A stretch of 64,000 nucleotides of DNA, from assembly GCF_002934325.1 (NCBI RefSeq), contig NZ_PTIV01000003.1, positions 1 to 64,000 of the forward strand, in the 5' to 3' direction. This document shows positions 1-64,000 of this stretch, in pieces. The stretch is from Marinobacter persicus (GTDB lineage Bacteria > Pseudomonadota > Gammaproteobacteria > Pseudomonadales > Oleiphilaceae). The translations under genes and the position numbers were made by a program. The notes below the pieces were generated by a model. That model saw nothing but the letters and a program-made list of their open reading frames with translations, was not told the DNA's origin and did not search any database. Numbering within the stretch: the stretch's first letter is position 1; each line of letters starts with the position of its first letter.

Positions 1-95
1 GCTGTTAGTGTTGGTTTTTTGTGTAGGAGCTTGAAATCATAACACTTTCAGCCGCTTCTTCCTTCCTTACGCCGCCTCCTCATGAGAAATCCGGG
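1..95 (-). mobile_element. End fragment of an IS1380-type insertion sequence
   Basis: The segment resembles the transposase-upstream end of the complete IS1380-family element at 7661-9219. Shared blocks are CACTTTCAGCCGCTTCTT and the terminal TGAGAAATCCGGG, which ends at base 95. The part between is clearly diverged, so this is a sister element rather than the same copy. The rest of the element lies left of the window. The 4 bases after the end (CTAG, 96-99) are the expected target-duplication site, but the other copy is outside the window. The element has inserted into the 3' part of the lpxR-like gene. Confidence 0.75.
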
Positions 96-978
96 CTAGG
101 CCAGCCTGAAGCAGTAACGGACTTTGCTCAAACTGGTAAGGTTCAGCATTATCCTCCAGGTAGGAGTAAGCCACGTATTGCAGACCCAGCCCCAGGAAAA
201 TCGACCAGCCGTGCCCCGCCCCGTTTATCCTGGAAGGCATGCCGATAGCACTGGAGGTGCCAGCGTAGCCGGGAATGAAGTTAACAGGCAGATTCTCTCC
301 CACACGCCAGACACTGCCAATTCTGCCATGGCTCCGAAAGCTGGAGAGCATAGCGGAACTGACCCAGGCAAGTTGCTGCTCTAACTCCTCGTTCTGACCA
401 CTTTCCCAGAATTTTCTGGCATGGATGGCCTGCACACCACCTACTACATCGGTCCCGAGCTGGTGATCCCAGCCTTGTGGTTCGTCGCTACCGGTAAGCT
501 TGTGCACCCATTTTTGTGTGGCTTCGGCACCGCTTTCCGGCCCTACTACCCCCAAGTGGGCACCGTAGCCCGTGATGGTGCTTGCGTCCCAACCCCACAA
601 GGTGCTGCTAACTGACAGATAGCCTGCGTAAGGCAAGTCATTGGAGCTGGGCTGTTCGCGGCTGATATCGTCTGGTGTAATCATCAGCTGTCGAAGGCTA
701 AAAGACAGCGCCTGGTCTTTTCCTGGGCTTTTTATATTCGGCAAGGCAGAAAGTGCCTCTGCGGCGTGGCGCGCAGCAGTCGCCGAACGACTCCCCGCGT
801 CGCTGGCCGGGGCGCTGAGGTAGGAGAGTCGAATGCCGTTGGTATAGCCCTCATCCAGGCCCAGGAGTAGGTCGTTGTCCCATGAGATGTTGAAGGTGTC
901 GGCCTTGGCCGAGTGAGACAGAAAGGCGGCCAACGACAAAAACAAAACGCTCGGCACCCTCGATATACTGGAAAACAA
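67..978 (-). pseudogene. LpxR-family lipid A deacylase, 3' end replaced by an IS
   Basis: This is an outer-membrane beta-barrel protein of the LpxR (DUF2219) family, whose characterised member removes the 3'-acyloxyacyl chain from lipid A. Visible family features are the N-terminal WDNDLL and YTNGIRLSY motifs around the active-site Asn/Asp, the LPYAGYLS motif, and a G-GP...H...GWDHQL segment. A signal peptide ends near SHSAKA. The frame is open from 1104, but a signal peptide 40 residues inside the protein makes that start unlikely. A TTG at 978 or GTG at 957 fits better, though neither has a strong ribosome site. From base 95 down to 67 the frame runs through the IS end, so the native last strands of the barrel are missing and replaced by about 10 IS-encoded residues. 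The product is probably non-functional. Confidence 0.75.
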
Positions 979-1174
979 TATTGGCTGTACCCTGTTGGCT
1001 GATAAAATGGCAGGGCATTGTTGCAGCTTTGGAAATGACTGTCGTTTTCCGAGCCCCACACTGATTGTGAAATTTTGCAAAATATACTCAGTGAGTGCGC
1101 CCATTAATTAATCAGTCCCGTTAAATTAATAGCCGTTAATCCATCCCATAGGAATGATGTGGAGGCTGGCTATT

Positions 1175-2404
1175 ATGAACAGGAAGCTTTTGTCGACAGC
1201 GATTGTGGCAGGCGTTGTTACTTTGGCGGGTTGCTCATCTCAACCACCGTTGACGCCAGAGCAGAAAGCCATGCAGCAGCAAATGCAGCAGGCGTTTATT
1301 GCGCGGATGCAGGCAGGAACCCAAAAGATTCTTAACGGGCAGATGCAAAACCGGCAACCGCAGCAAGCGGCACCGTCCCAACCAGCCATAACGGAAGAAG
1401 AATTGGCACAAAAGATTGCCTCGGTACAGGGCGAAGGCCAGCCTGTGAATATTGAGCGCTCCCGGGATGGGCTTCGCATCGGCGGTGCCCCTTATCTGGA
1501 CCCTGAAGGCGAAATTACCAATTTCTCGGCCAACGCCCTAACCGGCGATATTGTCTACGCGGTGAAGGTTGGCCGGGACCAAATCAAAATGAAATACCTT
1601 TCGGCCGTGGGTGAGCTTCTGCCCGTGACCATTGGCACCGCTACCCGCTCTGCTGCGGGCCAGACATTCCGCTCCGTAACCGGCCAAACCATTTCTGGTA
1701 ACAGTGTGATTGGCACATCAAAAGGGGTGCTGGTGACGCGCGAGGGCTCCGCTTTCCATTATGTGCCAGGCAACGCTACCACCAGCGCGATTGTGCCAGA
1801 GGGCTACCGAGTTGCGCCGTTGCAGAAAGGTGATTTTGCCTCAACCGGGTATATGTTGATCGAAAAACTGCCGCCTGAAGAGGGCTCCGTGGCGGAGCTC
1901 GGCAGCATTGTGAATTCTCTGGGCTCCTCGGTTGGCCTGGCGGAAGCGGATGGTTATATGTTGCTGCACGCCAAAACCGGGAAAACCGTGAAGCTGGATA
2001 TCAGCATTGAGGACAAGGACGTTCAGCAGATGTATGGCTGCAAACCGAGGAATAGCTTTATCAACGAATGTGCAGGGATGAACGTTTACCAGAGCATGTA
2101 TGAGTTAGACGGCAGCCGAAACACCGGCCACTACTTCTGGCGCATCGATTGGATGGACACACCGAAAGGGCCCTTCGCTGTGGTTCAGGAGGCCGGCACC
2201 CGTAAAATCAATGTGATTGATCTTGAACAAGATCAGCGCGTGACCGTGCTTTCGCGGACACTGGGCATTAATTCACATAACGTGGAACAAGCGCCGGATG
2301 GCACCATCAGCATTGAAGCGCGCATGGGCTTTTCCAACAAGCGGGTAGACGATGCATTAGCGGCCTATGAAAAGGGCATGCAAAAACTGGCGCAAAAAGA
2401 CTAG
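1175..2404 (+). CDS. Putative lipoprotein of unknown function
   Basis: A 409-residue protein with a lipoprotein signal: a short basic start, a hydrophobic stretch and a lipobox LAGC at about residues 17-20. The start at 1175 is chosen because GGAGG at 1161-1165 sits 9 bases upstream; the in-frame start at 1154 has nothing comparable. After the lipidated Cys comes a Gln/Met-rich, probably flexible linker (about residues 25-75), then a globular domain of about 320 residues with two cysteines near QMYGCKP and INECAGM. I do not recognise the family. It is transcribed away from the truncated lpxR gene across a short AT-rich region (1105-1174), which could hold promoters for both. Confidence 0.7.
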   Translation: MNRKLLSTAIVAGVVTLAGCSSQPPLTPEQKAMQQQMQQAFIARMQAGTQKILNGQMQNRQPQQAAPSQPAITEEELAQKIASVQGEGQPVNIERSRDGLRIGGAPYLDPEGEITNFSANALTGDIVYAVKVGRDQIKMKYLSAVGELLPVTIGTATRSAAGQTFRSVTGQTISGNSVIGTSKGVLVTREGSAFHYVPGNATTSAIVPEGYRVAPLQKGDFASTGYMLIEKLPPEEGSVAELGSIVNSLGSSVGLAEADGYMLLHAKTGKTVKLDISIEDKDVQQMYGCKPRNSFINECAGMNVYQSMYELDGSRNTGHYFWRIDWMDTPKGPFAVVQEAGTRKINVIDLEQDQRVTVLSRTLGINSHNVEQAPDGTISIEARMGFSNKRVDDALAAYEKGMQKLAQKD

Positions 2405-2416
2405 CTTAGATCGCGA

Positions 2417-2447
2417 TCGGCGAGCAGGCGTGAAAGCCTGCCGCCGA
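2417..2447 (+). repeat. Stem-loop between lipoprotein gene and RAYT
   Basis: Left arm TCGGCGAGCAGGC (2417-2429) pairs with GCCTGCCGCCGA (2436-2447) with one bulged base and a GTGAAA loop. It lies 13 bases after the lipoprotein stop. There is no clean T-tract, so it is either a weak terminator or a REP-type palindrome next to the RAYT gene. Confidence 0.5.
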
Positions 2448-2523
2448 TTTGGTCCAAAGTTGAAATCGCAAAACAGGTGGGGCATATTCGAGCTTCTCTG
2501 AAAACAGTCACAAGGACGATGTG

Positions 2524-3168
2524 ATGTCCCGCCGAACAAGGATCTGTCCGGCCGGAATTCCCCAGCACGTTATACAGCGGGGCGATAACCGGCAAACCTG
2601 CTTTCAAGGCGTCTCTGACCGTGCAACCTACTACATGTACCTTGCCCGCCACAGTAAGGCGTTCGACCTAGATGTTCATGCCTGGGTACTTATGGATAAC
2701 CATGCCCACTTACTGGTAACCCCCAACACCGACAACGCGCTTTTTCCTTTCATGAAGGCGCTATCACAAAGTTATGCCCAGTATTACAACACCAAATACA
2801 ACCGCACCGGCAAGCTCTGGGAACCACGTTATCGGGCTTGCCTGGTCGATACCGCGCCTTATTTTCTGGAATGCCAACGGTACATTGAACTGAACCCAGT
2901 GATGGGCCGGGCGGTAAGCCACCCGGACAGTTTTCAATGGTCCAGCTACGGCAGTCATGCGCGGGGCATGAAAACCCGATTTCACCAACCTCATGAATGT
3001 TACCTGGCCCTGCATGCGGAAGAGTCGGTCCGCAGGCTCAGGTATCAGCAGTTTGTTTCTGCCAAGCCACCGACAGATATGGCAGAGAAGATTCGACATG
3101 CGTTGATGTCTGGCTGGGCGCTGGGGGATGCGGAATTTAGGGAGCGGATGAGGGAGTTGGGGAGCTAG
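2524..3168 (+). CDS. REP-associated tyrosine transposase (RAYT)
   Basis: A Y1-type single-strand DNA transposase (IS200/IS605-like fold) of 214 residues. RAYT proteins are thought to mobilise or maintain REP palindromes. The HUH metal-binding motif is visible in DNHAHLLV (about residues 60-67). The expected catalytic tyrosine region is SQSYAQYYNTKYNRTG, followed by the family-typical LWEPRYRACLV and YIELNPV. AGGA at 2513-2516 favours ATG 2524 over the in-frame GTG 2521. A REP palindrome begins at the base after the stop codon, and similar palindromes occur at 13202 and 21119, which fits a RAYT and its substrates. Confidence 0.88.
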   Translation: MSRRTRICPAGIPQHVIQRGDNRQTCFQGVSDRATYYMYLARHSKAFDLDVHAWVLMDNHAHLLVTPNTDNALFPFMKALSQSYAQYYNTKYNRTGKLWEPRYRACLVDTAPYFLECQRYIELNPVMGRAVSHPDSFQWSSYGSHARGMKTRFHQPHECYLALHAEESVRRLRYQQFVSAKPPTDMAEKIRHALMSGWALGDAEFRERMRELGS

Positions 3169-3212
3169 CCCCTCTCCCCAACCCCTCTCCCGCGAGGGGG
3201 GGGGAGAGGGGC
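3169..3212. repeat. REP-like palindrome, copy 1
   Basis: Nested inverted repeats: CCCCTCTCCC (3169-3178) with GGGAGAGGGG (3202-3211), and inside them CCCCTC (3182-3187) with GAGGGG (3194-3199). It starts directly after the RAYT stop and lies between convergent genes, so it may also act as a bidirectional transcription stop. Related copies are at 13202-13240 and 21119-21168. Confidence 0.75.
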
Positions 3213-3215
3213 TTA

Positions 3216-4583
3216 TTAAATTTCCACCTCTTCAAACAACTCCGGCACTTCCACATTCCAGCCGAACTTCTCCTCGATACGTTTGCGCATGGTGTCGCTC
3301 GCCACGAGTTCGCCGTGGGTTACGTATACTTTTTCGGGCTTTAACCGGCCCTGCTCGAGCCATTCCAGGATTTCGTTGTAGTCGCCATGGGCACTCATGG
3401 AGTCCAGGTTGTGAATCTCGGCCTTAACCGGCCAGTACTCGCCGTGAATTTTCACTTTGTCGGCGCCATTCACCAAGGCATCCCCCCGGGTGCCGGGTGC
3501 CTGGAAGCCGGCGAAAACCACGCTGTTGCGCTGATTGGGCAGGAGGGTTTTCAGGTGGTGCAGTACCCGCCCACCGGAGGCCATGCCGCTGGCCGAGATA
3601 ATGATGCACGGGTAACGCACCATGCCCAGCTCGATGGACTCATCCACGGTGCGGACGAACTTGGTTTTGTGGTCGATCAGCTCACACTGGCTGTTGTTGA
3701 GTTTGTGTTCTTTGTGGTGCTTGCAGAAAATCTCCGTGGCGCGGATCGCCATGGGGCTGTTCAGATAAACCGGCAGTTTAGGGATGCGCCCCTCTCCCAT
3801 CAGTTTGTGAACCACGTAAAGCAGCATTTGTGCCCGGCCAACGGCAAAGGCGGGCATCAGTATCAGGCCACCCCGGTTGGCGGTTCGGGTGATGATGTCT
3901 TCCAGTTCCCGTTCGGGGTCTGATTCACCGTGGGTCCGATCACCGTAGGTTGATTCGCACACCAGGACGTCTGCATGGTCAATCGGCTCTGGCGCTCGCA
4001 TGATCAAGTCGTCCTGGCGCCCCACATCGCCACTGAATACCACGGTGCGGGAAGAGCCTTTGTGCGTTACGTGGACGCAGGAGGAGCCCAGGATGTGGCC
4101 CGCCGGCGTGAAACGAACCTCGAAGCCGCGCACCGGCTCAAAAGCTTCGTGGTAGTGCAGCGACTCAAAGTGTTTGAGGGCCTCCCGGGCGTCTTTCTCC
4201 GTGAACAAAGGCTCGGGATGTTCGTGCTTGGAGAACTTCTTGCGGGCGGCGTATTTGGCGTCTTCTTCCTGCAAATAGCCGGCATCTGGCAGCAGAACCT
4301 TGCACAGTTCATGAGTCGCCTTGGTGCAGTAGATTTTGCCCTTAAAGCCATTTTTTACCAGGGCCGGCAGGTAACCGGAGTGGTCTATGTGGGCATGGGT
4401 TAGCACCACGGCTTCAACAGTGGCGGGATCAACCGGAAACTTCGCCCAGTTGCGACGGCGCAGGGTTTTCACGCCCTGGTACATGCCGCAGTCCACCAGC
4501 AGCCGATGTTTTTCGTCAGAAAGCAGGTAACGGGAACCGGTAACGGTGCCGGTACCACCGAGAAAACGCAGTTTCATGGGCAA
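3216..4583 (-). CDS. Beta-CASP metallo-beta-lactamase (putative RNA-processing exonuclease)
   Basis: A 455-residue protein of the CPSF73/YSH1-like beta-CASP group of metallo-beta-lactamases, which hydrolyse RNA phosphodiester bonds. The N-terminal MBL half carries HAHIDHSG (HxHxDH, about residues 63-68), then GHILGSS and SGDVGRQ, which supply the remaining zinc ligands. The beta-CASP insert contains STYGDRTH and GRAQMLLYV. The C-terminal RMMBL part shows ASGMASGGRVLHHL, MSAHGD and VTHGE. Length and motif order match complete family members. It is convergent with the RAYT gene and stands alone. The natural substrate cannot be told from the sequence. Confidence 0.88.
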   Translation of the reverse strand: MPMKLRFLGGTGTVTGSRYLLSDEKHRLLVDCGMYQGVKTLRRRNWAKFPVDPATVEAVVLTHAHIDHSGYLPALVKNGFKGKIYCTKATHELCKVLLPDAGYLQEEDAKYAARKKFSKHEHPEPLFTEKDAREALKHFESLHYHEAFEPVRGFEVRFTPAGHILGSSCVHVTHKGSSRTVVFSGDVGRQDDLIMRAPEPIDHADVLVCESTYGDRTHGESDPERELEDIITRTANRGGLILMPAFAVGRAQMLLYVVHKLMGEGRIPKLPVYLNSPMAIRATEIFCKHHKEHKLNNSQCELIDHKTKFVRTVDESIELGMVRYPCIIISASGMASGGRVLHHLKTLLPNQRNSVVFAGFQAPGTRGDALVNGADKVKIHGEYWPVKAEIHNLDSMSAHGDYNEILEWLEQGRLKPEKVYVTHGELVASDTMRKRIEEKFGWNVEVPELFEEVEI

Positions 4584-4727
4584 TCCTTATCCGTTCTGTG
4601 ACACCTGCAGCATAACCCATAAATACGACCATGGTCAGACACCGAACCCATACGTTTTTTGATCTTTCGCAAGATTCACTTAGACTGAGCGGTTTAGTCT
4701 TTGGTTTTTCACAGTGGCAGAGAACTT

Positions 4728-5369
4728 ATGCGTCGAACTTTCTGGACGAAGAATCTGATACTTGCGGTGGCTCTGGCGATTTCGCCGGCGGCTTTTGGTC
4801 AATCCGTTTACAATGCAATTCAACAGGTTGAAGCCATTATGGCTGACGAGGAATTGCGTGAAGATGCCTACGAAGCGGGCCATGACCGAATCCGCTTTTG
4901 CGCCTATTGCCATGGCGAAGATGGCAACAGCGTGCGGGAGTACATTCCCAACCTGGCCGAGCAGAACCCGATGTATTTGTTCAACCAGTTTGAGAAGTTT
5001 GGCGATGGCCGGCGTGAGCACTATGTGATGACCAAACTGGCCAAGACCCTGACGCTGCAGGAGCGCATTAACGTAGCGGTTTACTACAGCCAGCAGGAAG
5101 CCGACTCAAGAGAAGCGGAAAACCCGGCCCTGGCCAAGGCGGGTGAACAGATCTTCAAACGCCGGTGCATGGCCTGCCACGGTGAAAACGCCGAAGGCTT
5201 CCAGAATATGCCACGGCTCGCTGGCCAGCCTGCCACTTATGTCCAGGATCGCCTGAACCGCTTCAAGGATATGGAGCCAGGCCAGGATGACTCTCCTATG
5301 CTCGGTATTGTTGAAGCCCTGTCACGGGACGATATCAAGAAGCTTGCCGCTTACGTGCAAACGCTCTGA
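4728..5369 (+). CDS. Diheme c-type cytochrome (cytochrome c4-like)
   Basis: An exported electron carrier of 213 residues. A signal peptide (basic MRRTFWTKN, hydrophobic core, AFGQ cleavage region) precedes two cytochrome c domains with heme-attachment motifs CAYCH (about residues 58-62) and CMACH (about 147-151). Candidate axial Met ligands are in NMPRLAGQ and SPMLG. Two such domains in about 190 mature residues is the cytochrome c4 plan; these soluble or membrane-associated periplasmic proteins donate electrons to terminal oxidases. ATG 4728 is chosen because the signal peptide begins there; the upstream in-frame extension from 4701 lacks signal character. Confidence 0.88.
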   Translation: MRRTFWTKNLILAVALAISPAAFGQSVYNAIQQVEAIMADEELREDAYEAGHDRIRFCAYCHGEDGNSVREYIPNLAEQNPMYLFNQFEKFGDGRREHYVMTKLAKTLTLQERINVAVYYSQQEADSREAENPALAKAGEQIFKRRCMACHGENAEGFQNMPRLAGQPATYVQDRLNRFKDMEPGQDDSPMLGIVEALSRDDIKKLAAYVQTL

Positions 5370-5396
5370 ACAACTGACTAACAGTATCGAAGATCC

Positions 5397-5418
5397 GGGG
5401 CGGAGGCTTGTCCGCCCC
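5397..5418. terminator. Stem-loop between convergent cytochrome and dehydrogenase genes
   Basis: GGGGCGGA (5397-5404) and TCCGCCCC (5411-5418) form a perfect 8-bp stem with a 6-base loop. There is no long T-run, but its place between two convergent stops (5369 and 5435) suggests a shared terminator. Confidence 0.5.
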
Positions 5419-5434
5419 TGGCAAGCACACTCTT

Positions 5435-6673
5435 TCAGCACCACCCTCGACTTAGAATGGCCTCCTCAATACGCTTCAGGGCATTAATCCAGGCCCCCAA
5501 GCGAACTGATTTAAGCCCATATCGTTCAGCACATTCAGAAGCTTCCTGGTAGCCTCGTACCAACCGCTTGCGGCGCTCTTCTTTAATCGTGTCCGTATTC
5601 CAGTACTGGTCAGAGAAGCCTTGCGTCCGCTCCATCTGGCACAGATGCACGCTGCCGGCATTTGCGAGCACATCCGGCACTACGGTGACACCGCGCTCCA
5701 ACAGCAACTCATCGGCTTCCATGGTGGTGGGAGAGTTGGCCGCTTCCACCAGGATTCTGGCTTTCACGGTTTCCGCCACATCCTTGGTGATCACTCCCTG
5801 AACAGCTGCAGGCACGAGTACATCGCAGTCGCAGGCAAACAGCTCTTCGTTGGTAATCGACTTGGCGTTCTTGAACCCCTCCAGGGAGCCCTTTTCTTCA
5901 CGATGTTTGAGCAGTTCCTCAACATCCAGGCCGTCTTCGGCGTAAACGCCGCTGTCCACCTCACGAACAGCGACCACTTTACAGCCTGCCTGCTGGAAAC
6001 ACTGCGCGGCGATCGAACCAACCTGCCCGAAGCCCTGGATCGCAACGCGTGCGCCTTCGACCTTGAAACCGATGTCCCGGGCCGCTGCCTCAAACACCTC
6101 AAATACGCCAGCCCCGGTGGCTTCATACCCACCGGGCGTACCACCCAGGATTGTGGGCTTGTCATTCACGGCAGCCGGCGCGTGGTAACCGGTGATCTGC
6201 TCGTATTCATCCAGCATCCAGGCCATGCACTGCATGTCTGTACCAATATCGGCCCCCGGCACATCAGTATTTGGGCCAGAGGGTCGCAAGTGCCGCATAT
6301 AGGCCCGGCACAACCGCTCCAGCTCGTGTTTGCTCAGCTTTCGGGGGTCCGCAGCGATACCGCCCTTACCGCCACCTGCGGGGATGCGACCGGCGGCGTG
6401 CTTGATGGACATCACCAACGCCAGCGCCTTGCACTCTTCCACATCAAGATCCGGAGAAATACGTGTGCCGTCGCGCGTGGCACCAAGGGCATCGGTATGA
6501 CAGGCGCGGTGAGCCTGGAAGATGCGGGTGCTGCCATCGTCCATTTTTATAGGGAAACGGAAACTGGTGACGCGGCCAGGGCCAGAGAGTAGTTCCAAGA
6601 CGTCTGGATTTATCTCGCCGATCTTGGCGGCCTGGCGCATGAGTTCGGTGCTTTGCTTCAGGAAGTCGTACAC
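5435..6673 (-). CDS. Glu/Leu/Phe/Val-type amino acid dehydrogenase
   Basis: A 412-residue NAD(P)-dependent amino-acid dehydrogenase of the glutamate dehydrogenase superfamily, which oxidatively deaminates an amino acid to its 2-oxo acid and ammonia. GGGKGGI (about residues 95-101) carries the conserved Lys, PGADIGTD the catalytic Asp, and GGTPGGYEATGAGV leads into the Rossmann domain with GFGQVGS. Length fits the hexameric 410-450 residue class. The substrate (Glu versus Leu/Phe/Val) is not certain. The start is GTG 6671-6673, with AGGAGA about 10 bases upstream. The first bases of the gene and its leader (6668-6741) are repeated at 7577-7651. Confidence 0.9.
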   Translation of the reverse strand: MYDFLKQSTELMRQAAKIGEINPDVLELLSGPGRVTSFRFPIKMDDGSTRIFQAHRACHTDALGATRDGTRISPDLDVEECKALALVMSIKHAAGRIPAGGGKGGIAADPRKLSKHELERLCRAYMRHLRPSGPNTDVPGADIGTDMQCMAWMLDEYEQITGYHAPAAVNDKPTILGGTPGGYEATGAGVFEVFEAAARDIGFKVEGARVAIQGFGQVGSIAAQCFQQAGCKVVAVREVDSGVYAEDGLDVEELLKHREEKGSLEGFKNAKSITNEELFACDCDVLVPAAVQGVITKDVAETVKARILVEAANSPTTMEADELLLERGVTVVPDVLANAGSVHLCQMERTQGFSDQYWNTDTIKEERRKRLVRGYQEASECAERYGLKSVRLGAWINALKRIEEAILSRGWC

Positions 6674-6741
6674 GGTTATGTATCTCCTGTCGCTTGGTGA
6701 AGGGATGCTTTCAGGATGGTAGATGTTTGGATTGGGTTCAA
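6668..6741 (-). repeat. Leader repeat, copy A (contains dehydrogenase start)
   Basis: A 74-bp segment holding the GTG start, ribosome site and upstream leader of the dehydrogenase gene. A copy with about 90% identity by eye is at 7577-7651 in the same orientation. Similarity stops 6 bases into the coding sequence, so the distal copy has no gene attached. Confidence 0.85.
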
Positions 6742-6753
6742 CTCGCGTAGAAG

Positions 6754-6861
6754 TTACTTAGCGGCCGGATTCATAAAGTCGAGCATGGGCTCATTGATGT
6801 CGGGTTCTTCCTGATCCGACGGCAACTCGAACACCCGTCCTGATTTAGACTTGGTCCGCAT
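6754..6861 (-). pseudogene. BrnA-type antitoxin remnant (35 codons)
   Basis: A short frame beginning MRTKSKSGRVFELPSDQEE and ending in NPAAK. The basic start, the (F/Y)-(D/E)-L-P motif and the acidic stretch resemble the N-terminus of BrnA-type antitoxins. The ribbon-helix-helix part that should follow is missing. It lies 64 bases beyond the intact antitoxin gene and on the same strand. It is probably a decayed second antitoxin, but could be a small expressed peptide. Confidence 0.4.
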
Positions 6862-6925
6862 AAAGTCTCACTCAGGTTAGCGCCTTCCCATGATCAATCA
6901 TTTGGCTCACACGCAGCGGCGCGCT

Positions 6926-7228
6926 TTAGTGCGTCCGCTGGCCTGATTTATTGGCAGAGATGTCCTTTAGGCCACCGGAGACATACTTGTGTAGGACACT
7001 GGAAACCAGGGACTGGTAAGGAAGTCCTTCTTCCAGTGCCCGACGTTGAAGTGCTTCCAGATCGCGACTGGAGATACGTATATTGATGCGCTTGTCTTTC
7101 TTGAACGTTTGTTCCGCTGCCTTCGCCAGGTACTCCCGACGATCGGCATCAAGATCTGACTCAAAATCTCCAGATTCGTATGCCTCCAGCAGCTCTTGCT
7201 CTTCGAGATCTAATTTGGTCTTGGCCAT
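6926..7228 (-). CDS. BrnA/CopG-like antitoxin
   Basis: A 100-residue protein with an acidic N-terminal half (about residues 1-35) and a ribbon-helix-helix-like region from KDKRINIRISSRDLEALQRRA onward. This is typical of antitoxins that bind DNA as dimers and neutralise a partner through the flexible end. It follows the toxin gene with one base between stop and ATG, and its ribosome site (AGGGGG) lies inside the end of the toxin gene, so translation is coupled. The toxin-first order is that of brnTA modules. It probably also represses the operon, for which the inverted repeat at 7561-7577 is a candidate site. Confidence 0.8.
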   Translation of the reverse strand: MAKTKLDLEEQELLEAYESGDFESDLDADRREYLAKAAEQTFKKDKRINIRISSRDLEALQRRALEEGLPYQSLVSSVLHKYVSGGLKDISANKSGQRTH

Positions 7229-7229
7229 G

Positions 7230-7502
7230 CTACCCCCTTAGAAATTTCTTGGTGGCCTTCCGACTGGGAATGACGGTCTTGAGAAAGATTTCTCTATCAT
7301 TCTCGACGTACGGTACCAGCCAGGCGTAATCGTCAATCCGAACCACAAACAAACGTTGATTAGGATACTTGTCCCTGTTGGGGTGAGGTCCATCATCAAG
7401 TAAACCACCAGACTGAAGAGCAAACAGGACATCTTCGAAGGAAACTTCGCGCTCACTCATCAACTGCTGGTTCTTTTCAGCATTCCAGTTAATTTGCTTC
7501 AT
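7230..7502 (-). CDS. BrnT-like toxin
   Basis: A 90-residue protein with the layout of BrnT toxins, small RNases of the RelE-like fold. It opens with INWNAEKNQQLMSEREVSFEDV (the W-x-x-K-N ... V-S-F-E-D pattern). It continues with strands around NQRLFVVRIDDYAWLVPYV and ends with the basic TVIPSRKATKKFLRG, which corresponds to the SAR-A-t tail of the family. The match is by motif and context, so a relative of BrnT is possible. It is the first gene of a two-gene operon. The pair lies between the two dehydrogenase-leader repeats and next to an IS, consistent with horizontal gain. Confidence 0.78.
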   Translation of the reverse strand: MKQINWNAEKNQQLMSEREVSFEDVLFALQSGGLLDDGPHPNRDKYPNQRLFVVRIDDYAWLVPYVENDREIFLKTVIPSRKATKKFLRG

Positions 7503-7560
7503 GGGAGGAGTCTAGCAGACTGTGTGCCTATTGGCATCTTTCTCACGTTTTGTTTAGCTG

Positions 7561-7577
7561 CGCACATATAGTGTGCG
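7561..7577. promoter_or_regulatory. Candidate autoregulatory operator of the toxin-antitoxin operon
   Basis: CGCACA (7561-7566) and TGTGCG (7572-7577) form a perfect inverted repeat around TATAG, 59 bases upstream of the toxin start. Antitoxins with ribbon-helix-helix folds bind such repeats, and the central TATA could be part of the -10 box. It overlaps the edge of leader repeat B. Confidence 0.45.
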
Positions 7578-7651
7578 TACACGGTTACGTATCTCCTGTC
7601 GCTTGGTGGGAGGGTTGCTTTTAGGATGGTAGATGTTTGAATAGGGTTCAA
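7577..7651 (-). repeat. Leader repeat, copy B (orphan)
   Basis: A second copy of the dehydrogenase leader, with ribosome site AGGAGA and GTG TAC start codons, but followed by unrelated sequence instead of the gene. It ends 6 bases before the IS1380-family target duplication at 7657-7660. Confidence 0.85.
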
Positions 7652-7660
7652 GCTGGCTAA

Positions 7661-9219
7661 CCCGGATTTCTCATAGCCACCCAGCAAGTCTCGCAGACTG
7701 CTCGGTTTACCACCATGATCGCTCAGATGCGACCATTTTTGCCTGATAATTGATCAGCTTCTATTATCTGGACACACTACCCCCTTTCCCCCATTGAGTC
7801 GGGCCGGGGGAGCCCGTGGGTTCTAACCGGGAACTAGGCGACGAACCAGATCCGTGAGTTCGTCTTTGTAGGGATAGCTGTCGCTCATCAACACCCGGAC
7901 CCGACGGGTATTGCGGATAATGACTGCGCCAACCTTGATCAGCTTCAGCCGTAGGTTACTGGCGCTCATGCGCTCGAAGGGTGTCTTTTTCAGATGCGCC
8001 CGTAATCGTTCGAACAAGGTGTAAGCAAAGCCCGACAGGATCAGTCGCCACTGGTTGGCCCACCATTGGGTACTGGAGGTGCGATCCGCAAACAGGCTCA
8101 GTTGTTGGTCCTTGATCCGGTTCTCCATGTCACCTCGGGCACAGTACTGCTCGTAGTAGAGCTTGAATCCGTCGTCGTACCGGGAGCTGATGATGAACCT
8201 GGGGTTGGAACCCAGCTCGCCTTCTTCCAGACGAGCCACCACCCAGCGAGGGTATTTCCAAGACTTGGCCTGGTACTGGAAGCGGAAGGTCTGCGCCACT
8301 TTCTCATCGAGCTGCCACTGCGTCGTTCGTACCAGCATCATGGGCACGTCCACTTCTTTAAGCAAACGGCTGTTCTTGCTGATGCCGACGATGTAATCGA
8401 CGTTATTCCGGTCGCACCAATTCAGAATCCGTGGGCGATAAAAGCCGCAGTCACCACGGAATACGATACGGGTATCCGGCCAGTATTGCCGGATAAACTT
8501 CACCAACAGCGCCAGAATGGCCCAGCTGTGGCGGCTGTCACTGCGGTTGCTGGTGCGCAGGTAACTGACCAGGAGATGGCGACCACAGAACACGTACAAC
8601 GGGAAGTAGCAATGGTGGTCGTAGTAGCCATTGAAGAACTTGCCGGGCTGATCCCCGTGGACCGGAATATCGGTACCGTCAAAGTCCAGCACGATCTCCT
8701 TGGGTGGTTCGTCATGCTGCTCGATGAAGTGGTGCCAGAGCAGTTCATGGGCCTTCACCACCGCCTGCCGGTCTGCTCGCTGCTCCATCCGGCATAACGT
8801 GGATTTGCCAGCCAGGTCATTGTCCTGGCCAACCGCCGTTTGAAGTGCCTGATCAAAGCGCAGCGCCTCGTGATTATTGAAGTCTTCATAGCCGGCAGCC
8901 ACGCCAAATACACGTTGGCGAACCATGGTGTCCAGCTTGTGCCGGACCATTTCCGGTGTTCGTGGGTCCTGTAGCACCGAGGCCAGCCGTCGAGTCAATT
9001 GATGCTGCTTGTCGACTTCACGGAGCAGCAATAATCCAGCATCGGAGGTGATATGACCACCGGAGAAATCGGCTTCAATTTTGCGGCGAACGAGTGGCGA
9101 GAAGGTCAGTTTTTCAGGTACCATTTTGGAAGCGGCTGTTGGTGCTTTGGTGATGGTGTAAGGTCCTGAAACTATAGCACTTTCAGCCGCTTCTTTTTAT
9201 ACCGCGTGAGAAATCCGGG
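7661..9219 (-). mobile_element. Complete IS1380-family insertion sequence
   Basis: The ends are perfect 13-bp inverted repeats, CCCGGATTTCTCA (7661-7673) and TGAGAAATCCGGG (9207-9219). They are flanked by the direct repeat CTAA at 7657-7660 and 9220-9223, a 4-bp target duplication as expected for this family. The 1559-bp element holds a single intact transposase gene on the minus strand. The intact duplication suggests fairly recent transposition. Bases 7674-7822 (between the end and the transposase stop) contain no other gene that I can see. Confidence 0.92.
7823..9124 (-). CDS. IS1380-family transposase
   Basis: A 433-residue DDE transposase. The N-terminus (LTFSPLVRRKIEADFSGGHITSDAG) is characteristic of IS1380-family proteins. 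The catalytic core includes LDFDGTDIPVHGDQ (first Asp), IVFRGDCGFYRPRIL (second Asp), and a C-terminal RGDMENRIKDQQLSLFADRTS region that carries the conserved Glu and the Y/N-R-D-E-like signature. The frame is uninterrupted, so the element may be active. The start lies 95 bases inside the IS end. Confidence 0.93.
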   Translation of the reverse strand: MVPEKLTFSPLVRRKIEADFSGGHITSDAGLLLLREVDKQHQLTRRLASVLQDPRTPEMVRHKLDTMVRQRVFGVAAGYEDFNNHEALRFDQALQTAVGQDNDLAGKSTLCRMEQRADRQAVVKAHELLWHHFIEQHDEPPKEIVLDFDGTDIPVHGDQPGKFFNGYYDHHCYFPLYVFCGRHLLVSYLRTSNRSDSRHSWAILALLVKFIRQYWPDTRIVFRGDCGFYRPRILNWCDRNNVDYIVGISKNSRLLKEVDVPMMLVRTTQWQLDEKVAQTFRFQYQAKSWKYPRWVVARLEEGELGSNPRFIISSRYDDGFKLYYEQYCARGDMENRIKDQQLSLFADRTSSTQWWANQWRLILSGFAYTLFERLRAHLKKTPFERMSASNLRLKLIKVGAVIIRNTRRVRVLMSDSYPYKDELTDLVRRLVPG

Positions 9220-9270
9220 CTAACAGAGTAAACCCAGCTGTAGCCTAACGTGAGGCGCCTAATAAAAAAT

Positions 9271-9306
9271 AGAAAAGGCCTGGAAGCGGGCTTCCAAGCC
9301 TTTTCT
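9271..9306 (-). terminator. Rho-independent terminator of pilA
   Basis: On the minus strand AGAAAAGGCTTGGAAG pairs with CTTCCAGGCCTTTTCT with one mismatch around a 4-base loop. It is followed by TATTTTTTATT (9270-9260), 50 bases after the pilA stop. Confidence 0.8.
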
Positions 9307-9355
9307 CTAGAAGGTTAGCAAAGCATGTCGATCAAACTAAACAAGCCAGCTCTGC

Positions 9356-9844
9356 TTAAGCGTCTGCCCCGTCTCGGCAAACTGATGGGAGCAAATTATC
9401 TTCGTCGGCATCAGAGTTGTTATCACAGGATACCTCTAAGCCGTTATTGCTGACATCAAATGAGAATGTCACTACATCTCCATCCAAACCAGTATTACCA
9501 GTATTGGAGAGAGTTATCGCGATCGTTGCAGGATCGTCTACAGTATTGCCCTCTGTGTAGTCAACAGCGGCCGCATCAACAATCACGTCCGAAATTACCA
9601 GTTTATCCGCAATAATTTCTCCCGCCGCCTCAACGGGCCATGCCCCATTTGAAGTAACGCGATCATAAAGATCGGCTTTCGAGCCAGAAATCAGCGTTGG
9701 CAACTCTGTGAGGCGCGCACGTGTGGTGTAATCTTGGTAAGCAGGAATCGCTACCGCCGCCAAAATACCAATGATCGCCACAACGATCATCAGTTCGATA
9801 AGAGTAAAACCCTTCTGACCGTGATTCATCTGAATCTCTTGCAT
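9356..9844 (-). CDS. pilA: Type IV major pilin (PilA)
   Basis: The structural subunit of type IV pili, 162 residues as a precursor. The short leader ends in Gly just before FTLIEL, the PilD cleavage and N-methylation site, with the invariant Glu at mature position 5. A hydrophobic helix follows ([18 protein letters not shown]). The C-terminus holds two cysteines (VSCDN and SVCRD) that can form the disulfide-bonded D-loop. ATG 9844 is chosen because GAGGTGG precedes it by 5 bases. Longer upstream frames would run through the sigma-54 promoter. It is transcribed away from pilBCD, which encode its assembly machinery. Confidence 0.93.
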
Positions 9845-9937
9845 ATTATCCACCTCTGGATTTTTGTTTACCAATTTGGGCTTGTGGCTCCGGGCATGGA
9901 GCTTTGCCACTACTCCCTGTGAGCCTGCAGTGAGGTC

Positions 9938-9953
9938 TGCAGCATGCATGCCA
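9938..9953 (-). promoter_or_regulatory. Sigma-54 (RpoN) promoter of pilA
   Basis: Read on the minus strand the site is TGGCATGCATGCTGCA. GG (-24, 9952-9951) and GC (-12, 9940-9939) are 10 bases apart, as sigma-54 requires, within TGGCA...TGCA context. Transcription would start near 9927, giving a leader of about 80 bases. pilA is RpoN-dependent in other gammaproteobacteria, and rpoN is present at 35772. Confidence 0.8.
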
Positions 9954-10006
9954 ACAAGTTACTCGCGTTAAAAACCACATTCAGTTCATGGATTTATAAA
10001 GTTATG

Positions 10007-10024
10007 TGAACGCTATCACGTTCA
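10007..10024. promoter_or_regulatory. Inverted repeat upstream of pilB
   Basis: TGAACG (10007-10012) and CGTTCA (10019-10024) flank CTATCA. The repeat could be a regulator site or part of the pilB promoter region; TTATAA just upstream (about 9994) is a possible -10 element. Confidence 0.3.
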
Positions 10025-10050
10025 TATTTTTGCACTTTTTTGGCCCCTTC

Positions 10051-10077
10051 GCGTCATGGAGTGACGCTTTTTGTCAC
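10051..10077 (+). promoter_or_regulatory. Possible attenuator in the pilB leader
   Basis: GCGTCA (10051-10056) pairs with TGACGC (10062-10067) and is followed by TTTTT, a small intrinsic terminator in the sense direction of pilB. GTGAC (10061-10065) can instead pair with GTCAC (10073-10077), which would break the terminator stem. This is a structural inference only. Confidence 0.4.
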
Positions 10078-10235
10078 TCATGAACAGCACTTTTCGACAC
10101 GAATGCTCTGACGACACACCATTGAGAAAGATCAAGGCTGTGACCCAGGCGACTTTCCAAAGCCCTCCCAGAGATCTAAACTCTAGCTTCACAAGACCAG
10201 ATTCAGCGACTTATAAAACTTTCCTCAGAGCATTT

Positions 10236-11951
10236 ATGGCGAGCAGCAAACAGAACGTGACGCTGACGGGCCTTGCCCGTCGATTTGTGGATGACGGCCT
10301 TCTTGATGAAGACACGGCAAAGGATGCATTTCTACACGCCTCCCATAACCGCCTGCCACTGATTACCTACCTCGCCCAACATGAAATGGCGGACAGCGCC
10401 AAAATGGCGTTTTCGGCCGCCATGGAGTTTGGGGTTTCGGTGTTGGATCTGGACGCGTTTGCCCCGGAGATGCTGCCGGAAAAGCTGGTTGACGAGAAGC
10501 TGATCCGAAAGCACAACGTGCTTCCTTTATACAAGCGCGGCAATCGCTTGTTCATCGCGGTGTCTGACCCCACCAACATTCAGGCTCTGGATGAGATCAA
10601 GTTCAATACCGGCCTGAGCACCGACGGCATTCTTGTTGACGATGCAAAGTTAAGGGTGGGCATTGAGAAGTACCTGGAATCCCAGGACACCACCATGGGT
10701 GACCTGGATGACGCCGACCTGGAAGATGTTGAAACTGAGGGCGGCGAGCAGGAAGACGACAATGCTGTCACTGTTAGCGAAGTCGATGACGCGCCGATCG
10801 TTAAGTATGTAAACAAGATCCTCCTGGATGCTATTCGGGGCGGGGCGTCGGATATTCACTTCGAGCCGTATGAGAAACTTTACCGGGTTCGTTACCGCAC
10901 AGATGGCATCCTGAAGGAAGTGTCCCGGCCCAGCATCAAGCTTGCCCCCAAGATCTCCGCTCGTGTAAAGATTATGTCGCAGCTCGACATCTCCGAGCGC
11001 CGGGTGCCTCAGGATGGACGGATCAAAATGAAACTGTCCAAGACCAAGGCCATCGATTTCCGGGTGAACACGCTGCCCACGCTCTGGGGTGAGAAAATCG
11101 TATTGCGGATTCTGGATCCCAGCCAGGCGCAAATGGGTATCGACGTACTCGGTTATGAGGAAGACCAGAAACAGATGTATATGGAGGCCCTGGAACAGCC
11201 TCAAGGTATGATTTTGGTTACTGGCCCGACCGGCTCCGGTAAAACAGTATCGCTGTACACCGGCCTGAACATCCTGAACACCACCGAGCGCAACATTTCC
11301 ACGGCGGAAGACCCGGCAGAAATCAACCTGGAAGGCGTAAACCAGGTCAACGTTAACAACAAGGTGGGCCTGGGCTTTGCCGAAGCACTGCGAGCTTTCC
11401 TGCGCCAGGACCCGGACATCATCATGGTGGGTGAGATTCGGGACCTGGAAACCGCCAACATCGCGATCAAGGCCGCGCAGACCGGCCACTTGGTGCTATC
11501 CACGCTGCACACTAATAGCGCGGCCGAAACTCTGACACGGATGATGAACATGGGGGTTCCATCCTTCAACATCGCCACCTCCGTAAGCCTAATCATCGCC
11601 CAGCGGCTGGGGCGTCGCCTGTGCAAGGCCTGTAAAGAGCCGATCGATGTGCCCCATGACACCCTTTTGAAGGAAGGGTTCACAGAAGAACAAATTGATA
11701 CTGGCTTTACATTGTACCGCCCCAAGGGCTGTGATAAATGCAATGGAGGCTACAAGGGCCGTGTAGGCATCTATGAAGTTGTGAAGATTACCGATGAACT
11801 GGCCAACATGATTATGGAAGAGGCCAGCTCGATTCAGATCGCGAAGCAGGCCCAGAAAGAAGGCTTCCGCAACTTGAGGCAATCCGCCCTGCGCAAGGTA
11901 ATGGAGGGCGTGACCAGCCTTGAGGAAGCCAACCGCGTGACCAAGGATTAA
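10236..11951 (+). CDS. pilB: Type IV pilus extension ATPase PilB
   Basis: The cytoplasmic hexameric ATPase that powers pilin polymerisation. The start at 10236 (MASSKQNVTLTGLARR) gives 571 residues, the usual PilB length; the in-frame ATG at 10071 would add 55 residues without family resemblance. An N-terminal MshEN/T2SSE_N domain (to about residue 150) precedes the ATPase core with Walker A GPTGSGKT (about 330), an Asp box, Walker B IIMVGEIRD and a C-terminal zinc tetracysteine (CKAC and CDKC). pilC starts 2 bases after the stop. Confidence 0.93.
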   Translation: MASSKQNVTLTGLARRFVDDGLLDEDTAKDAFLHASHNRLPLITYLAQHEMADSAKMAFSAAMEFGVSVLDLDAFAPEMLPEKLVDEKLIRKHNVLPLYKRGNRLFIAVSDPTNIQALDEIKFNTGLSTDGILVDDAKLRVGIEKYLESQDTTMGDLDDADLEDVETEGGEQEDDNAVTVSEVDDAPIVKYVNKILLDAIRGGASDIHFEPYEKLYRVRYRTDGILKEVSRPSIKLAPKISARVKIMSQLDISERRVPQDGRIKMKLSKTKAIDFRVNTLPTLWGEKIVLRILDPSQAQMGIDVLGYEEDQKQMYMEALEQPQGMILVTGPTGSGKTVSLYTGLNILNTTERNISTAEDPAEINLEGVNQVNVNNKVGLGFAEALRAFLRQDPDIIMVGEIRDLETANIAIKAAQTGHLVLSTLHTNSAAETLTRMMNMGVPSFNIATSVSLIIAQRLGRRLCKACKEPIDVPHDTLLKEGFTEEQIDTGFTLYRPKGCDKCNGGYKGRVGIYEVVKITDELANMIMEEASSIQIAKQAQKEGFRNLRQSALRKVMEGVTSLEEANRVTKD

Positions 11952-11953
11952 AC

Positions 11954-13174
11954 ATGGCAGAAAAAGCACAAAAGCTCGAAGCGTTTGTTTGGGAAGGCCG
12001 GGACCGCAAGGGCAACAAGACCAAAGGTGAAATGGCTGGTGCCAATGTGGCTCTGATTAAGGCCCAGTTGCGCAAGCAGGGCATAATGCCGGACAAGGTC
12101 AAGAAAAAGCCCAAGCCCCTTTTTGGTGGTAAAAGGAAAATCACGCCGTTCGACATTGCCATGCTCACCCGCCAACTGGCCACCATGATGAAAGCCGGTG
12201 TGCCCCTGGTTCAGAGTTTCGACATTGTTGCGGATGGCCTGGAGAACAAGGGTCTGCAGGAACTGGTGATGAACCTGCGTAACGACATTGCTTCCGGCAC
12301 CGGTTTTGCGGCCGCACTGCGCAAGCACCCGAGGCACTTCGACGACCTTTACTGCAATCTGGTTGACTCAGGCGAAAGCGCCGGTGCACTGGAACAGATG
12401 CTGGACCGAATTGCGACCTATCTGGAAAAAACCGAGCTGCTGAAGAAAAAAGTTAAGAAAGCAATGACGTATCCCATTGCGGTTATCGTTGTGGCAATCA
12501 TTGTTACCGCCATCTTGCTTGTAAAAGTAGTGCCACAATTCGAGGCCTTGTTTCAAGGCTTTGGTGCCGACTTACCAGTCTTCACCCAGTTTGTTGTGCA
12601 TCTATCGGAATGGATGCAGAAATGGTGGTTTGTAGTGTTACTCGGCATCGTTGGTGCGATTTTCCTGTTCAGAGAGGCACGCAGACGGTCTCAGAAGTTT
12701 TCTGATTTCGTCGACAAGTGGGTTCTGAAGCTACCTATAGTGGGTGAAATTCTTGATAAGTCTGCCGTCGCGAAATTTGGACGCGTACTTTCCACCACCT
12801 TCGCTGCCGGTGTTCCTCTGGTGGATGCACTGGAATCTGTATCCGGAGCCACGGGGAATGCCATTTATCGGGACGCAGTTCTGAATATCAAGAACGATGT
12901 ATCCAGCGGCACGCAACTTCAGGCCTCTATGCGCAACCAGGGCGTATTCCCTGTAATGGCCGTGCAATTAACCGCCATCGGTGAAGAATCCGGCAATCTG
13001 GATGAAATGCTGGCCAAAGTTGCCGAGCATTATGAGGCAGTAGTGGATGACATGGTCGACAACCTCACCTCCCTGATGGAACCGATGATTATGTCCGTTC
13101 TCGGCGTGCTGGTAGGCGGCCTGATCGTAGCCATGTACCTGCCAATCTTTCAGATGGGTCAGGTTGTCGGTTAA
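11954..13174 (+). CDS. pilC: Type IV pilus inner-membrane platform protein PilC
   Basis: The 406-residue inner-membrane protein that links PilB to the growing pilus. It has two T2SSF/GspF domains (about residues 70-195 and 275-395), each beginning with a L-T-R-Q-L or F-G-R-V-L helix and containing the L-x-x-x-G-E-x-(S/A)-G-x-L motif (VDSGESAGALEQML and TAIGEESGNLDEML). There are three membrane segments, including MTYPIAVIVVAIIVTAILLV and the C-terminal MIMSVLGVLVGGLIVAMYLPIF. It is complete and 2 bases from pilB. Confidence 0.94.
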   Translation: MAEKAQKLEAFVWEGRDRKGNKTKGEMAGANVALIKAQLRKQGIMPDKVKKKPKPLFGGKRKITPFDIAMLTRQLATMMKAGVPLVQSFDIVADGLENKGLQELVMNLRNDIASGTGFAAALRKHPRHFDDLYCNLVDSGESAGALEQMLDRIATYLEKTELLKKKVKKAMTYPIAVIVVAIIVTAILLVKVVPQFEALFQGFGADLPVFTQFVVHLSEWMQKWWFVVLLGIVGAIFLFREARRRSQKFSDFVDKWVLKLPIVGEILDKSAVAKFGRVLSTTFAAGVPLVDALESVSGATGNAIYRDAVLNIKNDVSSGTQLQASMRNQGVFPVMAVQLTAIGEESGNLDEMLAKVAEHYEAVVDDMVDNLTSLMEPMIMSVLGVLVGGLIVAMYLPIFQMGQVVG

Positions 13175-13201
13175 GCTTTCCGCTCGCACAGGACTTTTTC
13201 A

Positions 13202-13240
13202 CCCCCCTCTCCCTAGCCCTCTCCCTCCAGGGGAGAGGGA
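13202..13240. repeat. REP-like palindrome, copy 2
   Basis: CCCTCTCCC (13217-13225) pairs with GGGAGAGGG (13231-13239), and a second CCCTCTCCC lies just upstream. It fills most of the pilC-pilD gap. Its purine arm GGGGAGAGGGA ends 7 bases before the pilD ATG and seems to serve as that gene's ribosome site. Confidence 0.75.
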
Positions 13241-13246
13241 ATCAAA

Positions 13247-14143
13247 ATGCTCACAGATGATTTTTCCATGCCAACCTTAGACACATTCCTCTCCACACCC
13301 TGGCTCCTTTACACCACCGTCGCCCTTTTCTCCCTCTGCATCGGGAGTTTCCTGAACGTGGTAATCCTTCGCCTGCCCAAGATGATGCAGCAGGGCTGGC
13401 GCTGCCAATGCGAAGAATTCCTTGAGTTGCCAGAAGACCAGCGCAAGTCCGAGACCCGGGTTTCCCTTTCAAAGCCAGCCTCCACCTGCCCGCCCTGCGG
13501 CCACAAAATCCGTGCCTGGGAAAACATTCCGGTTATCAGTTGGCTGGTGCTGGGCGGCAAGTGTTCATCCTGTAAAACGCGCATATCGCCTCGCTATCCC
13601 ATTATTGAAGCGCTCACTGCGGTATTTGCCGTGGCCACCATTGGGTTGCTGGGGCCGACCACGTCCGCCCTTTGGGCGCTGCTGTTCGTGTACGCGCTGA
13701 TAGCGCTGACCGTGATCGATTTTGACACTCAGCTGCTGCCAGACAGCATCACCCTGCCCCTGATGTGGCTGGGGCTGGTATTGAATTACTTTGGTGTACT
13801 GACGAGCTTTGAAAGCGCCTTCTGGGGCGCGGTGGCCGGCTACCTGTCGCTGTGGTCCGTGTATTGGCTGTTCAAGCTGGTAACCGGCAAGGAAGGCATG
13901 GGTTATGGCGATTTCAAACTGCTGGCCGCCCTGGGCGCGTGGCTGGGCTGGCAACTGCTGCCTGCCGTGATTCTGCTGTCTTCTCTGGTTGGCGCCGTTG
14001 TAGGCATCAGTCTGATGGTCTTCCGCAAGCATGGCCGCGAGGTGCCCATTCCCTTTGGGCCTTACCTGGCAACGGCTGGGTTGCTCTGCCTGTGGTTCGG
14101 CAATGAAATCCAGCGTTTCTGGTTCGGGTTTCTTGGGGTATGA
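13247..14143 (+). CDS. pilD: Prepilin leader peptidase / N-methyltransferase PilD
   Basis: The inner-membrane aspartic protease that cleaves prepilin leaders after Gly and N-methylates the new Phe. Of its 298 residues, the cytoplasmic loop holds paired cysteines (CQC; CPPCG; CSSC), as in the zinc-binding N-methylation domain. The catalytic Asp residues are in DFDTQLLPD and GYGDFK. Seven or eight hydrophobic segments are visible. ATG 13247 is used; MPTLDTF at 13268 is the alternative. It overlaps coaE by 4 bases (ATGA). Confidence 0.93.
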   Translation: MLTDDFSMPTLDTFLSTPWLLYTTVALFSLCIGSFLNVVILRLPKMMQQGWRCQCEEFLELPEDQRKSETRVSLSKPASTCPPCGHKIRAWENIPVISWLVLGGKCSSCKTRISPRYPIIEALTAVFAVATIGLLGPTTSALWALLFVYALIALTVIDFDTQLLPDSITLPLMWLGLVLNYFGVLTSFESAFWGAVAGYLSLWSVYWLFKLVTGKEGMGYGDFKLLAALGAWLGWQLLPAVILLSSLVGAVVGISLMVFRKHGREVPIPFGPYLATAGLLCLWFGNEIQRFWFGFLGV

Positions 14144-14751
14144 GTTCACCCTATATCGTCGGACTGACCGGGGGCATTGGCTCCGGAAAATCAACGGTTG
14201 CGCGGCTCTTTGGTCAGTTGGGCGTGCACTGGGTGGATGCCGATGATGTTGCCCGGCAGGTGGTGGAACCAGGCACGCCGGCACTGGCGACCATTGCCGA
14301 GCGTTTCGGACCGGACGTTTTGCAGGACTGTGGATCGCTTGACCGGGCCTGGTTGCGGCGGCGGATCTTTGAAGTGCCGGAGGAGAAGCAGTGGCTTGAA
14401 GGGCTGCTGCACCCGATTATTCGGGAGGAGTTGGTTCGGCAGCTTAGGGGAAAACCCAGCTACGAATTACCCTACACCTTGCTGGTCTCTCCTCTCCTGC
14501 TGGAGACCAACCAACACGAGCTGGTGGACCGGGTGGTGGTTATCGACGTGCCGGAGTCGATACAGCTTGAACGCACCATGGCAAGGGATGACAATACCCG
14601 CGAGCAAGTCGAAAAGATTATGGCGGCCCAGATGAGTCGTGAGCAACGCTGCGCCCGCGCGGATGCCATCATCAATAACAATAAACCCTTAACTGATGTG
14701 GAGCGTCAGGTCCGTGCATTACATGATCGCTTCCTTGAAGAATTCCGCTAA
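14140..14751 (+). CDS. coaE: Dephospho-CoA kinase
   Basis: CoaE catalyses the last step of coenzyme A synthesis, phosphorylating the 3'-hydroxyl of dephospho-CoA. The 203-residue protein shows the P-loop GLTGGIGSGKST at residues 8-19, the DADDVARQVVEPG substrate motif and a LID region with RxxxR-type basic residues (SREQRCARAD). Start and pilD stop overlap as ATGA. Placement after pilD is typical of gammaproteobacteria. Confidence 0.94.
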   Translation: MSSPYIVGLTGGIGSGKSTVARLFGQLGVHWVDADDVARQVVEPGTPALATIAERFGPDVLQDCGSLDRAWLRRRIFEVPEEKQWLEGLLHPIIREELVRQLRGKPSYELPYTLLVSPLLLETNQHELVDRVVVIDVPESIQLERTMARDDNTREQVEKIMAAQMSREQRCARADAIINNNKPLTDVERQVRALHDRFLEEFR

Positions 14752-15808
14752 ACGGTGCCTGGCCACCGCGTTGCTGTTCCTCCCCGTTTTGGCGAATGCT
14801 GCTGAGCCCAGATCAGAGATACTGACTCCATCCGCCACAGAGCGGTTAACGCCGGAAAAACTCCCCTTGTCGTTTTTTACCTTTGAGCCCGAGGATTTCT
14901 GGGCAGAACCCGAGGATTCCATATGGCTCGATTTCAGCAACTGGGTGATTCGCCAGGAGCGGGAATATGGTGAGTCGGTGGAATCCCTCGGGGCCTGGGC
15001 AGACCGCACCCTTTCGGGCTCTTCCCGGGCCTTGCCCAACAACCGAAGCTATTTGCGCCTGGGCCTGGCGGCCAAGTCTGAAACCGGGAATCTGGCTGAC
15101 TTTGAACAAGAAGTTCGCTTCAGGCTGGAAGTGCCAACCGCTGAAGAGAAACTGAAACTGGTGCTCGACAGCGAGACCGATGACCTGGTGCCACTGGCCG
15201 AGCGCGACAGGGACCGCCAGTTGGTTGAATCCGAACGTACGGATTCCACAGCAACCGGCGCGCTTCGTTTCATTACCGACCTGGGCGACGCCGTTAATTT
15301 TTCAACGGATATTGGTGGCCGGTTAAGACTACCGCCGGAGATGTTCTGGCGCGCCAAGGTGGGCAAGGGCTGGAAGCCCGGGCAGGACTGGAGCTTTGGT
15401 ACGGAGCAACGGGTTTACTATTACCACACCGAAGGCTGGGGCGCGCGCACGTGGTTTGGGGCGAGCCGTCCCCTGGGTAACGGCTGGAATTTTTATGCCT
15501 CGTCCGAGCTGGAGTGGATTCACGATGAACGCCGGTTCGAGGCTGCCCAGATTTTCAGTGTTCACAAGCGACTGAATAACCGTTCCGAGCTACGGCCTCG
15601 CCTGGGCGTTCTGGGCGAGAGCAAGCCGAACTGGCGAACCACCTCCTACTTCGCAGACTTAACCTGGCGTTATCGCGTGTATGAAGACTGGCTGTTTGCC
15701 GAGCTGATCCCGGCCGTGACCTTTCCCCGCGAGGATGACTTCAAGGAGCGGGGATCGGTGCTGTTTCGAATCGAAATGTATTTCGCCGGGACCATGGAGC
15801 GCGATTGA
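14723..15808 (+). CDS. Exported protein of unknown function, possible beta-barrel
   Basis: A 361-residue protein. A signal peptide (MIASLKNSAKRC, hydrophobic core, ANAAEP) supports ATG 14723, which overlaps the end of coaE by 29 bases. The mature part alternates polar and hydrophobic residues with many aromatic strand endings (WSFGTEQRVYYYHTEGW, TSYFADLTWRYRVY, VLFRIEMYFAG), as in outer-membrane barrels. I cannot assign a family. It lies between coaE and trmO with only 2 bases to the latter and is probably co-transcribed. Confidence 0.65.
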   Translation: MIASLKNSAKRCLATALLFLPVLANAAEPRSEILTPSATERLTPEKLPLSFFTFEPEDFWAEPEDSIWLDFSNWVIRQEREYGESVESLGAWADRTLSGSSRALPNNRSYLRLGLAAKSETGNLADFEQEVRFRLEVPTAEEKLKLVLDSETDDLVPLAERDRDRQLVESERTDSTATGALRFITDLGDAVNFSTDIGGRLRLPPEMFWRAKVGKGWKPGQDWSFGTEQRVYYYHTEGWGARTWFGASRPLGNGWNFYASSELEWIHDERRFEAAQIFSVHKRLNNRSELRPRLGVLGESKPNWRTTSYFADLTWRYRVYEDWLFAELIPAVTFPREDDFKERGSVLFRIEMYFAGTMERD

Positions 15809-15810
15809 GC

Positions 15811-16578
15811 ATGCCCGAATTACGCCGCAAAAAGTTACACCATAAAAGTAAGCCTGCTGCAGAGGCGCTTACTCTCACCCCGATTGCTTACACCCACTCC
15901 TGCTTCAAGGATAAGTTTGGGGTACCCCGGCAGCCGGGGTTGACCCGCCACGCTCATGCCGAGCTGGTGATTGAGCCACCGTTTGACCGGGAGGATGCTT
16001 TCCGGGGTTTGGAGTCCGCCTCCCATCTATGGCTCACGTTTCAATTTCACGAAGCGGTGCGGGCCGAGTGGCGGCCAGTGGTGCGACCACCGCGCCTGGG
16101 AGGAAACAGGAAGGTTGGGGTGTTTGCTTCACGCTCGCCGTTCCGGCCAAACAGCCTGGGGCTGTCGGTGGTTCGCAACGAAGGGTTGGTTCGCCGGGAG
16201 GATGGCCGGCTGGTGTTGCGGATTCGCGATCATGATTTGATTGAAGGAACCCCCATTCTGGATATCAAACCCTACCTGCCCTTTGCCGACTCGGTACCGG
16301 AAGCGTCTTTGGGCTGGGCTGAGTCAGCGCCAACGGAACGGCTGGACGTATGCTTTTCCAAGGAAGCCGACGCCCAACTCAATGCGTTGCCCGAGGCAGA
16401 CTACCCGGATTTCCGGGCCTTGATTGAAGATGTAGTGGCGTTTGACCCCCGCCCGTCTTTTCGCCGGGGCCGCGACGAAGATCGTGTGTATGGAGCCCAC
16501 CTGTACGACCTGAACGTACGTTTCCGGTTCATTACCAATGAGGCCAAGCGCTGGGTGGAAGTGGTGTCGGTCTGCTAG
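15811..16578 (+). CDS. trmO: tRNA (N6-threonylcarbamoyladenosine-37 N6)-methyltransferase TrmO
   Basis: TrmO methylates t6A37 in threonine tRNAs using SAM. The 255-residue protein has the beta-barrel UPF0066/TsaA domain: GVPRQPGLTRHAHAELVIEPPF, then PRLGGNRKVGVFASRSPFRPNSLGLSVV (conserved RPNxLGLS) and DIKPYLPFAD. The C-terminal extension containing YGAHLYDLNVRF is common in proteobacterial members. ATG 15811 has GGAGCG about 11 bases upstream and is preferred to the TTG at 15805. Confidence 0.9.
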   Translation: MPELRRKKLHHKSKPAAEALTLTPIAYTHSCFKDKFGVPRQPGLTRHAHAELVIEPPFDREDAFRGLESASHLWLTFQFHEAVRAEWRPVVRPPRLGGNRKVGVFASRSPFRPNSLGLSVVRNEGLVRREDGRLVLRIRDHDLIEGTPILDIKPYLPFADSVPEASLGWAESAPTERLDVCFSKEADAQLNALPEADYPDFRALIEDVVAFDPRPSFRRGRDEDRVYGAHLYDLNVRFRFITNEAKRWVEVVSVC

Positions 16579-16620
16579 ACTCCGCTGGTTATTTGTCAAT
16601 TGACACAGGGATCTGGTGCC

Positions 16621-18525
16621 TTGCCTTCTTTGCTTAACCTGTTGCTTTTGCTTTGTCTTGCGGTGCTGTCCGGTGCTCTGTATGCGCTATGGCGCAAAAA
16701 TAGCCGCCTGGACCACCAGCTGCGCACCATTGCCAGACAAGCCAACCAACTGGACCTCGACACCCTGGTGGAACCCATCACCGCCGACAAGGGCCCCAGA
16801 GCGGCGGCGTTGTCCGAGCTGGAGCGTGCGTTAAACCACATGCGGCTCCAGCTCCTGGAGGACACCCGGGCGCTTCGGCAAGCCGCCCACGATGCCGAAG
16901 CCGAGCGCGACGCCAGCCACCAGGCCAACGAGGCGAAAACCCGGTTTCTTGCCAACATTAGCCATGAGCTGCGAATTCCCCTGCAATCCGTATCCGGTTA
17001 CGGCAGCCTGCTGGCCGACACCCCCCTGGACCCGGAACAGCGGGAGTACACCAGAACACTCCTGAATGCCGCAGACAACTTATCCGCCATCACCAATGAT
17101 CTGCTCGACATTTCCAGCATTGAGGCCGGAAGGCTGGAGCTGGAGGACGCACCCTTCGACTTGCGGGACACCTTGAACGATCTGGTACACATGCTCGGCC
17201 CACGGGCGCGGGAGAAGGGGCTGGAGCTGGATGTGCGCGTTGACGAGAACCTGCCGTGGGAGCTTGCCGGTGATCCGGTTCGCGTGCGCCAGGTGCTGCT
17301 CAATCTGGTGTCCAACGCCATTAAGTTCACGGATTCCGGCCATGTCTTGATTAGCGCCGAGGCCCTGGAGCGCAAGCGGGGCCAGGTAAGGGTTCGGCTG
17401 TCGGTGGAGGACACGGGCACAGGCATTACGGCAGAAGGCATTGAGCGAATTTACCACCCCCATGAACAGCAAGCCCAAGGCATGCGCCAACCCCAGCCGG
17501 GCGTTGGGCTGGGCCTGACCATTTGCCGGCAGCTGGTCCAGTTGATGGACGGAACCCTGGACGTGGAAAGTGAGCCCGGCCAGGGTTCGACCTTCTGGAT
17601 GGAGCTGGCATTGAAAGATACCGGCGACAGTGCCGAGGTGATGATCCGCCCGGACACCCGCCACCTGCGAAACCGGCGCATCCTGGTCCTGGATGCCTAT
17701 GAGCTGTCCCGGAAGATCACCCTGGAAATGTTGTCGCGCCAGGAGCTGGCGATTGAGGCGGTCAATTCCGCTTCGGGGGCATTGTCGGCCCTGGAACAGG
17801 CCAGCGAATCGGAGCAGCCCTACGATGCCCTGTTAATGGATGGCTTTGTGCCAGACACCGACAGCGAGCGACTGTGCCGGCAGATTCGCGAAGACGCCCG
17901 CTGGCAAAACCTGCGGATACTGATCCTGACCGCGAATCCCCAGCGGGGTGATGCCGAGCACTTCCGCTCAGCCGGCGCGGATGCCTTCCTGAGCAAGACC
18001 CTGCGGGAATCTTGGCTAATGCCCATGCTGAACCAATTGTTTGTAGACGGCGACAACAATAATCGGCGCTTTTTGACCCGTTTTTCGCTCCAGGCAGTAA
18101 ACGACATCCACCGTCGCCAGCAACAGGCACCCTGTGATTGCATGCGCGTGCTGCTGGTGGAGGACAATCCGGTTAACCAGGCTTTGACTCGCCGGCTGCT
18201 GGAAAAGCTCCGGGGCACGGTGACCACCGCCAACAATGGGCTGGAGGCTTCCCGGCTTTGGCAGACGCAACCGTTTGACTTGATCCTGATGGATTGCGTG
18301 ATGCCGGAAATGGACGGATTTGAGGCCACTCGGCAACTAAGGCAGTGGGAGCAGGAACAGCAGGCTCCACGGGTACCCGTGGTGGCGTTAACGGCTAGCG
18401 CAACGGAAGACGATGAAGAAGAGTGCCATGCCGCTGGCATGGATTCGTTCATTGCCAAACCGGTCAAGATGGAGATGTTGCGGGCGGTCCTTGAACAGTA
18501 TTGCCCCAGGCGACCCACCCCTTGA
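16621..18525 (+). CDS. Hybrid sensor histidine kinase with two receiver domains
   Basis: A BarA/GacS-like membrane kinase of 634 residues without a recognisable periplasmic sensor. The order is one N-terminal membrane segment, a coiled-coil linker, HisKA with FLANISHELRIPLQ (phospho-His), HATPase with LLNLVSNAIKF, DTGTGI and GVGLGL, a first receiver, and a second receiver (MRVLLVEDNPVNQ, LILMDCVMPEMDG, ALTAS, AKPV). The first receiver keeps Asp (LLMDGF), Thr and Lys but has LVLDAY where two acidic residues are expected. No HPt domain is present, so a separate phosphotransfer partner is likely. TTG 16621 is preferred because AGGGA lies 9 bases upstream; TTG 16600 is an alternative. Confidence 0.85.
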   Translation: MPSLLNLLLLLCLAVLSGALYALWRKNSRLDHQLRTIARQANQLDLDTLVEPITADKGPRAAALSELERALNHMRLQLLEDTRALRQAAHDAEAERDASHQANEAKTRFLANISHELRIPLQSVSGYGSLLADTPLDPEQREYTRTLLNAADNLSAITNDLLDISSIEAGRLELEDAPFDLRDTLNDLVHMLGPRAREKGLELDVRVDENLPWELAGDPVRVRQVLLNLVSNAIKFTDSGHVLISAEALERKRGQVRVRLSVEDTGTGITAEGIERIYHPHEQQAQGMRQPQPGVGLGLTICRQLVQLMDGTLDVESEPGQGSTFWMELALKDTGDSAEVMIRPDTRHLRNRRILVLDAYELSRKITLEMLSRQELAIEAVNSASGALSALEQASESEQPYDALLMDGFVPDTDSERLCRQIREDARWQNLRILILTANPQRGDAEHFRSAGADAFLSKTLRESWLMPMLNQLFVDGDNNNRRFLTRFSLQAVNDIHRRQQQAPCDCMRVLLVEDNPVNQALTRRLLEKLRGTVTTANNGLEASRLWQTQPFDLILMDCVMPEMDGFEATRQLRQWEQEQQAPRVPVVALTASATEDDEEECHAAGMDSFIAKPVKMEMLRAVLEQYCPRRPTP

Positions 18526-18634
18526 CGGGTATTTCTTTTGTTGCCAACGATTTAACCGTCTGTAAGTTGTGTCGTGGCGGGGAGCTGGTTACCATCCATA
18601 GCATTGCTAACAGCACACACAAAAAGGTGTAATC

Positions 18635-19198
18635 ATGAAACTGACACGTGTTTCTTTTCTGGCGCTTTCACTGGCAGCCGCTCCGGCATTCGCTGCCGAC
18701 CTGGAACTGAGCCTTACCGACGAATCGGTGAAAGGTCAGTACAACCTGATGACCGGCCGTGATGATCTGCAACTGGGCGCCGGCTACACCTACCACGAAG
18801 GTAGCCGCCATATTGCCAACGCCGATTTCCACGCGCAGGGCCAGACTGCCCTGGGCAACCTGCCAACCACCGCTGGCCTGGGCGCACGGGCTTACGGCTG
18901 GGATGACGATGACCACGGCGACGGTGGTGCGGTTGGACTGGGCGGCTTTGCCCGGGTGAATATTCCGACCGTACCGGGCCTGTCCGTCGGTGGCAGCCTG
19001 CACTATGCGCCGAGCATCCTGTCTTTCGGCGATTCCGACGATATGACCGAGGTGGAGCTGCGCGGTAGCTACCGGGTGATCCGTAACGCCGAGGTGTTCG
19101 CCGGTTACCGCTACCTGAATACCGACCTCGATGGTCGCGGCAGTCGCGACATTGATCTGGACGACGGTTTGATGGCGGGCATCAAAGTCTTCTTCTGA
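18635..19198 (+). CDS. YfaZ-family outer-membrane protein
   Basis: A 187-residue small beta-barrel protein of the YfaZ family, function unknown. The signal peptide ends at AFAAD. Repeated short amphipathic strands with Gly/Tyr turns (LQLGAGYTYHEG, SVGGSLHYAPS, VFAGYRYLNT) and a C-terminal Phe (IKVFF) are the usual outer-membrane signature. AAGGTG 5 bases before the ATG is the ribosome site. Confidence 0.8.
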   Translation: MKLTRVSFLALSLAAAPAFAADLELSLTDESVKGQYNLMTGRDDLQLGAGYTYHEGSRHIANADFHAQGQTALGNLPTTAGLGARAYGWDDDDHGDGGAVGLGGFARVNIPTVPGLSVGGSLHYAPSILSFGDSDDMTEVELRGSYRVIRNAEVFAGYRYLNTDLDGRGSRDIDLDDGLMAGIKVFF

Positions 19199-19223
19199 GG
19201 CCGTCAGCGCCCGTTTAAGCTGT

Positions 19224-19229
19224 TATAAT
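19224..19229 (+). promoter_or_regulatory. Possible -10 element upstream of the Bax-like gene
   Basis: A perfect TATAAT lies 33 bases before the ATG at 19262. No convincing -35 hexamer is visible. Confidence 0.35.
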
Positions 19230-19261
19230 CCTTCCCTTAATTGTTTTTAATGAGGGATATT

Positions 19262-20182
19262 ATGACTGCGACTTCACGGGCGCTGCTGTTAACGATTCCG
19301 CTAGTATTGTTTGCAATCGGAGGCGTGTCTTACGCGCCATCGACTGTACAGACATCTGAAGAAGCAGATGCACCCCTGGCGTCCCTGCCGCCGTTGCCCA
19401 AATGGGCGAGTGCTCCCCTCCCCGATTTCTCCAGTTATGATGATGTGACCGAACGCAAGAAAGCGTTTTTCTCGTTCCTGTATCCCCGTATTGTCCTGGC
19501 CAACTCGCGCATCCTGATTGAGCGCGAATACCTCGAGCAACTGGCAACCCAGGAATCCCTTTCCGCCGCAGACACCGCCTGGTTGAAGAAGCAGTCGGAA
19601 CGGTTGAGAGTCAAAGCCGAAACCGGCAGCCCGGCACAATTTGAGGCGCTGAGAAAGCGATTGGATGTGGTTCCTCCCTCGCTGGTACTTGCCCAGGCCG
19701 CCAACGAATCCGCTTGGGGCCAGTCCCGGTTTGCCACCCGAGGCAACAACCTGTTTGGTCAGTGGTGCTTTAGCCGGGGCTGTGGCCTGGTTCCGAAGGG
19801 CCGTGCCGAAGGTGCGGATCATGAGGTGGCCACCTTCTCATCCCCCTACTATTCCGTGCGTTCCTATATCCAGAACCTGAACCGCCACAACGCCTACCGC
19901 AAGGTTCGGGAACTGCGCTGGAAACAGCGTAAGGCCGGTGACGGACTTTCCGGCACGAGGCTGGCCGGTGGACTGCATAGCTATTCAGAACGGGGGATAG
20001 ATTACATTGAAGAAATCCGCGCAATGATCCGTTACAACAACCTGGATTTCTACGACCAGCAGTTCCGCACGCTCCTGGGTGAACGCACTCACAACCGGTT
20101 TACGGAACTGGCCTCGACCGACACGGAAAAACGCCTGCTACCCAAAGACGAACAAGGCGTTGCCACGCCCTTTGAGGGCTGA
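19262..20182 (+). CDS. Bax-like glucosaminidase-domain protein
   Basis: A 306-residue protein of the Bax/FlgJ-like glucosaminidase group, which hydrolyses peptidoglycan glycan strands. An N-terminal signal anchor (LLLTIPLVLFAIGGVSYA) places it in the periplasm. The catalytic region is SLVLAQAANESAWGQSRFA with the conserved Glu in ANESAWG, followed by NNLFGQWCFSRGCG and SVRSYIQNLNRH. ATG 19262 is preceded by GAGGGA; the start at 19241 adds residues outside the signal anchor. Confidence 0.85.
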   Translation: MTATSRALLLTIPLVLFAIGGVSYAPSTVQTSEEADAPLASLPPLPKWASAPLPDFSSYDDVTERKKAFFSFLYPRIVLANSRILIEREYLEQLATQESLSAADTAWLKKQSERLRVKAETGSPAQFEALRKRLDVVPPSLVLAQAANESAWGQSRFATRGNNLFGQWCFSRGCGLVPKGRAEGADHEVATFSSPYYSVRSYIQNLNRHNAYRKVRELRWKQRKAGDGLSGTRLAGGLHSYSERGIDYIEEIRAMIRYNNLDFYDQQFRTLLGERTHNRFTELASTDTEKRLLPKDEQGVATPFEG

Positions 20183-20230
20183 ATGCCGACCTGAATCGAG
20201 ACATTAATCCGAACTCGCGAGATTGTCCCC

Positions 20231-21118
20231 ATGCTTGATTTTCTTCCCTCGCCGCTGAAGGGCGCACTGGTGGTGGCACTGATTTTTCTAAACACGCTGA
20301 TCCTGTTCCCGGTGTTGTTACTGCTGGGCGTGATCAAGCTGATTGTGCCCATTACCGGCGTGCGCAAGCTCTGTTCGCTGATCCTCAACACCATTGCCTG
20401 GTACTGGATCGGTTTTAACAATGTGCTGGTGGATCTGTTCCATAAAGTGGAGTGGGACGTGCGGGGCGTTGAGGGCCTTAGCCGGAACCACTGGTACTTT
20501 GTGACCTGCAACCACCAGAGCTGGGCCGACATTCCCGCCATTCAGTACGTGTTGAACAGTAAAATCCCGCTGCTGAAATTCTTCCTGAAAAAACAGTTGC
20601 TGTATGTGCCGCTGCTGGGCATTGCCTGGTGGGCCCTGGATTTCCCGTTCATGCATCGGCATACCAAAGAACAGATTGCGAAGAACCCGTCCCTCAAAGG
20701 CAAGGACACGGAAGCCACTCGTGCGGCTTGTGAGAAGTTCCGGTATATGCCGGTGACCATCTTCAACTTCATGGAAGGCACGCGGTTCACACCAGCGAAG
20801 CACAAGCGCCAGAACTCACCCTACAAGCATCTGCTCAAGCCCCGAGCCGGCGGTACGGCGTTTGTATTCAGCGCCATGGGCGAGATGATTCATACCATGC
20901 TGGATGTCACTATCGTTTATCCTGACGGCCAGCCGGGCATCTGGGATTATCTGAGTGGCAAGGTTCGCAAGATCATTATTGATGTGAAAGTGCGGGACAT
21001 ACCCGAACGTTTCCTGGGCATGGATTATGAGAACAACAGGGAGATGCGAGTGGAGTTTCAGCGCTGGGTGAGCCAGCTGTGGGCGGAAAAGGATAAGCGG
21101 ATAGAGGAGCTGCTGTAA
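20231..21118 (+). CDS. PlsC-family acyltransferase (YihG-like)
   Basis: A 295-residue membrane-bound lysophospholipid acyltransferase. There is an N-terminal hydrophobic segment, then the acyltransferase blocks CNHQSWADIP (H-x4-D, block I), the region around FPFMHRHTK, and MEGTRFTPAKH (block III). Overall layout matches YihG/1-acylglycerol-3-phosphate O-acyltransferases. Its specific acyl donor and acceptor are not evident. It stands alone, convergent with zapE across a REP palindrome. Confidence 0.85.
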   Translation: MLDFLPSPLKGALVVALIFLNTLILFPVLLLLGVIKLIVPITGVRKLCSLILNTIAWYWIGFNNVLVDLFHKVEWDVRGVEGLSRNHWYFVTCNHQSWADIPAIQYVLNSKIPLLKFFLKKQLLYVPLLGIAWWALDFPFMHRHTKEQIAKNPSLKGKDTEATRAACEKFRYMPVTIFNFMEGTRFTPAKHKRQNSPYKHLLKPRAGGTAFVFSAMGEMIHTMLDVTIVYPDGQPGIWDYLSGKVRKIIIDVKVRDIPERFLGMDYENNREMRVEFQRWVSQLWAEKDKRIEELL

Positions 21119-21168
21119 GCCCCTCTCCCCTGGCGGGAGAGAGGCACGTCAGGGAGAGAGGGAGGCGC
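21119..21168. repeat. REP-like palindrome, copy 3
   Basis: CCCTCTCCC (21121-21129) faces GGGAGAGAGG (21135-21144), and a further AGGGAGAGAGGGAGG follows at 21151-21165. It fills the gap between two convergent genes, like copy 1. Confidence 0.65.
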
Positions 21169-21170
21169 CC

Positions 21171-22352
21171 TTAAGGCTTGTGCGGCGCTTCCAGGTATTC
21201 CTGGGACTGCATCTCCAACAACCGCGATTCGGTCCGCTCGAACTCAAAGCTCAGGCGTCCACCGGAATACAGTTCCGTAATCGGCGCTTCGGCGGAGATG
21301 ATGACCTTCACATTGCGATCGTAGAACTCGTCAATCATGTTGATAAAGCGCCGGGCCTGGTCATCGTTCTTGGTGCCCAGTACCGGAACATTGCTGACTA
21401 TGATGGCGTGGAACTGGCGGGCCAGTTCGATGTAGTCGTTCTGGCTGCGCGGGCCATCACACACGGCTTTGAAATCAAACCACACAACATCATCCGCGTG
21501 CGCCAGGGCCGGGATGTTACGACCGTTGATTTCAATGTTGGCATCATGGGCGGCACACTCCACGGCCAGGCCGTCAAAGCTCTTGCGCAGGCTGATGTCC
21601 GCATCCTTATCCAGCGGGCTGTGGTACAGCTCGGCCTGTTCCAGGGTCCGCAGGCGGTAATCGACACCACCATCCACATTGACCACGTCGGTGTACTTCT
21701 TCACCAGCTCGATGGCCGGCAGGAAGCGCTGACGCTGCAGGCCATCTTTGTAGAGACCATCCGGCACGATGTTGGAGGTACATACGAGGGTGACACCACG
21801 GCTGAACAGTCCATCCATCAGTGTGGCGAGGATCATGGCGTCGCCGATGTCGGAGACGAAGAATTCGTCGAAGCAGATAACCCGGGTTTCGTCGGCAAAC
21901 TTCTTGGACACAAGGTCCAGAGGGTTCTTCTCGCCCTTGAGGCTCTTAAGCTCGTTATGGACGCGCTGCATGAAGCGGTGGAAGTGAACCCGCATTTTGC
22001 GCTCGAACGGCAGAGCCTCGTAGAAGGTGTCCATGAGGTAGGTTTTACCACGGCCAACACCGCCCCAGAAGTACAGACCTTTGACCGGCTCTTCTTTGCC
22101 GCCACTGAGTTTCAGCTTGAGCTTGTGCGCAAGGCTGTCACGCTGCTTTTCGGCTTCCACCAGCTTTTCATACAGCGCTTGCAGGCGCTGCACGGCATCG
22201 ACCTGAGCCGGGTCCTTTTGAAAGTCCGGGCGTTCTAGATCCTGTTGGTAACGCTCCCACGGGCTCAGGTTCGCTTCGGTTTCGGAGGACATGGCTTCTG
22301 TCATCTGGGTGTTCTCGGCTGTTGGTTTGTTTTTTGGGGGCCGTATTGTCAC
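21171..22352 (-). CDS. zapE: Cell division ATPase ZapE (AFG1-like)
   Basis: An AAA-type ATPase associated with the FtsZ ring. Of 393 residues, Walker A is GGVGRGKTYLMD (about 92-103) and Walker B is VICFDEFFVSDIGDA (about 155-169). Further family motifs are LVCTSNIVPDGLYKDGLQR and the C-terminal GGRLSFEFERTESRL. The reported start is GTG 22352; internal ATGs about 16-20 codons downstream would give a length closer to that of E. coli ZapE. It is divergent from zapG. Confidence 0.92.
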   Translation of the reverse strand: MTIRPPKNKPTAENTQMTEAMSSETEANLSPWERYQQDLERPDFQKDPAQVDAVQRLQALYEKLVEAEKQRDSLAHKLKLKLSGGKEEPVKGLYFWGGVGRGKTYLMDTFYEALPFERKMRVHFHRFMQRVHNELKSLKGEKNPLDLVSKKFADETRVICFDEFFVSDIGDAMILATLMDGLFSRGVTLVCTSNIVPDGLYKDGLQRQRFLPAIELVKKYTDVVNVDGGVDYRLRTLEQAELYHSPLDKDADISLRKSFDGLAVECAAHDANIEINGRNIPALAHADDVVWFDFKAVCDGPRSQNDYIELARQFHAIIVSNVPVLGTKNDDQARRFINMIDEFYDRNVKVIISAEAPITELYSGGRLSFEFERTESRLLEMQSQEYLEAPHKP

Positions 22353-22444
22353 TCATTCCGGCCTTTTTCGCCACATTTTGGGCCATTTTGCCCCATACGA
22401 CGATTGGCGGTGTTTTTGCCATGGGATGATGCTTCACAGGGCGT

Positions 22445-22450
22445 TATACT
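22445..22450 (+). promoter_or_regulatory. Possible -10 element upstream of zapG
   Basis: TATACT lies 48 bases before the zapG ATG. A -35 element at normal spacing is not evident. Confidence 0.3.
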
Positions 22451-22497
22451 GGTCATAGAGGGCTACCTCAATTGCAGCAATGAAAGGACGATTTTCT

Positions 22498-22938
22498 ATG
22501 ACGAACCTGATTCTGGCGGCAGTAGCCGCGCTGGTGGTTGGCGTTATCATCGGTGTTCTGGTGGGCCGTTCAGGCCAGGGGGCGACGTTACGCCAGCGCC
22601 GCGCCGAGCAGCAGATTGATGAGTTGCGTAGTGAGTTTACGCGCTATCAGGCTCAGGTGAATGAGCATTTCATGGAGTCTGCGCATTTGTTGCGGCGTTT
22701 CAATGATGCTTATCACGATGTAAATCAGCAGATGGCGCGCGGTGCGAACCGGCTGTGCAATGATGACGAGTGGCTTGCAGAGCTGGAGCAGAAGTCTTCG
22801 GGCCGTCTGGGCCACCGTTCCGAGGAGGAGCCATCTGAGCCGCCACGGGATTATGCGCCGAAGTCCGATACCGATGATTCCGGTATGTTGGCTGAGGACT
22901 ATGGTCTGGATAAGGAAGGTAAGAAGCAGTCTGCCTGA
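22498..22938 (+). CDS. zapG: ZapG / YhcB-family cell envelope protein
   Basis: A 146-residue inner-membrane protein (DUF1043) linked in other bacteria to the divisome and envelope synthesis. One N-terminal membrane helix (ILAAVAALVVGVIIGVLVG) precedes a coiled coil (LRQRRAEQQIDELRSEFTRY) and a disordered charged C-terminus. ATG 22498 is chosen because AAAGGA lies 8-9 bases upstream. Its place beside zapE is conserved in gammaproteobacteria. Confidence 0.88.
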   Translation: MTNLILAAVAALVVGVIIGVLVGRSGQGATLRQRRAEQQIDELRSEFTRYQAQVNEHFMESAHLLRRFNDAYHDVNQQMARGANRLCNDDEWLAELEQKSSGRLGHRSEEEPSEPPRDYAPKSDTDDSGMLAEDYGLDKEGKKQSA

Positions 22939-22986
22939 CTCGCTTGCCGCCGTTGGCCTTCCCTTGCCTATTAGCGGCGGGGGAGG

Positions 22987-23092
22987 TCAGTCCGGGAAGG
23001 CCTTTCCAAAAACCGCTACGAGCACATCCATGTGCGCTTCTCTCAGGCCATCCATGGCCTTCGAAATTTTTGGAAAGGCCTTCCCGGACTGA
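22987..23092. repeat. Cruciform-like structured repeat, copy 1
   Basis: Two perfect 26-bp inverted arms (22987-23012 and 23067-23092) enclose 54 bases. Inside are two hairpins with the same TCCA loop: GCACA-TCCA-TGTGC (23022-23035) and GGCCA-TCCA-TGGCC (23046-23059). It lies between the convergent zapG and NIF3-like genes. Copy 2 (26538-26641) shares the interior and inner stem but has a different outer stem that is still paired. Confidence 0.85.
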
Positions 23093-23200
23093 TCAATAAA
23101 ACTCTTCATAGCCTGCCTAAACTTCCTTTTAGGACTTTCTAGGCTAATCAGACTTCCTTGAACTCCCGAACTCGAGCAACATTCCCGCTAAACTTCAGGA

Positions 23201-23944
23201 TTAAACAGGGTTATCACAGTCAATGAATTGGTGATTAACACCAAATTCGTCCGCCAACGCCTTACCCAACGCCTGCACACCGTAACGCTCAGTGGCGTGA
23301 TGTCCTGCCGCAAAGTAGTGGATACCGCATTCCCGGGCAGTGTGTGTGGTCGGTTCGGAGATTTCACCGCTGATGAAGGCGTCGATACCCGCCTCAATGG
23401 CAGTGTTAATAAAGCCCTGAGCGGCACCGGTACACCAGGCGACGGTTTTGATGGTGTCCCTGCCCTCACCTACATGCAGAGGATTACGGTGTAGCGCTCG
23501 GGCAAGGTGCAGTCCAAATTTCTCCGGGCTCATGGGCTCCTTGAGCTTGCCCTGCCAGACTAGGCCGCCTAACGGTTTCGGGTTCTGGATACCGAGCACA
23601 TCAGCGAGTTGGCGGTTATTGCCATACTCGGGGTGGTCATCCAGCGGCAGGTGGTAGGCGACGAGGTTGATGTCGTTTTCCAGGAGCTGCTTGATCCGGT
23701 TCTTTTTCATGCCGCGAATGCACTGGTCCTCGCCTTTCCAGAAATAACCATGGTGCACCAGGATCATGTCGGCGTTTTGCTTGATGGCCTCGTCGATCAA
23801 TGCCTGGGAGGCGGTGACGCCCGTGATGATGGTATTGACCTCTTCCTTACCCTCAACCTGCAGGCCATTCGGGGCGTAATCCTGAAAGTTCTCTGGCTCC
23901 AGCCATTCATTGATTTTGGAGAGAATGTCGATGCGGTTTGCCAT
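23201..23944 (-). CDS. NIF3/YbgI-family protein (GTP cyclohydrolase 1 type 2-like)
   Basis: A 247-residue dinuclear-metal protein. Metal-ligand motifs are VHHGYFWKG (about residues 63-71) and the C-terminal HYFAAGHHATERYG; also visible are NGLQVEG and CTGAAQGF. Biological role is unsettled; GTP cyclohydrolase activity is reported for some relatives. ATG 23944 (MANRIDILSK) gives the family length; the longer frame runs into structured repeat copy 3. Confidence 0.9.
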   Translation of the reverse strand: MANRIDILSKINEWLEPENFQDYAPNGLQVEGKEEVNTIITGVTASQALIDEAIKQNADMILVHHGYFWKGEDQCIRGMKKNRIKQLLENDINLVAYHLPLDDHPEYGNNRQLADVLGIQNPKPLGGLVWQGKLKEPMSPEKFGLHLARALHRNPLHVGEGRDTIKTVAWCTGAAQGFINTAIEAGIDAFISGEISEPTTHTARECGIHYFAAGHHATERYGVQALGKALADEFGVNHQFIDCDNPV

Positions 23945-24010
23945 GGTGGTTGCCTCGGCCGTATTCACAGAATTAATGGAGCATGTTGGCGCGAAGAGAG
24001 CTGATAGCAA

Positions 24011-24080
24011 GGGCCAGGGATGGCCCGAAATAAGCGCACAGGGATGTGCTTGTAGCGGTTTTCGGAAACCCATCCCCGCC
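24011..24080. repeat. Cruciform-like structured repeat, copy 3 (half, inverted)
   Basis: Opposite orientation to copies 1 and 2. The two hairpins are kept, with GGGA loops on this strand: GGGCCA-GGGA-TGGCCC (24011-24026) and GCACA-GGGA-TGTGC (24036-24049). These are followed by TGTAGCGGTTTTCGGAAA, which matches one arm of the other copies. The opposite arm is absent, so the long stem cannot form. It lies in the 177-bp gap between hisC and the NIF3-like gene. Confidence 0.75.
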
Positions 24081-24121
24081 CCGCAGCCACTCAAAGGCTA
24101 AAGCGCCAGGATTTTAAGACT

Positions 24122-25183
24122 TTAGAGTTCGGCCAACGCCTTAAGCAAGGCATTGTTCTGATCAGAGGTTCCTACGGTGATCCGCAGGAAATCGCTGATC
24201 CGAGGTTTGTCGAAGTGCCGAACAATAATCCCCTCATCCCGCAGAAGCGCCGCGATGGCCGCACCGGATTTCTGTTTGTGGCGGGTGAAGACAAAGTTGG
24301 CCTTCGACGGCAGAACCTCAAAGCCAAGCTCTTCCAGCTCCTCGGTCAGACGCTCACGCTCGTTGATCACGCCATTGCAGGAATCTTCGAACCACTGACG
24401 GTCCTCGAACGCAGCTACCGCACCCGCCAGGGCCAGGCGGTCCAGGGGGTAAGAGTTGAAGCTGTCTTTCACCCGCTGGAGGGCTTCGATCAGTTCTTCG
24501 TTGGCAACCGCAAAGCCGACCCGAAGACCCGCCAGGGAGCGGGCCTTGGAGAGGGTCTGGCAGACCACCAGGTTCGGGTATTTGTTGACCAGCGAAATGG
24601 CGGATTCGCCGCCGAAATCCACATAGGCTTCATCCACAACCACAACGCTGTCTTCGTTGGCCTGCAGGATTTCCTCGACATGCTGAAGCACGAGGTAGCG
24701 GCCGGTCGGGGCGTTGGGGTTCGGGAAGATGATACCGCCATTGGTGCGCCGGTAATCGGCCGGATCTATCTCAAAACTGTCCGTCAGCGGCACCGCGTGG
24801 TGTTCAACCTGGTAGAGGCCGCAGTACACCGGGTAGAAGCTGTAGGTGATGTCCGGGAACAGGATCGGGTCGTCGTGCTTGAGCAGGCCCTGGAAGATGT
24901 GTGCCAGCACTTCGTCTGAGCCATTACCCACAAAGACCTGGCTGGCCTTGATGTCGTAATCGGCGTAGTAGCTGGCAATCGCGTCTTTCAGCGCCTGACC
25001 TTCCGGGTCCGGGTACAGCCGCAGGTTGTCGTTCAGCTCCTTCTGAATGGCCTCGATCACCTTCGGCGAGGGGCCGAAGGGGTTTTCGTTGGTGTTCAGC
25101 TTCACCAGGTTGGCCATCTTGGGCTGTTCACCTGGCACATAAGGTTTGAGCTGTTCGACCAGGGAACTCCAATACTTGCTCAT
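24122..25183 (-). CDS. hisC: Histidinol-phosphate aminotransferase
   Basis: HisC converts imidazole-acetol phosphate to histidinol phosphate using PLP and glutamate. The 353-residue fold-type I aminotransferase shows [11 protein letters not shown] at the N-terminus, [29 protein letters not shown], the PLP lysine in [15 protein letters not shown], and the C-terminal LRITVGT arginine. It is 8 bases downstream of hisD. Confidence 0.95.
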
Positions 25184-25191
25184 TTAAGGCC

Positions 25192-26496
25192 TCAATCTTT
25201 AATACGGTATTCGGCAGAACGGGCGTGGGCCGTCAGGCCTTCGCCACGGGCCAGCACGGACGCCACACGACCCATACGGTCAGCGCCTTCGGCACTGAAG
25301 CCGATCAGCGAGGACCGCTTCTGGAAGTCGTAAACGCCCAGCGGTGAACTGAACCGTGCAGTTCCACTGGTCGGCAATACGTGGTTCGGGCCGGCGCAGT
25401 AGTCGCCCAGAGCCTCGGCGGTGTGGCGGCCCATGAAGATGGCGCCGGCGTGGCGGATGTCGTCGAGCATCGCCTGCGGATCTTCCACCGACAGCTCCAG
25501 GTGCTCCGGAGCCACCCGATTGGACACCTCAGCGGCTTCTTTCAAATCAGCCACCTGGATCAGTGCGCCACGACTGGTCATGGAGGTGCGGATAATCTCT
25601 TCACGCTCCATGGTCGGCAGCAGTTTGTTGATGCTGGCTTCAACGGCGTCCAGGAAATCCCCGTCCGGGCTGACCAGGATGCTTTGCGCCTGCTCGTCGT
25701 GCTCGGCCTGGGAGAACAGGTCCATGGCGATCCAGTCCGGATCGGTTTTGCCATCGCTGATCACCAGGATTTCACTCGGCCCGGCGATCATGTCGATGCC
25801 GACCACGCCGAACACTTCCCGCTTGGCAGTGGCGACGAAAATGTTGCCCGGGCCAACGATTTTGTCCACGGCCGGCACGGTTTCAGTGCCATAGGCCAGA
25901 GCTGCCACGGCCTGAGCGCCACCCAGCGCGAAAACACGATCCACCCCGGCGATGGCAGCCGCTGCCAGCACCATGTCGTTCACCACACCATCCGGCGTCG
26001 GCACAACCATGATCAACTGACTCACGCCAGCCACTTTGGCGGGAATCGCGTTCATCAATACGGACGATGGATAGGCAGCCTTACCACCCGGCACATACAG
26101 ACCGGCACGGTCCAGCGGCGTGACCTTCTGGCCCAGCACGGTGCCGTCTTCGTCTTCATACTGCCAGGACTGTTGGTTTTGACGTTCGTGGTAATCGCGA
26201 ATCCGCTCGGCGGCTTTCTCCAGGCCTTCACGCTGATCCTGAGGAATCTTGTCCAGAGCGGCCTGCAGGCGGTCCTGGCTGATTTCCAGCTCGGCCATGG
26301 AGCCGACCTTCAGGCGATCAAACTTCTCGGTAAATTCCATCACCGCCGCGTCACCACGGGTTTTTACCTCATGCAGGATATGCCGCACCGACTCGTTCAC
26401 CTGATGGTCCACGCTGTCATCCCACGCCAGCAGCTTGGCCAGCGCACTGTCGAAGTCGCTCTGGGAGGCATTCAGTCTGGTGATCTTGTCGGTCAT
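25192..26496 (-). CDS. hisD: Histidinol dehydrogenase
   Basis: HisD oxidises histidinol to histidine in two NAD-dependent steps. The 434-residue protein shows [60 protein letters not shown], the zinc-site QAEHDEQAQ, and [22 protein letters not shown] near the C-terminus. Upstream, structured repeat copy 2 separates it from hisG by 174 bp, an unusually wide gap for this gene pair. Confidence 0.96.
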
Positions 26497-26537
26497 AACT
26501 CTAATCCTGCATGTGGATTTTTGCTTTGGGGGTATCA

Positions 26538-26641
26538 GCCATCAGGGTGGCCTTTCCAAAAACCGCTACGAGCACGTCCATGTGCGCTTCTCTCAGGCCA
26601 TCCATGGCCTTCGAAATTTTTGGAAAGGCCACCCTGACGGC
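26538..26641. repeat. Cruciform-like structured repeat, copy 2
   Basis: Arms 26538-26562 and 26617-26641 pair over 25 bp with one mismatch. The interior is identical to copy 1 apart from a G in GCACG-TCCA-TGTGC, which keeps a wobble pair. The outer stem reads CAGGGTGGCC instead of copy 1's CCGGGAAGGCC, with matching changes on the other arm. It sits inside the hisG-hisD transcript. Confidence 0.85.
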
Positions 26642-26670
26642 TTCAATTAGTTACAGTGCAAAACGCTCTG

Positions 26671-27315
26671 TTACTGATCTCGGCGTTTTTCGACTGCGGC
26701 CGCCATCTTCTCGATAATCGGGTTAATCTGCTCATGCTTCATTTTCATCGAAGCACGATTCACCACCAGTCGACTACTGATGTAATCAATTAACTCTCTG
26801 GGCTCAAGACCATTGGCCTTCAGGGTATTGCCGGTATCCACGATATCGACAATCTCATCTGCTAAATTCAGGATCGGCGCCAGTTCCATCGCCCCATAGA
26901 GCTTGATGATGTCCGCCTGACGCCCCTGGGCGGCGTAGTAACGACGTGCCAGGTTGACGAACTTCGTGGCCACACGGATGCGGCCGGCCGGCGGGTTTTC
27001 GCCTTTTTTGCCGGCGGTCATCAGCTTGCAGCGGGAGATGTTCAGATCCAGCGGCTCGTACAGGCCTTCACCACCGTGCTCCATCAGCACGTCTTTCCCG
27101 GTCACACCCAGGTCCGCGCCGCCGTACTGCACATACGTCGGCACGTCGGTGGCCCGGATAATCAGGATACGCACGTTGGGATCAGTGGTCGGGAACACCA
27201 GCTTGCGGGACTTTTTCACGTCGTCGACCAGCTCGATGCCGGCTTCCGCCAGCAGCGGCAGGGTTTCTTCCAGAATGCGTCCCTTCGACAAGGCGATGGT
27301 GATGGAATCTGTCAT
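26671..27315 (-). CDS. hisG: ATP phosphoribosyltransferase, short form
   Basis: HisG catalyses the first step of histidine synthesis, joining ATP and PRPP. The 214-residue protein lacks the C-terminal regulatory domain, so it is the HisG-S form that works with HisZ; no hisZ is in the window. Motifs are [37 protein letters not shown] and [19 protein letters not shown] 27315 gives the standard HisG-S length. murA ends 28 bases upstream. Confidence 0.95.
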
Positions 27316-27343
27316 GAGTCTTTCCGGGTTCCCGTTGGTTTGG

Positions 27344-28874
<1,531 letters not shown>

Positions 28875-28934
28875 AGGAAATCCTCGAATGTCTTGAAATC
28901 AGGGGCGGAATTGTACCCAATTAGCAGGCGTCGG

Positions 28935-29252
28935 TCAGCCGTGTGGTGCAAATCCGGGGATCTGGTTTTGCAGATTGCTTAATGCCGCCAGGGAAACCAG
29001 CCGTTCACTGGCGCCCCGGAAGGTCATTGGACGCTGAAGCTGCTGAGCCTGGCGCTGCCAGCACAACAGCATGGATAACACCACACTGTGGGCCGTACCC
29101 AGCTCGGAGAGGTCCACCGTCAGCGGGCCGGTGGCACCACGAATCAGCTCCTCTCCCTGGGCTCGCAGGGCTATCACGGTCTCAGCATCGACATCACCGG
29201 TGACCGCCAGAACAGGCCCAGACAGCGTCACCCGTGGCGCCTCAAGGCTCAT
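28935..29252 (-). CDS. mlaB: STAS-domain protein MlaB
   Basis: The cytoplasmic STAS subunit of the MlaFEDB phospholipid transporter, 105 residues, needed for MlaF ATPase activity. A typical STAS order of strands and helices runs through PLTVDLSELGTAHSVVLSMLLCWQRQAQ, with the conserved S-x-x-(L/M)-x-x-L helix after the Asp strand. It overlaps mlaC by 4 bases (ATGA). Confidence 0.9.
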   Translation of the reverse strand: MSLEAPRVTLSGPVLAVTGDVDAETVIALRAQGEELIRGATGPLTVDLSELGTAHSVVLSMLLCWQRQAQQLQRPMTFRGASERLVSLAALSNLQNQIPGFAPHG

Positions 29253-29905
29253 GACTGACCCTGTTCTTCGTTATTAAGATCGAGCGATTCAACCGCACTG
29301 CCCCAGCCATCAATCACCAACTGGATCTGCCCACGGTTCTGCTCCATTTCCTGGGCGAAGCGGTCCCGGAACGCCAGACCAATATTGACGCCTTCGACAA
29401 TCAGGTTCTCCATCATCCAGCGGTCTTCGTTATTTTTGAACATGGAATAGGTAATGGGGATGCGGCTGCCGGAAGCGGATGTCAGTTGCATCTGGACAGA
29501 CGCACGATCGCTGTTGTTCGGCAGGATTTCAGCATCCTGAACCGTCATCTGGAAATCATCGGCATTCACCAGCGCCTGGGCATAGGCATCAAAGAGGCTA
29601 CGCTTGAAGCGCTCAACAAATTCGTCACGTTGTTCCGGGGTGGTCTGGCGAGCGTAACGCCCCATTACCCGGGCCGCTATCCGGCGGAAATCCACGAACT
29701 GATCAAGCGTTTCTTCCATCAGCTTGTAGAATGCCTCCGGGTCTTCTGAATACAGGCTTTTCTCGGCATTCAGCTTATCCACCAGCAGCTGGGTGCTGTT
29801 ATCGACGTAACTTTTCAGCTCGTCTTCCGGGCCAGCCCATGCCGGTGCCACCGCCAGGGTCAGCATGGCGAGGATCCACAGACAACGTTGTTTCAGGGCA
29901 AGCAT
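29249..29905 (-). CDS. mlaC: Periplasmic phospholipid-binding protein MlaC
   Basis: The soluble shuttle that carries phospholipids between the outer-membrane MlaA complex and MlaFEDB. It has 218 residues with a signal peptide ending at AWAGP, then the MlaC fold: FRRIAARVMGRYARQTTPEQRDEFVERFKRSLFDAYAQAL and an antiparallel sheet containing the ITYSMFKNNEDRWMMENLIVEGVNIGLAFRDRF motif. AAGGAGA lies 6-7 bases before the ATG. Confidence 0.95.
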   Translation of the reverse strand: MLALKQRCLWILAMLTLAVAPAWAGPEDELKSYVDNSTQLLVDKLNAEKSLYSEDPEAFYKLMEETLDQFVDFRRIAARVMGRYARQTTPEQRDEFVERFKRSLFDAYAQALVNADDFQMTVQDAEILPNNSDRASVQMQLTSASGSRIPITYSMFKNNEDRWMMENLIVEGVNIGLAFRDRFAQEMEQNRGQIQLVIDGWGSAVESLDLNNEEQGQS

Positions 29906-29939
29906 GACAATCTCCTTTGCATTGGTCTTTCGGGCCGGG

Positions 29940-30389
29940 TCAGCGGCCAGACGCGAAGTTGCTGATCAGTCGTTCCAGGTTCATGGCCGACTGGGTTGAA
30001 TAGAAGGTATCTCCCGGCTTCAGTGATTCCATATCACCACCCACCGAGATATCTACATACTGGTCACCAAGCAATCCGGATGTACGGATCACCGCAGCGC
30101 TGTCCGTTGGAATATTGTCAACGTCGGATTCGATGGCCAGCGCCACCCGGGCCTGGAAGGTTTCTTTATTCAGGGTGACCGATTCAATGGTACCGATGGT
30201 TACGCCCGCCATGGACACACGGCCTCGGGGCGCCAGCCCGCCGGCATCGTTGAAGTTGGCATACAGCGTGTAACGATCGCTTGCCGACTTCGGTGACAAG
30301 CCACTGACCTGTAACGCCAGAAACAAAATGGCAGCCAGGCCCGCGATCATAAACAGGCCGACAATCACTTCAATACGTCTGTTGCCCAT
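29940..30389 (-). CDS. mlaD: MCE-domain subunit MlaD
   Basis: A membrane-anchored MCE protein of 149 residues that forms a hexameric ring on MlaE and receives lipids from MlaC. One N-terminal helix (VIVGLFMIAGLAAILFLAL) precedes the MCE domain with GLAPRGRVSMAGVTIGTI and TSGLLGDQYVDIS. It lacks a long C-terminal extension, as is normal for MlaD. Confidence 0.95.
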   Translation of the reverse strand: MGNRRIEVIVGLFMIAGLAAILFLALQVSGLSPKSASDRYTLYANFNDAGGLAPRGRVSMAGVTIGTIESVTLNKETFQARVALAIESDVDNIPTDSAAVIRTSGLLGDQYVDISVGGDMESLKPGDTFYSTQSAMNLERLISNFASGR

Positions 30390-30412
30390 GGCAGGCTCCC
30401 TGAAAAATCCTG

Positions 30413-31192
30413 TCAGAAATCACCGAACATTACGGCGGTCAGTACAAAGTCCAAGCCCAGCACGGCGAGCGATGAATACACCACCGTCTTGGTGGTGGCC
30501 GAGCTGATACCCGCTGATGTGGGGATACAATCATAGCCCTGGTAAACGGCAATCCATGCGCACACAAAGCCAAACACCACGCTTTTCAGCAGGCCATTCA
30601 GCACGTCATCGACGAAGTCCACCGACGACTGCATGTTGCCCCAATAGGCGCCATCAAATACGCCCAACCATTCTACACCCACGAGCATGCCACCCCAGAT
30701 ACCCACCACGGTGAAAATCACCGCCAGCACCGGCATGGCGATAAATCCGGCCCATAGCCTGGGAGCAACCACCCGGCGCAACGGGTCGACACCCATCATC
30801 TCCATGCTTGACAGCTGTTCGGTTGCCTTCATTAGCCCAATTTCCGCCGTCAGGGCAGAGCCGGCGCGGCCAGCGAACAGCAAAGCGGTCACCACCGGGC
30901 CAAGCTCCCGCACCAGGGTGAGCGCAATCATCTGGCCGATGGCCGATTCCGAGCCAAAATCGCTGAGGATAGTATACCCCTGCAGCGCCAGGACCATGCC
31001 GATAAACAGGCCAGATACCACCACAATGGCCAGCGAGAGCACGCCAACGAAGTAAAGCTGCTGAACCAGCAGGGGAAAACCCGTGATGGGCCTGGGAACA
31101 CCGGACAACACGCCAAAAAGAAACCGTCCGGAGCGGCCAAAGGAAGCGATAACCGCCAGACCCTGGCGCCCGAGAGCAGCGATTTTATCCAC
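30413..31192 (-). CDS. mlaE: Phospholipid ABC transporter permease MlaE
   Basis: The 259-residue integral membrane subunit of the Mla system. Several hydrophobic segments are interrupted by the family motif [38 protein letters not shown], the coupling region to MlaF. The start is GTG 31192, inside the end of mlaF (8-base overlap). Confidence 0.95.
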
Positions 31193-32003
31193 TGAACCAC
31201 TCCCCTTTTACACCGAAATCTGCAGCGACATCCGCTACCGGGTAATGAAATGGCACCGGACCATCCGGCTGTCCGCCCAGGAACTGCTGGACGCGCTCGG
31301 AGGGATGATCCCGCAACTGCTCAGGAGTGCCCTCACCAATCACCTTGCCATCCGCGATGATGCAGGCATAGTGGCAGATGCTCAGCGACTCGGGCACGTC
31401 GTGGGAAACCAGCACACTGGTCAGGCCCATTGAGCTATTGAGATCGCGAATAAGTTTGATAAGGACTCCCATGGCAATGGGATCCTGGCCGGTAAACGGC
31501 TCGTCGTACATGATCAGCTCCGGGTCCAGCGCAATGCTGCGCGCCAGAGCGACCCGGCGGGTCATACCGCCGGACAATTCTGCGGGCATCAGATCGCGGG
31601 CGCCGCGCAGGCCCACCGCCTCCAGTTTCATCAACACGATGTCGCGGATCATGTCTTCCGGCAACTGGGTGTGCTCTCGCAGCGGAAAAGCCACGTTTTC
31701 GTAGACATTCAGGTCGGTAAACAGGGCTCCGGTCTGGAACAACATGCCCATCTTCTCACGCAGGGCATAGAGCGCCTTGCGCTTCAGGTGCGGCACGTCC
31801 TGCCCGGCGACCATAATCGTTCCGGAGTCCGGCTTCAGTTGGCCGCCGATCAGCCGGAGCAACGTGGTCTTCCCTGTGCCACTGGGCCCCATGATTGCCG
31901 TCACCTTGCCCCTTGGAATTTGCAGGGAGACGCCATCCAGGATTCGCCGGTCTGACCGGGAAAACACAACATTGTCAAAGCTTATGTAGGCGGAAGAATC
32001 CAT
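31185..32003 (-). CDS. mlaF: Phospholipid ABC transporter ATPase MlaF
   Basis: The 272-residue ATPase of the Mla system. Walker A is GPSGTGKTT, the signature is [13 protein letters not shown], Walker B is [13 protein letters not shown] and the H-loop is [13 protein letters not shown] 32003 is preferred to the upstream in-frame start because AAGGATGG precedes it and the Mla fold begins there. It is first in the mlaFEDCB-ibaG-murA-hisGDC string; mlaA is not in the window. Confidence 0.95.
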
Positions 32004-32028
32004 AAACCATCCTTTGCACGAAGCCGCT

Positions 32029-32057
32029 ACAGTATGACAAGCGCTGCTTAAGCTCAA
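32029..32057 (-). promoter_or_regulatory. Candidate sigma-70 promoter of the mla operon
   Basis: On the minus strand TTGAGC (-35, 32057-32052) and TACTGT (-10, 32034-32029) are 17 bases apart, with the mlaF start 26 bases further on. Both boxes are imperfect. Confidence 0.4.
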
Positions 32058-32210
32058 TTGTCGGCAGGAAAAATGTCATTATGGCAACACAGATTCACCC
32101 AGAACCCCGGGAGTCAGACGCCACAGAAGTGATATACTGCCGGTTCGCGAGCCGTCCCGGATACGATCACACCGGGCCATCCCGATCAGAGACACAGACA
32201 GTCGGCCAAC

Positions 32211-33200
32211 ATGACAGATTCAAAAACTGCGAACGACCAGAACTTTCATACCTCTGCCCTGCGCGCCATCCGCATAGAGCGGGAAGCCATTGAAGCCCTC
32301 GAACATCGCATCAACGGTGATTTTACCCGCGCCTGCGAGGTAATCATGGCCTGCAAGGGCCGGGTGGTGGTCACCGGCATGGGTAAATCCGGTCACATCG
32401 GCAACAAGATTGCCGCCACACTGGCCAGCACCGGCACGCCGGCGTTTTTTGTGCACCCCGGCGAGGCCAGCCATGGCGATATGGGCATGATCACCCCGCA
32501 GGATGTGGTGATCGCCATTTCCAACAGCGGCAGCACCAGCGAGGTTGTCACCATTCTTCCGCTGATCAAACGCATGGGCGCGCCACTGATCAGCATGACC
32601 GGCAACGAAAGCTCGGTACTGGCCCGGGAGGCCGTGGCCAACCTGGATGTCAGCGTGACCACCGAGGCCTGTCCGTTGGGCCTGGCCCCCACCTCCAGCA
32701 CCACAGCCACACTGGTGATGGGCGATGCCCTGGCTGTCGCCCTGCTGGAGGCCCGGGGCTTCAGCGCCGAAGACTTCGCCTTCTCTCATCCCGGTGGCAG
32801 CCTGGGGCGCCGGTTGCTGCTGCACGTTTCCGACATCATGCACACCGGTGAGCAGATCCCCAAGGTCCCAGAAGACACCACCCTGAGTGGCGCACTGCTT
32901 GAGATCAGTCGCAAGGGCCTGGGCATGACCACGGTGGTCGATGACAAGGACAACCTCGTGGGCGTATTCACCGACGGTGACCTGCGCCGGACTCTGGACA
33001 AGTCCCTGGACGTTCACACCACGCCGATTCGCGACGTGATGACCCGCCAGGGCAAGACCATCGAGGCCGACCACCTGGCCGCCGAAGCCCTGAAAATCAT
33101 GGAAGAGCTGAAAATCAATGCCTTGCCGGTCACCGACAGCGCCGGCCGGCTGGTGGGCGCCATCAACATGCATGACCTGCTGCGTGCTGGTGTGATTTAA
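32211..33200 (+). CDS. kdsD: Arabinose-5-phosphate isomerase KdsD
   Basis: KdsD converts ribulose 5-phosphate to arabinose 5-phosphate, the first step towards Kdo for LPS. The 329-residue protein has a SIS domain (VVVTGMGKSGHIGNKIAATLASTGTPAFF, AISNSGSTSEV) followed by two CBS domains from about residue 205 (HTGEQIPKVPEDT to the C-terminal INMHDLLRAGV). The possible -10 TATACT at 32133-32138 lacks a clear -35. It starts the kdsD-kdsC-lptCAB operon. Confidence 0.95.
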   Translation: MTDSKTANDQNFHTSALRAIRIEREAIEALEHRINGDFTRACEVIMACKGRVVVTGMGKSGHIGNKIAATLASTGTPAFFVHPGEASHGDMGMITPQDVVIAISNSGSTSEVVTILPLIKRMGAPLISMTGNESSVLAREAVANLDVSVTTEACPLGLAPTSSTTATLVMGDALAVALLEARGFSAEDFAFSHPGGSLGRRLLLHVSDIMHTGEQIPKVPEDTTLSGALLEISRKGLGMTTVVDDKDNLVGVFTDGDLRRTLDKSLDVHTTPIRDVMTRQGKTIEADHLAAEALKIMEELKINALPVTDSAGRLVGAINMHDLLRAGVI

Positions 33201-33215
33201 AAGGAGCGTGAACAG

Positions 33216-33785
33216 ATGAGCGATATTAAACCGCCACTGGCAGAGCGATGGAACGAAGCATTACTGGCCAAGGCCGCAAGCATCAAGCTGATTGCCCTGG
33301 ATGTGGATGGCATCATGAGCGACGGGCGCCTGTATTTCAGCGCCACAGGCGACGAGCTTAAGGCGTTCAACATTTTGGACGGCCTGGGCCTGAAACAGCT
33401 GATGAAGGCCGGCATCACCGTGGCCGTCATTACTGGCAGGCGCTCGCCCCTGACCGAAAAACGTATGAAGGACCTGGGCATCCCTCACCTGATGCAGGGC
33501 CGGGAAGACAAGAAGGTCGCCTTGATGGAACTCATCGCCGACATGGACCTGCAACCGAACCAGATTGCCTACATGGGCGATGATCTGCCCGACTTGCCAG
33601 CCCTGAGCTTTGCCGGGCTCGGTATTACCGTTCCCAACGGATATTGGCTGGTTCAACAACAGGCCGACTATTGCACCCAGACCGCCGGTGGCGCTGGCGC
33701 GGTTCGCGAAGCCTGTGACCTGATCCTCTGGGCCCAAGGCCAACTCACTCAAACCCTGGCACCCTATACAGGCGCCCATTCATGA
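33216..33785 (+). CDS. kdsC: Kdo-8-phosphate phosphatase KdsC
   Basis: A 189-residue HAD-family phosphatase that releases Kdo from Kdo-8-phosphate. Motif I is LIALDVDGIMSDGRLYF (two Asp), motif II VAVITGR and motif III MGDDLPDLPAL. It lacks a cap domain, like other C0-type KdsC proteins, which act as tetramers. AAGGAGCG precedes the ATG; the gene overlaps lptC by 4 bases. Confidence 0.95.
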   Translation: MSDIKPPLAERWNEALLAKAASIKLIALDVDGIMSDGRLYFSATGDELKAFNILDGLGLKQLMKAGITVAVITGRRSPLTEKRMKDLGIPHLMQGREDKKVALMELIADMDLQPNQIAYMGDDLPDLPALSFAGLGITVPNGYWLVQQQADYCTQTAGGAGAVREACDLILWAQGQLTQTLAPYTGAHS

Positions 33786-34384
33786 TCATCAAGCTGCTGA
33801 CGCCAAGATCCAGCATCGACGCCTGGGCCAGAACCCTGGGGCTGGCAGCGGTTATTGCGGCAACGGTTTTCCTGATGTGGCAAAGCGATGAACGCAGCCT
33901 GGGCACGCCAGACGCCGAACAGTTACGCGGCCCCTCTGAACCGGACAGTTTTGTTGTCGGTAGCCATTATCGGGCCTGGAGTGAGCAGGGGAACCTGGAG
34001 GTCGAGCTGACCGCACCACGCATTGAGCAGTTCCAGGATGCGGACCTGGCCCTTCTGGAAGGACCGGTAGCCCGAGTCTTCCCCAGCGAACGACCTCAGC
34101 CGTGGATAATTGAGGCGGATAAAGGTAGCCTGCGGCAAACAGAGGGACTGCTTCACCTGGCAGGCAACGTGGTAGTCACCCGGCGCGCGGAAAACACTGA
34201 TGCCACCCTGACCACCGAAGCCCTGACGTTCAACGACAAAGAAGGCACGGTGTATACCGATCGGCCGGTCACCATTACCGAACCTTTCGGGGTTACACAG
34301 GCAACCGGCATGAAAGCCTGGATAGACCAACGCATACTGGAACTCAACTCGCAGGTAGAAGGGCAATATGAAACCCTCAGGTAA
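33782..34384 (+). CDS. lptC: LPS export protein LptC
   Basis: The bitopic inner-membrane member of the Lpt bridge, receiving LPS from LptBFG and passing it to LptA. Of 200 residues, one N-terminal helix (LGLAAVIAATVFLMW) precedes a beta-jellyroll (DSFVVGSHYRAWSEQGNLEVELTAPRIEQF). Start codon ATG overlaps the kdsC stop (ATGA). It overlaps lptA by 17 bases. Confidence 0.9.
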   Translation: MIIKLLTPRSSIDAWARTLGLAAVIAATVFLMWQSDERSLGTPDAEQLRGPSEPDSFVVGSHYRAWSEQGNLEVELTAPRIEQFQDADLALLEGPVARVFPSERPQPWIIEADKGSLRQTEGLLHLAGNVVVTRRAENTDATLTTEALTFNDKEGTVYTDRPVTITEPFGVTQATGMKAWIDQRILELNSQVEGQYETLR

Positions 34385-34931
34385 CACATCACGGCTCCTC
34401 GCTCTGTTGACCGGGCTACTTCTGGCGGGCTCCGCGTCCGCCTTTGACCTGAATTCCGATCAACCCATCAAGGTCAGCGCAGACTCCGCCAGACTCGATG
34501 ACACCGAAGGCACTGCCGTCTATACCGGCGATGTACGACTGGTCCAAGGCGAAGCCTACCTGAATGCAGACCGGGTGATTCTGCACCGCAATGAGCAGGG
34601 CGTCAGCAAGGTGGAATCCTGGGGAACACCCGCACACTACTCCCAGCCCGCCCGCGACGGCCAGAAAGCCACAGACGCCTGGGCTCTTGAAATCACCTGG
34701 TCGGCGGATGAAAACGTCATTGTATTGAAACAACAGGCCCGCATTGAGCAGGGTAGCAACGAATTCCGCGGCGATGTGATTCACTACGATACCGTCCGGC
34801 GAGTGGTCACCGCCGAAGGTGGCAGCACCGAGAGTGGCGATTCCGGTCGCGTCGAAATGGTGATCCAGCCACGCAATTCCGAACAAACCGACAACGAGAC
34901 AGGTTCTGATGGCAGTACTCAGGGCCAGTAA
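34368..34931 (+). CDS. lptA: Periplasmic LPS transport protein LptA
   Basis: The 187-residue periplasmic bridge of the LPS export machine. A signal peptide ([16 protein letters not shown]) is followed by the OstA/LptA jellyroll: [40 protein letters not shown]. The acidic, polar C-terminus is probably disordered. AAGGGC precedes the ATG, which lies inside lptC. Confidence 0.93.
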
Positions 34932-35634
34932 TCTGGCGAAAAGCTACAAACAGAAAAAGGTGGTTCTGGACGTTTCGCTGGAAATCCGCTCCGGGGAAAT
35001 TGTGGGCCTGCTGGGCCCCAACGGTGCCGGCAAGACCACCTGCTTTTACATGATCGTGGGCCTGGTGCCCTCCGACCACGGCCGGGTGACCATTGATAAC
35101 AAGGACATCACGCCGCTGCCCATGCACGGGCGTGCCCGTAAAGGGATTGGCTACCTGCCCCAGGAAGCCTCCGTGTTTCGCAAGCTGACGGTGCGCGACA
35201 ACATCATGGCCATCCTGGAAACCCGCAAAGGCCTGAAACGCGCCGACCGGGAAGCGAAGCTTGAAGAGCTGCTTGAAGAGTTTCACATTACCCACATCCG
35301 GGACAGCATGGGCATGGCCCTGTCGGGCGGCGAACGCCGGCGTGTGGAAATCGCCCGTGCGCTGGCCATGGAGCCGGCTTTTATCCTGCTGGATGAGCCG
35401 TTTGCCGGGGTGGACCCGATCTCCGTCAGCGATATCAAGCACATCATCCGGCACCTGCGGGACAAGGGCATCGGCGTATTGATCACCGATCACAACGTGC
35501 GGGAAACCCTCGACATCTGCGAGAATGCCTATATCGTCTCCGGTGGCCACATTATCGCCTCCGGAAACGCCGAGGCCATTCTGGCCAACCAGCAGGTCAA
35601 GGAGGTCTATCTTGGCAACGAGTTTCACCTGTAG
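34909..35634 (+). CDS. lptB: LPS export ABC transporter ATPase LptB
   Basis: The 241-residue ATPase that powers LPS extraction by LptFG. Walker A is [10 protein letters not shown], the Q-loop [10 protein letters not shown], the signature [15 protein letters not shown], Walker [14 protein letters not shown] and the switch His in [10 protein letters not shown]. The start lies 23 bases inside lptA. lptF and lptG are not in the window. Confidence 0.96.
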
Positions 35635-35771
35635 GGTAAGGAACGGGGGCCTTTAGTCGGGGCCTCATTGTTTTGCGAACCGCCAGCAAGTAAACTCGGC
35701 AGAAAAATTGCTTAGGACTTTTCTCGGGCAAAGTTTCAATCGGAATGCCAATAAGTTATGGATGTTAAGCC

Positions 35772-37295
35772 ATGGTTATGAAAGCCTCCTTACAGCTCAA
35801 GATGGGCCAGAGCCTGACCATGACGCCCCAGTTGCAGCAGGCCATCCGGCTGCTGCAGCTTTCCACCCTTGATCTCCAGCAGGAAATCCAGCAGGCACTG
35901 GAATCAAACCCCATGCTGGAGACTTCCGAAGACGACGAGCAGAACGAAGCCGAGCAAAGCACCGAGGAAGCAAAAGACAGCAACGAGACTGCGGAAGAAA
36001 GCAGTCCCGAGCCCACCGCCGACTGGGATGAATCCGAGAACGGCCCCGACTGGTCCTCCGAGAACGACATCCCGGACAACATTCCCGACGACCTGCCCGT
36101 GGATACCGCCTGGGATGACATCTATCAGTCCGCACCGGCACCGGCCCCCAAGGCCGACGACGAAAACGATCACGATTTCGAAACCCGCAATTCGCCGGCC
36201 GAAACCCTGCAGGATCACCTGGAATGGCAGTTGAACCTGACCCCGCTGAGCGAGCGGGACCAGGCCATTGCCCACGCCCTGCTGGATGCGGTGGACGACC
36301 GTGGTTACCTCACGGCCACTGTGGAGGACATCCACGCCGGCCTGATGGACGATGCCGACGAAGACCCCCTGGAGCTGGACGAAGTCAAAACCGTTCTGCA
36401 CCGCCTGCAGCATTTTGATCCGCCCGGCGTATTTGCGGCGGATCTGCAGGAATGTCTGCTGATTCAGCTCAACCAGCTGCCACCCGATACCCCCTGGTTG
36501 CGCCAGGCGCGCCTGGTGGTCACCCAGTTCCTGCACTTGCTGGGCAACCGCGATTACGCCCAACTGCTGCGCCGCAGCCGGCTCAAGGAAGATCAGCTCA
36601 AGGAAGTCCTGTCACTGATTACCAGCCTGAACCCGCGCCCAGGCGACATGGTGGACCAGGCTGAGCCGGACTACGTGATTCCGGATGTCATCGTGCGCAA
36701 ACACGAAGGCCGCTGGCGCGTGGAACTGAACCCCGAAATTGCTCCGCGCATCCGAGTGAATGCCAGTTACGCTGGCCTGATTCGCCGAGCGGACAGCAGC
36801 GCCGACAACACCTACCTGCGCGACCAGCTGCAGGAAGCCAAGTGGTTCATCAAAAGCCTGCAGAGCCGCAATGAAACCCTGCTAAAAGTGGCGACCCGTA
36901 TTGTCGAGCACCAGCAGGAATTTCTGGAATACGGCGACGAGAAAATGAAGCCGCTGATTCTCTCGGACATTGCCCAGGCGGTGGAAATGCACGAATCCAC
37001 CATTTCCCGGGTGACCACCCAGAAGTACATGCACACGCCCCGGGGCATTTATGAGCTGAAGTACTTTTTCTCCAGCCATGTCTCCACGGCCGAAGGCGGG
37101 GAATGTTCCTCCACCGCCATTCGTGCGATGATCAAAAAGCTGATCGCGGAAGAAACACCGAAAAAACCGTTGAGCGACAGCAAGATTGCAGCCATGCTGA
37201 AAGAACAGGGAATCAACGTGGCGCGGCGTACCGTCGCCAAGTACCGGGAGGCCATGCACATCCCTCCCTCGAACGAACGCAAACGACTGGTTTAA
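35772..37295 (+). CDS. rpoN: RNA polymerase sigma-54 factor
   Basis: Sigma-54 directs enhancer-dependent transcription from -24/-12 promoters such as that of pilA. Of 507 residues, region I ([31 protein letters not shown]) binds activators. An acidic region II (about residues 50-130) follows, then the core-binding domain, an HTH ([20 protein letters not shown]) and the RpoN box [10 protein letters not shown] near the end. ATG 35772 or 35778 is possible. The 137-base gap after lptB may hold its promoter, but no clear boxes are visible. Confidence 0.96.
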
Positions 37296-37297
37296 AC

Positions 37298-37330
37298 TTT
37301 TGCTGGCAAAATTGATCTGCCAGCGGCAAA
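37298..37330 (+). terminator. Hairpin between rpoN and hpf
   Basis: TTTGCTGGCA pairs with TGCCAGCGGCAAA with a small bulge and an 8-9 base loop. There is no T-tract after it, so a processing or attenuation role is as likely as termination. Confidence 0.35.
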
Positions 37331-37369
37331 CCGGTGTGAAAGCCGGCACAATGACAACAGGAGATGCCT

Positions 37370-37678
37370 ATGCAAATTAATATCTCAGGTCACCACGTGG
37401 ACCTGACTCCCGCACTGAAAGACTACGTGAACAGCAAATTCGAGAAGCTGGAGCGTCACTTCGACCACATCAGCAACTGCCAGGTTACCCTCGAAGTGGA
37501 AAAGGTGCGCCAGATTGCCGAAGCCACCCTGCACGTAGTGGGCGGCGAGGTTCATGCAAAGGCTGAAAGCGAGGATATGTACGCCGCGATTGACGGCCTG
37601 ATCGACAAGCTCGACCGTCAGATCCTCAAGCACAAGGAAAAGAATGTAGACCGGGCGCACGGTAACGGCAAGCACTGA
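37370..37678 (+). CDS. hpf: Ribosome hibernation-promoting factor HPF
   Basis: A 102-residue short-type HPF/YfiA protein that binds the 30S decoding region and promotes inactive 100S dimers. The fold is visible as MQINISGHHVDLTPALKDYVNSKFEKLERHFD and the later EDMYAAIDGLIDKLDRQILKHKEK. ATG 37370 is chosen over 37364 because AGGAG lies 7-8 bases before it. Confidence 0.93.
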   Translation: MQINISGHHVDLTPALKDYVNSKFEKLERHFDHISNCQVTLEVEKVRQIAEATLHVVGGEVHAKAESEDMYAAIDGLIDKLDRQILKHKEKNVDRAHGNGKH

Positions 37679-37715
37679 CCCCAGCGCTTGCCTACCGGCT
37701 GTTTCAATTGATCGA

Positions 37716-37750
37716 GCTGCGGCGGTGTGAACCAGCCGCAGCCTTTTTTT
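37716..37750 (+). terminator. Rho-independent terminator after hpf
   Basis: GCTGCGGC (37716-37723) pairs perfectly with GCCGCAGC (37735-37742) and is followed by CTTTTTTT. It lies just 22 bases before the ptsN start, so rpoN-hpf and ptsN-rapZ-ptsO may be expressed to different levels. Confidence 0.8.
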
Positions 37751-37771
37751 ATACGGAAGCGCAGTCGATCC

Positions 37772-38242
37772 ATGAGCGATACATCCCTGACCATCGACAA
37801 CATTCTGTCCTCCCAGCTGACCCTGTGCCAGGCACCGGCCTCCAGTAAGAAACGCGTTCTGGAGTTCATCGCCGAGCGCATTCACTACCAGGATGAAACC
37901 CTCAGTGAAAGCGATATCTTCAGCAACCTGGTCTCCCGGGAAAGGCTGGGCAGTACCGGTATCGGACAGGGCATCGCCATCCCCCACTGCCGCCTGGACG
38001 GTCTGGACCGGGTGATTGGCGTGCTGATGACGCTGCAGGAGCCGGTGGATTTTGATGCCATCGACAACCAGCCGGTAGACCTGGTGTTCGCCCTGGTGGT
38101 GCCCAAGGAAGCCACCAGCGCACACCTGGAATTGCTTAGCCAACTGGCGGAAAAGTTCAACGATGGCGCCTTCTGTCAGCGCCTGCGCCAGTGCACGGAT
38201 AGCGATTCGCTGTATCAGGGCATGCTGGCAGACAGCCAGTAA
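37772..38242 (+). CDS. ptsN: Nitrogen-regulatory EIIA protein PtsN
   Basis: The terminal phosphoacceptor of the nitrogen PTS, 156 residues. The phosphorylated His is in GIAIPHCRLDGLD (about residue 72). The rest of the EIIA-fructose fold follows (VDLVFALVVPKEATSAHLELLSQLAEKF). ATG 37772 gives the normal length; the longer frame begins in the terminator. In relatives it controls potassium transport and sigma-54-related functions. Confidence 0.94.
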   Translation: MSDTSLTIDNILSSQLTLCQAPASSKKRVLEFIAERIHYQDETLSESDIFSNLVSRERLGSTGIGQGIAIPHCRLDGLDRVIGVLMTLQEPVDFDAIDNQPVDLVFALVVPKEATSAHLELLSQLAEKFNDGAFCQRLRQCTDSDSLYQGMLADSQ

Positions 38243-38278
38243 CCGGCACCACATTCGCATCACCAGAGAGACGGTAAG

Positions 38279-39163
38279 ATGAAGCTGATCATCGTCAGCG
38301 GCAGATCCGGGTCCGGCAAGAGTACGGCGCTGCATGTACTGGAAGACCTGGGTTTTTACTGCATCGACAACCTGCCCATCGGGCTCCTGCTGCCCCTGGC
38401 CCGGGAGGCCGCCACGCAGGATTCACCCGGCCGCCTGAAACGCATGGCCGTGAGCATTGATGCCCGCAATCTCTCCGGCGAACTGGCCAACTTCGAGCGC
38501 ATCTACAACCAGCTTCGGGATATTGGCGTGTCGGTGGATATTGTCTACCTGGATGCCGCCGAGAAATCCCTGCTCCAACGCTTTCACGCCACTCGTCGCA
38601 AGCACCCCCTGAGTGACGAAAACACCTCCCTGCGCGAAGCCATTGAAAGCGAAAGAGCCCTTCTGGAGCCGTTATCGAAGCTCGCCGATCTTTATATCAA
38701 CACCACCGGCCTGTCCATGTACGAACTGCGCGACATGGTCAAACAGCGGGTGGTGGGCCGCAAGGACCAGGAACTGGCGCTACTGTTCCAGTCGTTCGGG
38801 TACAAGCACGGCGTGCCCATGGATTCAGACTACGTCTTTGACGTGCGTTGTCTGCCCAATCCTTACTGGGACCACAATCTCCGTCAGTTTATCGGGACCG
38901 ACCAGCCGGTCATCGATTTCCTGGAACGAGAGCCGGTGACCCGCCAGATGCTGGATGACCTGAGCCACCTGCTGGAAACCTGGCTCCCCGCCTTTGCCGC
39001 CAGCAACCGCAGCTACATGACGATCTCCATCGGCTGCACCGGCGGCCAGCACCGCTCCGTGTACATGTGCGAGCAGCTGGGCAAGCATTTCCGGGAACAC
39101 TATCGCAACGTGCAGGTTCGTCACACCGAACTGCCTCACCTTCAGGCTCGTGGAGAAATCTGA
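38279..39163 (+). CDS. rapZ: RNase adapter / nucleotide-binding protein RapZ
   Basis: A 294-residue protein. In enterics RapZ delivers the GlmZ sRNA to RNase E and thereby adjusts GlmS. The N-terminal half has Walker A SGRSGSGKST and a VYLDA Walker B. The C-terminal half has the family motifs FDVRCLPNPYW and ISIGCTGGQHRSVYMCE with the basic C-terminal KH-like end. ptsO begins 6 bases after its stop. Confidence 0.94.
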   Translation: MKLIIVSGRSGSGKSTALHVLEDLGFYCIDNLPIGLLLPLAREAATQDSPGRLKRMAVSIDARNLSGELANFERIYNQLRDIGVSVDIVYLDAAEKSLLQRFHATRRKHPLSDENTSLREAIESERALLEPLSKLADLYINTTGLSMYELRDMVKQRVVGRKDQELALLFQSFGYKHGVPMDSDYVFDVRCLPNPYWDHNLRQFIGTDQPVIDFLEREPVTRQMLDDLSHLLETWLPAFAASNRSYMTISIGCTGGQHRSVYMCEQLGKHFREHYRNVQVRHTELPHLQARGEI

Positions 39164-39169
39164 ACCATC

Positions 39170-39439
39170 ATGCTCTGTCGTCCGGTTACGATCATCAACA
39201 AACTGGGCCTGCACGCCCGCGCCACTGCCAAACTGGTGGCTACCGCCTCAGAGTTCGACAGCTCGGTCCAGCTACGCGGCAAGGGCCGGGAAGTCGATGC
39301 CAAAAACATCATGCAAGTCATGATGCTGGCCGCCAGTCAGGGCACGGAAGTGGAACTGGTGGCCGATGGCCCCGATGAGGAAGAAGCCATTGATGCACTG
39401 GTTGCACTGATCGACGATTACTTTGGTGAAGGTGAATAA
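39170..39439 (+). CDS. ptsO: Nitrogen PTS phosphocarrier protein NPr
   Basis: An 89-residue HPr-family protein that passes phosphate from EI-Ntr to PtsN. The active His lies in NKLGLHARATAKLV (about residue 16). The position equivalent to HPr Ser46 reads AKNIMQVMML, without a serine, so HprK-type control is not expected. ptsP is not in the window. Confidence 0.94.
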   Translation: MLCRPVTIINKLGLHARATAKLVATASEFDSSVQLRGKGREVDAKNIMQVMMLAASQGTEVELVADGPDEEEAIDALVALIDDYFGEGE

Positions 39440-39485
39440 CAGCATTCACCTACAACCCTCTCTAACCTGCAAGACCTAACTCCGC

Positions 39486-39491
39486 TATAAT
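39486..39491 (+). promoter_or_regulatory. Possible -10 element of mgtE
   Basis: A perfect TATAAT 31 bases before the mgtE ATG. No matching -35 and no recognisable Mg2+-sensing leader are visible. Confidence 0.35.
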
Positions 39492-39521
39492 GCAGGCGTT
39501 TTCTGATCGCAGGTAGTTTCC

Positions 39522-40883
39522 ATGACCGATATTCTGGAAAAAAGTCAGGCCCGCCAACGGTTGCGCTCTCTGGGCGAAGCCCTGGACAGTGGTGCGCTCA
39601 AGCAAGTCTCCCGTATTCTCAACGGCGGCCTGAGTCCCAGCGATATCGCTCACCTGCTGGAATCCTCCCCACCACGCCAGCGGGCCCTGCTCTGGAACCT
39701 GGTCGAGAAAGACCTTGAGGGTGAAGTCCTCCAGTACCTGAACGACGATATCCGGGCGTATTTCCTGAGCCAGCTGAACGTCCAGGAACTGGCGGACATC
39801 ATCGAGGATTTCGAGTCGGACGATCTGGCCGACTTGCTGCAGCAGCTGCCGGACACGGTGATCCAGGAAGTCCTGGACACCATGGACGAGCAGGACCGCC
39901 TGCGGGTGGAGGAAGTGCTCTCCTACCCGGAGGACACCGCCGGCGGTCTGATGAACACGGACACCATCACGGTGCGCCCGGACATCAGCGTGGATGTTGT
40001 CTTGCGTTACCTGCGCCGGCACCGGAACCTGCCGCCCATGACCGACAGCCTGATTGTCGTAAGCCGGCGGGATGATTTTATCGGCGTGCTGCCCATTACC
40101 CGCATCCTGGTGTCCAATCCGGCGGCGACGGTCCGGGAAGTGATGGACACCGAGGTGGAACCGATTCCGGTCACCATGTCCGACACGCAGGTGGCCACCC
40201 TGTTCGAACGTTACGACCTGATTTCGTCACCGGTGGTGGACGACACCGGCCGGCTGCTTGGCCGCATCACCATCGATGACGTGGTTGACGTTATCCGGGA
40301 AGACGCCGATCACTCTTTGATGAGCATGGCCGGTCTGGATGAAGACGAAGACACCTTCGCCCCGGTCTGGAAAACGACACGCCGCCGTGCTGTCTGGCTG
40401 GGCATCAACCTGATCACCGCATTTATCGCCTCGGCCGTTATCGGCCTGTTTGAAGATACCATCAGCAAGGTGGTGGCCCTGGCGGTGCTTATGCCGATCG
40501 TCGCCAGCATGGGTGGCATTGCCGGCAGTCAAACCCTGACCCTGGTGATACGGGGCATGGCCGTGGGGCAAATCAGCAGTGCCAACGTGGGCTGGCTGCT
40601 GAACCGCGAATTTGTAGTAGGCGCACTGAACGGACTGTTCTGGGCCCTGGTAGTTGCTACGGCGGCAGCGGCCTGGTTTCAGGACCTGATGATCGGCGCT
40701 ATTATTGCCGCCGCGTTGGTGATCAACCTGGTGGCGGCAGCGTTTGTGGGTACCATGCTGCCGCTGTTCCTGAAATCACGAAACATTGATCCAGCCCTGG
40801 CGGGCAGTGTCATCCTGACCACCGTCACCGATGTGGTGGGCTTTATGGCCTTCCTAGGGCTGGCCACTCTTATTTACGCCTGA
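39522..40883 (+). CDS. mgtE: Magnesium transporter MgtE
   Basis: A 453-residue Mg2+ channel of the MgtE family. An N-terminal superhelical domain (to about residue 130, LADIIEDFESDDLADLLQQLP) and two CBS domains (EVLSYPEDTAGGLMNTDTITVRP to DHSLMSMAGL) gate a C-terminal pore with five membrane segments. The pore-lining motif is seen as LMPIVASMGGIAGSQTLTLVIRG. No partner genes are adjacent except yjgA. Confidence 0.95.
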   Translation: MTDILEKSQARQRLRSLGEALDSGALKQVSRILNGGLSPSDIAHLLESSPPRQRALLWNLVEKDLEGEVLQYLNDDIRAYFLSQLNVQELADIIEDFESDDLADLLQQLPDTVIQEVLDTMDEQDRLRVEEVLSYPEDTAGGLMNTDTITVRPDISVDVVLRYLRRHRNLPPMTDSLIVVSRRDDFIGVLPITRILVSNPAATVREVMDTEVEPIPVTMSDTQVATLFERYDLISSPVVDDTGRLLGRITIDDVVDVIREDADHSLMSMAGLDEDEDTFAPVWKTTRRRAVWLGINLITAFIASAVIGLFEDTISKVVALAVLMPIVASMGGIAGSQTLTLVIRGMAVGQISSANVGWLLNREFVVGALNGLFWALVVATAAAAWFQDLMIGAIIAAALVINLVAAAFVGTMLPLFLKSRNIDPALAGSVILTTVTDVVGFMAFLGLATLIYA

Positions 40884-40891
40884 GACTGATT

Positions 40892-41416
40892 ATGACGGAT
40901 TACCCGGACGACGAACTGCACGAAGACCTTGGCCCCAGCAAGTCACAGATCAAGCGTGAAATGCAGGCTTTGCAGGCTGTTGGCAAGCGCATGCTGGATC
41001 TGAGCGACGAACAGCTCGATGCCCTGCCCATTAGCGACACCCTGCGGGCGGCAATTGTCGAATCAAGGCGCATTCGCAAGCATGAGGCCCGACGCCGGCA
41101 CCTGCATTACATCGGCAAGGTCCTGCGCAGCGAGGACGACCCGGAGGCCATTGAACGGGGGCTGAATGCCTTTGTTGCCGGTAGCGAGGAGCATACCCGC
41201 CGGCATCATCTGGCCGAGCGTTGGCGCGACCGGATGATTGCCGAGGGCGACACGGTGGTGGCGGATTTTATTGAATACTGCCCGATGGCCGATGTGCAGC
41301 ACCTGCGCAACCTGGTGCGCAATGCCCGCAAGGAAGCGGAAAAGCAGAAGAACACCGGCCAGAGCAAGAAACTGTTCCGCGCCCTGCGGGAATGGATTGA
41401 TGAGGCGGAGCAGTAG
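40892..41416 (+). CDS. darP: Ribosome-associated protein DarP (YjgA)
   Basis: A 174-residue member of DUF615, a factor for late 50S subunit assembly in E. coli. Highly charged helical sequence with the family features SKSQIKREMQALQ, LDALPISDTLRAAI and the basic C-terminal half (LRNLVRNARKEAEKQK). It begins 8 bases after mgtE. Confidence 0.92.
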   Translation: MTDYPDDELHEDLGPSKSQIKREMQALQAVGKRMLDLSDEQLDALPISDTLRAAIVESRRIRKHEARRRHLHYIGKVLRSEDDPEAIERGLNAFVAGSEEHTRRHHLAERWRDRMIAEGDTVVADFIEYCPMADVQHLRNLVRNARKEAEKQKNTGQSKKLFRALREWIDEAEQ

Positions 41417-41459
41417 TACTTGGTGCTACGAGCCAGCGGGGAGGCCTCTCTTAACCTTG

Positions 41460-42287
41460 TTAGCGTAAACGCCGGTGCTGCCACACCGGCATGCTCTCCC
41501 GAATCTTCTTGAGTCGCTCCGGGTCCAGATCGGCGATGACCACGCCCGGGCCCTGGTCGATTTCATCCAGCACCTTGCCCCAGGGATCACACACCAGACT
41601 GTGGCCGTAGGTTTTCCGGCGGCTACTGTTCTGGCCGCCCTGCCCCGGCGCCACGACCCAGACCTGATTCTCGATGGCCCGGGCACGGATCAGCGCGTGC
41701 CAGTGGGCATCGCCGGTCTGCCAGGTGAAAGCACTGGGCAGACACACCCATTCCGCGCCCTTCTCACGCAGCGCCCGGAACAGTTCCGGGAAGCGCAGGT
41801 CATAGCATACCGCCATACCCAGGCGACCGGCCGGCGTGTCCACCACAATCACCTCGTCCCCGGGCTCAAAGGTATCAGATTCACGGTACTGGCCGTGGGA
41901 ATCCTCTACCATGGCATCAAACAGGTGGATCTTGTCGTAACGGGCGACTTCTTCGCCCTGATCGTTGTACAGGATGCAGGCAGCCCGTACGCGACCATCA
42001 ACTTTGGAACCATCCTGGCGGGTGGCCATTGGGAGGGAGCCGCCGACAATCCACAGCCCCAGCTTTTTCGCCTGCTCCGAGAGAAACTTCCGGATCACCG
42101 GCTCATCGCCGGATTCCCTCGGGCCGTTTTCCAGCATCTGGCCAGTGGCCATCACGGCAAAGTTTTCCGGCAACACCGCCACTTTTGCCCCCTTGTCGGC
42201 CGCTTCCTTCAGAAGCCGGCCGGCTTCTTCGATATTGCCATCGATATCCGGGGTGCTGACCATTTGCACTGCTGCAACCTGTGTCAT
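41460..42287 (-). CDS. Carbon-nitrogen hydrolase (Nit2 / deaminated-glutathione amidase-like)
   Basis: A 275-residue nitrilase-superfamily amidase. The catalytic triad is visible: Glu in VAVLPENFAVM, Lys in YDKIHLFD, Cys in GMAVCYDLRFPELFR. A second Glu region and WHALIRARAIENQVWVVAPGQGG are typical of Nit1/Nit2-like enzymes that remove amides from damaged metabolites. It lies 14 bases after yhdP on the same strand, a neighbourhood also known in Pseudomonas. Confidence 0.9.
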   Translation of the reverse strand: MTQVAAVQMVSTPDIDGNIEEAGRLLKEAADKGAKVAVLPENFAVMATGQMLENGPRESGDEPVIRKFLSEQAKKLGLWIVGGSLPMATRQDGSKVDGRVRAACILYNDQGEEVARYDKIHLFDAMVEDSHGQYRESDTFEPGDEVIVVDTPAGRLGMAVCYDLRFPELFRALREKGAEWVCLPSAFTWQTGDAHWHALIRARAIENQVWVVAPGQGGQNSSRRKTYGHSLVCDPWGKVLDEIDQGPGVVIADLDPERLKKIRESMPVWQHRRLR

Positions 42288-42301
42288 TCGGGACTCCTTT
42301 T

Positions 42302-45300
42302 CTATTCGGTGTCAAAGACGCCGCGAAGATCCACCTGCGGGTCACTCCAGCTTCCGGTGACGTCGTAGGTGGCACTTGTGAGTCGGCTCAAGGGGTCGCC
42401 CAATAGCTTGTCCAGTACAAACAGGGCGCCACCAATGGGAGCACCTGCCCCCAACAGCACGGCTGCCAGCGGCAGGTTCTGGGTCACCGGCAACACCACC
42501 ACCAGACGCATGTCCAGGGTTTCCTGGGCGATATCCGTGGTGCCACTCAGCTTAAAGGCACCGGATGGTCCCGCCAACTGTAATTCAGGGTCCAGGGTCA
42601 CCATCCCGTCCACAATGCGGGCCTTGCCGGAAATGGCATCAAAGGCCACGCCCGCCTCGTACAGGTCCGAGAAATCGAGCTTCAACCGGCGCCACAGGGT
42701 ATCGGTGTTAAGCAGGTTGAACACCCGGAACAGCTGAGCCGAGCCACTTTCCTGCAGAATAACACCATCATCCAGCCGCCCGCGAATATGGCCATTCAGC
42801 CGACTTGCCTTAATGTCGTCCGGACTCCCGGGCCAGCTCAGGTCCAGCTCAACGTTGGTTTCTTTGTTGTTCAGGGGAATGGAACCGCCGGACAGTGCTT
42901 CCAGATCCCGCAGGGAGCCACCGGTCAAGGCGCCCTGAAATCGACTGGTCTCCTGGCCATTGACGATCGACCATAGCAAATCACCTTCCAGCCGCAGGGA
43001 ACCTAACTGCCCAACCACCTGTTGCACATCCAGCTTGCCCGGCTGCGGACGCAGCTTGAAATCCCAACTGCCGGCCTCCTCACTGCCCAGCACCAGACGG
43101 CCGATGGTGACGTTTACATCAGGCCATTCCCCCATCTCGAGTGCGCGGAAGGCTTCCAGTTGCTCTTCCAAAGTCAGAAACTCGGTGTCTGATGCTGCCG
43201 TTGCCTGCCCCTCCCTATCCAGGCGAAGGGTTTGGAGGTCCGCTTCCACAAGACCACCATCCAGCGGCAACACAAAACGGCCGGCGGCCCGCTCGGAATC
43301 GGTGTGCACGACCCAGTGGTTGCCCATGTCCAGGGCGTTGATGGTGATCTGATCCAGCTTGTGGCCACCCAGCATTAGCCAGGGGAACACCAGGTCGAAC
43401 CCGGAGTCTTTCCATTGCAGCTCAAACTCGAGCCGGTCCTGCCACTGCCCCGATACATTGATTCCTTCCTGAGCAAAAGGATCAATCCTTGCCGTCATGG
43501 GCGTGGCCGCACTGGCCGGTTTTGCCAGTGGTGATGGCCAGTCAACGCTCAGGCCCGCAAGATCCGATGTCAGCGCCACCGTTGGTGCCTCGGCACCATC
43601 AATCATCAGCTTCGCTTCATAATCCAGTGTGCCGGCAAGCCCCAGGGAGGTGCCTTTGGGCAACCCCATTTGCTGGAGGAATTCCGGCATGGGCAGACGC
43701 CCGGTCTGGCGAATCCGCAACGCCTTTTGATTGTTCGTGGTGGTCAGGTGCACGGCCACCGGTTGATCAAAGAAGTCAGCCCGTACCGCCCCGCCGGAGA
43801 ATCCGTTTTCCGTGTGATACGTCAGGTCACCCCGGACGTTTTGCCAGCTTACGCCGGCCTCAGGCAGTGAAAACTGACCGTTGTCTGTTTGAACCCGGGC
43901 CTGGACAACCGGCTGGGGGCTTTCTGTCATCGGCAATTCCAGCCCGAGATCCAGGCGGAAGTTGCCGGCGTACCCGGCGCTGCGTAACAGCTCGCCCGAC
44001 CAGTCTCCCAGGGGCGTATTGGTCAGCCACCAGGAAACGTCTCCCCCGGTGACCTGCGGCGACACATTCACCTGCAACCACGGGGCTGCCGCGGCGTCTC
44101 CCGGGTGCAGACGGGCAACCGCACCGGCGGCATCCAGACCACCACTTACACCGTTGTTCAGGGTGATCAGGGCCTGGTTATTGTGAACCTCAACGCGCCC
44201 GGCCGCGTCGGTGACGGGCGGCCATGCCGGATCATAACGCACGTCGCCCTGCTCGAACTCATACCACATGGAGGAGGTGAAAGAGCCCCGCGGGGCGTTA
44301 CGGTCAATACGACCGTGACCGTAATAGGCTCCTGCGGTAATGCGCCCACCGTTGATGGCTTCTGTCAGCCACCGGTAAAGCCCCTCGTTAACCAGGTGCA
44401 CGGGCACGAACTCACCAATGCGGCTGGCATCGGCGTTTTCAACACCCACACGCAGACCGAGGTTATCCTCACCCTCACGATCCAGGCGCAGGTCAAAGGC
44501 GCCCGTGAAATGGGTGTCCTGCTCATAGCGGGCTTTCAGGTCGTCGGCATAAACCCGGGTGATCGGGCCATTCAAAGCCCAGGACACCCGGCCCGACAGC
44601 GTTTGAATGGTCCAGGCACCGGCAAACAACTCGGGGAAACCGACGGTCACGGGCTGCTGGTTATCCAGCTGGATAAAGCCTCCGTTAGCATCCAGTTGAA
44701 GCTGGCCCTCAACCCCACTGGCTCCGGGTGCGCCATGCCAGGCCCGTACACCGCCATCCCGTACATGCGCAGAGAGGCGGAATTCCGCCAGTTGCTCCGG
44801 TAAAAGCAGGAAAAAATCATCGAGATACCCCGAAGGACGGTAGTTCTCAAGGGCTTCCGTCGCCTGCGTTGGGAGTAACGGCAAAGCCTGGAGCAGGCCG
44901 AGAACCGGGTCCAGAGGAAGCTCGTCCGCGGCCAGCGCCAAACCATTGCCCTGATGCTGAAGACGGACACTGAAGGGTTCTACACTCGATTCCTGCCATT
45001 GCCATTGCAGCTGACTAAGCACCAGAGCGTCATCCGGCCGCCAGCCAAAGCGAGCCTGAATGTTCTCCAGCGGCGCCAGGGATTGCTGCGCCGCCCCCAG
45101 TTGCAGGTACGGGGTCGAGACACTGCCCTGGATTTCCGCCAGTTGGCCCTGATCAAAGGTCAGCCAGGCCTGACCGCCCAGATCGATGCCCTCCACGCGG
45201 ATGTCTCGCCAACTGAGGTCGGCAATCAGGTCATCAAACAACCGGCCGGAAGCCACGTCCACATAAAGCTGGCCGGTGAAGTCTCCCCGGAAAAAGTGCT

Positions 45301-45955
45301 GCCCTACCAGAGCAAAGCTGGCCAGTTGATTGGAAGTGCCACTTTGCATGGCGCGCCCGGCCGCCTGGAACAGCCCCTGGTGATAGACCAGATCCAGCTG
45401 GGGCAGGTAGAAATGGCGCAGGTTGTCCGGCTGATGCCCCACCGACAGGTTGACCCGGGTGACTCGAGCCTGGGGGTCGGAAAGCCACTGGCCCGCCAAC
45501 GCCAGCCAATTGGATTTGTCGGTCGCCGTCAGTATGGGCTCCAGCTCCTCCGCCGCTTCCTCCAATGGGAGCGACTGGGGCTTGATCACCTTCAAGGCAA
45601 GACCATCCGCTTCCAGATCTTCAAAGACAAGGCGACCACGGCGAAGCGAGGACCAGAAGTTCAGACGCAGGCGCAAGTATTCAAGGTTGCCATCCAGAAG
45701 GTTGTTATCCGGCGTACGGACCACGAGGTTGGAAGCAATGAGGGAAGGGTCCAGCCAGTTCCAGCGCGACGAAAGCCGGCCGATCTGGATGTCCAGACCG
45801 GTTTGTTCGGAAATCACGGCCGCCAGGTCGTCTTTGTAGGTGTTGATATTGGCGGTTAGTTGCCGACCGATGGCGGCATACAGCGCCAACAACACCAACA
45901 CGACAAGTATGGACCACCAGACCAGGCTGGCCAGTCGGGATAGCAGACGGGACAT
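42302..45955 (-). CDS. yhdP: AsmA-like phospholipid transport protein YhdP
   Basis: A giant envelope-spanning protein of the AsmA/TamB-like group (DUF3971, C-terminal AsmA_2), about 1217 residues. YhdP relatives help move phospholipids to the outer membrane. One N-terminal membrane helix (LVWWSILVVLVLLALYAAIG) is followed by a long repetitive beta-rich periplasmic part and a conserved C-terminal segment (DIAQETLDMRLVVVLPVTQNLPLAAVLLGAGAPIGGALFVLDKL). GTG 45958 and ATG 45955 are both possible. It lies 4-7 bases after rng. Confidence 0.93.
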   Translation of the reverse strand: MSRLLSRLASLVWWSILVVLVLLALYAAIGRQLTANINTYKDDLAAVISEQTGLDIQIGRLSSRWNWLDPSLIASNLVVRTPDNNLLDGNLEYLRLRLNFWSSLRRGRLVFEDLEADGLALKVIKPQSLPLEEAAEELEPILTATDKSNWLALAGQWLSDPQARVTRVNLSVGHQPDNLRHFYLPQLDLVYHQGLFQAAGRAMQSGTSNQLASFALVGQHFFRGDFTGQLYVDVASGRLFDDLIADLSWRDIRVEGIDLGGQAWLTFDQGQLAEIQGSVSTPYLQLGAAQQSLAPLENIQARFGWRPDDALVLSQLQWQWQESSVEPFSVRLQHQGNGLALAADELPLDPVLGLLQALPLLPTQATEALENYRPSGYLDDFFLLLPEQLAEFRLSAHVRDGGVRAWHGAPGASGVEGQLQLDANGGFIQLDNQQPVTVGFPELFAGAWTIQTLSGRVSWALNGPITRVYADDLKARYEQDTHFTGAFDLRLDREGEDNLGLRVGVENADASRIGEFVPVHLVNEGLYRWLTEAINGGRITAGAYYGHGRIDRNAPRGSFTSSMWYEFEQGDVRYDPAWPPVTDAAGRVEVHNNQALITLNNGVSGGLDAAGAVARLHPGDAAAAPWLQVNVSPQVTGGDVSWWLTNTPLGDWSGELLRSAGYAGNFRLDLGLELPMTESPQPVVQARVQTDNGQFSLPEAGVSWQNVRGDLTYHTENGFSGGAVRADFFDQPVAVHLTTTNNQKALRIRQTGRLPMPEFLQQMGLPKGTSLGLAGTLDYEAKLMIDGAEAPTVALTSDLAGLSVDWPSPLAKPASAATPMTARIDPFAQEGINVSGQWQDRLEFELQWKDSGFDLVFPWLMLGGHKLDQITINALDMGNHWVVHTDSERAAGRFVLPLDGGLVEADLQTLRLDREGQATAASDTEFLTLEEQLEAFRALEMGEWPDVNVTIGRLVLGSEEAGSWDFKLRPQPGKLDVQQVVGQLGSLRLEGDLLWSIVNGQETSRFQGALTGGSLRDLEALSGGSIPLNNKETNVELDLSWPGSPDDIKASRLNGHIRGRLDDGVILQESGSAQLFRVFNLLNTDTLWRRLKLDFSDLYEAGVAFDAISGKARIVDGMVTLDPELQLAGPSGAFKLSGTTDIAQETLDMRLVVVLPVTQNLPLAAVLLGAGAPIGGALFVLDKLLGDPLSRLTSATYDVTGSWSDPQVDLRGVFDTE

Positions 45956-45961
45956 CACTGG

Positions 45962-47443
45962 TTAGAGCAGCACCACATCGTACTGCTCCTGACTGTAGAA
46001 GGGTTCCACCTGAAACCGGATAGCCTTGCTGATAAAGGTTTCCAGATCCGCCACGTTGTCAGACTCTTCATCCAGAAGCCGGTCAACCACTTTCTGGGAG
46101 GCCATTACCAGGTAACTCTCGGCCTCGTAGACGCGGTTAACCCGCATGATCTCCCGGAAGATTTCGTAGCAGACGGTTTCCGCCGTTTTCAGGAAGCCCC
46201 GACCATCACAGATGGGACAGGGCTCGCAGAGGATCTGCCCCAGGCTTTCGGTGGTGCGCTTACGGGTCATTTCCACCAGGCCCAGCTCGGAGACGCCGGT
46301 GATTTTGGTCTTGGCGTGGTCCCGCTCCAGCATTTTCTCCAGCATACGGTGGACCTGACGCTGGTGCTCGGGGTCTTCCATGTCGATGAAATCGATAATG
46401 ATAATGCCGCCAAGATTACGCAGGCGCAGCTGGCGGCTGATGGCCCTGGCCGCTTCCAGGTTGGTCTTGAAGATGGTCTCTTCCAGGTTCCTGTGGCCAA
46501 CAAACGCACCGGTGTTGATATCGATGGTGGTCATGGCCTCGGTCTGGTCAATGATGACGTAACCGCCGGACTTAAGCTGAACTTTCCGACTCAGGGCTTT
46601 CTGTATTTCGTCCTCAACCGAGTAGAGATCGAAAATCGGCCGCTCGCCCGGGTAATATTCCACCCGGTCGGAGAATTCCGTGACAAACTCGCGCACAAAC
46701 TCCATCACCCGCTGATGACTCTCACGGCTGTCGATGCGCACTTTCTCGGTTTGTGGCCGGATCAGGTCCCGGATGGTTCGGATGAACAGGGGCAGGTCCT
46801 CGTACACCGCGGAAGGCGTGGGGGCCTTGGCGATACGCTCTTCCACCGACTGGCTGAGACGATGCAGATACACCATATCGGCGATGAGTTCTTCGTCGGT
46901 GGCGGCCTCGGCGGCGGTCCGTACGATGTAGCCGCCCTCGATGTCTTCGTGTTCGGCCGCAGCCTCTTCGATCAAGGCCTTCAAACGGGCGCGCTGGGCG
47001 TCATCCTCGATGCGCTGGGAAATACCGATGTGACTGACGCCCGGCATGAATACCAGGTAGCGGGAAGGAATGGATAACTGAGTGGTCAGGCGGGCGCCCT
47101 TGGTGCCAATGGGATCCTTGGTGACCTGGACCACCAGGGACTGGCCTTCACGGAGCAGTGAGCGAATGTCGGGCACGGTTTTCGGCGTCCCGGGCACATC
47201 CTCGGCGGGAGACTGGCCGCCGACCACATCAGAGGCGTGAATAAAGGCGGCACGCTCCAGGCCAATATCCACAAAAGCGGCCTCCATGCCCGGCAACACC
47301 CGGACCACTTTGCCCTTGTAGATATTGCCGACAATGCCCTTACGACTGGTGCGCTCGATGTAGGCTTCCTGCAACATGCCATTTTCGACCAACGCCACCC
47401 GGGTTTCGACCGGGGTCACATTGATCAGAATTTCCTCGCTCAT
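45962..47443 (-). CDS. rng: Ribonuclease G
   Basis: An endoribonuclease of the RNase E/G family that matures the 16S rRNA 5' end. Of 493 residues, the S1 domain (RKGIVGNIYKGKVVRVLPGMEAAFVDIG) is near the N-terminus. The catalytic core contains IIIDFIDMEDPEHQ with the metal-binding Asp residues, and the zinc-link CEPCPICDGRG follows. It lacks the RNase E scaffold tail, so it is RNase G. It is part of the mreBCD-maf-rng-yhdP string. Confidence 0.96.
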   Translation of the reverse strand: MSEEILINVTPVETRVALVENGMLQEAYIERTSRKGIVGNIYKGKVVRVLPGMEAAFVDIGLERAAFIHASDVVGGQSPAEDVPGTPKTVPDIRSLLREGQSLVVQVTKDPIGTKGARLTTQLSIPSRYLVFMPGVSHIGISQRIEDDAQRARLKALIEEAAAEHEDIEGGYIVRTAAEAATDEELIADMVYLHRLSQSVEERIAKAPTPSAVYEDLPLFIRTIRDLIRPQTEKVRIDSRESHQRVMEFVREFVTEFSDRVEYYPGERPIFDLYSVEDEIQKALSRKVQLKSGGYVIIDQTEAMTTIDINTGAFVGHRNLEETIFKTNLEAARAISRQLRLRNLGGIIIIDFIDMEDPEHQRQVHRMLEKMLERDHAKTKITGVSELGLVEMTRKRTTESLGQILCEPCPICDGRGFLKTAETVCYEIFREIMRVNRVYEAESYLVMASQKVVDRLLDEESDNVADLETFISKAIRFQVEPFYSQEQYDVVLL

Positions 47444-47476
47444 GTTGCCTTCTCCTTTTCTTCTTTTTCAGCCTTG

Positions 47477-48064
47477 TTACCGGCGCGACCAGTTCCGCCA
47501 GACCGGATGTCCTGCCTGCGCGAGCAACGCAGCGGTCTCCTGAAGCGGCAAGCCGACAACTGCACTGTAGCTGCCCTGCAAATCAGTCACAAAGATACCA
47601 CCAAGGCCCTGAATGCCATAACCACCGGCTTTATCCATGGGCTCACCCGTGGCGATGTAGGCATCAATCTCGCCAGCCTCCAGCTGACGGAAAGTCACGT
47701 TGGTCACCGACACCACAGACTGGCACTGGCCTTTTCCCACCAGCGCGACAGCCGTCATGACCTGGTGAGTGTTGCCCGACAGCCGGGTCAGCATGGACCG
47801 GGCTTCTGCCTGCGTGGCTGGCTTGCCCAGTATTTCACCTTCCAGGACCACCGACGTATCCGAGCCCATCACCAACTGATGCGGATTGGACAAGGCCACA
47901 GCCTCGGCTTTCTCGCGCGCCAGCCGCTCAACGTAATCATAAGCGGTTTCATCGGGCCCTGGCGTTTCATCAATGTCGGCCGGCTGCACGTCGAATGACA
48001 CGCCAATGCTCGTTAACAACTCCGTACGACGAGGAGACGCCGACGCCAGAATCAATTGCTCCAT
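47477..48064 (-). CDS. maf: Maf-family nucleotide pyrophosphatase (YhdE-like)
   Basis: A 195-residue house-cleaning NTP pyrophosphatase. The N-terminal LASASPRRTELLTSIG motif binds phosphates. Further motifs are REKAEAV, VMGSDTSVVLEGEILGKP and YIATGEPMDKAGGYGIQGLGGIFV. The dTTP/UTP-type subgroup (YhdE) fits its place between mreD and rng. Confidence 0.93.
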   Translation of the reverse strand: MEQLILASASPRRTELLTSIGVSFDVQPADIDETPGPDETAYDYVERLAREKAEAVALSNPHQLVMGSDTSVVLEGEILGKPATQAEARSMLTRLSGNTHQVMTAVALVGKGQCQSVVSVTNVTFRQLEAGEIDAYIATGEPMDKAGGYGIQGLGGIFVTDLQGSYSAVVGLPLQETAALLAQAGHPVWRNWSRR

Positions 48065-48069
48065 CGCGA

Positions 48070-48545
48070 TTACCCCAGCTTACGATTGAGATTATCGAAT
48101 GCGGCCGCGACGAAAGGCCAGGCGATGGCGCTGGTCAATGCCGGCCAGAGATAGGCAAAGCCCGGACTGTCTGCCCCCAGGAACTGCTTCAGGAAGTGCA
48201 CAAGCATCTGGTTGATACCCAGCACCAGGAACACCACCAGACACTGTTGGGCCACGGGGTACATACGCAGGCGCTGATGCATGGCCAGTACCAGGAAGGC
48301 GATTACCGCCATGGAGACCGCGTTCACGCCCAGGGTAGTGGCCTCAAGAACGTCCAACAGAAGACCGAGGCACCAGGCCAGCACTACCCCAAACTGCGCC
48401 GGCGCCCGCAGCGTCCAGTAAAACACCACCAGCCCCAACCATTCGGGGCGGAACTCAAACCAGCCAACCGGGAACAGGGAAATGCTGAGCACCAGGGCCA
48501 GGATGACGGAGATCGCAAATAATGGATAACTGATTACCGACAGCA

Positions 48546-48546
<1 letters not shown>
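48070..48546 (-). CDS. mreD: Rod shape-determining protein MreD
   Basis: A 158-residue inner-membrane protein of the elongation machinery with about five hydrophobic segments. LVVFYWTLRAPAQFGVVLAWCLGLLLDVLEATTLGVNAV is the typical MreD signature region. Its ATG overlaps the mreC stop (TGATG). maf starts 5 bases after its stop. Confidence 0.93.
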
Positions 48547-50557
<2,011 letters not shown>

Positions 50558-50734
50558 TTAGCAGTGGGGGCATGCTCAGGCAAGGCAACATCGCCGTTTC
50601 GGAGGTGTGTCGCGTCACAATTTGTGAGCCGGCATCGGGGTCCATCAGGGGCGGGATTCTGGTAATATGCCCGGCAAATTGCACAGATATTGATTCCATT
50701 AAACTGTTTTCACATTTATGAAACTGGAGGCAAC

Positions 50735-51022
50735 GTGAGCATTTCCCGCGAGGACATTGAGAAAGTTGCCGTGCTCGCCCGCATCAAGGTGGATGACGAG
50801 CAGGTATCGGCGCTGGAGAAAGATCTCGGGAATATCCTGGATCTGGTGGACCAGCTGGGTGCGGCGGATACCGATTCGGTAGAGCCGATGGCGCATCCAC
50901 TGGATGCGGTCCAGAAGCTGCGGGCCGATGAGGTAACAGAAACCAATCAGCGCGAGGCGTTCCAGGCCATCGCGCCGGCCACGGAAGACGGCCTGTACCT
51001 GGTACCCAAGGTTATTGAATGA
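50735..51022 (+). CDS. gatC: Asp-tRNA(Asn)/Glu-tRNA(Gln) amidotransferase subunit C
   Basis: The small 95-residue subunit that stabilises GatAB. Family features are EDIEKVAVLARIKVDDEQV, DLGNILDLVDQLGAADTDSVEPMAHP and the C-terminal DGLYLVPKVIE. The GTG start at 50735 is preferred since GGAGG lies 5-6 bases upstream; the upstream in-frame ATG at 50690 is in the leader. Confidence 0.94.
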   Translation: MSISREDIEKVAVLARIKVDDEQVSALEKDLGNILDLVDQLGAADTDSVEPMAHPLDAVQKLRADEVTETNQREAFQAIAPATEDGLYLVPKVIE

Positions 51023-51079
51023 GCCATGGCTATTCAGTGAACCATTTGGCCATCCATCCCAGAGAATTCAGGATTCACG

Positions 51080-52537
51080 ATGCATAACAAATCTGTAGCA
51101 GAGCTTTCCCGGGAACTGGAGAGCGGGAATGTTTCCAGCGTGGAACTGGCACAGCAGTTCCTGGATCGCGTGAAGCGCGAAGACGAGAAGTACAACAGCT
51201 TTATTACCGTTTCCGAGGAGCAGGCGCTGGCCGAGGCGAAAGCCGCCGATGAAATGCGCGCCGCCGGCAAGGCCACGCCCTGGACCGGGGTACCGTTTGC
51301 CCACAAAGACATTTTTTGCACCAACGGCGTTCGCACCACCTGCGGCTCGAAGATGCTGGAGAACTTCGTACCGCCCTACGACGCCACGGTGACGGCGAAT
51401 TTCCGGGCCGCCGGCGCGGTGTGCCTGGGCAAGACCAACATGGACGAATTCGCCATGGGTTCGTCCAGCGAATCCAGCTACTACGGCGCCACTACCAACC
51501 CCTGGGGCCTGGGCGCAGGCGACAAGCGGGTACCGGGCGGCTCCTCCGGCGGCTCGGCAGCCGCCGTGGCGGCGCGCCTGGTACCGGCGGCCACCGGCAC
51601 CGATACCGGCGGCTCCATCCGCCAGCCGGCCGCCCTCTGCGGCATTACCGGCCTGAAACCCACTTACGGCCGGGTTTCACGCTACGGCATGATCGCTTTC
51701 GCTTCTTCCCTGGACCAAGGCGGCCCCATGGCCCGCACGGCGGAAGATGCGGCGCTGATGATGAACGTGATGGCCGGCCATGACCCGAAAGACTCCACCT
51801 GCATCGACCGCGCCGTGCCGGATTACACCGCCACACTGAATGAGCCACTCAAGGGCCTGAAAATCGGCCTGCCGAAGGAATACTTCAGCGATCAGCTATC
51901 GCCGGCCATGGAAGAGCAGGTGCGCAACGCCATCCGCGAATACGAAAAGCTGGGCGCGACGGTGAAGGAAGTGTCCCTGCCCAACGCCAAGCTGGCCATC
52001 GCGGCGTACTACGTCATCGCACCGGCGGAGGCCTCCGCCAACCTGTCCCGCTTTGACGGCGTGCGCTACGGCTACCGCTGCGAGGACCCGAAAGACCTGA
52101 TGGACATGTACACCCGCACCCGGGCCGAAGGCTTTGGCAGCGAGGTGAAGCGCCGGATCCTGGTGGGCACCTACGCCCTGTCCCACGGCTACTACGATGC
52201 CTACTACCTGCAGGCGCAGAAGGTTCGCCGTCTGATCCAGCAGGATTTCCTGAATGCGTTCAAGGATGTGGACGTGCTGATGAGCCCCGTGACGCCCTCG
52301 CCGGCTTTCGCCCAGGGCGAGAAAACCACGGATCCCGTCGCCATGTACCTGGAAGACGTATTCACCATTGCCATCAACCTGGCGGGCATTCCGGCCATGT
52401 CGGTCCCGGCGGGCTTTGTCGACGGACTGCCGGTGGGTCTGCAGATTATTGGCGACCACTTCTCCGAAGCCCGGTTGCTGAACGCCGCCCATCAATTCCA
52501 GCAGGTGACCGACTGGCACCAGCGTGAACCGAAATAA
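51080..52537 (+). CDS. gatA: Amidotransferase subunit A (glutaminyl/asparaginyl-tRNA)
   Basis: A 485-residue amidase-signature enzyme that releases ammonia from glutamine for GatB. The Ser-cisSer-Lys triad is visible: Lys in PFAHKDIF, and the Ser pair in [17 protein letters not shown] and [16 protein letters not shown]. Complete length. Bacteria with gatCAB often lack asnS or glnS. Confidence 0.96.
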
Positions 52538-52559
52538 GCCCGACAGAGGAGACGGACAC

Positions 52560-54011
52560 ATGCAGTGGGATATCGTGATCGGGCTGGAAATTCACGTTCA
52601 GCTCGCCACCCGTACCAAGATTTTCTCCGGCTCCAGCACCGCCTACGGTGCCGAGCCCAACACCCAGGCCAACGCGGTGGACCTGGCCATGCCGGGCATG
52701 CTGCCAGTGCCGAACGAAAACGCGTTCCGTTACGCGGTGATGTTCAGCCTGGCCACCAACGCCGAAATTGGCCGCCGCTCGGTGTTCGAGCGCAAGAACT
52801 ACTTCTACCCGGACCTGCCCAAGGGCTACCAGACCACCCAGCTGGCCGAGCCGATTGTTGGCCCCGGCCATATCGACATCGACCTGGCCGATGGTTCCAG
52901 CAAGCGGGTTCGCATTCACCATGCGCACCTGGAAGAGGATGCCGGCAAGTCGTTGCACGAGGACTATCACGGCATGTCCGGCATTGATCTGAACCGCGCC
53001 GGCACCCCGCTGGTCGAGGTGGTCACCGAGCCGGACATGAACAGCGCCGAGGAAGCGGTGGCCTTTGCCAAAAAGCTGCACAGCCTGGTGACGTCGCTGG
53101 GCATCTGTGACGGCGACATGTCCCAGGGTTCCATGCGCTTTGACGTGAACATCTCGCTGAAGCCCAAGGGCTCAGACGAGCTGGGCACGCGCACCGAAAC
53201 CAAGAACCTGAACTCGTTCCGGTTCATGGAGCAGGCCATCCACCACGAAGTGGAGCGGCAGATGGACATCCTCGAGGACGGCGGTCGCATCGTGCAGGAA
53301 ACTCGCCTGTACAACGGCGACCGGGACGAGTCCCGCTCCATGCGCACCAAGGAAGAAGCCAACGACTACCGCTACTTCCCCTGCCCGGACCTGCTGCCGG
53401 TGGAGATTGACGACGCCTTCATCGAAGAAGCGCGCGCCAGCCTTCCGGAGCTGCCGGACGAGCGCAAAGCCCGCTTCAAGGACCAGTACGGCCTGAACGA
53501 CTATGACGCCGGCGTACTGTCTGGGGAAGCCAAACTGGCGGCGTTCTTCGAGGAAACCGTGCAACATGGCAAAGACGCGAAACTGGCCGCCAACTGGATC
53601 CAGGGTGAGTTCTCCGCGCGTCTGAACGCGGAAGAGAAGTCTGTTGCGGATTCACCGATTTCCGGCGCTCAGCTTGGCGCCCTGGTGGTTCGGATTGCCG
53701 ACAACACGGTCTCTTCCGCTGGCGCGAAGAAGGTTTTCGAAGCGCTATGGACCGGTGAGAATGAGGATGTCGACGCCATCATTGACGAAAAGGGCCTGAA
53801 GCAGGTGTCTGACACCGGTGCCTTGGAGGCGATGGTCGACGAGGTGCTGGCCAGCATGCCGGAGCAGGTTGAGCAGTACCAGAATGAGGACAACCCGAAG
53901 AAGCGCAAGAAGATGCTTGGCGGCTTCATGGGGCCGCTAATGAAGGCCTCCAAAGGCCAGGGTAACCCCAAGCTGTTCAATGAGATTCTTGTTCGCAAGC
54001 TTGGTGGGTAA
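52560..54011 (+). CDS. gatB: Amidotransferase subunit B (glutaminyl/asparaginyl-tRNA)
   Basis: The 483-residue kinase/transamidase subunit that activates misacylated t[24 protein letters not shown] is the N-terminal cradle motif. MPGMLPVPN and [16 protein letters not shown] are further conserved blocks, and the C-terminal helical YqeY-like tail binds tRNA. ATG 52560 with GAGGAG 8 bases upstream is preferred over an in-frame ATG inside gatA. Confidence 0.96.
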
Positions 54012-54015
54012 TGAT

Positions 54016-54058
54016 TTCAGGCTTGGGTCGCACACTATAGTTATGACCCAAGCCTGAA
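54016..54058. terminator. Bidirectional stem-loop between gatB and pycR
   Basis: A perfect 14-bp inverted repeat, TTCAGGCTTGGGTC (54016-54029) and GACCCAAGCCTGAA (54045-54058), with a 15-base loop, 4 bases after the gatB stop and between convergent genes. Confidence 0.7.
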
Positions 54059-54106
54059 GAATCTGCGGGAGGGGTGGATTTAAAGCCCACCCACCTGACT
54101 GTCTTC

Positions 54107-55054
54107 TCACTCCGACATCCGCTTGAACAGTCGCTCAAACTGCCCGATATTCTGCTGAATGTAATCGATAAACGCCTGCATTGCCGGCGTGGGCTGACGA
54201 GCCTGCGGGTAAACAACGCACCAGCTACGCCTCAGGGGGAACCCCGGCACATCCACCACCTGAAGGCTGCCGAGTGCCAGTTCCGACAACACGCCCAATC
54301 GGGGCACTACCGCCACCCCCAAACCCGCCAGCACGGCATGCTTGACTGCGTCATTGGACCCCAACTCGATGTCCGGCTGCATTTTGAGCCGATGCTCCTG
54401 ACAGAACACCTCCAGCGCCAGACGGCTTCCGGAACCCGGCTCGCGGGTCAATAACTGGTTGGCGAGAAAGTCCTCCGGGCTGACCTCCTCCCGATCCAGC
54501 AAAGGATGCCCACGAGGAGCCACCGGCACCAGCTCGTTGTCGAGAAAAGGAAGGGACATCAAAGGGCGGTCCGTCGGTACCATGCCCATGATGACCAGGC
54601 CCGCCTGATTGTCATTCAGACTCTGTAACGCCGTTGCCCGGTTCACCACCGATATCGACACGTTTACCTCGGGGTTCAGCTGGAGAAATGAGCGAAGCAG
54701 GTACGGCACCACATACTGGGCGGTGCTCACCGCCACCAGCTTCAACTCACCGGCAACCCGCCCTTCCAGCTCCGCCAGTCGGGTCTGCACCCTCTCCAGC
54801 TCGCCGAAGACCGAACTGACACAGCCGGCCATTTCTTCACCGGCCGCCGTGCAATAAAGCTTACGCCCCACGTACTCAAACAATCGGGAGCCCAGGGCCT
54901 GCTCCAGATGCCGGATCTGGCTGCTGACGGCTGGCTGTGTCAGCCCCAGCAATTCCCCCGCCCGGCTGTAACTTTCCAGTTCGTGGACTGCTCGAAACAC
55001 CTGCAACTGGCGAAACGTCAGCCGGTTGGCAAGCTGCTGAATGCTACTGGGCAT
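54107..55054 (-). CDS. pycR: LysR-type regulator of the pyruvate carboxylase genes (PycR-like)
   Basis: A 315-residue LysR-type regulator. The winged HTH is LTFRQLQVFRAVHELESYSRAGELLGLTQPAVSSQIRHLEQ (about residues 12-52), followed by a linker helix and a substrate-binding domain. It is divergent from pycA with 134 bases between, the arrangement of pycR-pycA-pycB in Pseudomonas. The effector is unknown. The function is inferred from context. Confidence 0.85.
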   Translation of the reverse strand: MPSSIQQLANRLTFRQLQVFRAVHELESYSRAGELLGLTQPAVSSQIRHLEQALGSRLFEYVGRKLYCTAAGEEMAGCVSSVFGELERVQTRLAELEGRVAGELKLVAVSTAQYVVPYLLRSFLQLNPEVNVSISVVNRATALQSLNDNQAGLVIMGMVPTDRPLMSLPFLDNELVPVAPRGHPLLDREEVSPEDFLANQLLTREPGSGSRLALEVFCQEHRLKMQPDIELGSNDAVKHAVLAGLGVAVVPRLGVLSELALGSLQVVDVPGFPLRRSWCVVYPQARQPTPAMQAFIDYIQQNIGQFERLFKRMSE

Positions 55055-55079
55055 GGATTCCCCTTCTTAACCACTCACC

Positions 55080-55097
55080 TATAAGCATTTACTTATA
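55080..55097. promoter_or_regulatory. Candidate LysR-type binding site between pycR and pycA
   Basis: TATAAG (55080-55085) and CTTATA (55092-55097) form an inverted repeat around CATTTA in an AT-rich stretch, in the position where LysR-type regulators bind to control themselves and the divergent gene. Confidence 0.5.
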
Positions 55098-55188
55098 TAT
55101 CACCCAAATAATATCAATTTTTACTTTTAGCGACACCCCGATAGGCTCAACGTACCTTTATCGAGGACGCAAAAACGGGGAATCTCCC

Positions 55189-56604
55189 ATGCTAAAAAAA
55201 GTTCTGATCGCCAACCGCGGCGAGATTGCGGTCCGGATCATAAGGGCCTGCGCAGAGATGGGCGTGCGTTCCGTGGCCATCTACACGGAACCGGATCGCT
55301 ACGGCCTTCACGTCAAGCGCGCCGATGAATCCTACTCTCTGGGCGAGGACCCGATTGCCGGCTACCTCGACCCTGCCCGAATCGTCAACCTGGCTCTGGA
55401 AACCGGTTGTGATGCCATTCACCCGGGCTATGGCTTCCTGTCGGAGAACGCCGAGTTCGCCCGCCTGTGCGAACAGCAGGGCGTTACCTTTATTGGTCCG
55501 GCTTCCAGCGTTATCCACAAGATGGGTGACAAGACCCAGGCCAGGAACAGCATGCGCGCTGCCGGCGTGCCCGTGACACCAGGCTCCGACGGCAACCTGG
55601 AAAGCCTCGAAGAGGCCCTGGAGCTGGCCAACGACATTGGCTACCCGGTGATGGTGAAAGCCACCTCCGGGGGCGGCGGCCGGGGGATCCGTCGCTGTGA
55701 CACGCCGGAAGAACTGAAGACCCATTACCCCCGCGTGATCTCCGAGGCCACCAAGGCGTTTGGCTCGGCCGAGGTCTTCATGGAAAAGTGCATTGTTAAC
55801 CCACGCCACATCGAGGTTCAGATACTGGCAGACAGCCAGGGCGAAGCGGTGCACCTGTTCGAACGGGACTGCTCCATCCAGCGCCGCAACCAGAAGCTGA
55901 TCGAGATCGCCCCCAGCCCGCAACTTACGCCAGAGCAGCGCCAGTATATCGGCGGACTGGCGGTTAAAGCCGCCAAGGCCGTGGGCTACGAGAACGCCGG
56001 CACGGTGGAGTTCCTGTTGACCGGCAACGAAGTCTACTTCATGGAGATGAACACCCGGGTTCAGGTGGAGCACACCATCACCGAAGCCATCACCGGCGTG
56101 GACATTGTCCGTGAACAGCTGCGCATTGCCTCGGGGCTGCCGCTCACCTATCGCCAGGAAGACATTCAGTACCGGGGCTACGCCCTGCAGTTCCGCATCA
56201 ATGCCGAGGACCCGAAAAACGACTTCCTGCCCAGCTTTGGGCGAATCACCCACTACTACGCTCCGGGCGGCCCCGGCGTGCGGGTGGATACGGCTATTTA
56301 TACGGGTTATGAGATTCCGCCCTACTACGACTCCATGTGCCTGAAGCTGGTGGTCTGGGCGCTCACCTGGGACGAGGTGATTGACCGTGGCAAGCGCGCC
56401 CTGGACGACATGCGCCTGCACGGCATCAAGACCACGGCCAACTATTACCAGCAGATTCTGGACCACCCGGACTTCCGTAAGGGCCTGTTTGATACAAGCT
56501 TCGTTCCGGCCCATCCGGAGTTGCTGAACTATTCCACCAAACGTCATCCGAGCGAAATCGCCCTGGCGATCGCGGCCACCATTGCCGCCCACGCTGGCTG
56601 GTAA
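55189..56604 (+). CDS. pycA: Pyruvate carboxylase biotin carboxylase subunit
   Basis: A 471-residue ATP-grasp biotin carboxylase that charges the biotin of the partner subunit with bicarbonate. MLKKVLIANRGEIAVRIIRA, HPGYGFLSENAEFA, VMVKATSGGGGRGIRRC (Gly-rich loop), FMEKCIVNPRHIEVQ, ERDCSIQRRNQKLIEIAPSP and MEMNTRVQVEHTITE are all present. The window homologue of two-subunit pyruvate carboxylases; the pairing with an oxaloacetate decarboxylase-type alpha subunit sets it apart from AccC. GGGGAA precedes the ATG. Confidence 0.93.
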   Translation: MLKKVLIANRGEIAVRIIRACAEMGVRSVAIYTEPDRYGLHVKRADESYSLGEDPIAGYLDPARIVNLALETGCDAIHPGYGFLSENAEFARLCEQQGVTFIGPASSVIHKMGDKTQARNSMRAAGVPVTPGSDGNLESLEEALELANDIGYPVMVKATSGGGGRGIRRCDTPEELKTHYPRVISEATKAFGSAEVFMEKCIVNPRHIEVQILADSQGEAVHLFERDCSIQRRNQKLIEIAPSPQLTPEQRQYIGGLAVKAAKAVGYENAGTVEFLLTGNEVYFMEMNTRVQVEHTITEAITGVDIVREQLRIASGLPLTYRQEDIQYRGYALQFRINAEDPKNDFLPSFGRITHYYAPGGPGVRVDTAIYTGYEIPPYYDSMCLKLVVWALTWDEVIDRGKRALDDMRLHGIKTTANYYQQILDHPDFRKGLFDTSFVPAHPELLNYSTKRHPSEIALAIAATIAAHAGW

Positions 56605-56622
56605 TCTGCGGGAGGAACCAAC

Positions 56623-58431
56623 ATGAGCAATACGAAGAAGATTGAAGTTACCGATGTCATCCTGCGGGATGCCCACCAATCGCTGATCGCCACCCGCATG
56701 CGCACCGAAGACATGCTGCCGATTTGCGACAAGCTCGATCAGGTTGGCTACTGGTCCCTGGAAGTCTGGGGCGGCGCGACCTTTGATGCCTGTGTCCGCT
56801 TCCTGAAGGAAGACCCCTGGGAACGCCTCCGCCAACTGCGAGCGGCTCTTCCCAATACCCGACTGCAGATGCTGCTGCGCGGGCAGAACCTGCTGGGCTA
56901 TCGCCATTACGCCGACGACGTGGTGGAAGCCTTTGTTCACAAGGCGGCCGAGAACGGCATTGACGTGTTCCGTGTGTTCGACGCCCTGAACGACCTGCGC
57001 AACATCGAAACCGCGATGAAAGCGGTCAAGGCCGCCGGCAAGCACGCCCAGGGCACGATCTGCTACACCACCAGCCCGGTTCACACGCCCGAGCTGTTCG
57101 TGAAACAGGCCAAGGACATCCAGGCCATGGGCGCCGACTCCATCGCCATCAAAGACATGGCCGGCCTGCTGACCCCCTATGCCACCGAAGAGCTGGTTCG
57201 GGCGATCAAGAGCGAAGTGGACCTGCCCCTGGTGGTTCACAGCCACGCCACCTCCGGCCTGGCGGCCATGTGCCAGCTGAAGGCTATCGAAGCCGGTGCC
57301 GACCGCATCGACACCGCTATCTCGTCGTTTGCCCAGGGCACCAGCCACCCGGCTACCGAGTCTCAGGTGGCAGCCCTCAAGGGTACCGACTACGACACCG
57401 GCCTGGATCTGGAACTGCTCTCGGAGATTGCCGACTACTTCCGCGAGGTGCGCAAGAAATACCACCAGTTCGAGAGTGAATTCACCAAGGAAGATGTCAG
57501 CGTCCAGATCAACCAGGTACCGGGCGGCATGATGTCCAACCTGGCCAACCAGCTCAAAGAACAGAATGCTCTGGAAAAAATCCGGGACGTGTTCAACGAG
57601 ATCCCGAAAGTCCGGAAAGATCTCGGTTTCCCGCCGCTGGTGACGCCAACCTCCCAGATCGTTGGCACCCAGGCGGTCTATAACGTGTTGTCCGGGCAGC
57701 GCTACAAAACCATCACAAACGAGGTGAAACGCTACCTGCAGGGCGGATACGGACAGCCACCCGCACCGGTCGACAACGGCCTCCTGAAAAAGGCCATCGG
57801 CAACGAATCGGTCAACGAAGGTCGCCCTGCCGACCTGCTGAGTGCCGAGCTGGGCAAACTCCGGGAAGACATTGGTCGTCTGGCCACCAGTGAGGAAGAT
57901 GTGCTTACCTACGCCATGTTCCCGGACCTGGGCCGCGAGTTTCTGCAGCAACGCAACGACGGCACCCTGCAGCCCGAGGAATTGCTGCCGCCGGAAAGCA
58001 AAGGCCGGGGTCATATTGCCACTTCCGTCGCCACCGAATTCCGGATTGACGTCCACGGTGAAACCTACGAAGTGGCGGTCACTGGCGTTGGCGATTCAGG
58101 GCCTGGCAAACGCAAGCTGTACATGTCGCTGGACGGCATGCCCGAAGAGGTGGTGTTTGAATCACTGAACGAGTATGTGGCAGAGGGCGGCGGTAGCGGC
58201 CGCAAGCAGGCTACCGATCCCGGCCATGTAACAACCGCCATGCCCGGTAACATTGTCGATATTCTGGTGAACGAAGGTGACAACGTGAAAGCCGGCCAGG
58301 CCGTGTTGATCACCGAGGCCATGAAGATGGAAACCGAAGTTCACAGCAACATCGATGGCACCGTGCAGGCCATCTACGTTAGCAAGGGCGATCGTGTAAC
58401 GCCCGGCGAAGTGCTGATCGACATCAGCTGA
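56623..58431 (+). CDS. pycB: Pyruvate carboxylase / oxaloacetate decarboxylase alpha subunit with biotin domain
   Basis: A 602-residue carboxyltransferase plus biotin carrier. The N-terminal HMG-like barrel shows VILRDAHQSLIATRMRTEDM, LRGQNLLGYRHYADD, IKDMAGLL (catalytic Lys) and the metal-binding HSHATSGLA. A conserved CT domain with PGGMMSNL follows and the C-terminal BCCP has the biotinyl Lys in EAMKMETEV (about residue 568). Just 18 bases after pycA. With pycA it makes oxaloacetate from pyruvate and bicarbonate; a sodium-pump role would need beta and gamma subunits, which are not here. Confidence 0.93.
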   Translation: MSNTKKIEVTDVILRDAHQSLIATRMRTEDMLPICDKLDQVGYWSLEVWGGATFDACVRFLKEDPWERLRQLRAALPNTRLQMLLRGQNLLGYRHYADDVVEAFVHKAAENGIDVFRVFDALNDLRNIETAMKAVKAAGKHAQGTICYTTSPVHTPELFVKQAKDIQAMGADSIAIKDMAGLLTPYATEELVRAIKSEVDLPLVVHSHATSGLAAMCQLKAIEAGADRIDTAISSFAQGTSHPATESQVAALKGTDYDTGLDLELLSEIADYFREVRKKYHQFESEFTKEDVSVQINQVPGGMMSNLANQLKEQNALEKIRDVFNEIPKVRKDLGFPPLVTPTSQIVGTQAVYNVLSGQRYKTITNEVKRYLQGGYGQPPAPVDNGLLKKAIGNESVNEGRPADLLSAELGKLREDIGRLATSEEDVLTYAMFPDLGREFLQQRNDGTLQPEELLPPESKGRGHIATSVATEFRIDVHGETYEVAVTGVGDSGPGKRKLYMSLDGMPEEVVFESLNEYVAEGGGSGRKQATDPGHVTTAMPGNIVDILVNEGDNVKAGQAVLITEAMKMETEVHSNIDGTVQAIYVSKGDRVTPGEVLIDIS

Positions 58432-58448
58432 CGAATACGAGGACGCTT

Positions 58449-59114
58449 ATGGACCATATCATTCGTGGTGTACTGGATTTCCGGAAAAACGTGTATCCGG
58501 AGCACAAGGATCTATTCGGCGAACTGGCCACTGGCCAGAATCCGGACGTGCTGTTTTTTACCTGCTCGGATTCACGGATCGACCCGAACATGATGACAGG
58601 CACCCACCCGGGTGACCTGTTCATCTGCCGGAATGCGGGTAACATCATCCCGCCACACAGCAATGAAACCGGGGGGATGACCGCATCCATCGAGTTTGCG
58701 GTGGCGGTTTTGAATGTGCGACACATCATCGTGTGCGGCCACACCGACTGCGGCGCAGTGAAAGGCGCCCTGGATGTGCAGGGCCTCAAAGGCCTGCCCC
58801 ACGTCCAGGAGTGGCTGGGCCACTGCCGGTCAGCCATCGAAATTGTTCGGGAGCGTCATGGTATTGCCAGCGACCAGCCGCTGGACGCCCAGTTCCTGAA
58901 TGAAGCCATTGAAGAAAACGTGCTACAACAGGTTCAGCACCTGCGCACTCACCCAACCGTGGCGGCCAAACTGGCCACTGGCAAAATTCAGATCCACGGC
59001 TGGGTCTATGACATCAAGTCCGGGAACATTCGCTGCTGCGGGCAGGACAGCTACCAGTTCCAGAACTTCGATGATTTCTATGCCGATACCATCAAGGAAA
59101 TCGGCAAGGCCTGA
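58449..59114 (+). CDS. Beta-class carbonic anhydrase
   Basis: A 221-residue zinc enzyme that interconverts CO2 and bicarbonate. The zinc ligands are in CSDSRIDP (Cys and Asp) and CGHTDCGAVKG (His and Cys). It follows pycB by 17 bases, so it may supply bicarbonate to the pyruvate carboxylase in the same transcript. Confidence 0.94.
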   Translation: MDHIIRGVLDFRKNVYPEHKDLFGELATGQNPDVLFFTCSDSRIDPNMMTGTHPGDLFICRNAGNIIPPHSNETGGMTASIEFAVAVLNVRHIIVCGHTDCGAVKGALDVQGLKGLPHVQEWLGHCRSAIEIVRERHGIASDQPLDAQFLNEAIEENVLQQVQHLRTHPTVAAKLATGKIQIHGWVYDIKSGNIRCCGQDSYQFQNFDDFYADTIKEIGKA

Positions 59115-59117
59115 TCC

Positions 59118-59143
59118 GGGCGCGACTCACACCAGAGTCGCCC
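59118..59143. terminator. Stem-loop at the convergent 3' ends of carbonic anhydrase and rimO
   Basis: GGGCGCGACTC pairs with GAGTCGCCC with a two-base bulge and an ACACCA loop. It overlaps the rimO stop region (59127) and lies 3 bases after the carbonic anhydrase stop. Confidence 0.5.
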
Positions 59144-60467
59144 ATAGATCGTGCTGGTCGGCGTGCTCCACGACGGCCTGTACGATCTGGCCCGGGGCCA
59201 GGTCCGCCTCACCATTCAGGTAAACCATCCCATCGATCTCCGGGGCATCTGCCTTGGAACGGCCAATGGCGCCTTCCTCGTCCACCTCGTCAATCAGTAC
59301 GTCAATCGTTTTACCAATTTTCGCCTGCAAACGGGCGGCCGAGATTTCCGCCTGTTTTTCCATAAACCGGGCCAGGCGCTCCTCCTTGACGTCCTCGGGC
59401 ACCGCACCTTCCAGCTCATTCGCCGGGGCGCCCTCAACCGGGCTATAGGTGAACGCGCCCACCCGATCCAGCTGGGCTTCGTCCAGCCAATCCAGCAGGT
59501 ATTGGAAATCCTCTTCGGTTTCGCCGGGGAAGCCAACAATGAAGGTGGAGCGAATGGTCAGCTCTGGACAGATTTCCCGCCACTTTCTGATACGCTCCAG
59601 CGTCTTGCTGTCGTGGGCCGGGCGCTTCATGGCCTTGAGCACACGCGGGCTGGCGTGCTGGAACGGAATATCAAGATACGGCAGGATCTTGCCTTCGGCC
59701 ATGAGCGGAATAATGTCGTCCACATGCGGGTATGGGTACACGTAATGCAGCCGCACCCAGACGCCCAGTTCACCCAGCGCTTCACATAACGCCTGCATTT
59801 TTGTTTTCAGCGGACGCCCCTGCCAGAAGCCGGTACGGTATTTGATATCCACACCATAGGCGGAGGTGTCCTGGGAAATGACCAGCAGCTCTTTCACACC
59901 CGCATCCACCAGGCGTTTGGCTTCGTCCATCACCTCACCAATGGGACGGCTCACCAGGTCGCCGCGCAAGGCGGGGATAATGCAGAACGTGCAGCGGTGG
60001 TTGCAGCCCTCGGAAATCTTCAGGTAGGCGTAATGCCGTGGCGTCAGCTTCACACCCTGCGGCGGCACCAGATCGGTAAACGGATCGTGCTCCTGCTTTG
60101 GCGGCACGTACTGATGCACCGCACCCACCACCTCTTCGTAGGCGTGAGGCCCGGAAACCGCCAAAACACCGGGATGGGCTTCACGAATCTTGTCACCGTC
60201 GGCACCCATGCAACCGGTGACGATCACCTTGCCGTTTTCACTGATGGCCTCGCCAATGGCGTCCAGGGATTCCTGCTTGGCGGCATCAATAAATCCGCAG
60301 GTGTTCACCACAACAATGTCAGCATCGTTATAGCTTGGCACCACATCATAACCATCCAGGCGCAGCTGGGTGAGGATACGCTCGGAATCCACCAGGGCCT
60401 TGGGACAACCCAGACTGACAAAACCGACTTTGCCGCCCTTGGCGGTCACTTGTGCTTTTTCGTTCAT
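59127..60467 (-). CDS. rimO: Ribosomal protein S12 methylthiotransferase RimO
   Basis: A radical SAM enzyme of 446 residues that adds a methylthio group to Asp88 of ribosomal protein S12. The N-terminal UPF0004 domain carries one [4Fe-4S] set with Cys in [15 protein letters not shown] and TGCMGAD. The radical SAM set is CNHRCTFC in [14 protein letters not shown], and the C-terminal TRAM domain begins near TIDVLIDEV. Complete length. Confidence 0.95.
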
Positions 60468-60633
60468 ATATCTCTGCAGAAACCCTGGAGCATGGTGGCA
60501 AGACCGGCCAACAGCCCCTCATGAATGAATCGTAATCTTAGCCCAGCTGGAAACTAACTTCAGCCATAACAGCAGGCCACAGACTCTGGCAAGATGACAG
60601 TACTCAAAAGTATTTCACAAATATGGCAACTTT

Positions 60634-60644
60634 TGTTGACAACA
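60634..60644. promoter_or_regulatory. Palindrome with a -35-like TTGACA upstream of the PilZ gene
   Basis: TGTTGACAACA is an 11-base palindrome that includes TTGACA (60636-60641). A -10 box at normal spacing is poor. The surrounding 244-base rimO-PilZ gap is AT-rich but shows nothing else clear. Confidence 0.3.
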
Positions 60645-60711
60645 CTTGCTGATCACTTTTTGGACACATAAAATCCTTACAAACCATCGGGCTTTATAAC
60701 GGAAAATAACT

Positions 60712-61164
60712 ATGGGGAAGGTAGCATCGTTTGAAACCGGCCACGCCAAACGCGTCAGGATGAAAACAGCCACAACGCGACCCAATCTGCGGAACCAGCA
60801 ACGGGTGGATGTAGAGCTGGATATAACCCTGGAAGTTCCCAAGGGGCAATGTGTTAACTGCCAGGCTTCCAACCTTTCCCGCGCCGGCATGACCCTGTGT
60901 TGCAACCTTGAAACCGTCAAACAGCTCATTCCCGGCATGCGCCCCCCTGCTCCCGGCAGCTGGGTGGAAATCAAGGCCCGCTTCCCGGTCCCCGTCCTGA
61001 AAACCCAACCTGTCACCGTTCTGGCCGATGGCAACATCGTCAATATGCGCCGGATCTCCCGGGACGAGTTCGAGCTGGGCGTTCAGTTTTCCGAGTTCGA
61101 GGGCAATGGATTCGACTACGTCGACAAGTGCGTTTCCCGCCTGCTCGCAGAACAGAAGCACTAG
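60712..61164 (+). CDS. PilZ-domain protein
   Basis: A 150-residue single-domain protein. The c-di-GMP-binding signature appears intact: RNQQR (R-x3-R, about residues 24-28) right before the first strand VDVELDITLEV, and NLSRAGM (N-x-S-x2-G, about 57-63). This predicts c-di-GMP binding. It is not next to pilus genes and has no partner domain, so its output is unknown. Confidence 0.8.
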   Translation: MGKVASFETGHAKRVRMKTATTRPNLRNQQRVDVELDITLEVPKGQCVNCQASNLSRAGMTLCCNLETVKQLIPGMRPPAPGSWVEIKARFPVPVLKTQPVTVLADGNIVNMRRISRDEFELGVQFSEFEGNGFDYVDKCVSRLLAEQKH

Positions 61165-61203
61165 CGGCCGGGGCTCCTAAAATTCCTCAAAGCACACCAT
61201 ATT

Positions 61204-61239
61204 GGTAGAACCAAAAATTCTACCTTCTTTTATTTTTAT
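61204..61239 (+). terminator. Rho-independent terminator after the PilZ gene
   Basis: GGTAGAA (61204-61210) pairs with TTCTACC (61218-61224) around CCAAAAA, followed by TTCTTTTATTTTTAT. Confidence 0.8.
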
Positions 61240-61252
61240 ACCTAAAAGACAC

Positions 61253-61261
61253 TGTTATAGT
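61253..61261 (+). promoter_or_regulatory. Possible extended -10 promoter of cysD
   Basis: TGTTATAGT resembles an extended -10 (TGnTATAGT), 45 bases before the cysD start. The -35 region is only T-rich. A CysB site could lie upstream but has no reliable consensus to read. Confidence 0.4.
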
Positions 61262-61305
61262 GGGTTATCCATTGATCTCGTCGCACCCTGCGCAAACGGA
61301 TGACC

Positions 61306-62214
61306 ATGACCACGTATAACCTGACCCATCTCAAACAGCTGGAAGCCGAGAGCATCCATATAATCCGGGAAGTTGCCGCCGAGTTCGACAACCCCGTCAT
61401 GCTCTATTCCATCGGCAAAGACTCCGCCGTGATGCTGCACCTGGCATTGAAGGCCTTCTACCCCGGCAAGCCGCCGTTCCCGCTGATGCACGTCGACACC
61501 ACCTGGAAGTTCCGCGACATGATCGAGTTCCGGGACAAACAGGTTCGCCGGTATGGCCTGGATTTGATCGTGCACACCAACCAGGAAGGCGTGGAACAGG
61601 GCGTGGGCCCGTTCACCCACGGCAGCGCCAAGCACACCGACATCATGAAAACCCAGGCCCTGAAGCAGGCGCTGGACAAATACCAGTTTGATGCCGCTTT
61701 CGGTGGCGCCCGCCGGGACGAGGAAAAATCCCGCGCCAAGGAGCGCGTGTACTCGTTCCGCGACGAGCACCACCGCTGGGACCCTAAAAACCAGCGCCCG
61801 GAGTTGTGGAACATCTACAACGGCAAGATCAACAAGGGCGAGAGCATTCGCGTATTCCCGCTGTCCAACTGGACCGAGCTGGACATCTGGCAGTACATCT
61901 ACTTGGAAAACATCGACATTGTGCCGCTGTATTTCGCCGCCGAACGCCCGGTGGTGGAGCGCGATGGCACACTGATCATGGTGGACGACGACCGCATGCC
62001 GCTGAAGGACGGCGAGAAGCCCGAAATGAAATCGGTACGCTTCCGCACCCTGGGCTGCTACCCGCTGACCGGGGCCATTGAATCCAAGGCTGATACGCTG
62101 CCGGACATCATTCAGGAAATGCTGCTGGCCACCAGCTCCGAACGCCAGGGTCGGGTGATTGACCACGACTCGGCAGGCTCCATGGAACAGAAAAAGCGGG
62201 AAGGGTATTTCTAA
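61306..62214 (+). CDS. cysD: Sulfate adenylyltransferase small subunit CysD
   Basis: With CysN it makes APS from sulfate and ATP. The 302-residue protein has the PAPS-reductase-like ATP pyrophosphatase fold: [19 protein letters not shown] (PP-loop), [36 protein letters not shown] and [19 protein letters not shown] 61306 (MTTYNLTHL) matches the usual start; ATG 61300 is an alternative. The cysN ATG follows its stop by one base. Confidence 0.96.
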
Positions 62215-62215
62215 G

Positions 62216-63874
62216 ATGTCACACCAGTCTGATCTGATTGCGGAAGATATTCAGGCCTACCTGAAACAGCACGAGAACAAAGAACTGCTGCGCCTGCTGA
62301 CCTGTGGCAGCGTCGACGACGGCAAGAGCACCCTGATCGGCCGCCTGCTGCACGACACCAAGATGATCTACGAAGATCACATGGCCAGCCTGCAAAGCGA
62401 CAGCGCCAAGATGGGCACCACCGGCGAGAAGCTGGACCTGGCCCTGCTGGTGGACGGCCTGCAGGCCGAGCGGGAACAGGGCATCACCATCGACGTGGCC
62501 TACCGCTATTTCTCCACCGACAAACGCAAGTTCATCATTGCCGACACCCCGGGCCATGAGCAGTACACCCGCAACATGGCCACCGGCGCGTCCACCGCGC
62601 AGCTGGCGATCCTGATGATCGACGCCCGCCACGGTGTGCTGACCCAGACTCGCCGGCACTCGTACATCGCCTCTCTGCTGGGCATTCGCCACATCGTGGT
62701 GGCGGTGAACAAGATGGACCTGGTGGATTTCAGCGAAGAGCGCTTCAACGAGATCAAGGACGACTACCTGGCGTTCGCCGCCAAACTCGGCCTGAAGGAC
62801 ATCCGCTTCGTGCCCATCTCGGCGCTGGACGGCGACAACGTGGTGAACAAGAGCGAGAACACGCCCTGGTTTACCGGTCAGCCGCTGATGGACATCCTGG
62901 AAACCGTGGAAGTTTCCCGGGACAAGAATCTGGAGCATTTCCGCTTCCCGGTGCAGTACGTCACCCGCCCGGATCTCAACTTCCGGGGCTTCTGCGGCAC
63001 CATCGCCTCCGGCGTGATTCGCCCGGGCGATGATGTGATGGCCCTGCCCTCACGGCGCACCAGCAAGATCAAGGACGTGGTGACCTTCGATGGCAACCTG
63101 GAAGAAGCCTACATCGACCAGGCCGTCACCCTGACCCTGGAAGACGAAATCGACGTCAGCCGTGGCGACATGCTGGTGAAGGTCGAAGACGAGCCGGAAG
63201 TGCACAACCGCTTCAACGCCAACATCGTCTGGATGACCGACGCGCCGCTGGAAACCGGCCGCCTGTACGACATCAAGCTCGGCCCCACGTTCACCTCTGG
63301 CACGGTGAAGACCATTCACCACCAGACCGACGTGAACACCCTGGAGCAACAGGCCAACCCGGAGCGCCTGCAGCTGAACGAAATCGGCCTGTGCGAACTG
63401 ACACTGAACCAGCCCATCGCGTTCGATGCCTACCAGCGCAACCACGCCACCGGCAGCTTCATCGTGATCGACCGGCTGACCAACGTGACCATCGGCGCGG
63501 GCATGATCGAAGGCCTGGCCGACGGTATCGAATCACTGGACCCGGTTACCACCGACGAGCGCGAACGCCGCCTGGCCCAGAAGCCCGCGATCATTGCCTG
63601 CAATGGCAAGCACGCCCCGGAACTGGCGCTGGCCGTGGAACGGGCCCTGTTCGACCAGGGCAAGACCGCCGTGGTGGTCTCCGAAGACAACACCGGCGAT
63701 GCCGACGAACGCCGTCATGTAGCCCAGTTGCTGACCGCCCATGGGTTGATCGCCATTGCCGAGAACCTGGGTTCCGACGTGGCCAACGCAACGGTGAGCG
63801 CCGATGCGGAACAGGACATTCCGGCGGCGGTCTCAGGGCTGGTTCAGGAGCTGGTTCGTAGTAAGCGGATCTGA
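62216..63874 (+). CDS. cysN: Sulfate adenylyltransferase GTPase subunit CysN with C-terminal APS-kinase remnant
   Basis: A 552-residue protein. The GTPase domain is complete: [14 protein letters not shown] (G1), the TIDVAYRYF switch, DTPGHEQY (G3) and NKMDLVD (G4), followed by two EF-Tu-like barrels to about residue 445. CysN alone is usually about 475 residues and CysNC fusions about 630. The last about 95 residues here (from [12 protein letters not shown]) resemble the middle of APS kinase ([39 protein letters not shown]), but the P-loop position reads CNGKHAPEL, without GxxGxGKS/T. APS kinase activity is therefore not expected from this domain. Confidence 0.93.
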
Positions 63875-63931
63875 TTTTCGGTATTCCTGAGACTAGAGAT
63901 TCCTACCTCGGTGGCTGGCGCCGGGGTGGGG

Positions 63932-64000
63932 ATCTCTTTTTCTTTGGAAAAATAACTCGCTTCGCTCAGACATCTTTTTCCGGCAGAAAAAGAGACCCCC
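63932..64000. repeat. Long imperfect palindrome at the window edge
   Basis: GGGGATCTCTTTTTCT (63932-63947) faces AGAAAAAGAGACCCC near the last bases. Inside, GGAAAAA faces TTTTTCC around a loop containing ACTCGCTTCGCTCAG. It begins about 60 bases after the cysN stop and could be a terminator or another repeat family. The window ends at its outer arm. Confidence 0.55.

Follow-up and report, generated by a model that had tools for sequence, protein, structure and literature searches.

The inverted repeat at positions 22987-23092 of the window (the whole stretch of 64,000 nucleotides of Marinobacter persicus DNA analysed here) is one copy of a dispersed element. In the preferred reading, to which about even chances are given, this is a high-copy, often paired element of the TwoAYGGAY type (RF01731), probably a CsrA-binding RNA, whose stems would owe their perfect pairing to template switching. 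Read on the GGA strand (minus in copies 1 and 2), the element would fold into a stem of about 28 bp presenting two hairpins with A-N-GGA-Y loops, the motif to which the CsrA/RsmA dimer binds. The element most likely acts as a CsrA-binding RNA, sited more often after genes than before them, and transcripts crossing it on the GGA strand would carry a twin CsrA site. Template switching at replication could copy one arm onto the other, by which pairing would be kept with the sequence nearly free, and mismatches harming the GGA-strand fold would be purged. We infer that the repeat is transcribed and bound by CsrA; alternatively, the loops might be a site for a different protein, or have their role in folded DNA.

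Copies of the repeat in the window

Copy 1 has the layout described in the initial annotation, i.e., two perfect arms (26/26 complementary) around a 54-nt core with two small hairpins, both of which have a TCCA loop on the plus strand (Table 1). Copy 2 is also real, but the span first given for it (26538-26641) was one base short at each end. Its interior and inner stem are kept as claimed (the common 82 nt are 99% identical to copy 1), and its outer stem reads CAGGGTGGCC instead of CCGGGAAGGCC, both arms being altered. The third copy mentioned there is present, but in a decayed state, with the second arm gone.

Table 1. Coordinates of the repeat copies and of their parts in the window
Feature	Position	Strand	Remarks
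Copy 1, whole element (stem and core)	22987..23092	GGA strand minus (proposed RNA strand)	RF01731 match on minus, 22981-23098
Copy 1, left arm	22987..23012		26 bp
Copy 1, right arm	23067..23092		Perfect complement of left arm
Copy 1, hairpin 1	23022..23035	minus, reads GCACAUGGAUGUGC	Loop AUGGAU
Copy 1, hairpin 2	23046..23059	minus, reads GGCCAUGGAUGGCC	
Copy 2, whole element	26537..26642	GGA strand minus	GGA strand is the sense strand of the flanking hisG and hisD frames
Copy 2, left arm	26537..26562		
Copy 2, right arm	26617..26642		25/26 complementary; sole mismatch A-C when read on plus, G-U when read on minus
Copy 2, hairpin 1	26572..26585	minus	Loop AUGGAC
Copy 2, hairpin 2	26596..26609	minus	
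Copy 3, decayed	24012..24068	minus; GGA strand plus	Core and one inner arm kept, other arm lost; GGA strand antisense to hisC-nif3

Copy 1 sits between convergent open reading frames, one at 22480-22938 (+), which we take from its translation to be YhcB-like, and one with its stop at 23201 (-), presumably nif3 by the same reasoning. Copy 2 occupies the gap that separates hisG from hisD, and copy 3 that between hisC and nif3 (the names hisG, hisD and hisC are likewise assumed from the translations). Copy 3 lies where the nif3 reading frame is extended upstream (23945-24094, minus strand), and too early a start there would append a false repeat-derived N-terminus.

The repeat copies in the window are beyond chance. 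The hairpin-1 pattern with at most 3 mismatches occurs 3 times against 0.00 expected, and copy 1 with its flanks folds with z = -9.1 on the plus strand and -8.8 on the minus strand, 0 of 200 shuffles being as good. A scan of the window against Rfam gave no match at the gathering score.

Copy number, spread and anatomy

The genome of the window holds the repeat at about 45 places (51 BLAST matches with the common 82 nt, minus 6 self-matches of 14 nt between arms), some of which are halves of interrupted copies. A covariance model and a search of relatives had been proposed in the initial annotation; the model, built from 23 copies of this genome, yielded 11-115 matches per genome in 15 congeners (150 candidates per genome were scored). 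The repeat is thus multi-copy throughout these relatives, and the occurrence of single copies only, named earlier as contrary evidence, was not observed. Under strict filters, 77 of the 293 genomes searched in the order had a match, representing 34 of 118 genera. The exact core pattern occurs in at least 115 stretches of named genomes, and the 80 listed among them are all from Marinobacter save one, from Idiomarina aquatica. In this species, two Marinobacter-like copies face inward as a pair (L257, 2478-2739). No description of the repeat in Marinobacter was recognised in the portions of the literature that the search returned; two other CsrA-related sRNAs in Alcanivorax are reported in an excerpt of PMC9788540.

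The main set comprises 296 distinct elements from 205 loci, collected with a finder that imposes hairpin 2, and a broader second finder imposes both loops. Since both finders demand near-perfect arms, copies with strong mismatching are under-represented. Seven elements near locus ends were dropped from flank analyses, leaving 289, and nine more had no called gene on both sides, leaving 280. Genes were called by our own hexamer script, and 26 of the 280 elements share more than 60 nt with a called gene.

On the GGA strand, the order of parts is motif, stem, core, stem, motif. The stem extends over about 28 bp: Watson-Crick pairing in the 289 elements is 90% at pair 26 and 72% at pair 28, and drops to 45% at pair 29, 31% at pair 30 and 19-35% further out. 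Its sequence is locus-specific save for an inner consensus and G-G at pairs 17-18 (87%). The flanking motifs on the GGA strand are near GACtAtatCtccaAAGTTtGa (weak) and CCCCcAAACtagCAGGCTAGG (the latter in about 57%), and neither is recognisable as a sigma-70 promoter.

Both GGA-strand loops have the form A-N-GGA-Y. In hairpin 1, the GGA is 98-100% conserved and N is variable (195 cores, for which the finder imposed hairpin 2 only). Across the repeat, loop base N is frequently A, G or C in place of U. The base pair adjoining the loop in hairpins 1 and 2 is G-T on the TCC strand in 75 and 76 cases and A-C in 0 (323 cores). This is the reverse of the bias among the arm mismatches, as expected if an open hexaloop on the GGA strand includes these bases, but a wobble on the TCC strand would look identical. 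A second core type (type B) exists beside type A.

Similarity to TwoAYGGAY and the proposed role of CsrA

Whether the family had been described was left as a question by the initial annotation. The repeat does resemble Rfam TwoAYGGAY, but the window copies score under its cut-off. In a search of 241 bases, the RF01731 model matched copy 1 on the minus strand with 39.1 bits (E = 4.1e-5) over all 168 positions, the cut-off being 43. A search of 20 loci (61 kb) at E up to 1 gave 7 matches in 6 loci and none in L001, the locus that holds copy 1. The best match, a sister copy from the same genome, reached 42.6 bits, again under the cut-off of 43; in its alignment with RF01731, the two loops and the outer stem coincide with those of the model. 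At E<=0.001, there were 130 matches in 15 of 16 genomes and in 0 of 14 control genomes, part of any such score being contributed by the long stem. The cut-off was exceeded at 7 places in 6 of the 16 genomes (best 49.8 bits). Ten of the 130 matches were compared by coordinates, and these are repeat elements on the GGA strand; one of the seven places over the cut-off, G013:C1:1535833-1535963 (44.6 bits), corresponds to the copy that L037 carries at its hisC-nif3 site. Fast-filter runs (20 loci; 140 kb) gave nothing over the cut-off, the 140-kb run including L196, which holds a 43.8-bit place.

On the minus strand, copies 1 and 2 present A-Y-GGA-Y loops within an outer stem (AUGGAU/AUGGAC, AUGGAU). 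The window copies thus have TwoAYGGAY-like anatomy and lie below the score for formal membership. The family as excerpted in PMC2864571 shares with the repeat two A-Y-GGA-Y hairpin loops enclosed by a long outer stem whose sequence is poorly conserved. In contrast to it, the second loop base of the Marinobacter repeat is N and not only Y, and the repeat occurs in dozens per genome, many as inward-facing pairs. The same excerpt (Weinberg 2010) lists TwoAYGGAY, which comes from human gut, gamma-Proteobacteria and Clostridiales, among the probable RNAs and regards it as probably not cis-regulatory. Gardner and Eldai, in the excerpt of PMC4333381, report that TwoAYGGAY has two strong matches to the CsrA motif and suggest that it binds CsrA.

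One csrA match is present in each of the 16 genomes. The RsmE/CsrA consensus is A/U-CANGGANG-U/A, and paired GGA hairpin loops, by which CsrA-binding RNAs are recognised, are found in the repeat. RsmZ (RF00166) exceeded its cut-off in 0 of 16 genomes, with weak matches in 2. The CsrA-sequestering RNAs of the CsrB/RsmX/Y/Z type, which are encoded by one or few sRNA genes, also carry paired GGA hairpin loops; unlike them, the Marinobacter repeat is scattered as many elements with two sites each. By this similarity, a little-studied Rfam family becomes a high-copy feature of a cultivable genus, in which the proposed CsrA link could be tested directly.

Paired arm changes and template switching

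Among the 23 copies from the genome of the window, 164 cells were changed on both sides of the stem against a shuffle mean of 41.5 (0 of 500 shuffles as high), slid controls giving 22-37 cells. This is the statistical check of covariation suggested in the initial annotation. Between related species, the arms of copies at orthologous sites diverge with pairing kept; independent variation of the arms, which had been named as an argument against the claim, was not seen there. With orthology taken from BLAST of the flanks, by which some pairs may match a neighbouring element, and with orthologous copies not independent, close orthologues (78 non-redundant pairs, arm difference <=0.3) showed 79 paired changes of transition type, 93 of transversion type and 50 one-sided changes. 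The corresponding counts were 11, 12 and 14 at an arm difference <=0.1 (39 pairs), and 121, 148 and 63 when core-inverted pairs were included (94 pairs).

A route via G-U should produce mostly transitions. Paired transversions are about as common as transitions, so templated copying fits better than stepwise repair through G-U, and template switching is proposed here as the cause of the perfect stems. Compared with the transition share of 61% published for rRNA, the share in the repeat gave p = 8e-5 at <=0.3 and p = 0.2 at <=0.1, where changes were too few. According to an excerpt of PMC8794818, template switching can keep stems perfect, and the RNA hairpins maintained in this way resemble the repeat in that stem changes hit both arms together. 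They differ from it in that the perfect-pair regions of rRNA are called very short in that excerpt, against stems of about 28 bp in the Marinobacter repeat, and in the transition share (61% there, 46% here). Hundreds of natural stems of about 28 bp provide a test of how pairing is kept amid sequence drift in long RNA stems.

Strong homogenisation of cores within a genome was considered and rejected, since core identity is 0.874 within a genome and 0.860 at orthologous places. Where the arms are similar, orthologous places reach 0.927, and all other comparisons give 0.840 (148 cores, each 54 nt long).

Strand-biased mismatches

Leftover mismatches in the first 22 pairs of the 296 elements are strongly biased. 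Read on the TCC strand, there are 74 A-C against 8 G-T, 24 C-T against 2 A-G and 7 C-C against 0 G-G, the remainder being 3 of other kinds and a further 2 with N. At mismatches, G is nearly always retained on the GGA strand (as G-U, G-A or G-G). The two arms contribute alike (34 and 28). In the first 26 pairs of 280 elements, the bias is 36:1 where the GGA strand is sense to the genes and 31:1 where it is antisense, 34:5 in convergent gaps and 11:2 in divergent gaps. Among 60 independent neighbourhoods, 34 lean the same way, 2 lean the opposite way and 1 is a tie (sign test, p = 1.9e-8). The ratio is 6:1 in other genera (25 elements), and terminator-like hairpins in the same DNA, used as a yardstick, give 11:5 (65 hairpins).

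This bias points to a constraint on the folded GGA strand. Raw mutation alone is expected to yield G-U, G-A and G-G in certain proportions, and the observed mix is about as it predicts, with no sign that wobble itself is favoured. The initial annotation offered selection on pairing and equalisation of the arms by copying as two possibilities; both seem to apply, the paired transitions and transversions speaking for copying and the biased mismatches for constraint on one strand.

Inward-facing pairs and placement relative to genes

Elements less than 250 bp apart have their TCC cores facing inward in 58 of 58 distinct pairs, which represent 18 independent neighbourhoods of uniform orientation; the genome of the window contributes 9 of 9. 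At spacings of 250-700 bp, 2 pairs were inward and 2 were not. With the broader finder (<=300 bp), inward and other arrangements stand at 54:1 in the genus, 25:0 on named contigs and 1:1 in other genera, and the rule might fail outside the genus. In two comparisons (L107 with L124; L095 with L194), an inward-facing pair seems to have been turned round as a unit with respect to the genes beside it, its arms being nearly or fully identical. Inversion of a core between unchanged arms was also considered and rejected, the closest cases being such inversions of whole pairs; 493 'inverted' pairs were set aside.

In loci L106-L205, elements occupy 53 convergent and 22 divergent gaps, against 57 and 155 among element-free gaps of at least 60 bp (odds ratio 6.6, p = 5e-11) and 174 and 207 among all gaps (odds ratio 2.9, p = 8e-5). 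Isolated copies between codirectional genes showed no significant orientation (63 sense, 44 antisense, p = 0.08), and no leading-strand bias was found in loci over 9 kb (87 of 178). This lack of preferred orientation to genes weakens a simple mRNA role, and the flanking motifs, in which no promoter was recognised, also count against the RNA reading. Ten of 20 distinct decayed copies lie between codirectional genes (4 sense, 6 antisense, too few for a comparison).

The CsrA-binding RNA reading leaves the inward-pair rule without explanation. An extended form of it, which we consider unlikely, is a distributed CsrA network: the dispersed RNA repeats would act as a collective sponge at the ends of many genes, above all convergent ones, the inward pairs would give every crossing transcript exactly one GGA-strand twin site in either direction, and the stems would be rewritten by template switching, leaving the sequence free to drift but not the structure.

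Alternative explanations

The main rival, rather unlikely in our estimate, is a mobile palindrome acting at the DNA level (REP/REPIN/BIME- or MITE-like), in which a transposase or recombinase acts on the folded single GGA strand, and an RNA function, if there is one, is a side effect. The many copies, mostly intergenic and scarce in divergent gaps, agree with it, as do their lack of significant orientation to genes or replication, the inward-facing pairs, the conserved flanking motifs beyond the stem and one empty/filled site with a 6-bp direct repeat. However, the empty site may also reflect a deletion, orthologous sites are occupied with locus-specific arms, the core identities give no strong sign of recent spread, and the strand-biased mismatches in old copies require constraint after insertion. 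Nor does a mobilising enzyme stand out: none of the 36 called genes between copies 250-1600 bp apart looks transposase-like (by eye, first 120 residues), all resembling ordinary genes, and at E<=0.001 the Y1 transposase domain PF01797 has no match in 8 of the 16 genomes, including six with 56-88 repeat matches. REP/RAYT as a required partner was therefore rejected, element-rich genomes being among those without a match, and the presence of PF01797 does not track repeat copy number. REP, REPIN and BIME sequences are likewise intergenic palindromes of high copy number that form inverted doublets, and compensatory changes on either side of a REPIN hairpin are noted in an excerpt of PMC3116915. 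A REP is defined in the excerpt of PMC8266576 as a palindrome of 20-50 nt after a conserved tetranucleotide, mostly GTAG. On the GGA strand of the repeat, GTAG does not stand 5' of the hairpin; it lies 3' of hairpin 1 in type A and is lacking in type B. As the initial annotation held, the repeat is unlike REP palindromes: the four-way-junction layout with variable 28-bp arms, the position of GTAG and the independence of a Y1 transposase gene all misfit. MITEs have fixed terminal inverted repeats and a target duplication; here the arms differ between loci, and one direct repeat of 6 bp is seen, at the one empty/filled site.

The long stem itself could do the work, as a bidirectional terminator or an mRNA-stabilising hairpin at 3' ends. 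The enrichment between convergent genes and the highly stable fold on either strand agree with such an element, but TTTT begins within 12 nt past the stem in 0 of 289 elements on the GGA strand, i.e., the T-run that follows the GC-rich hairpin of an intrinsic terminator is lacking on this strand. It would also leave the conserved loops, the strand bias and the free-sequence stem of fixed length unaccounted for, and is judged quite improbable. Passive palindromes, kept perfect by template switching alone and devoid of function, are more doubtful still and seem highly improbable: the near equality of paired transversions and transitions and the mechanism excerpted from PMC8794818 would suit them, but not the hairpin-1 loop, conserved though not imposed by the finder, nor the abrupt stem end at about 28 bp, the GG at pairs 17-18, the mismatch strand bias and the inward-pair rule.

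Gene content, empty sites and core variants

The window contains at 2563-2889 (+) a gene with a Y1 (REP-associated type) transposase domain, PF01797, which is matched in 8 of the 16 genomes. The empty/filled site was found between L044 and L045 (90.5% identity in the best alignment), and the empty site keeps both flanking motifs. This is most simply read as loss of the hairpin by deletion, with insertion as a less simple alternative. L043 seemingly retains outer arms only (by eye); its genome, the congener G029, yields just 11 matches, and what look by eye like remnants of outer arms at two sites give the impression that the repeat is being lost throughout this genome. In L017, L021 and L023, which belong to the genome of the window and lie near contig ends, other DNA with a common end sequence splits the element in the hairpin-1 loop, and this loop looks like an insertion-sequence target.

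Two variants of the core were observed. About 80 extra hairpin-rich nt in hairpin 1 give cores of 133-138 nt in L010, L020, L026, L028, L034 and L035, and the same variant occurs in L040, L074, L114, L118 and L121, recurring at differing loci and in differing species. A further subtype, which escaped the first finder, has hairpin 2 on a GCAGC/GCTGC stem with unchanged loops (L184, L166, L124, L122 and L067).
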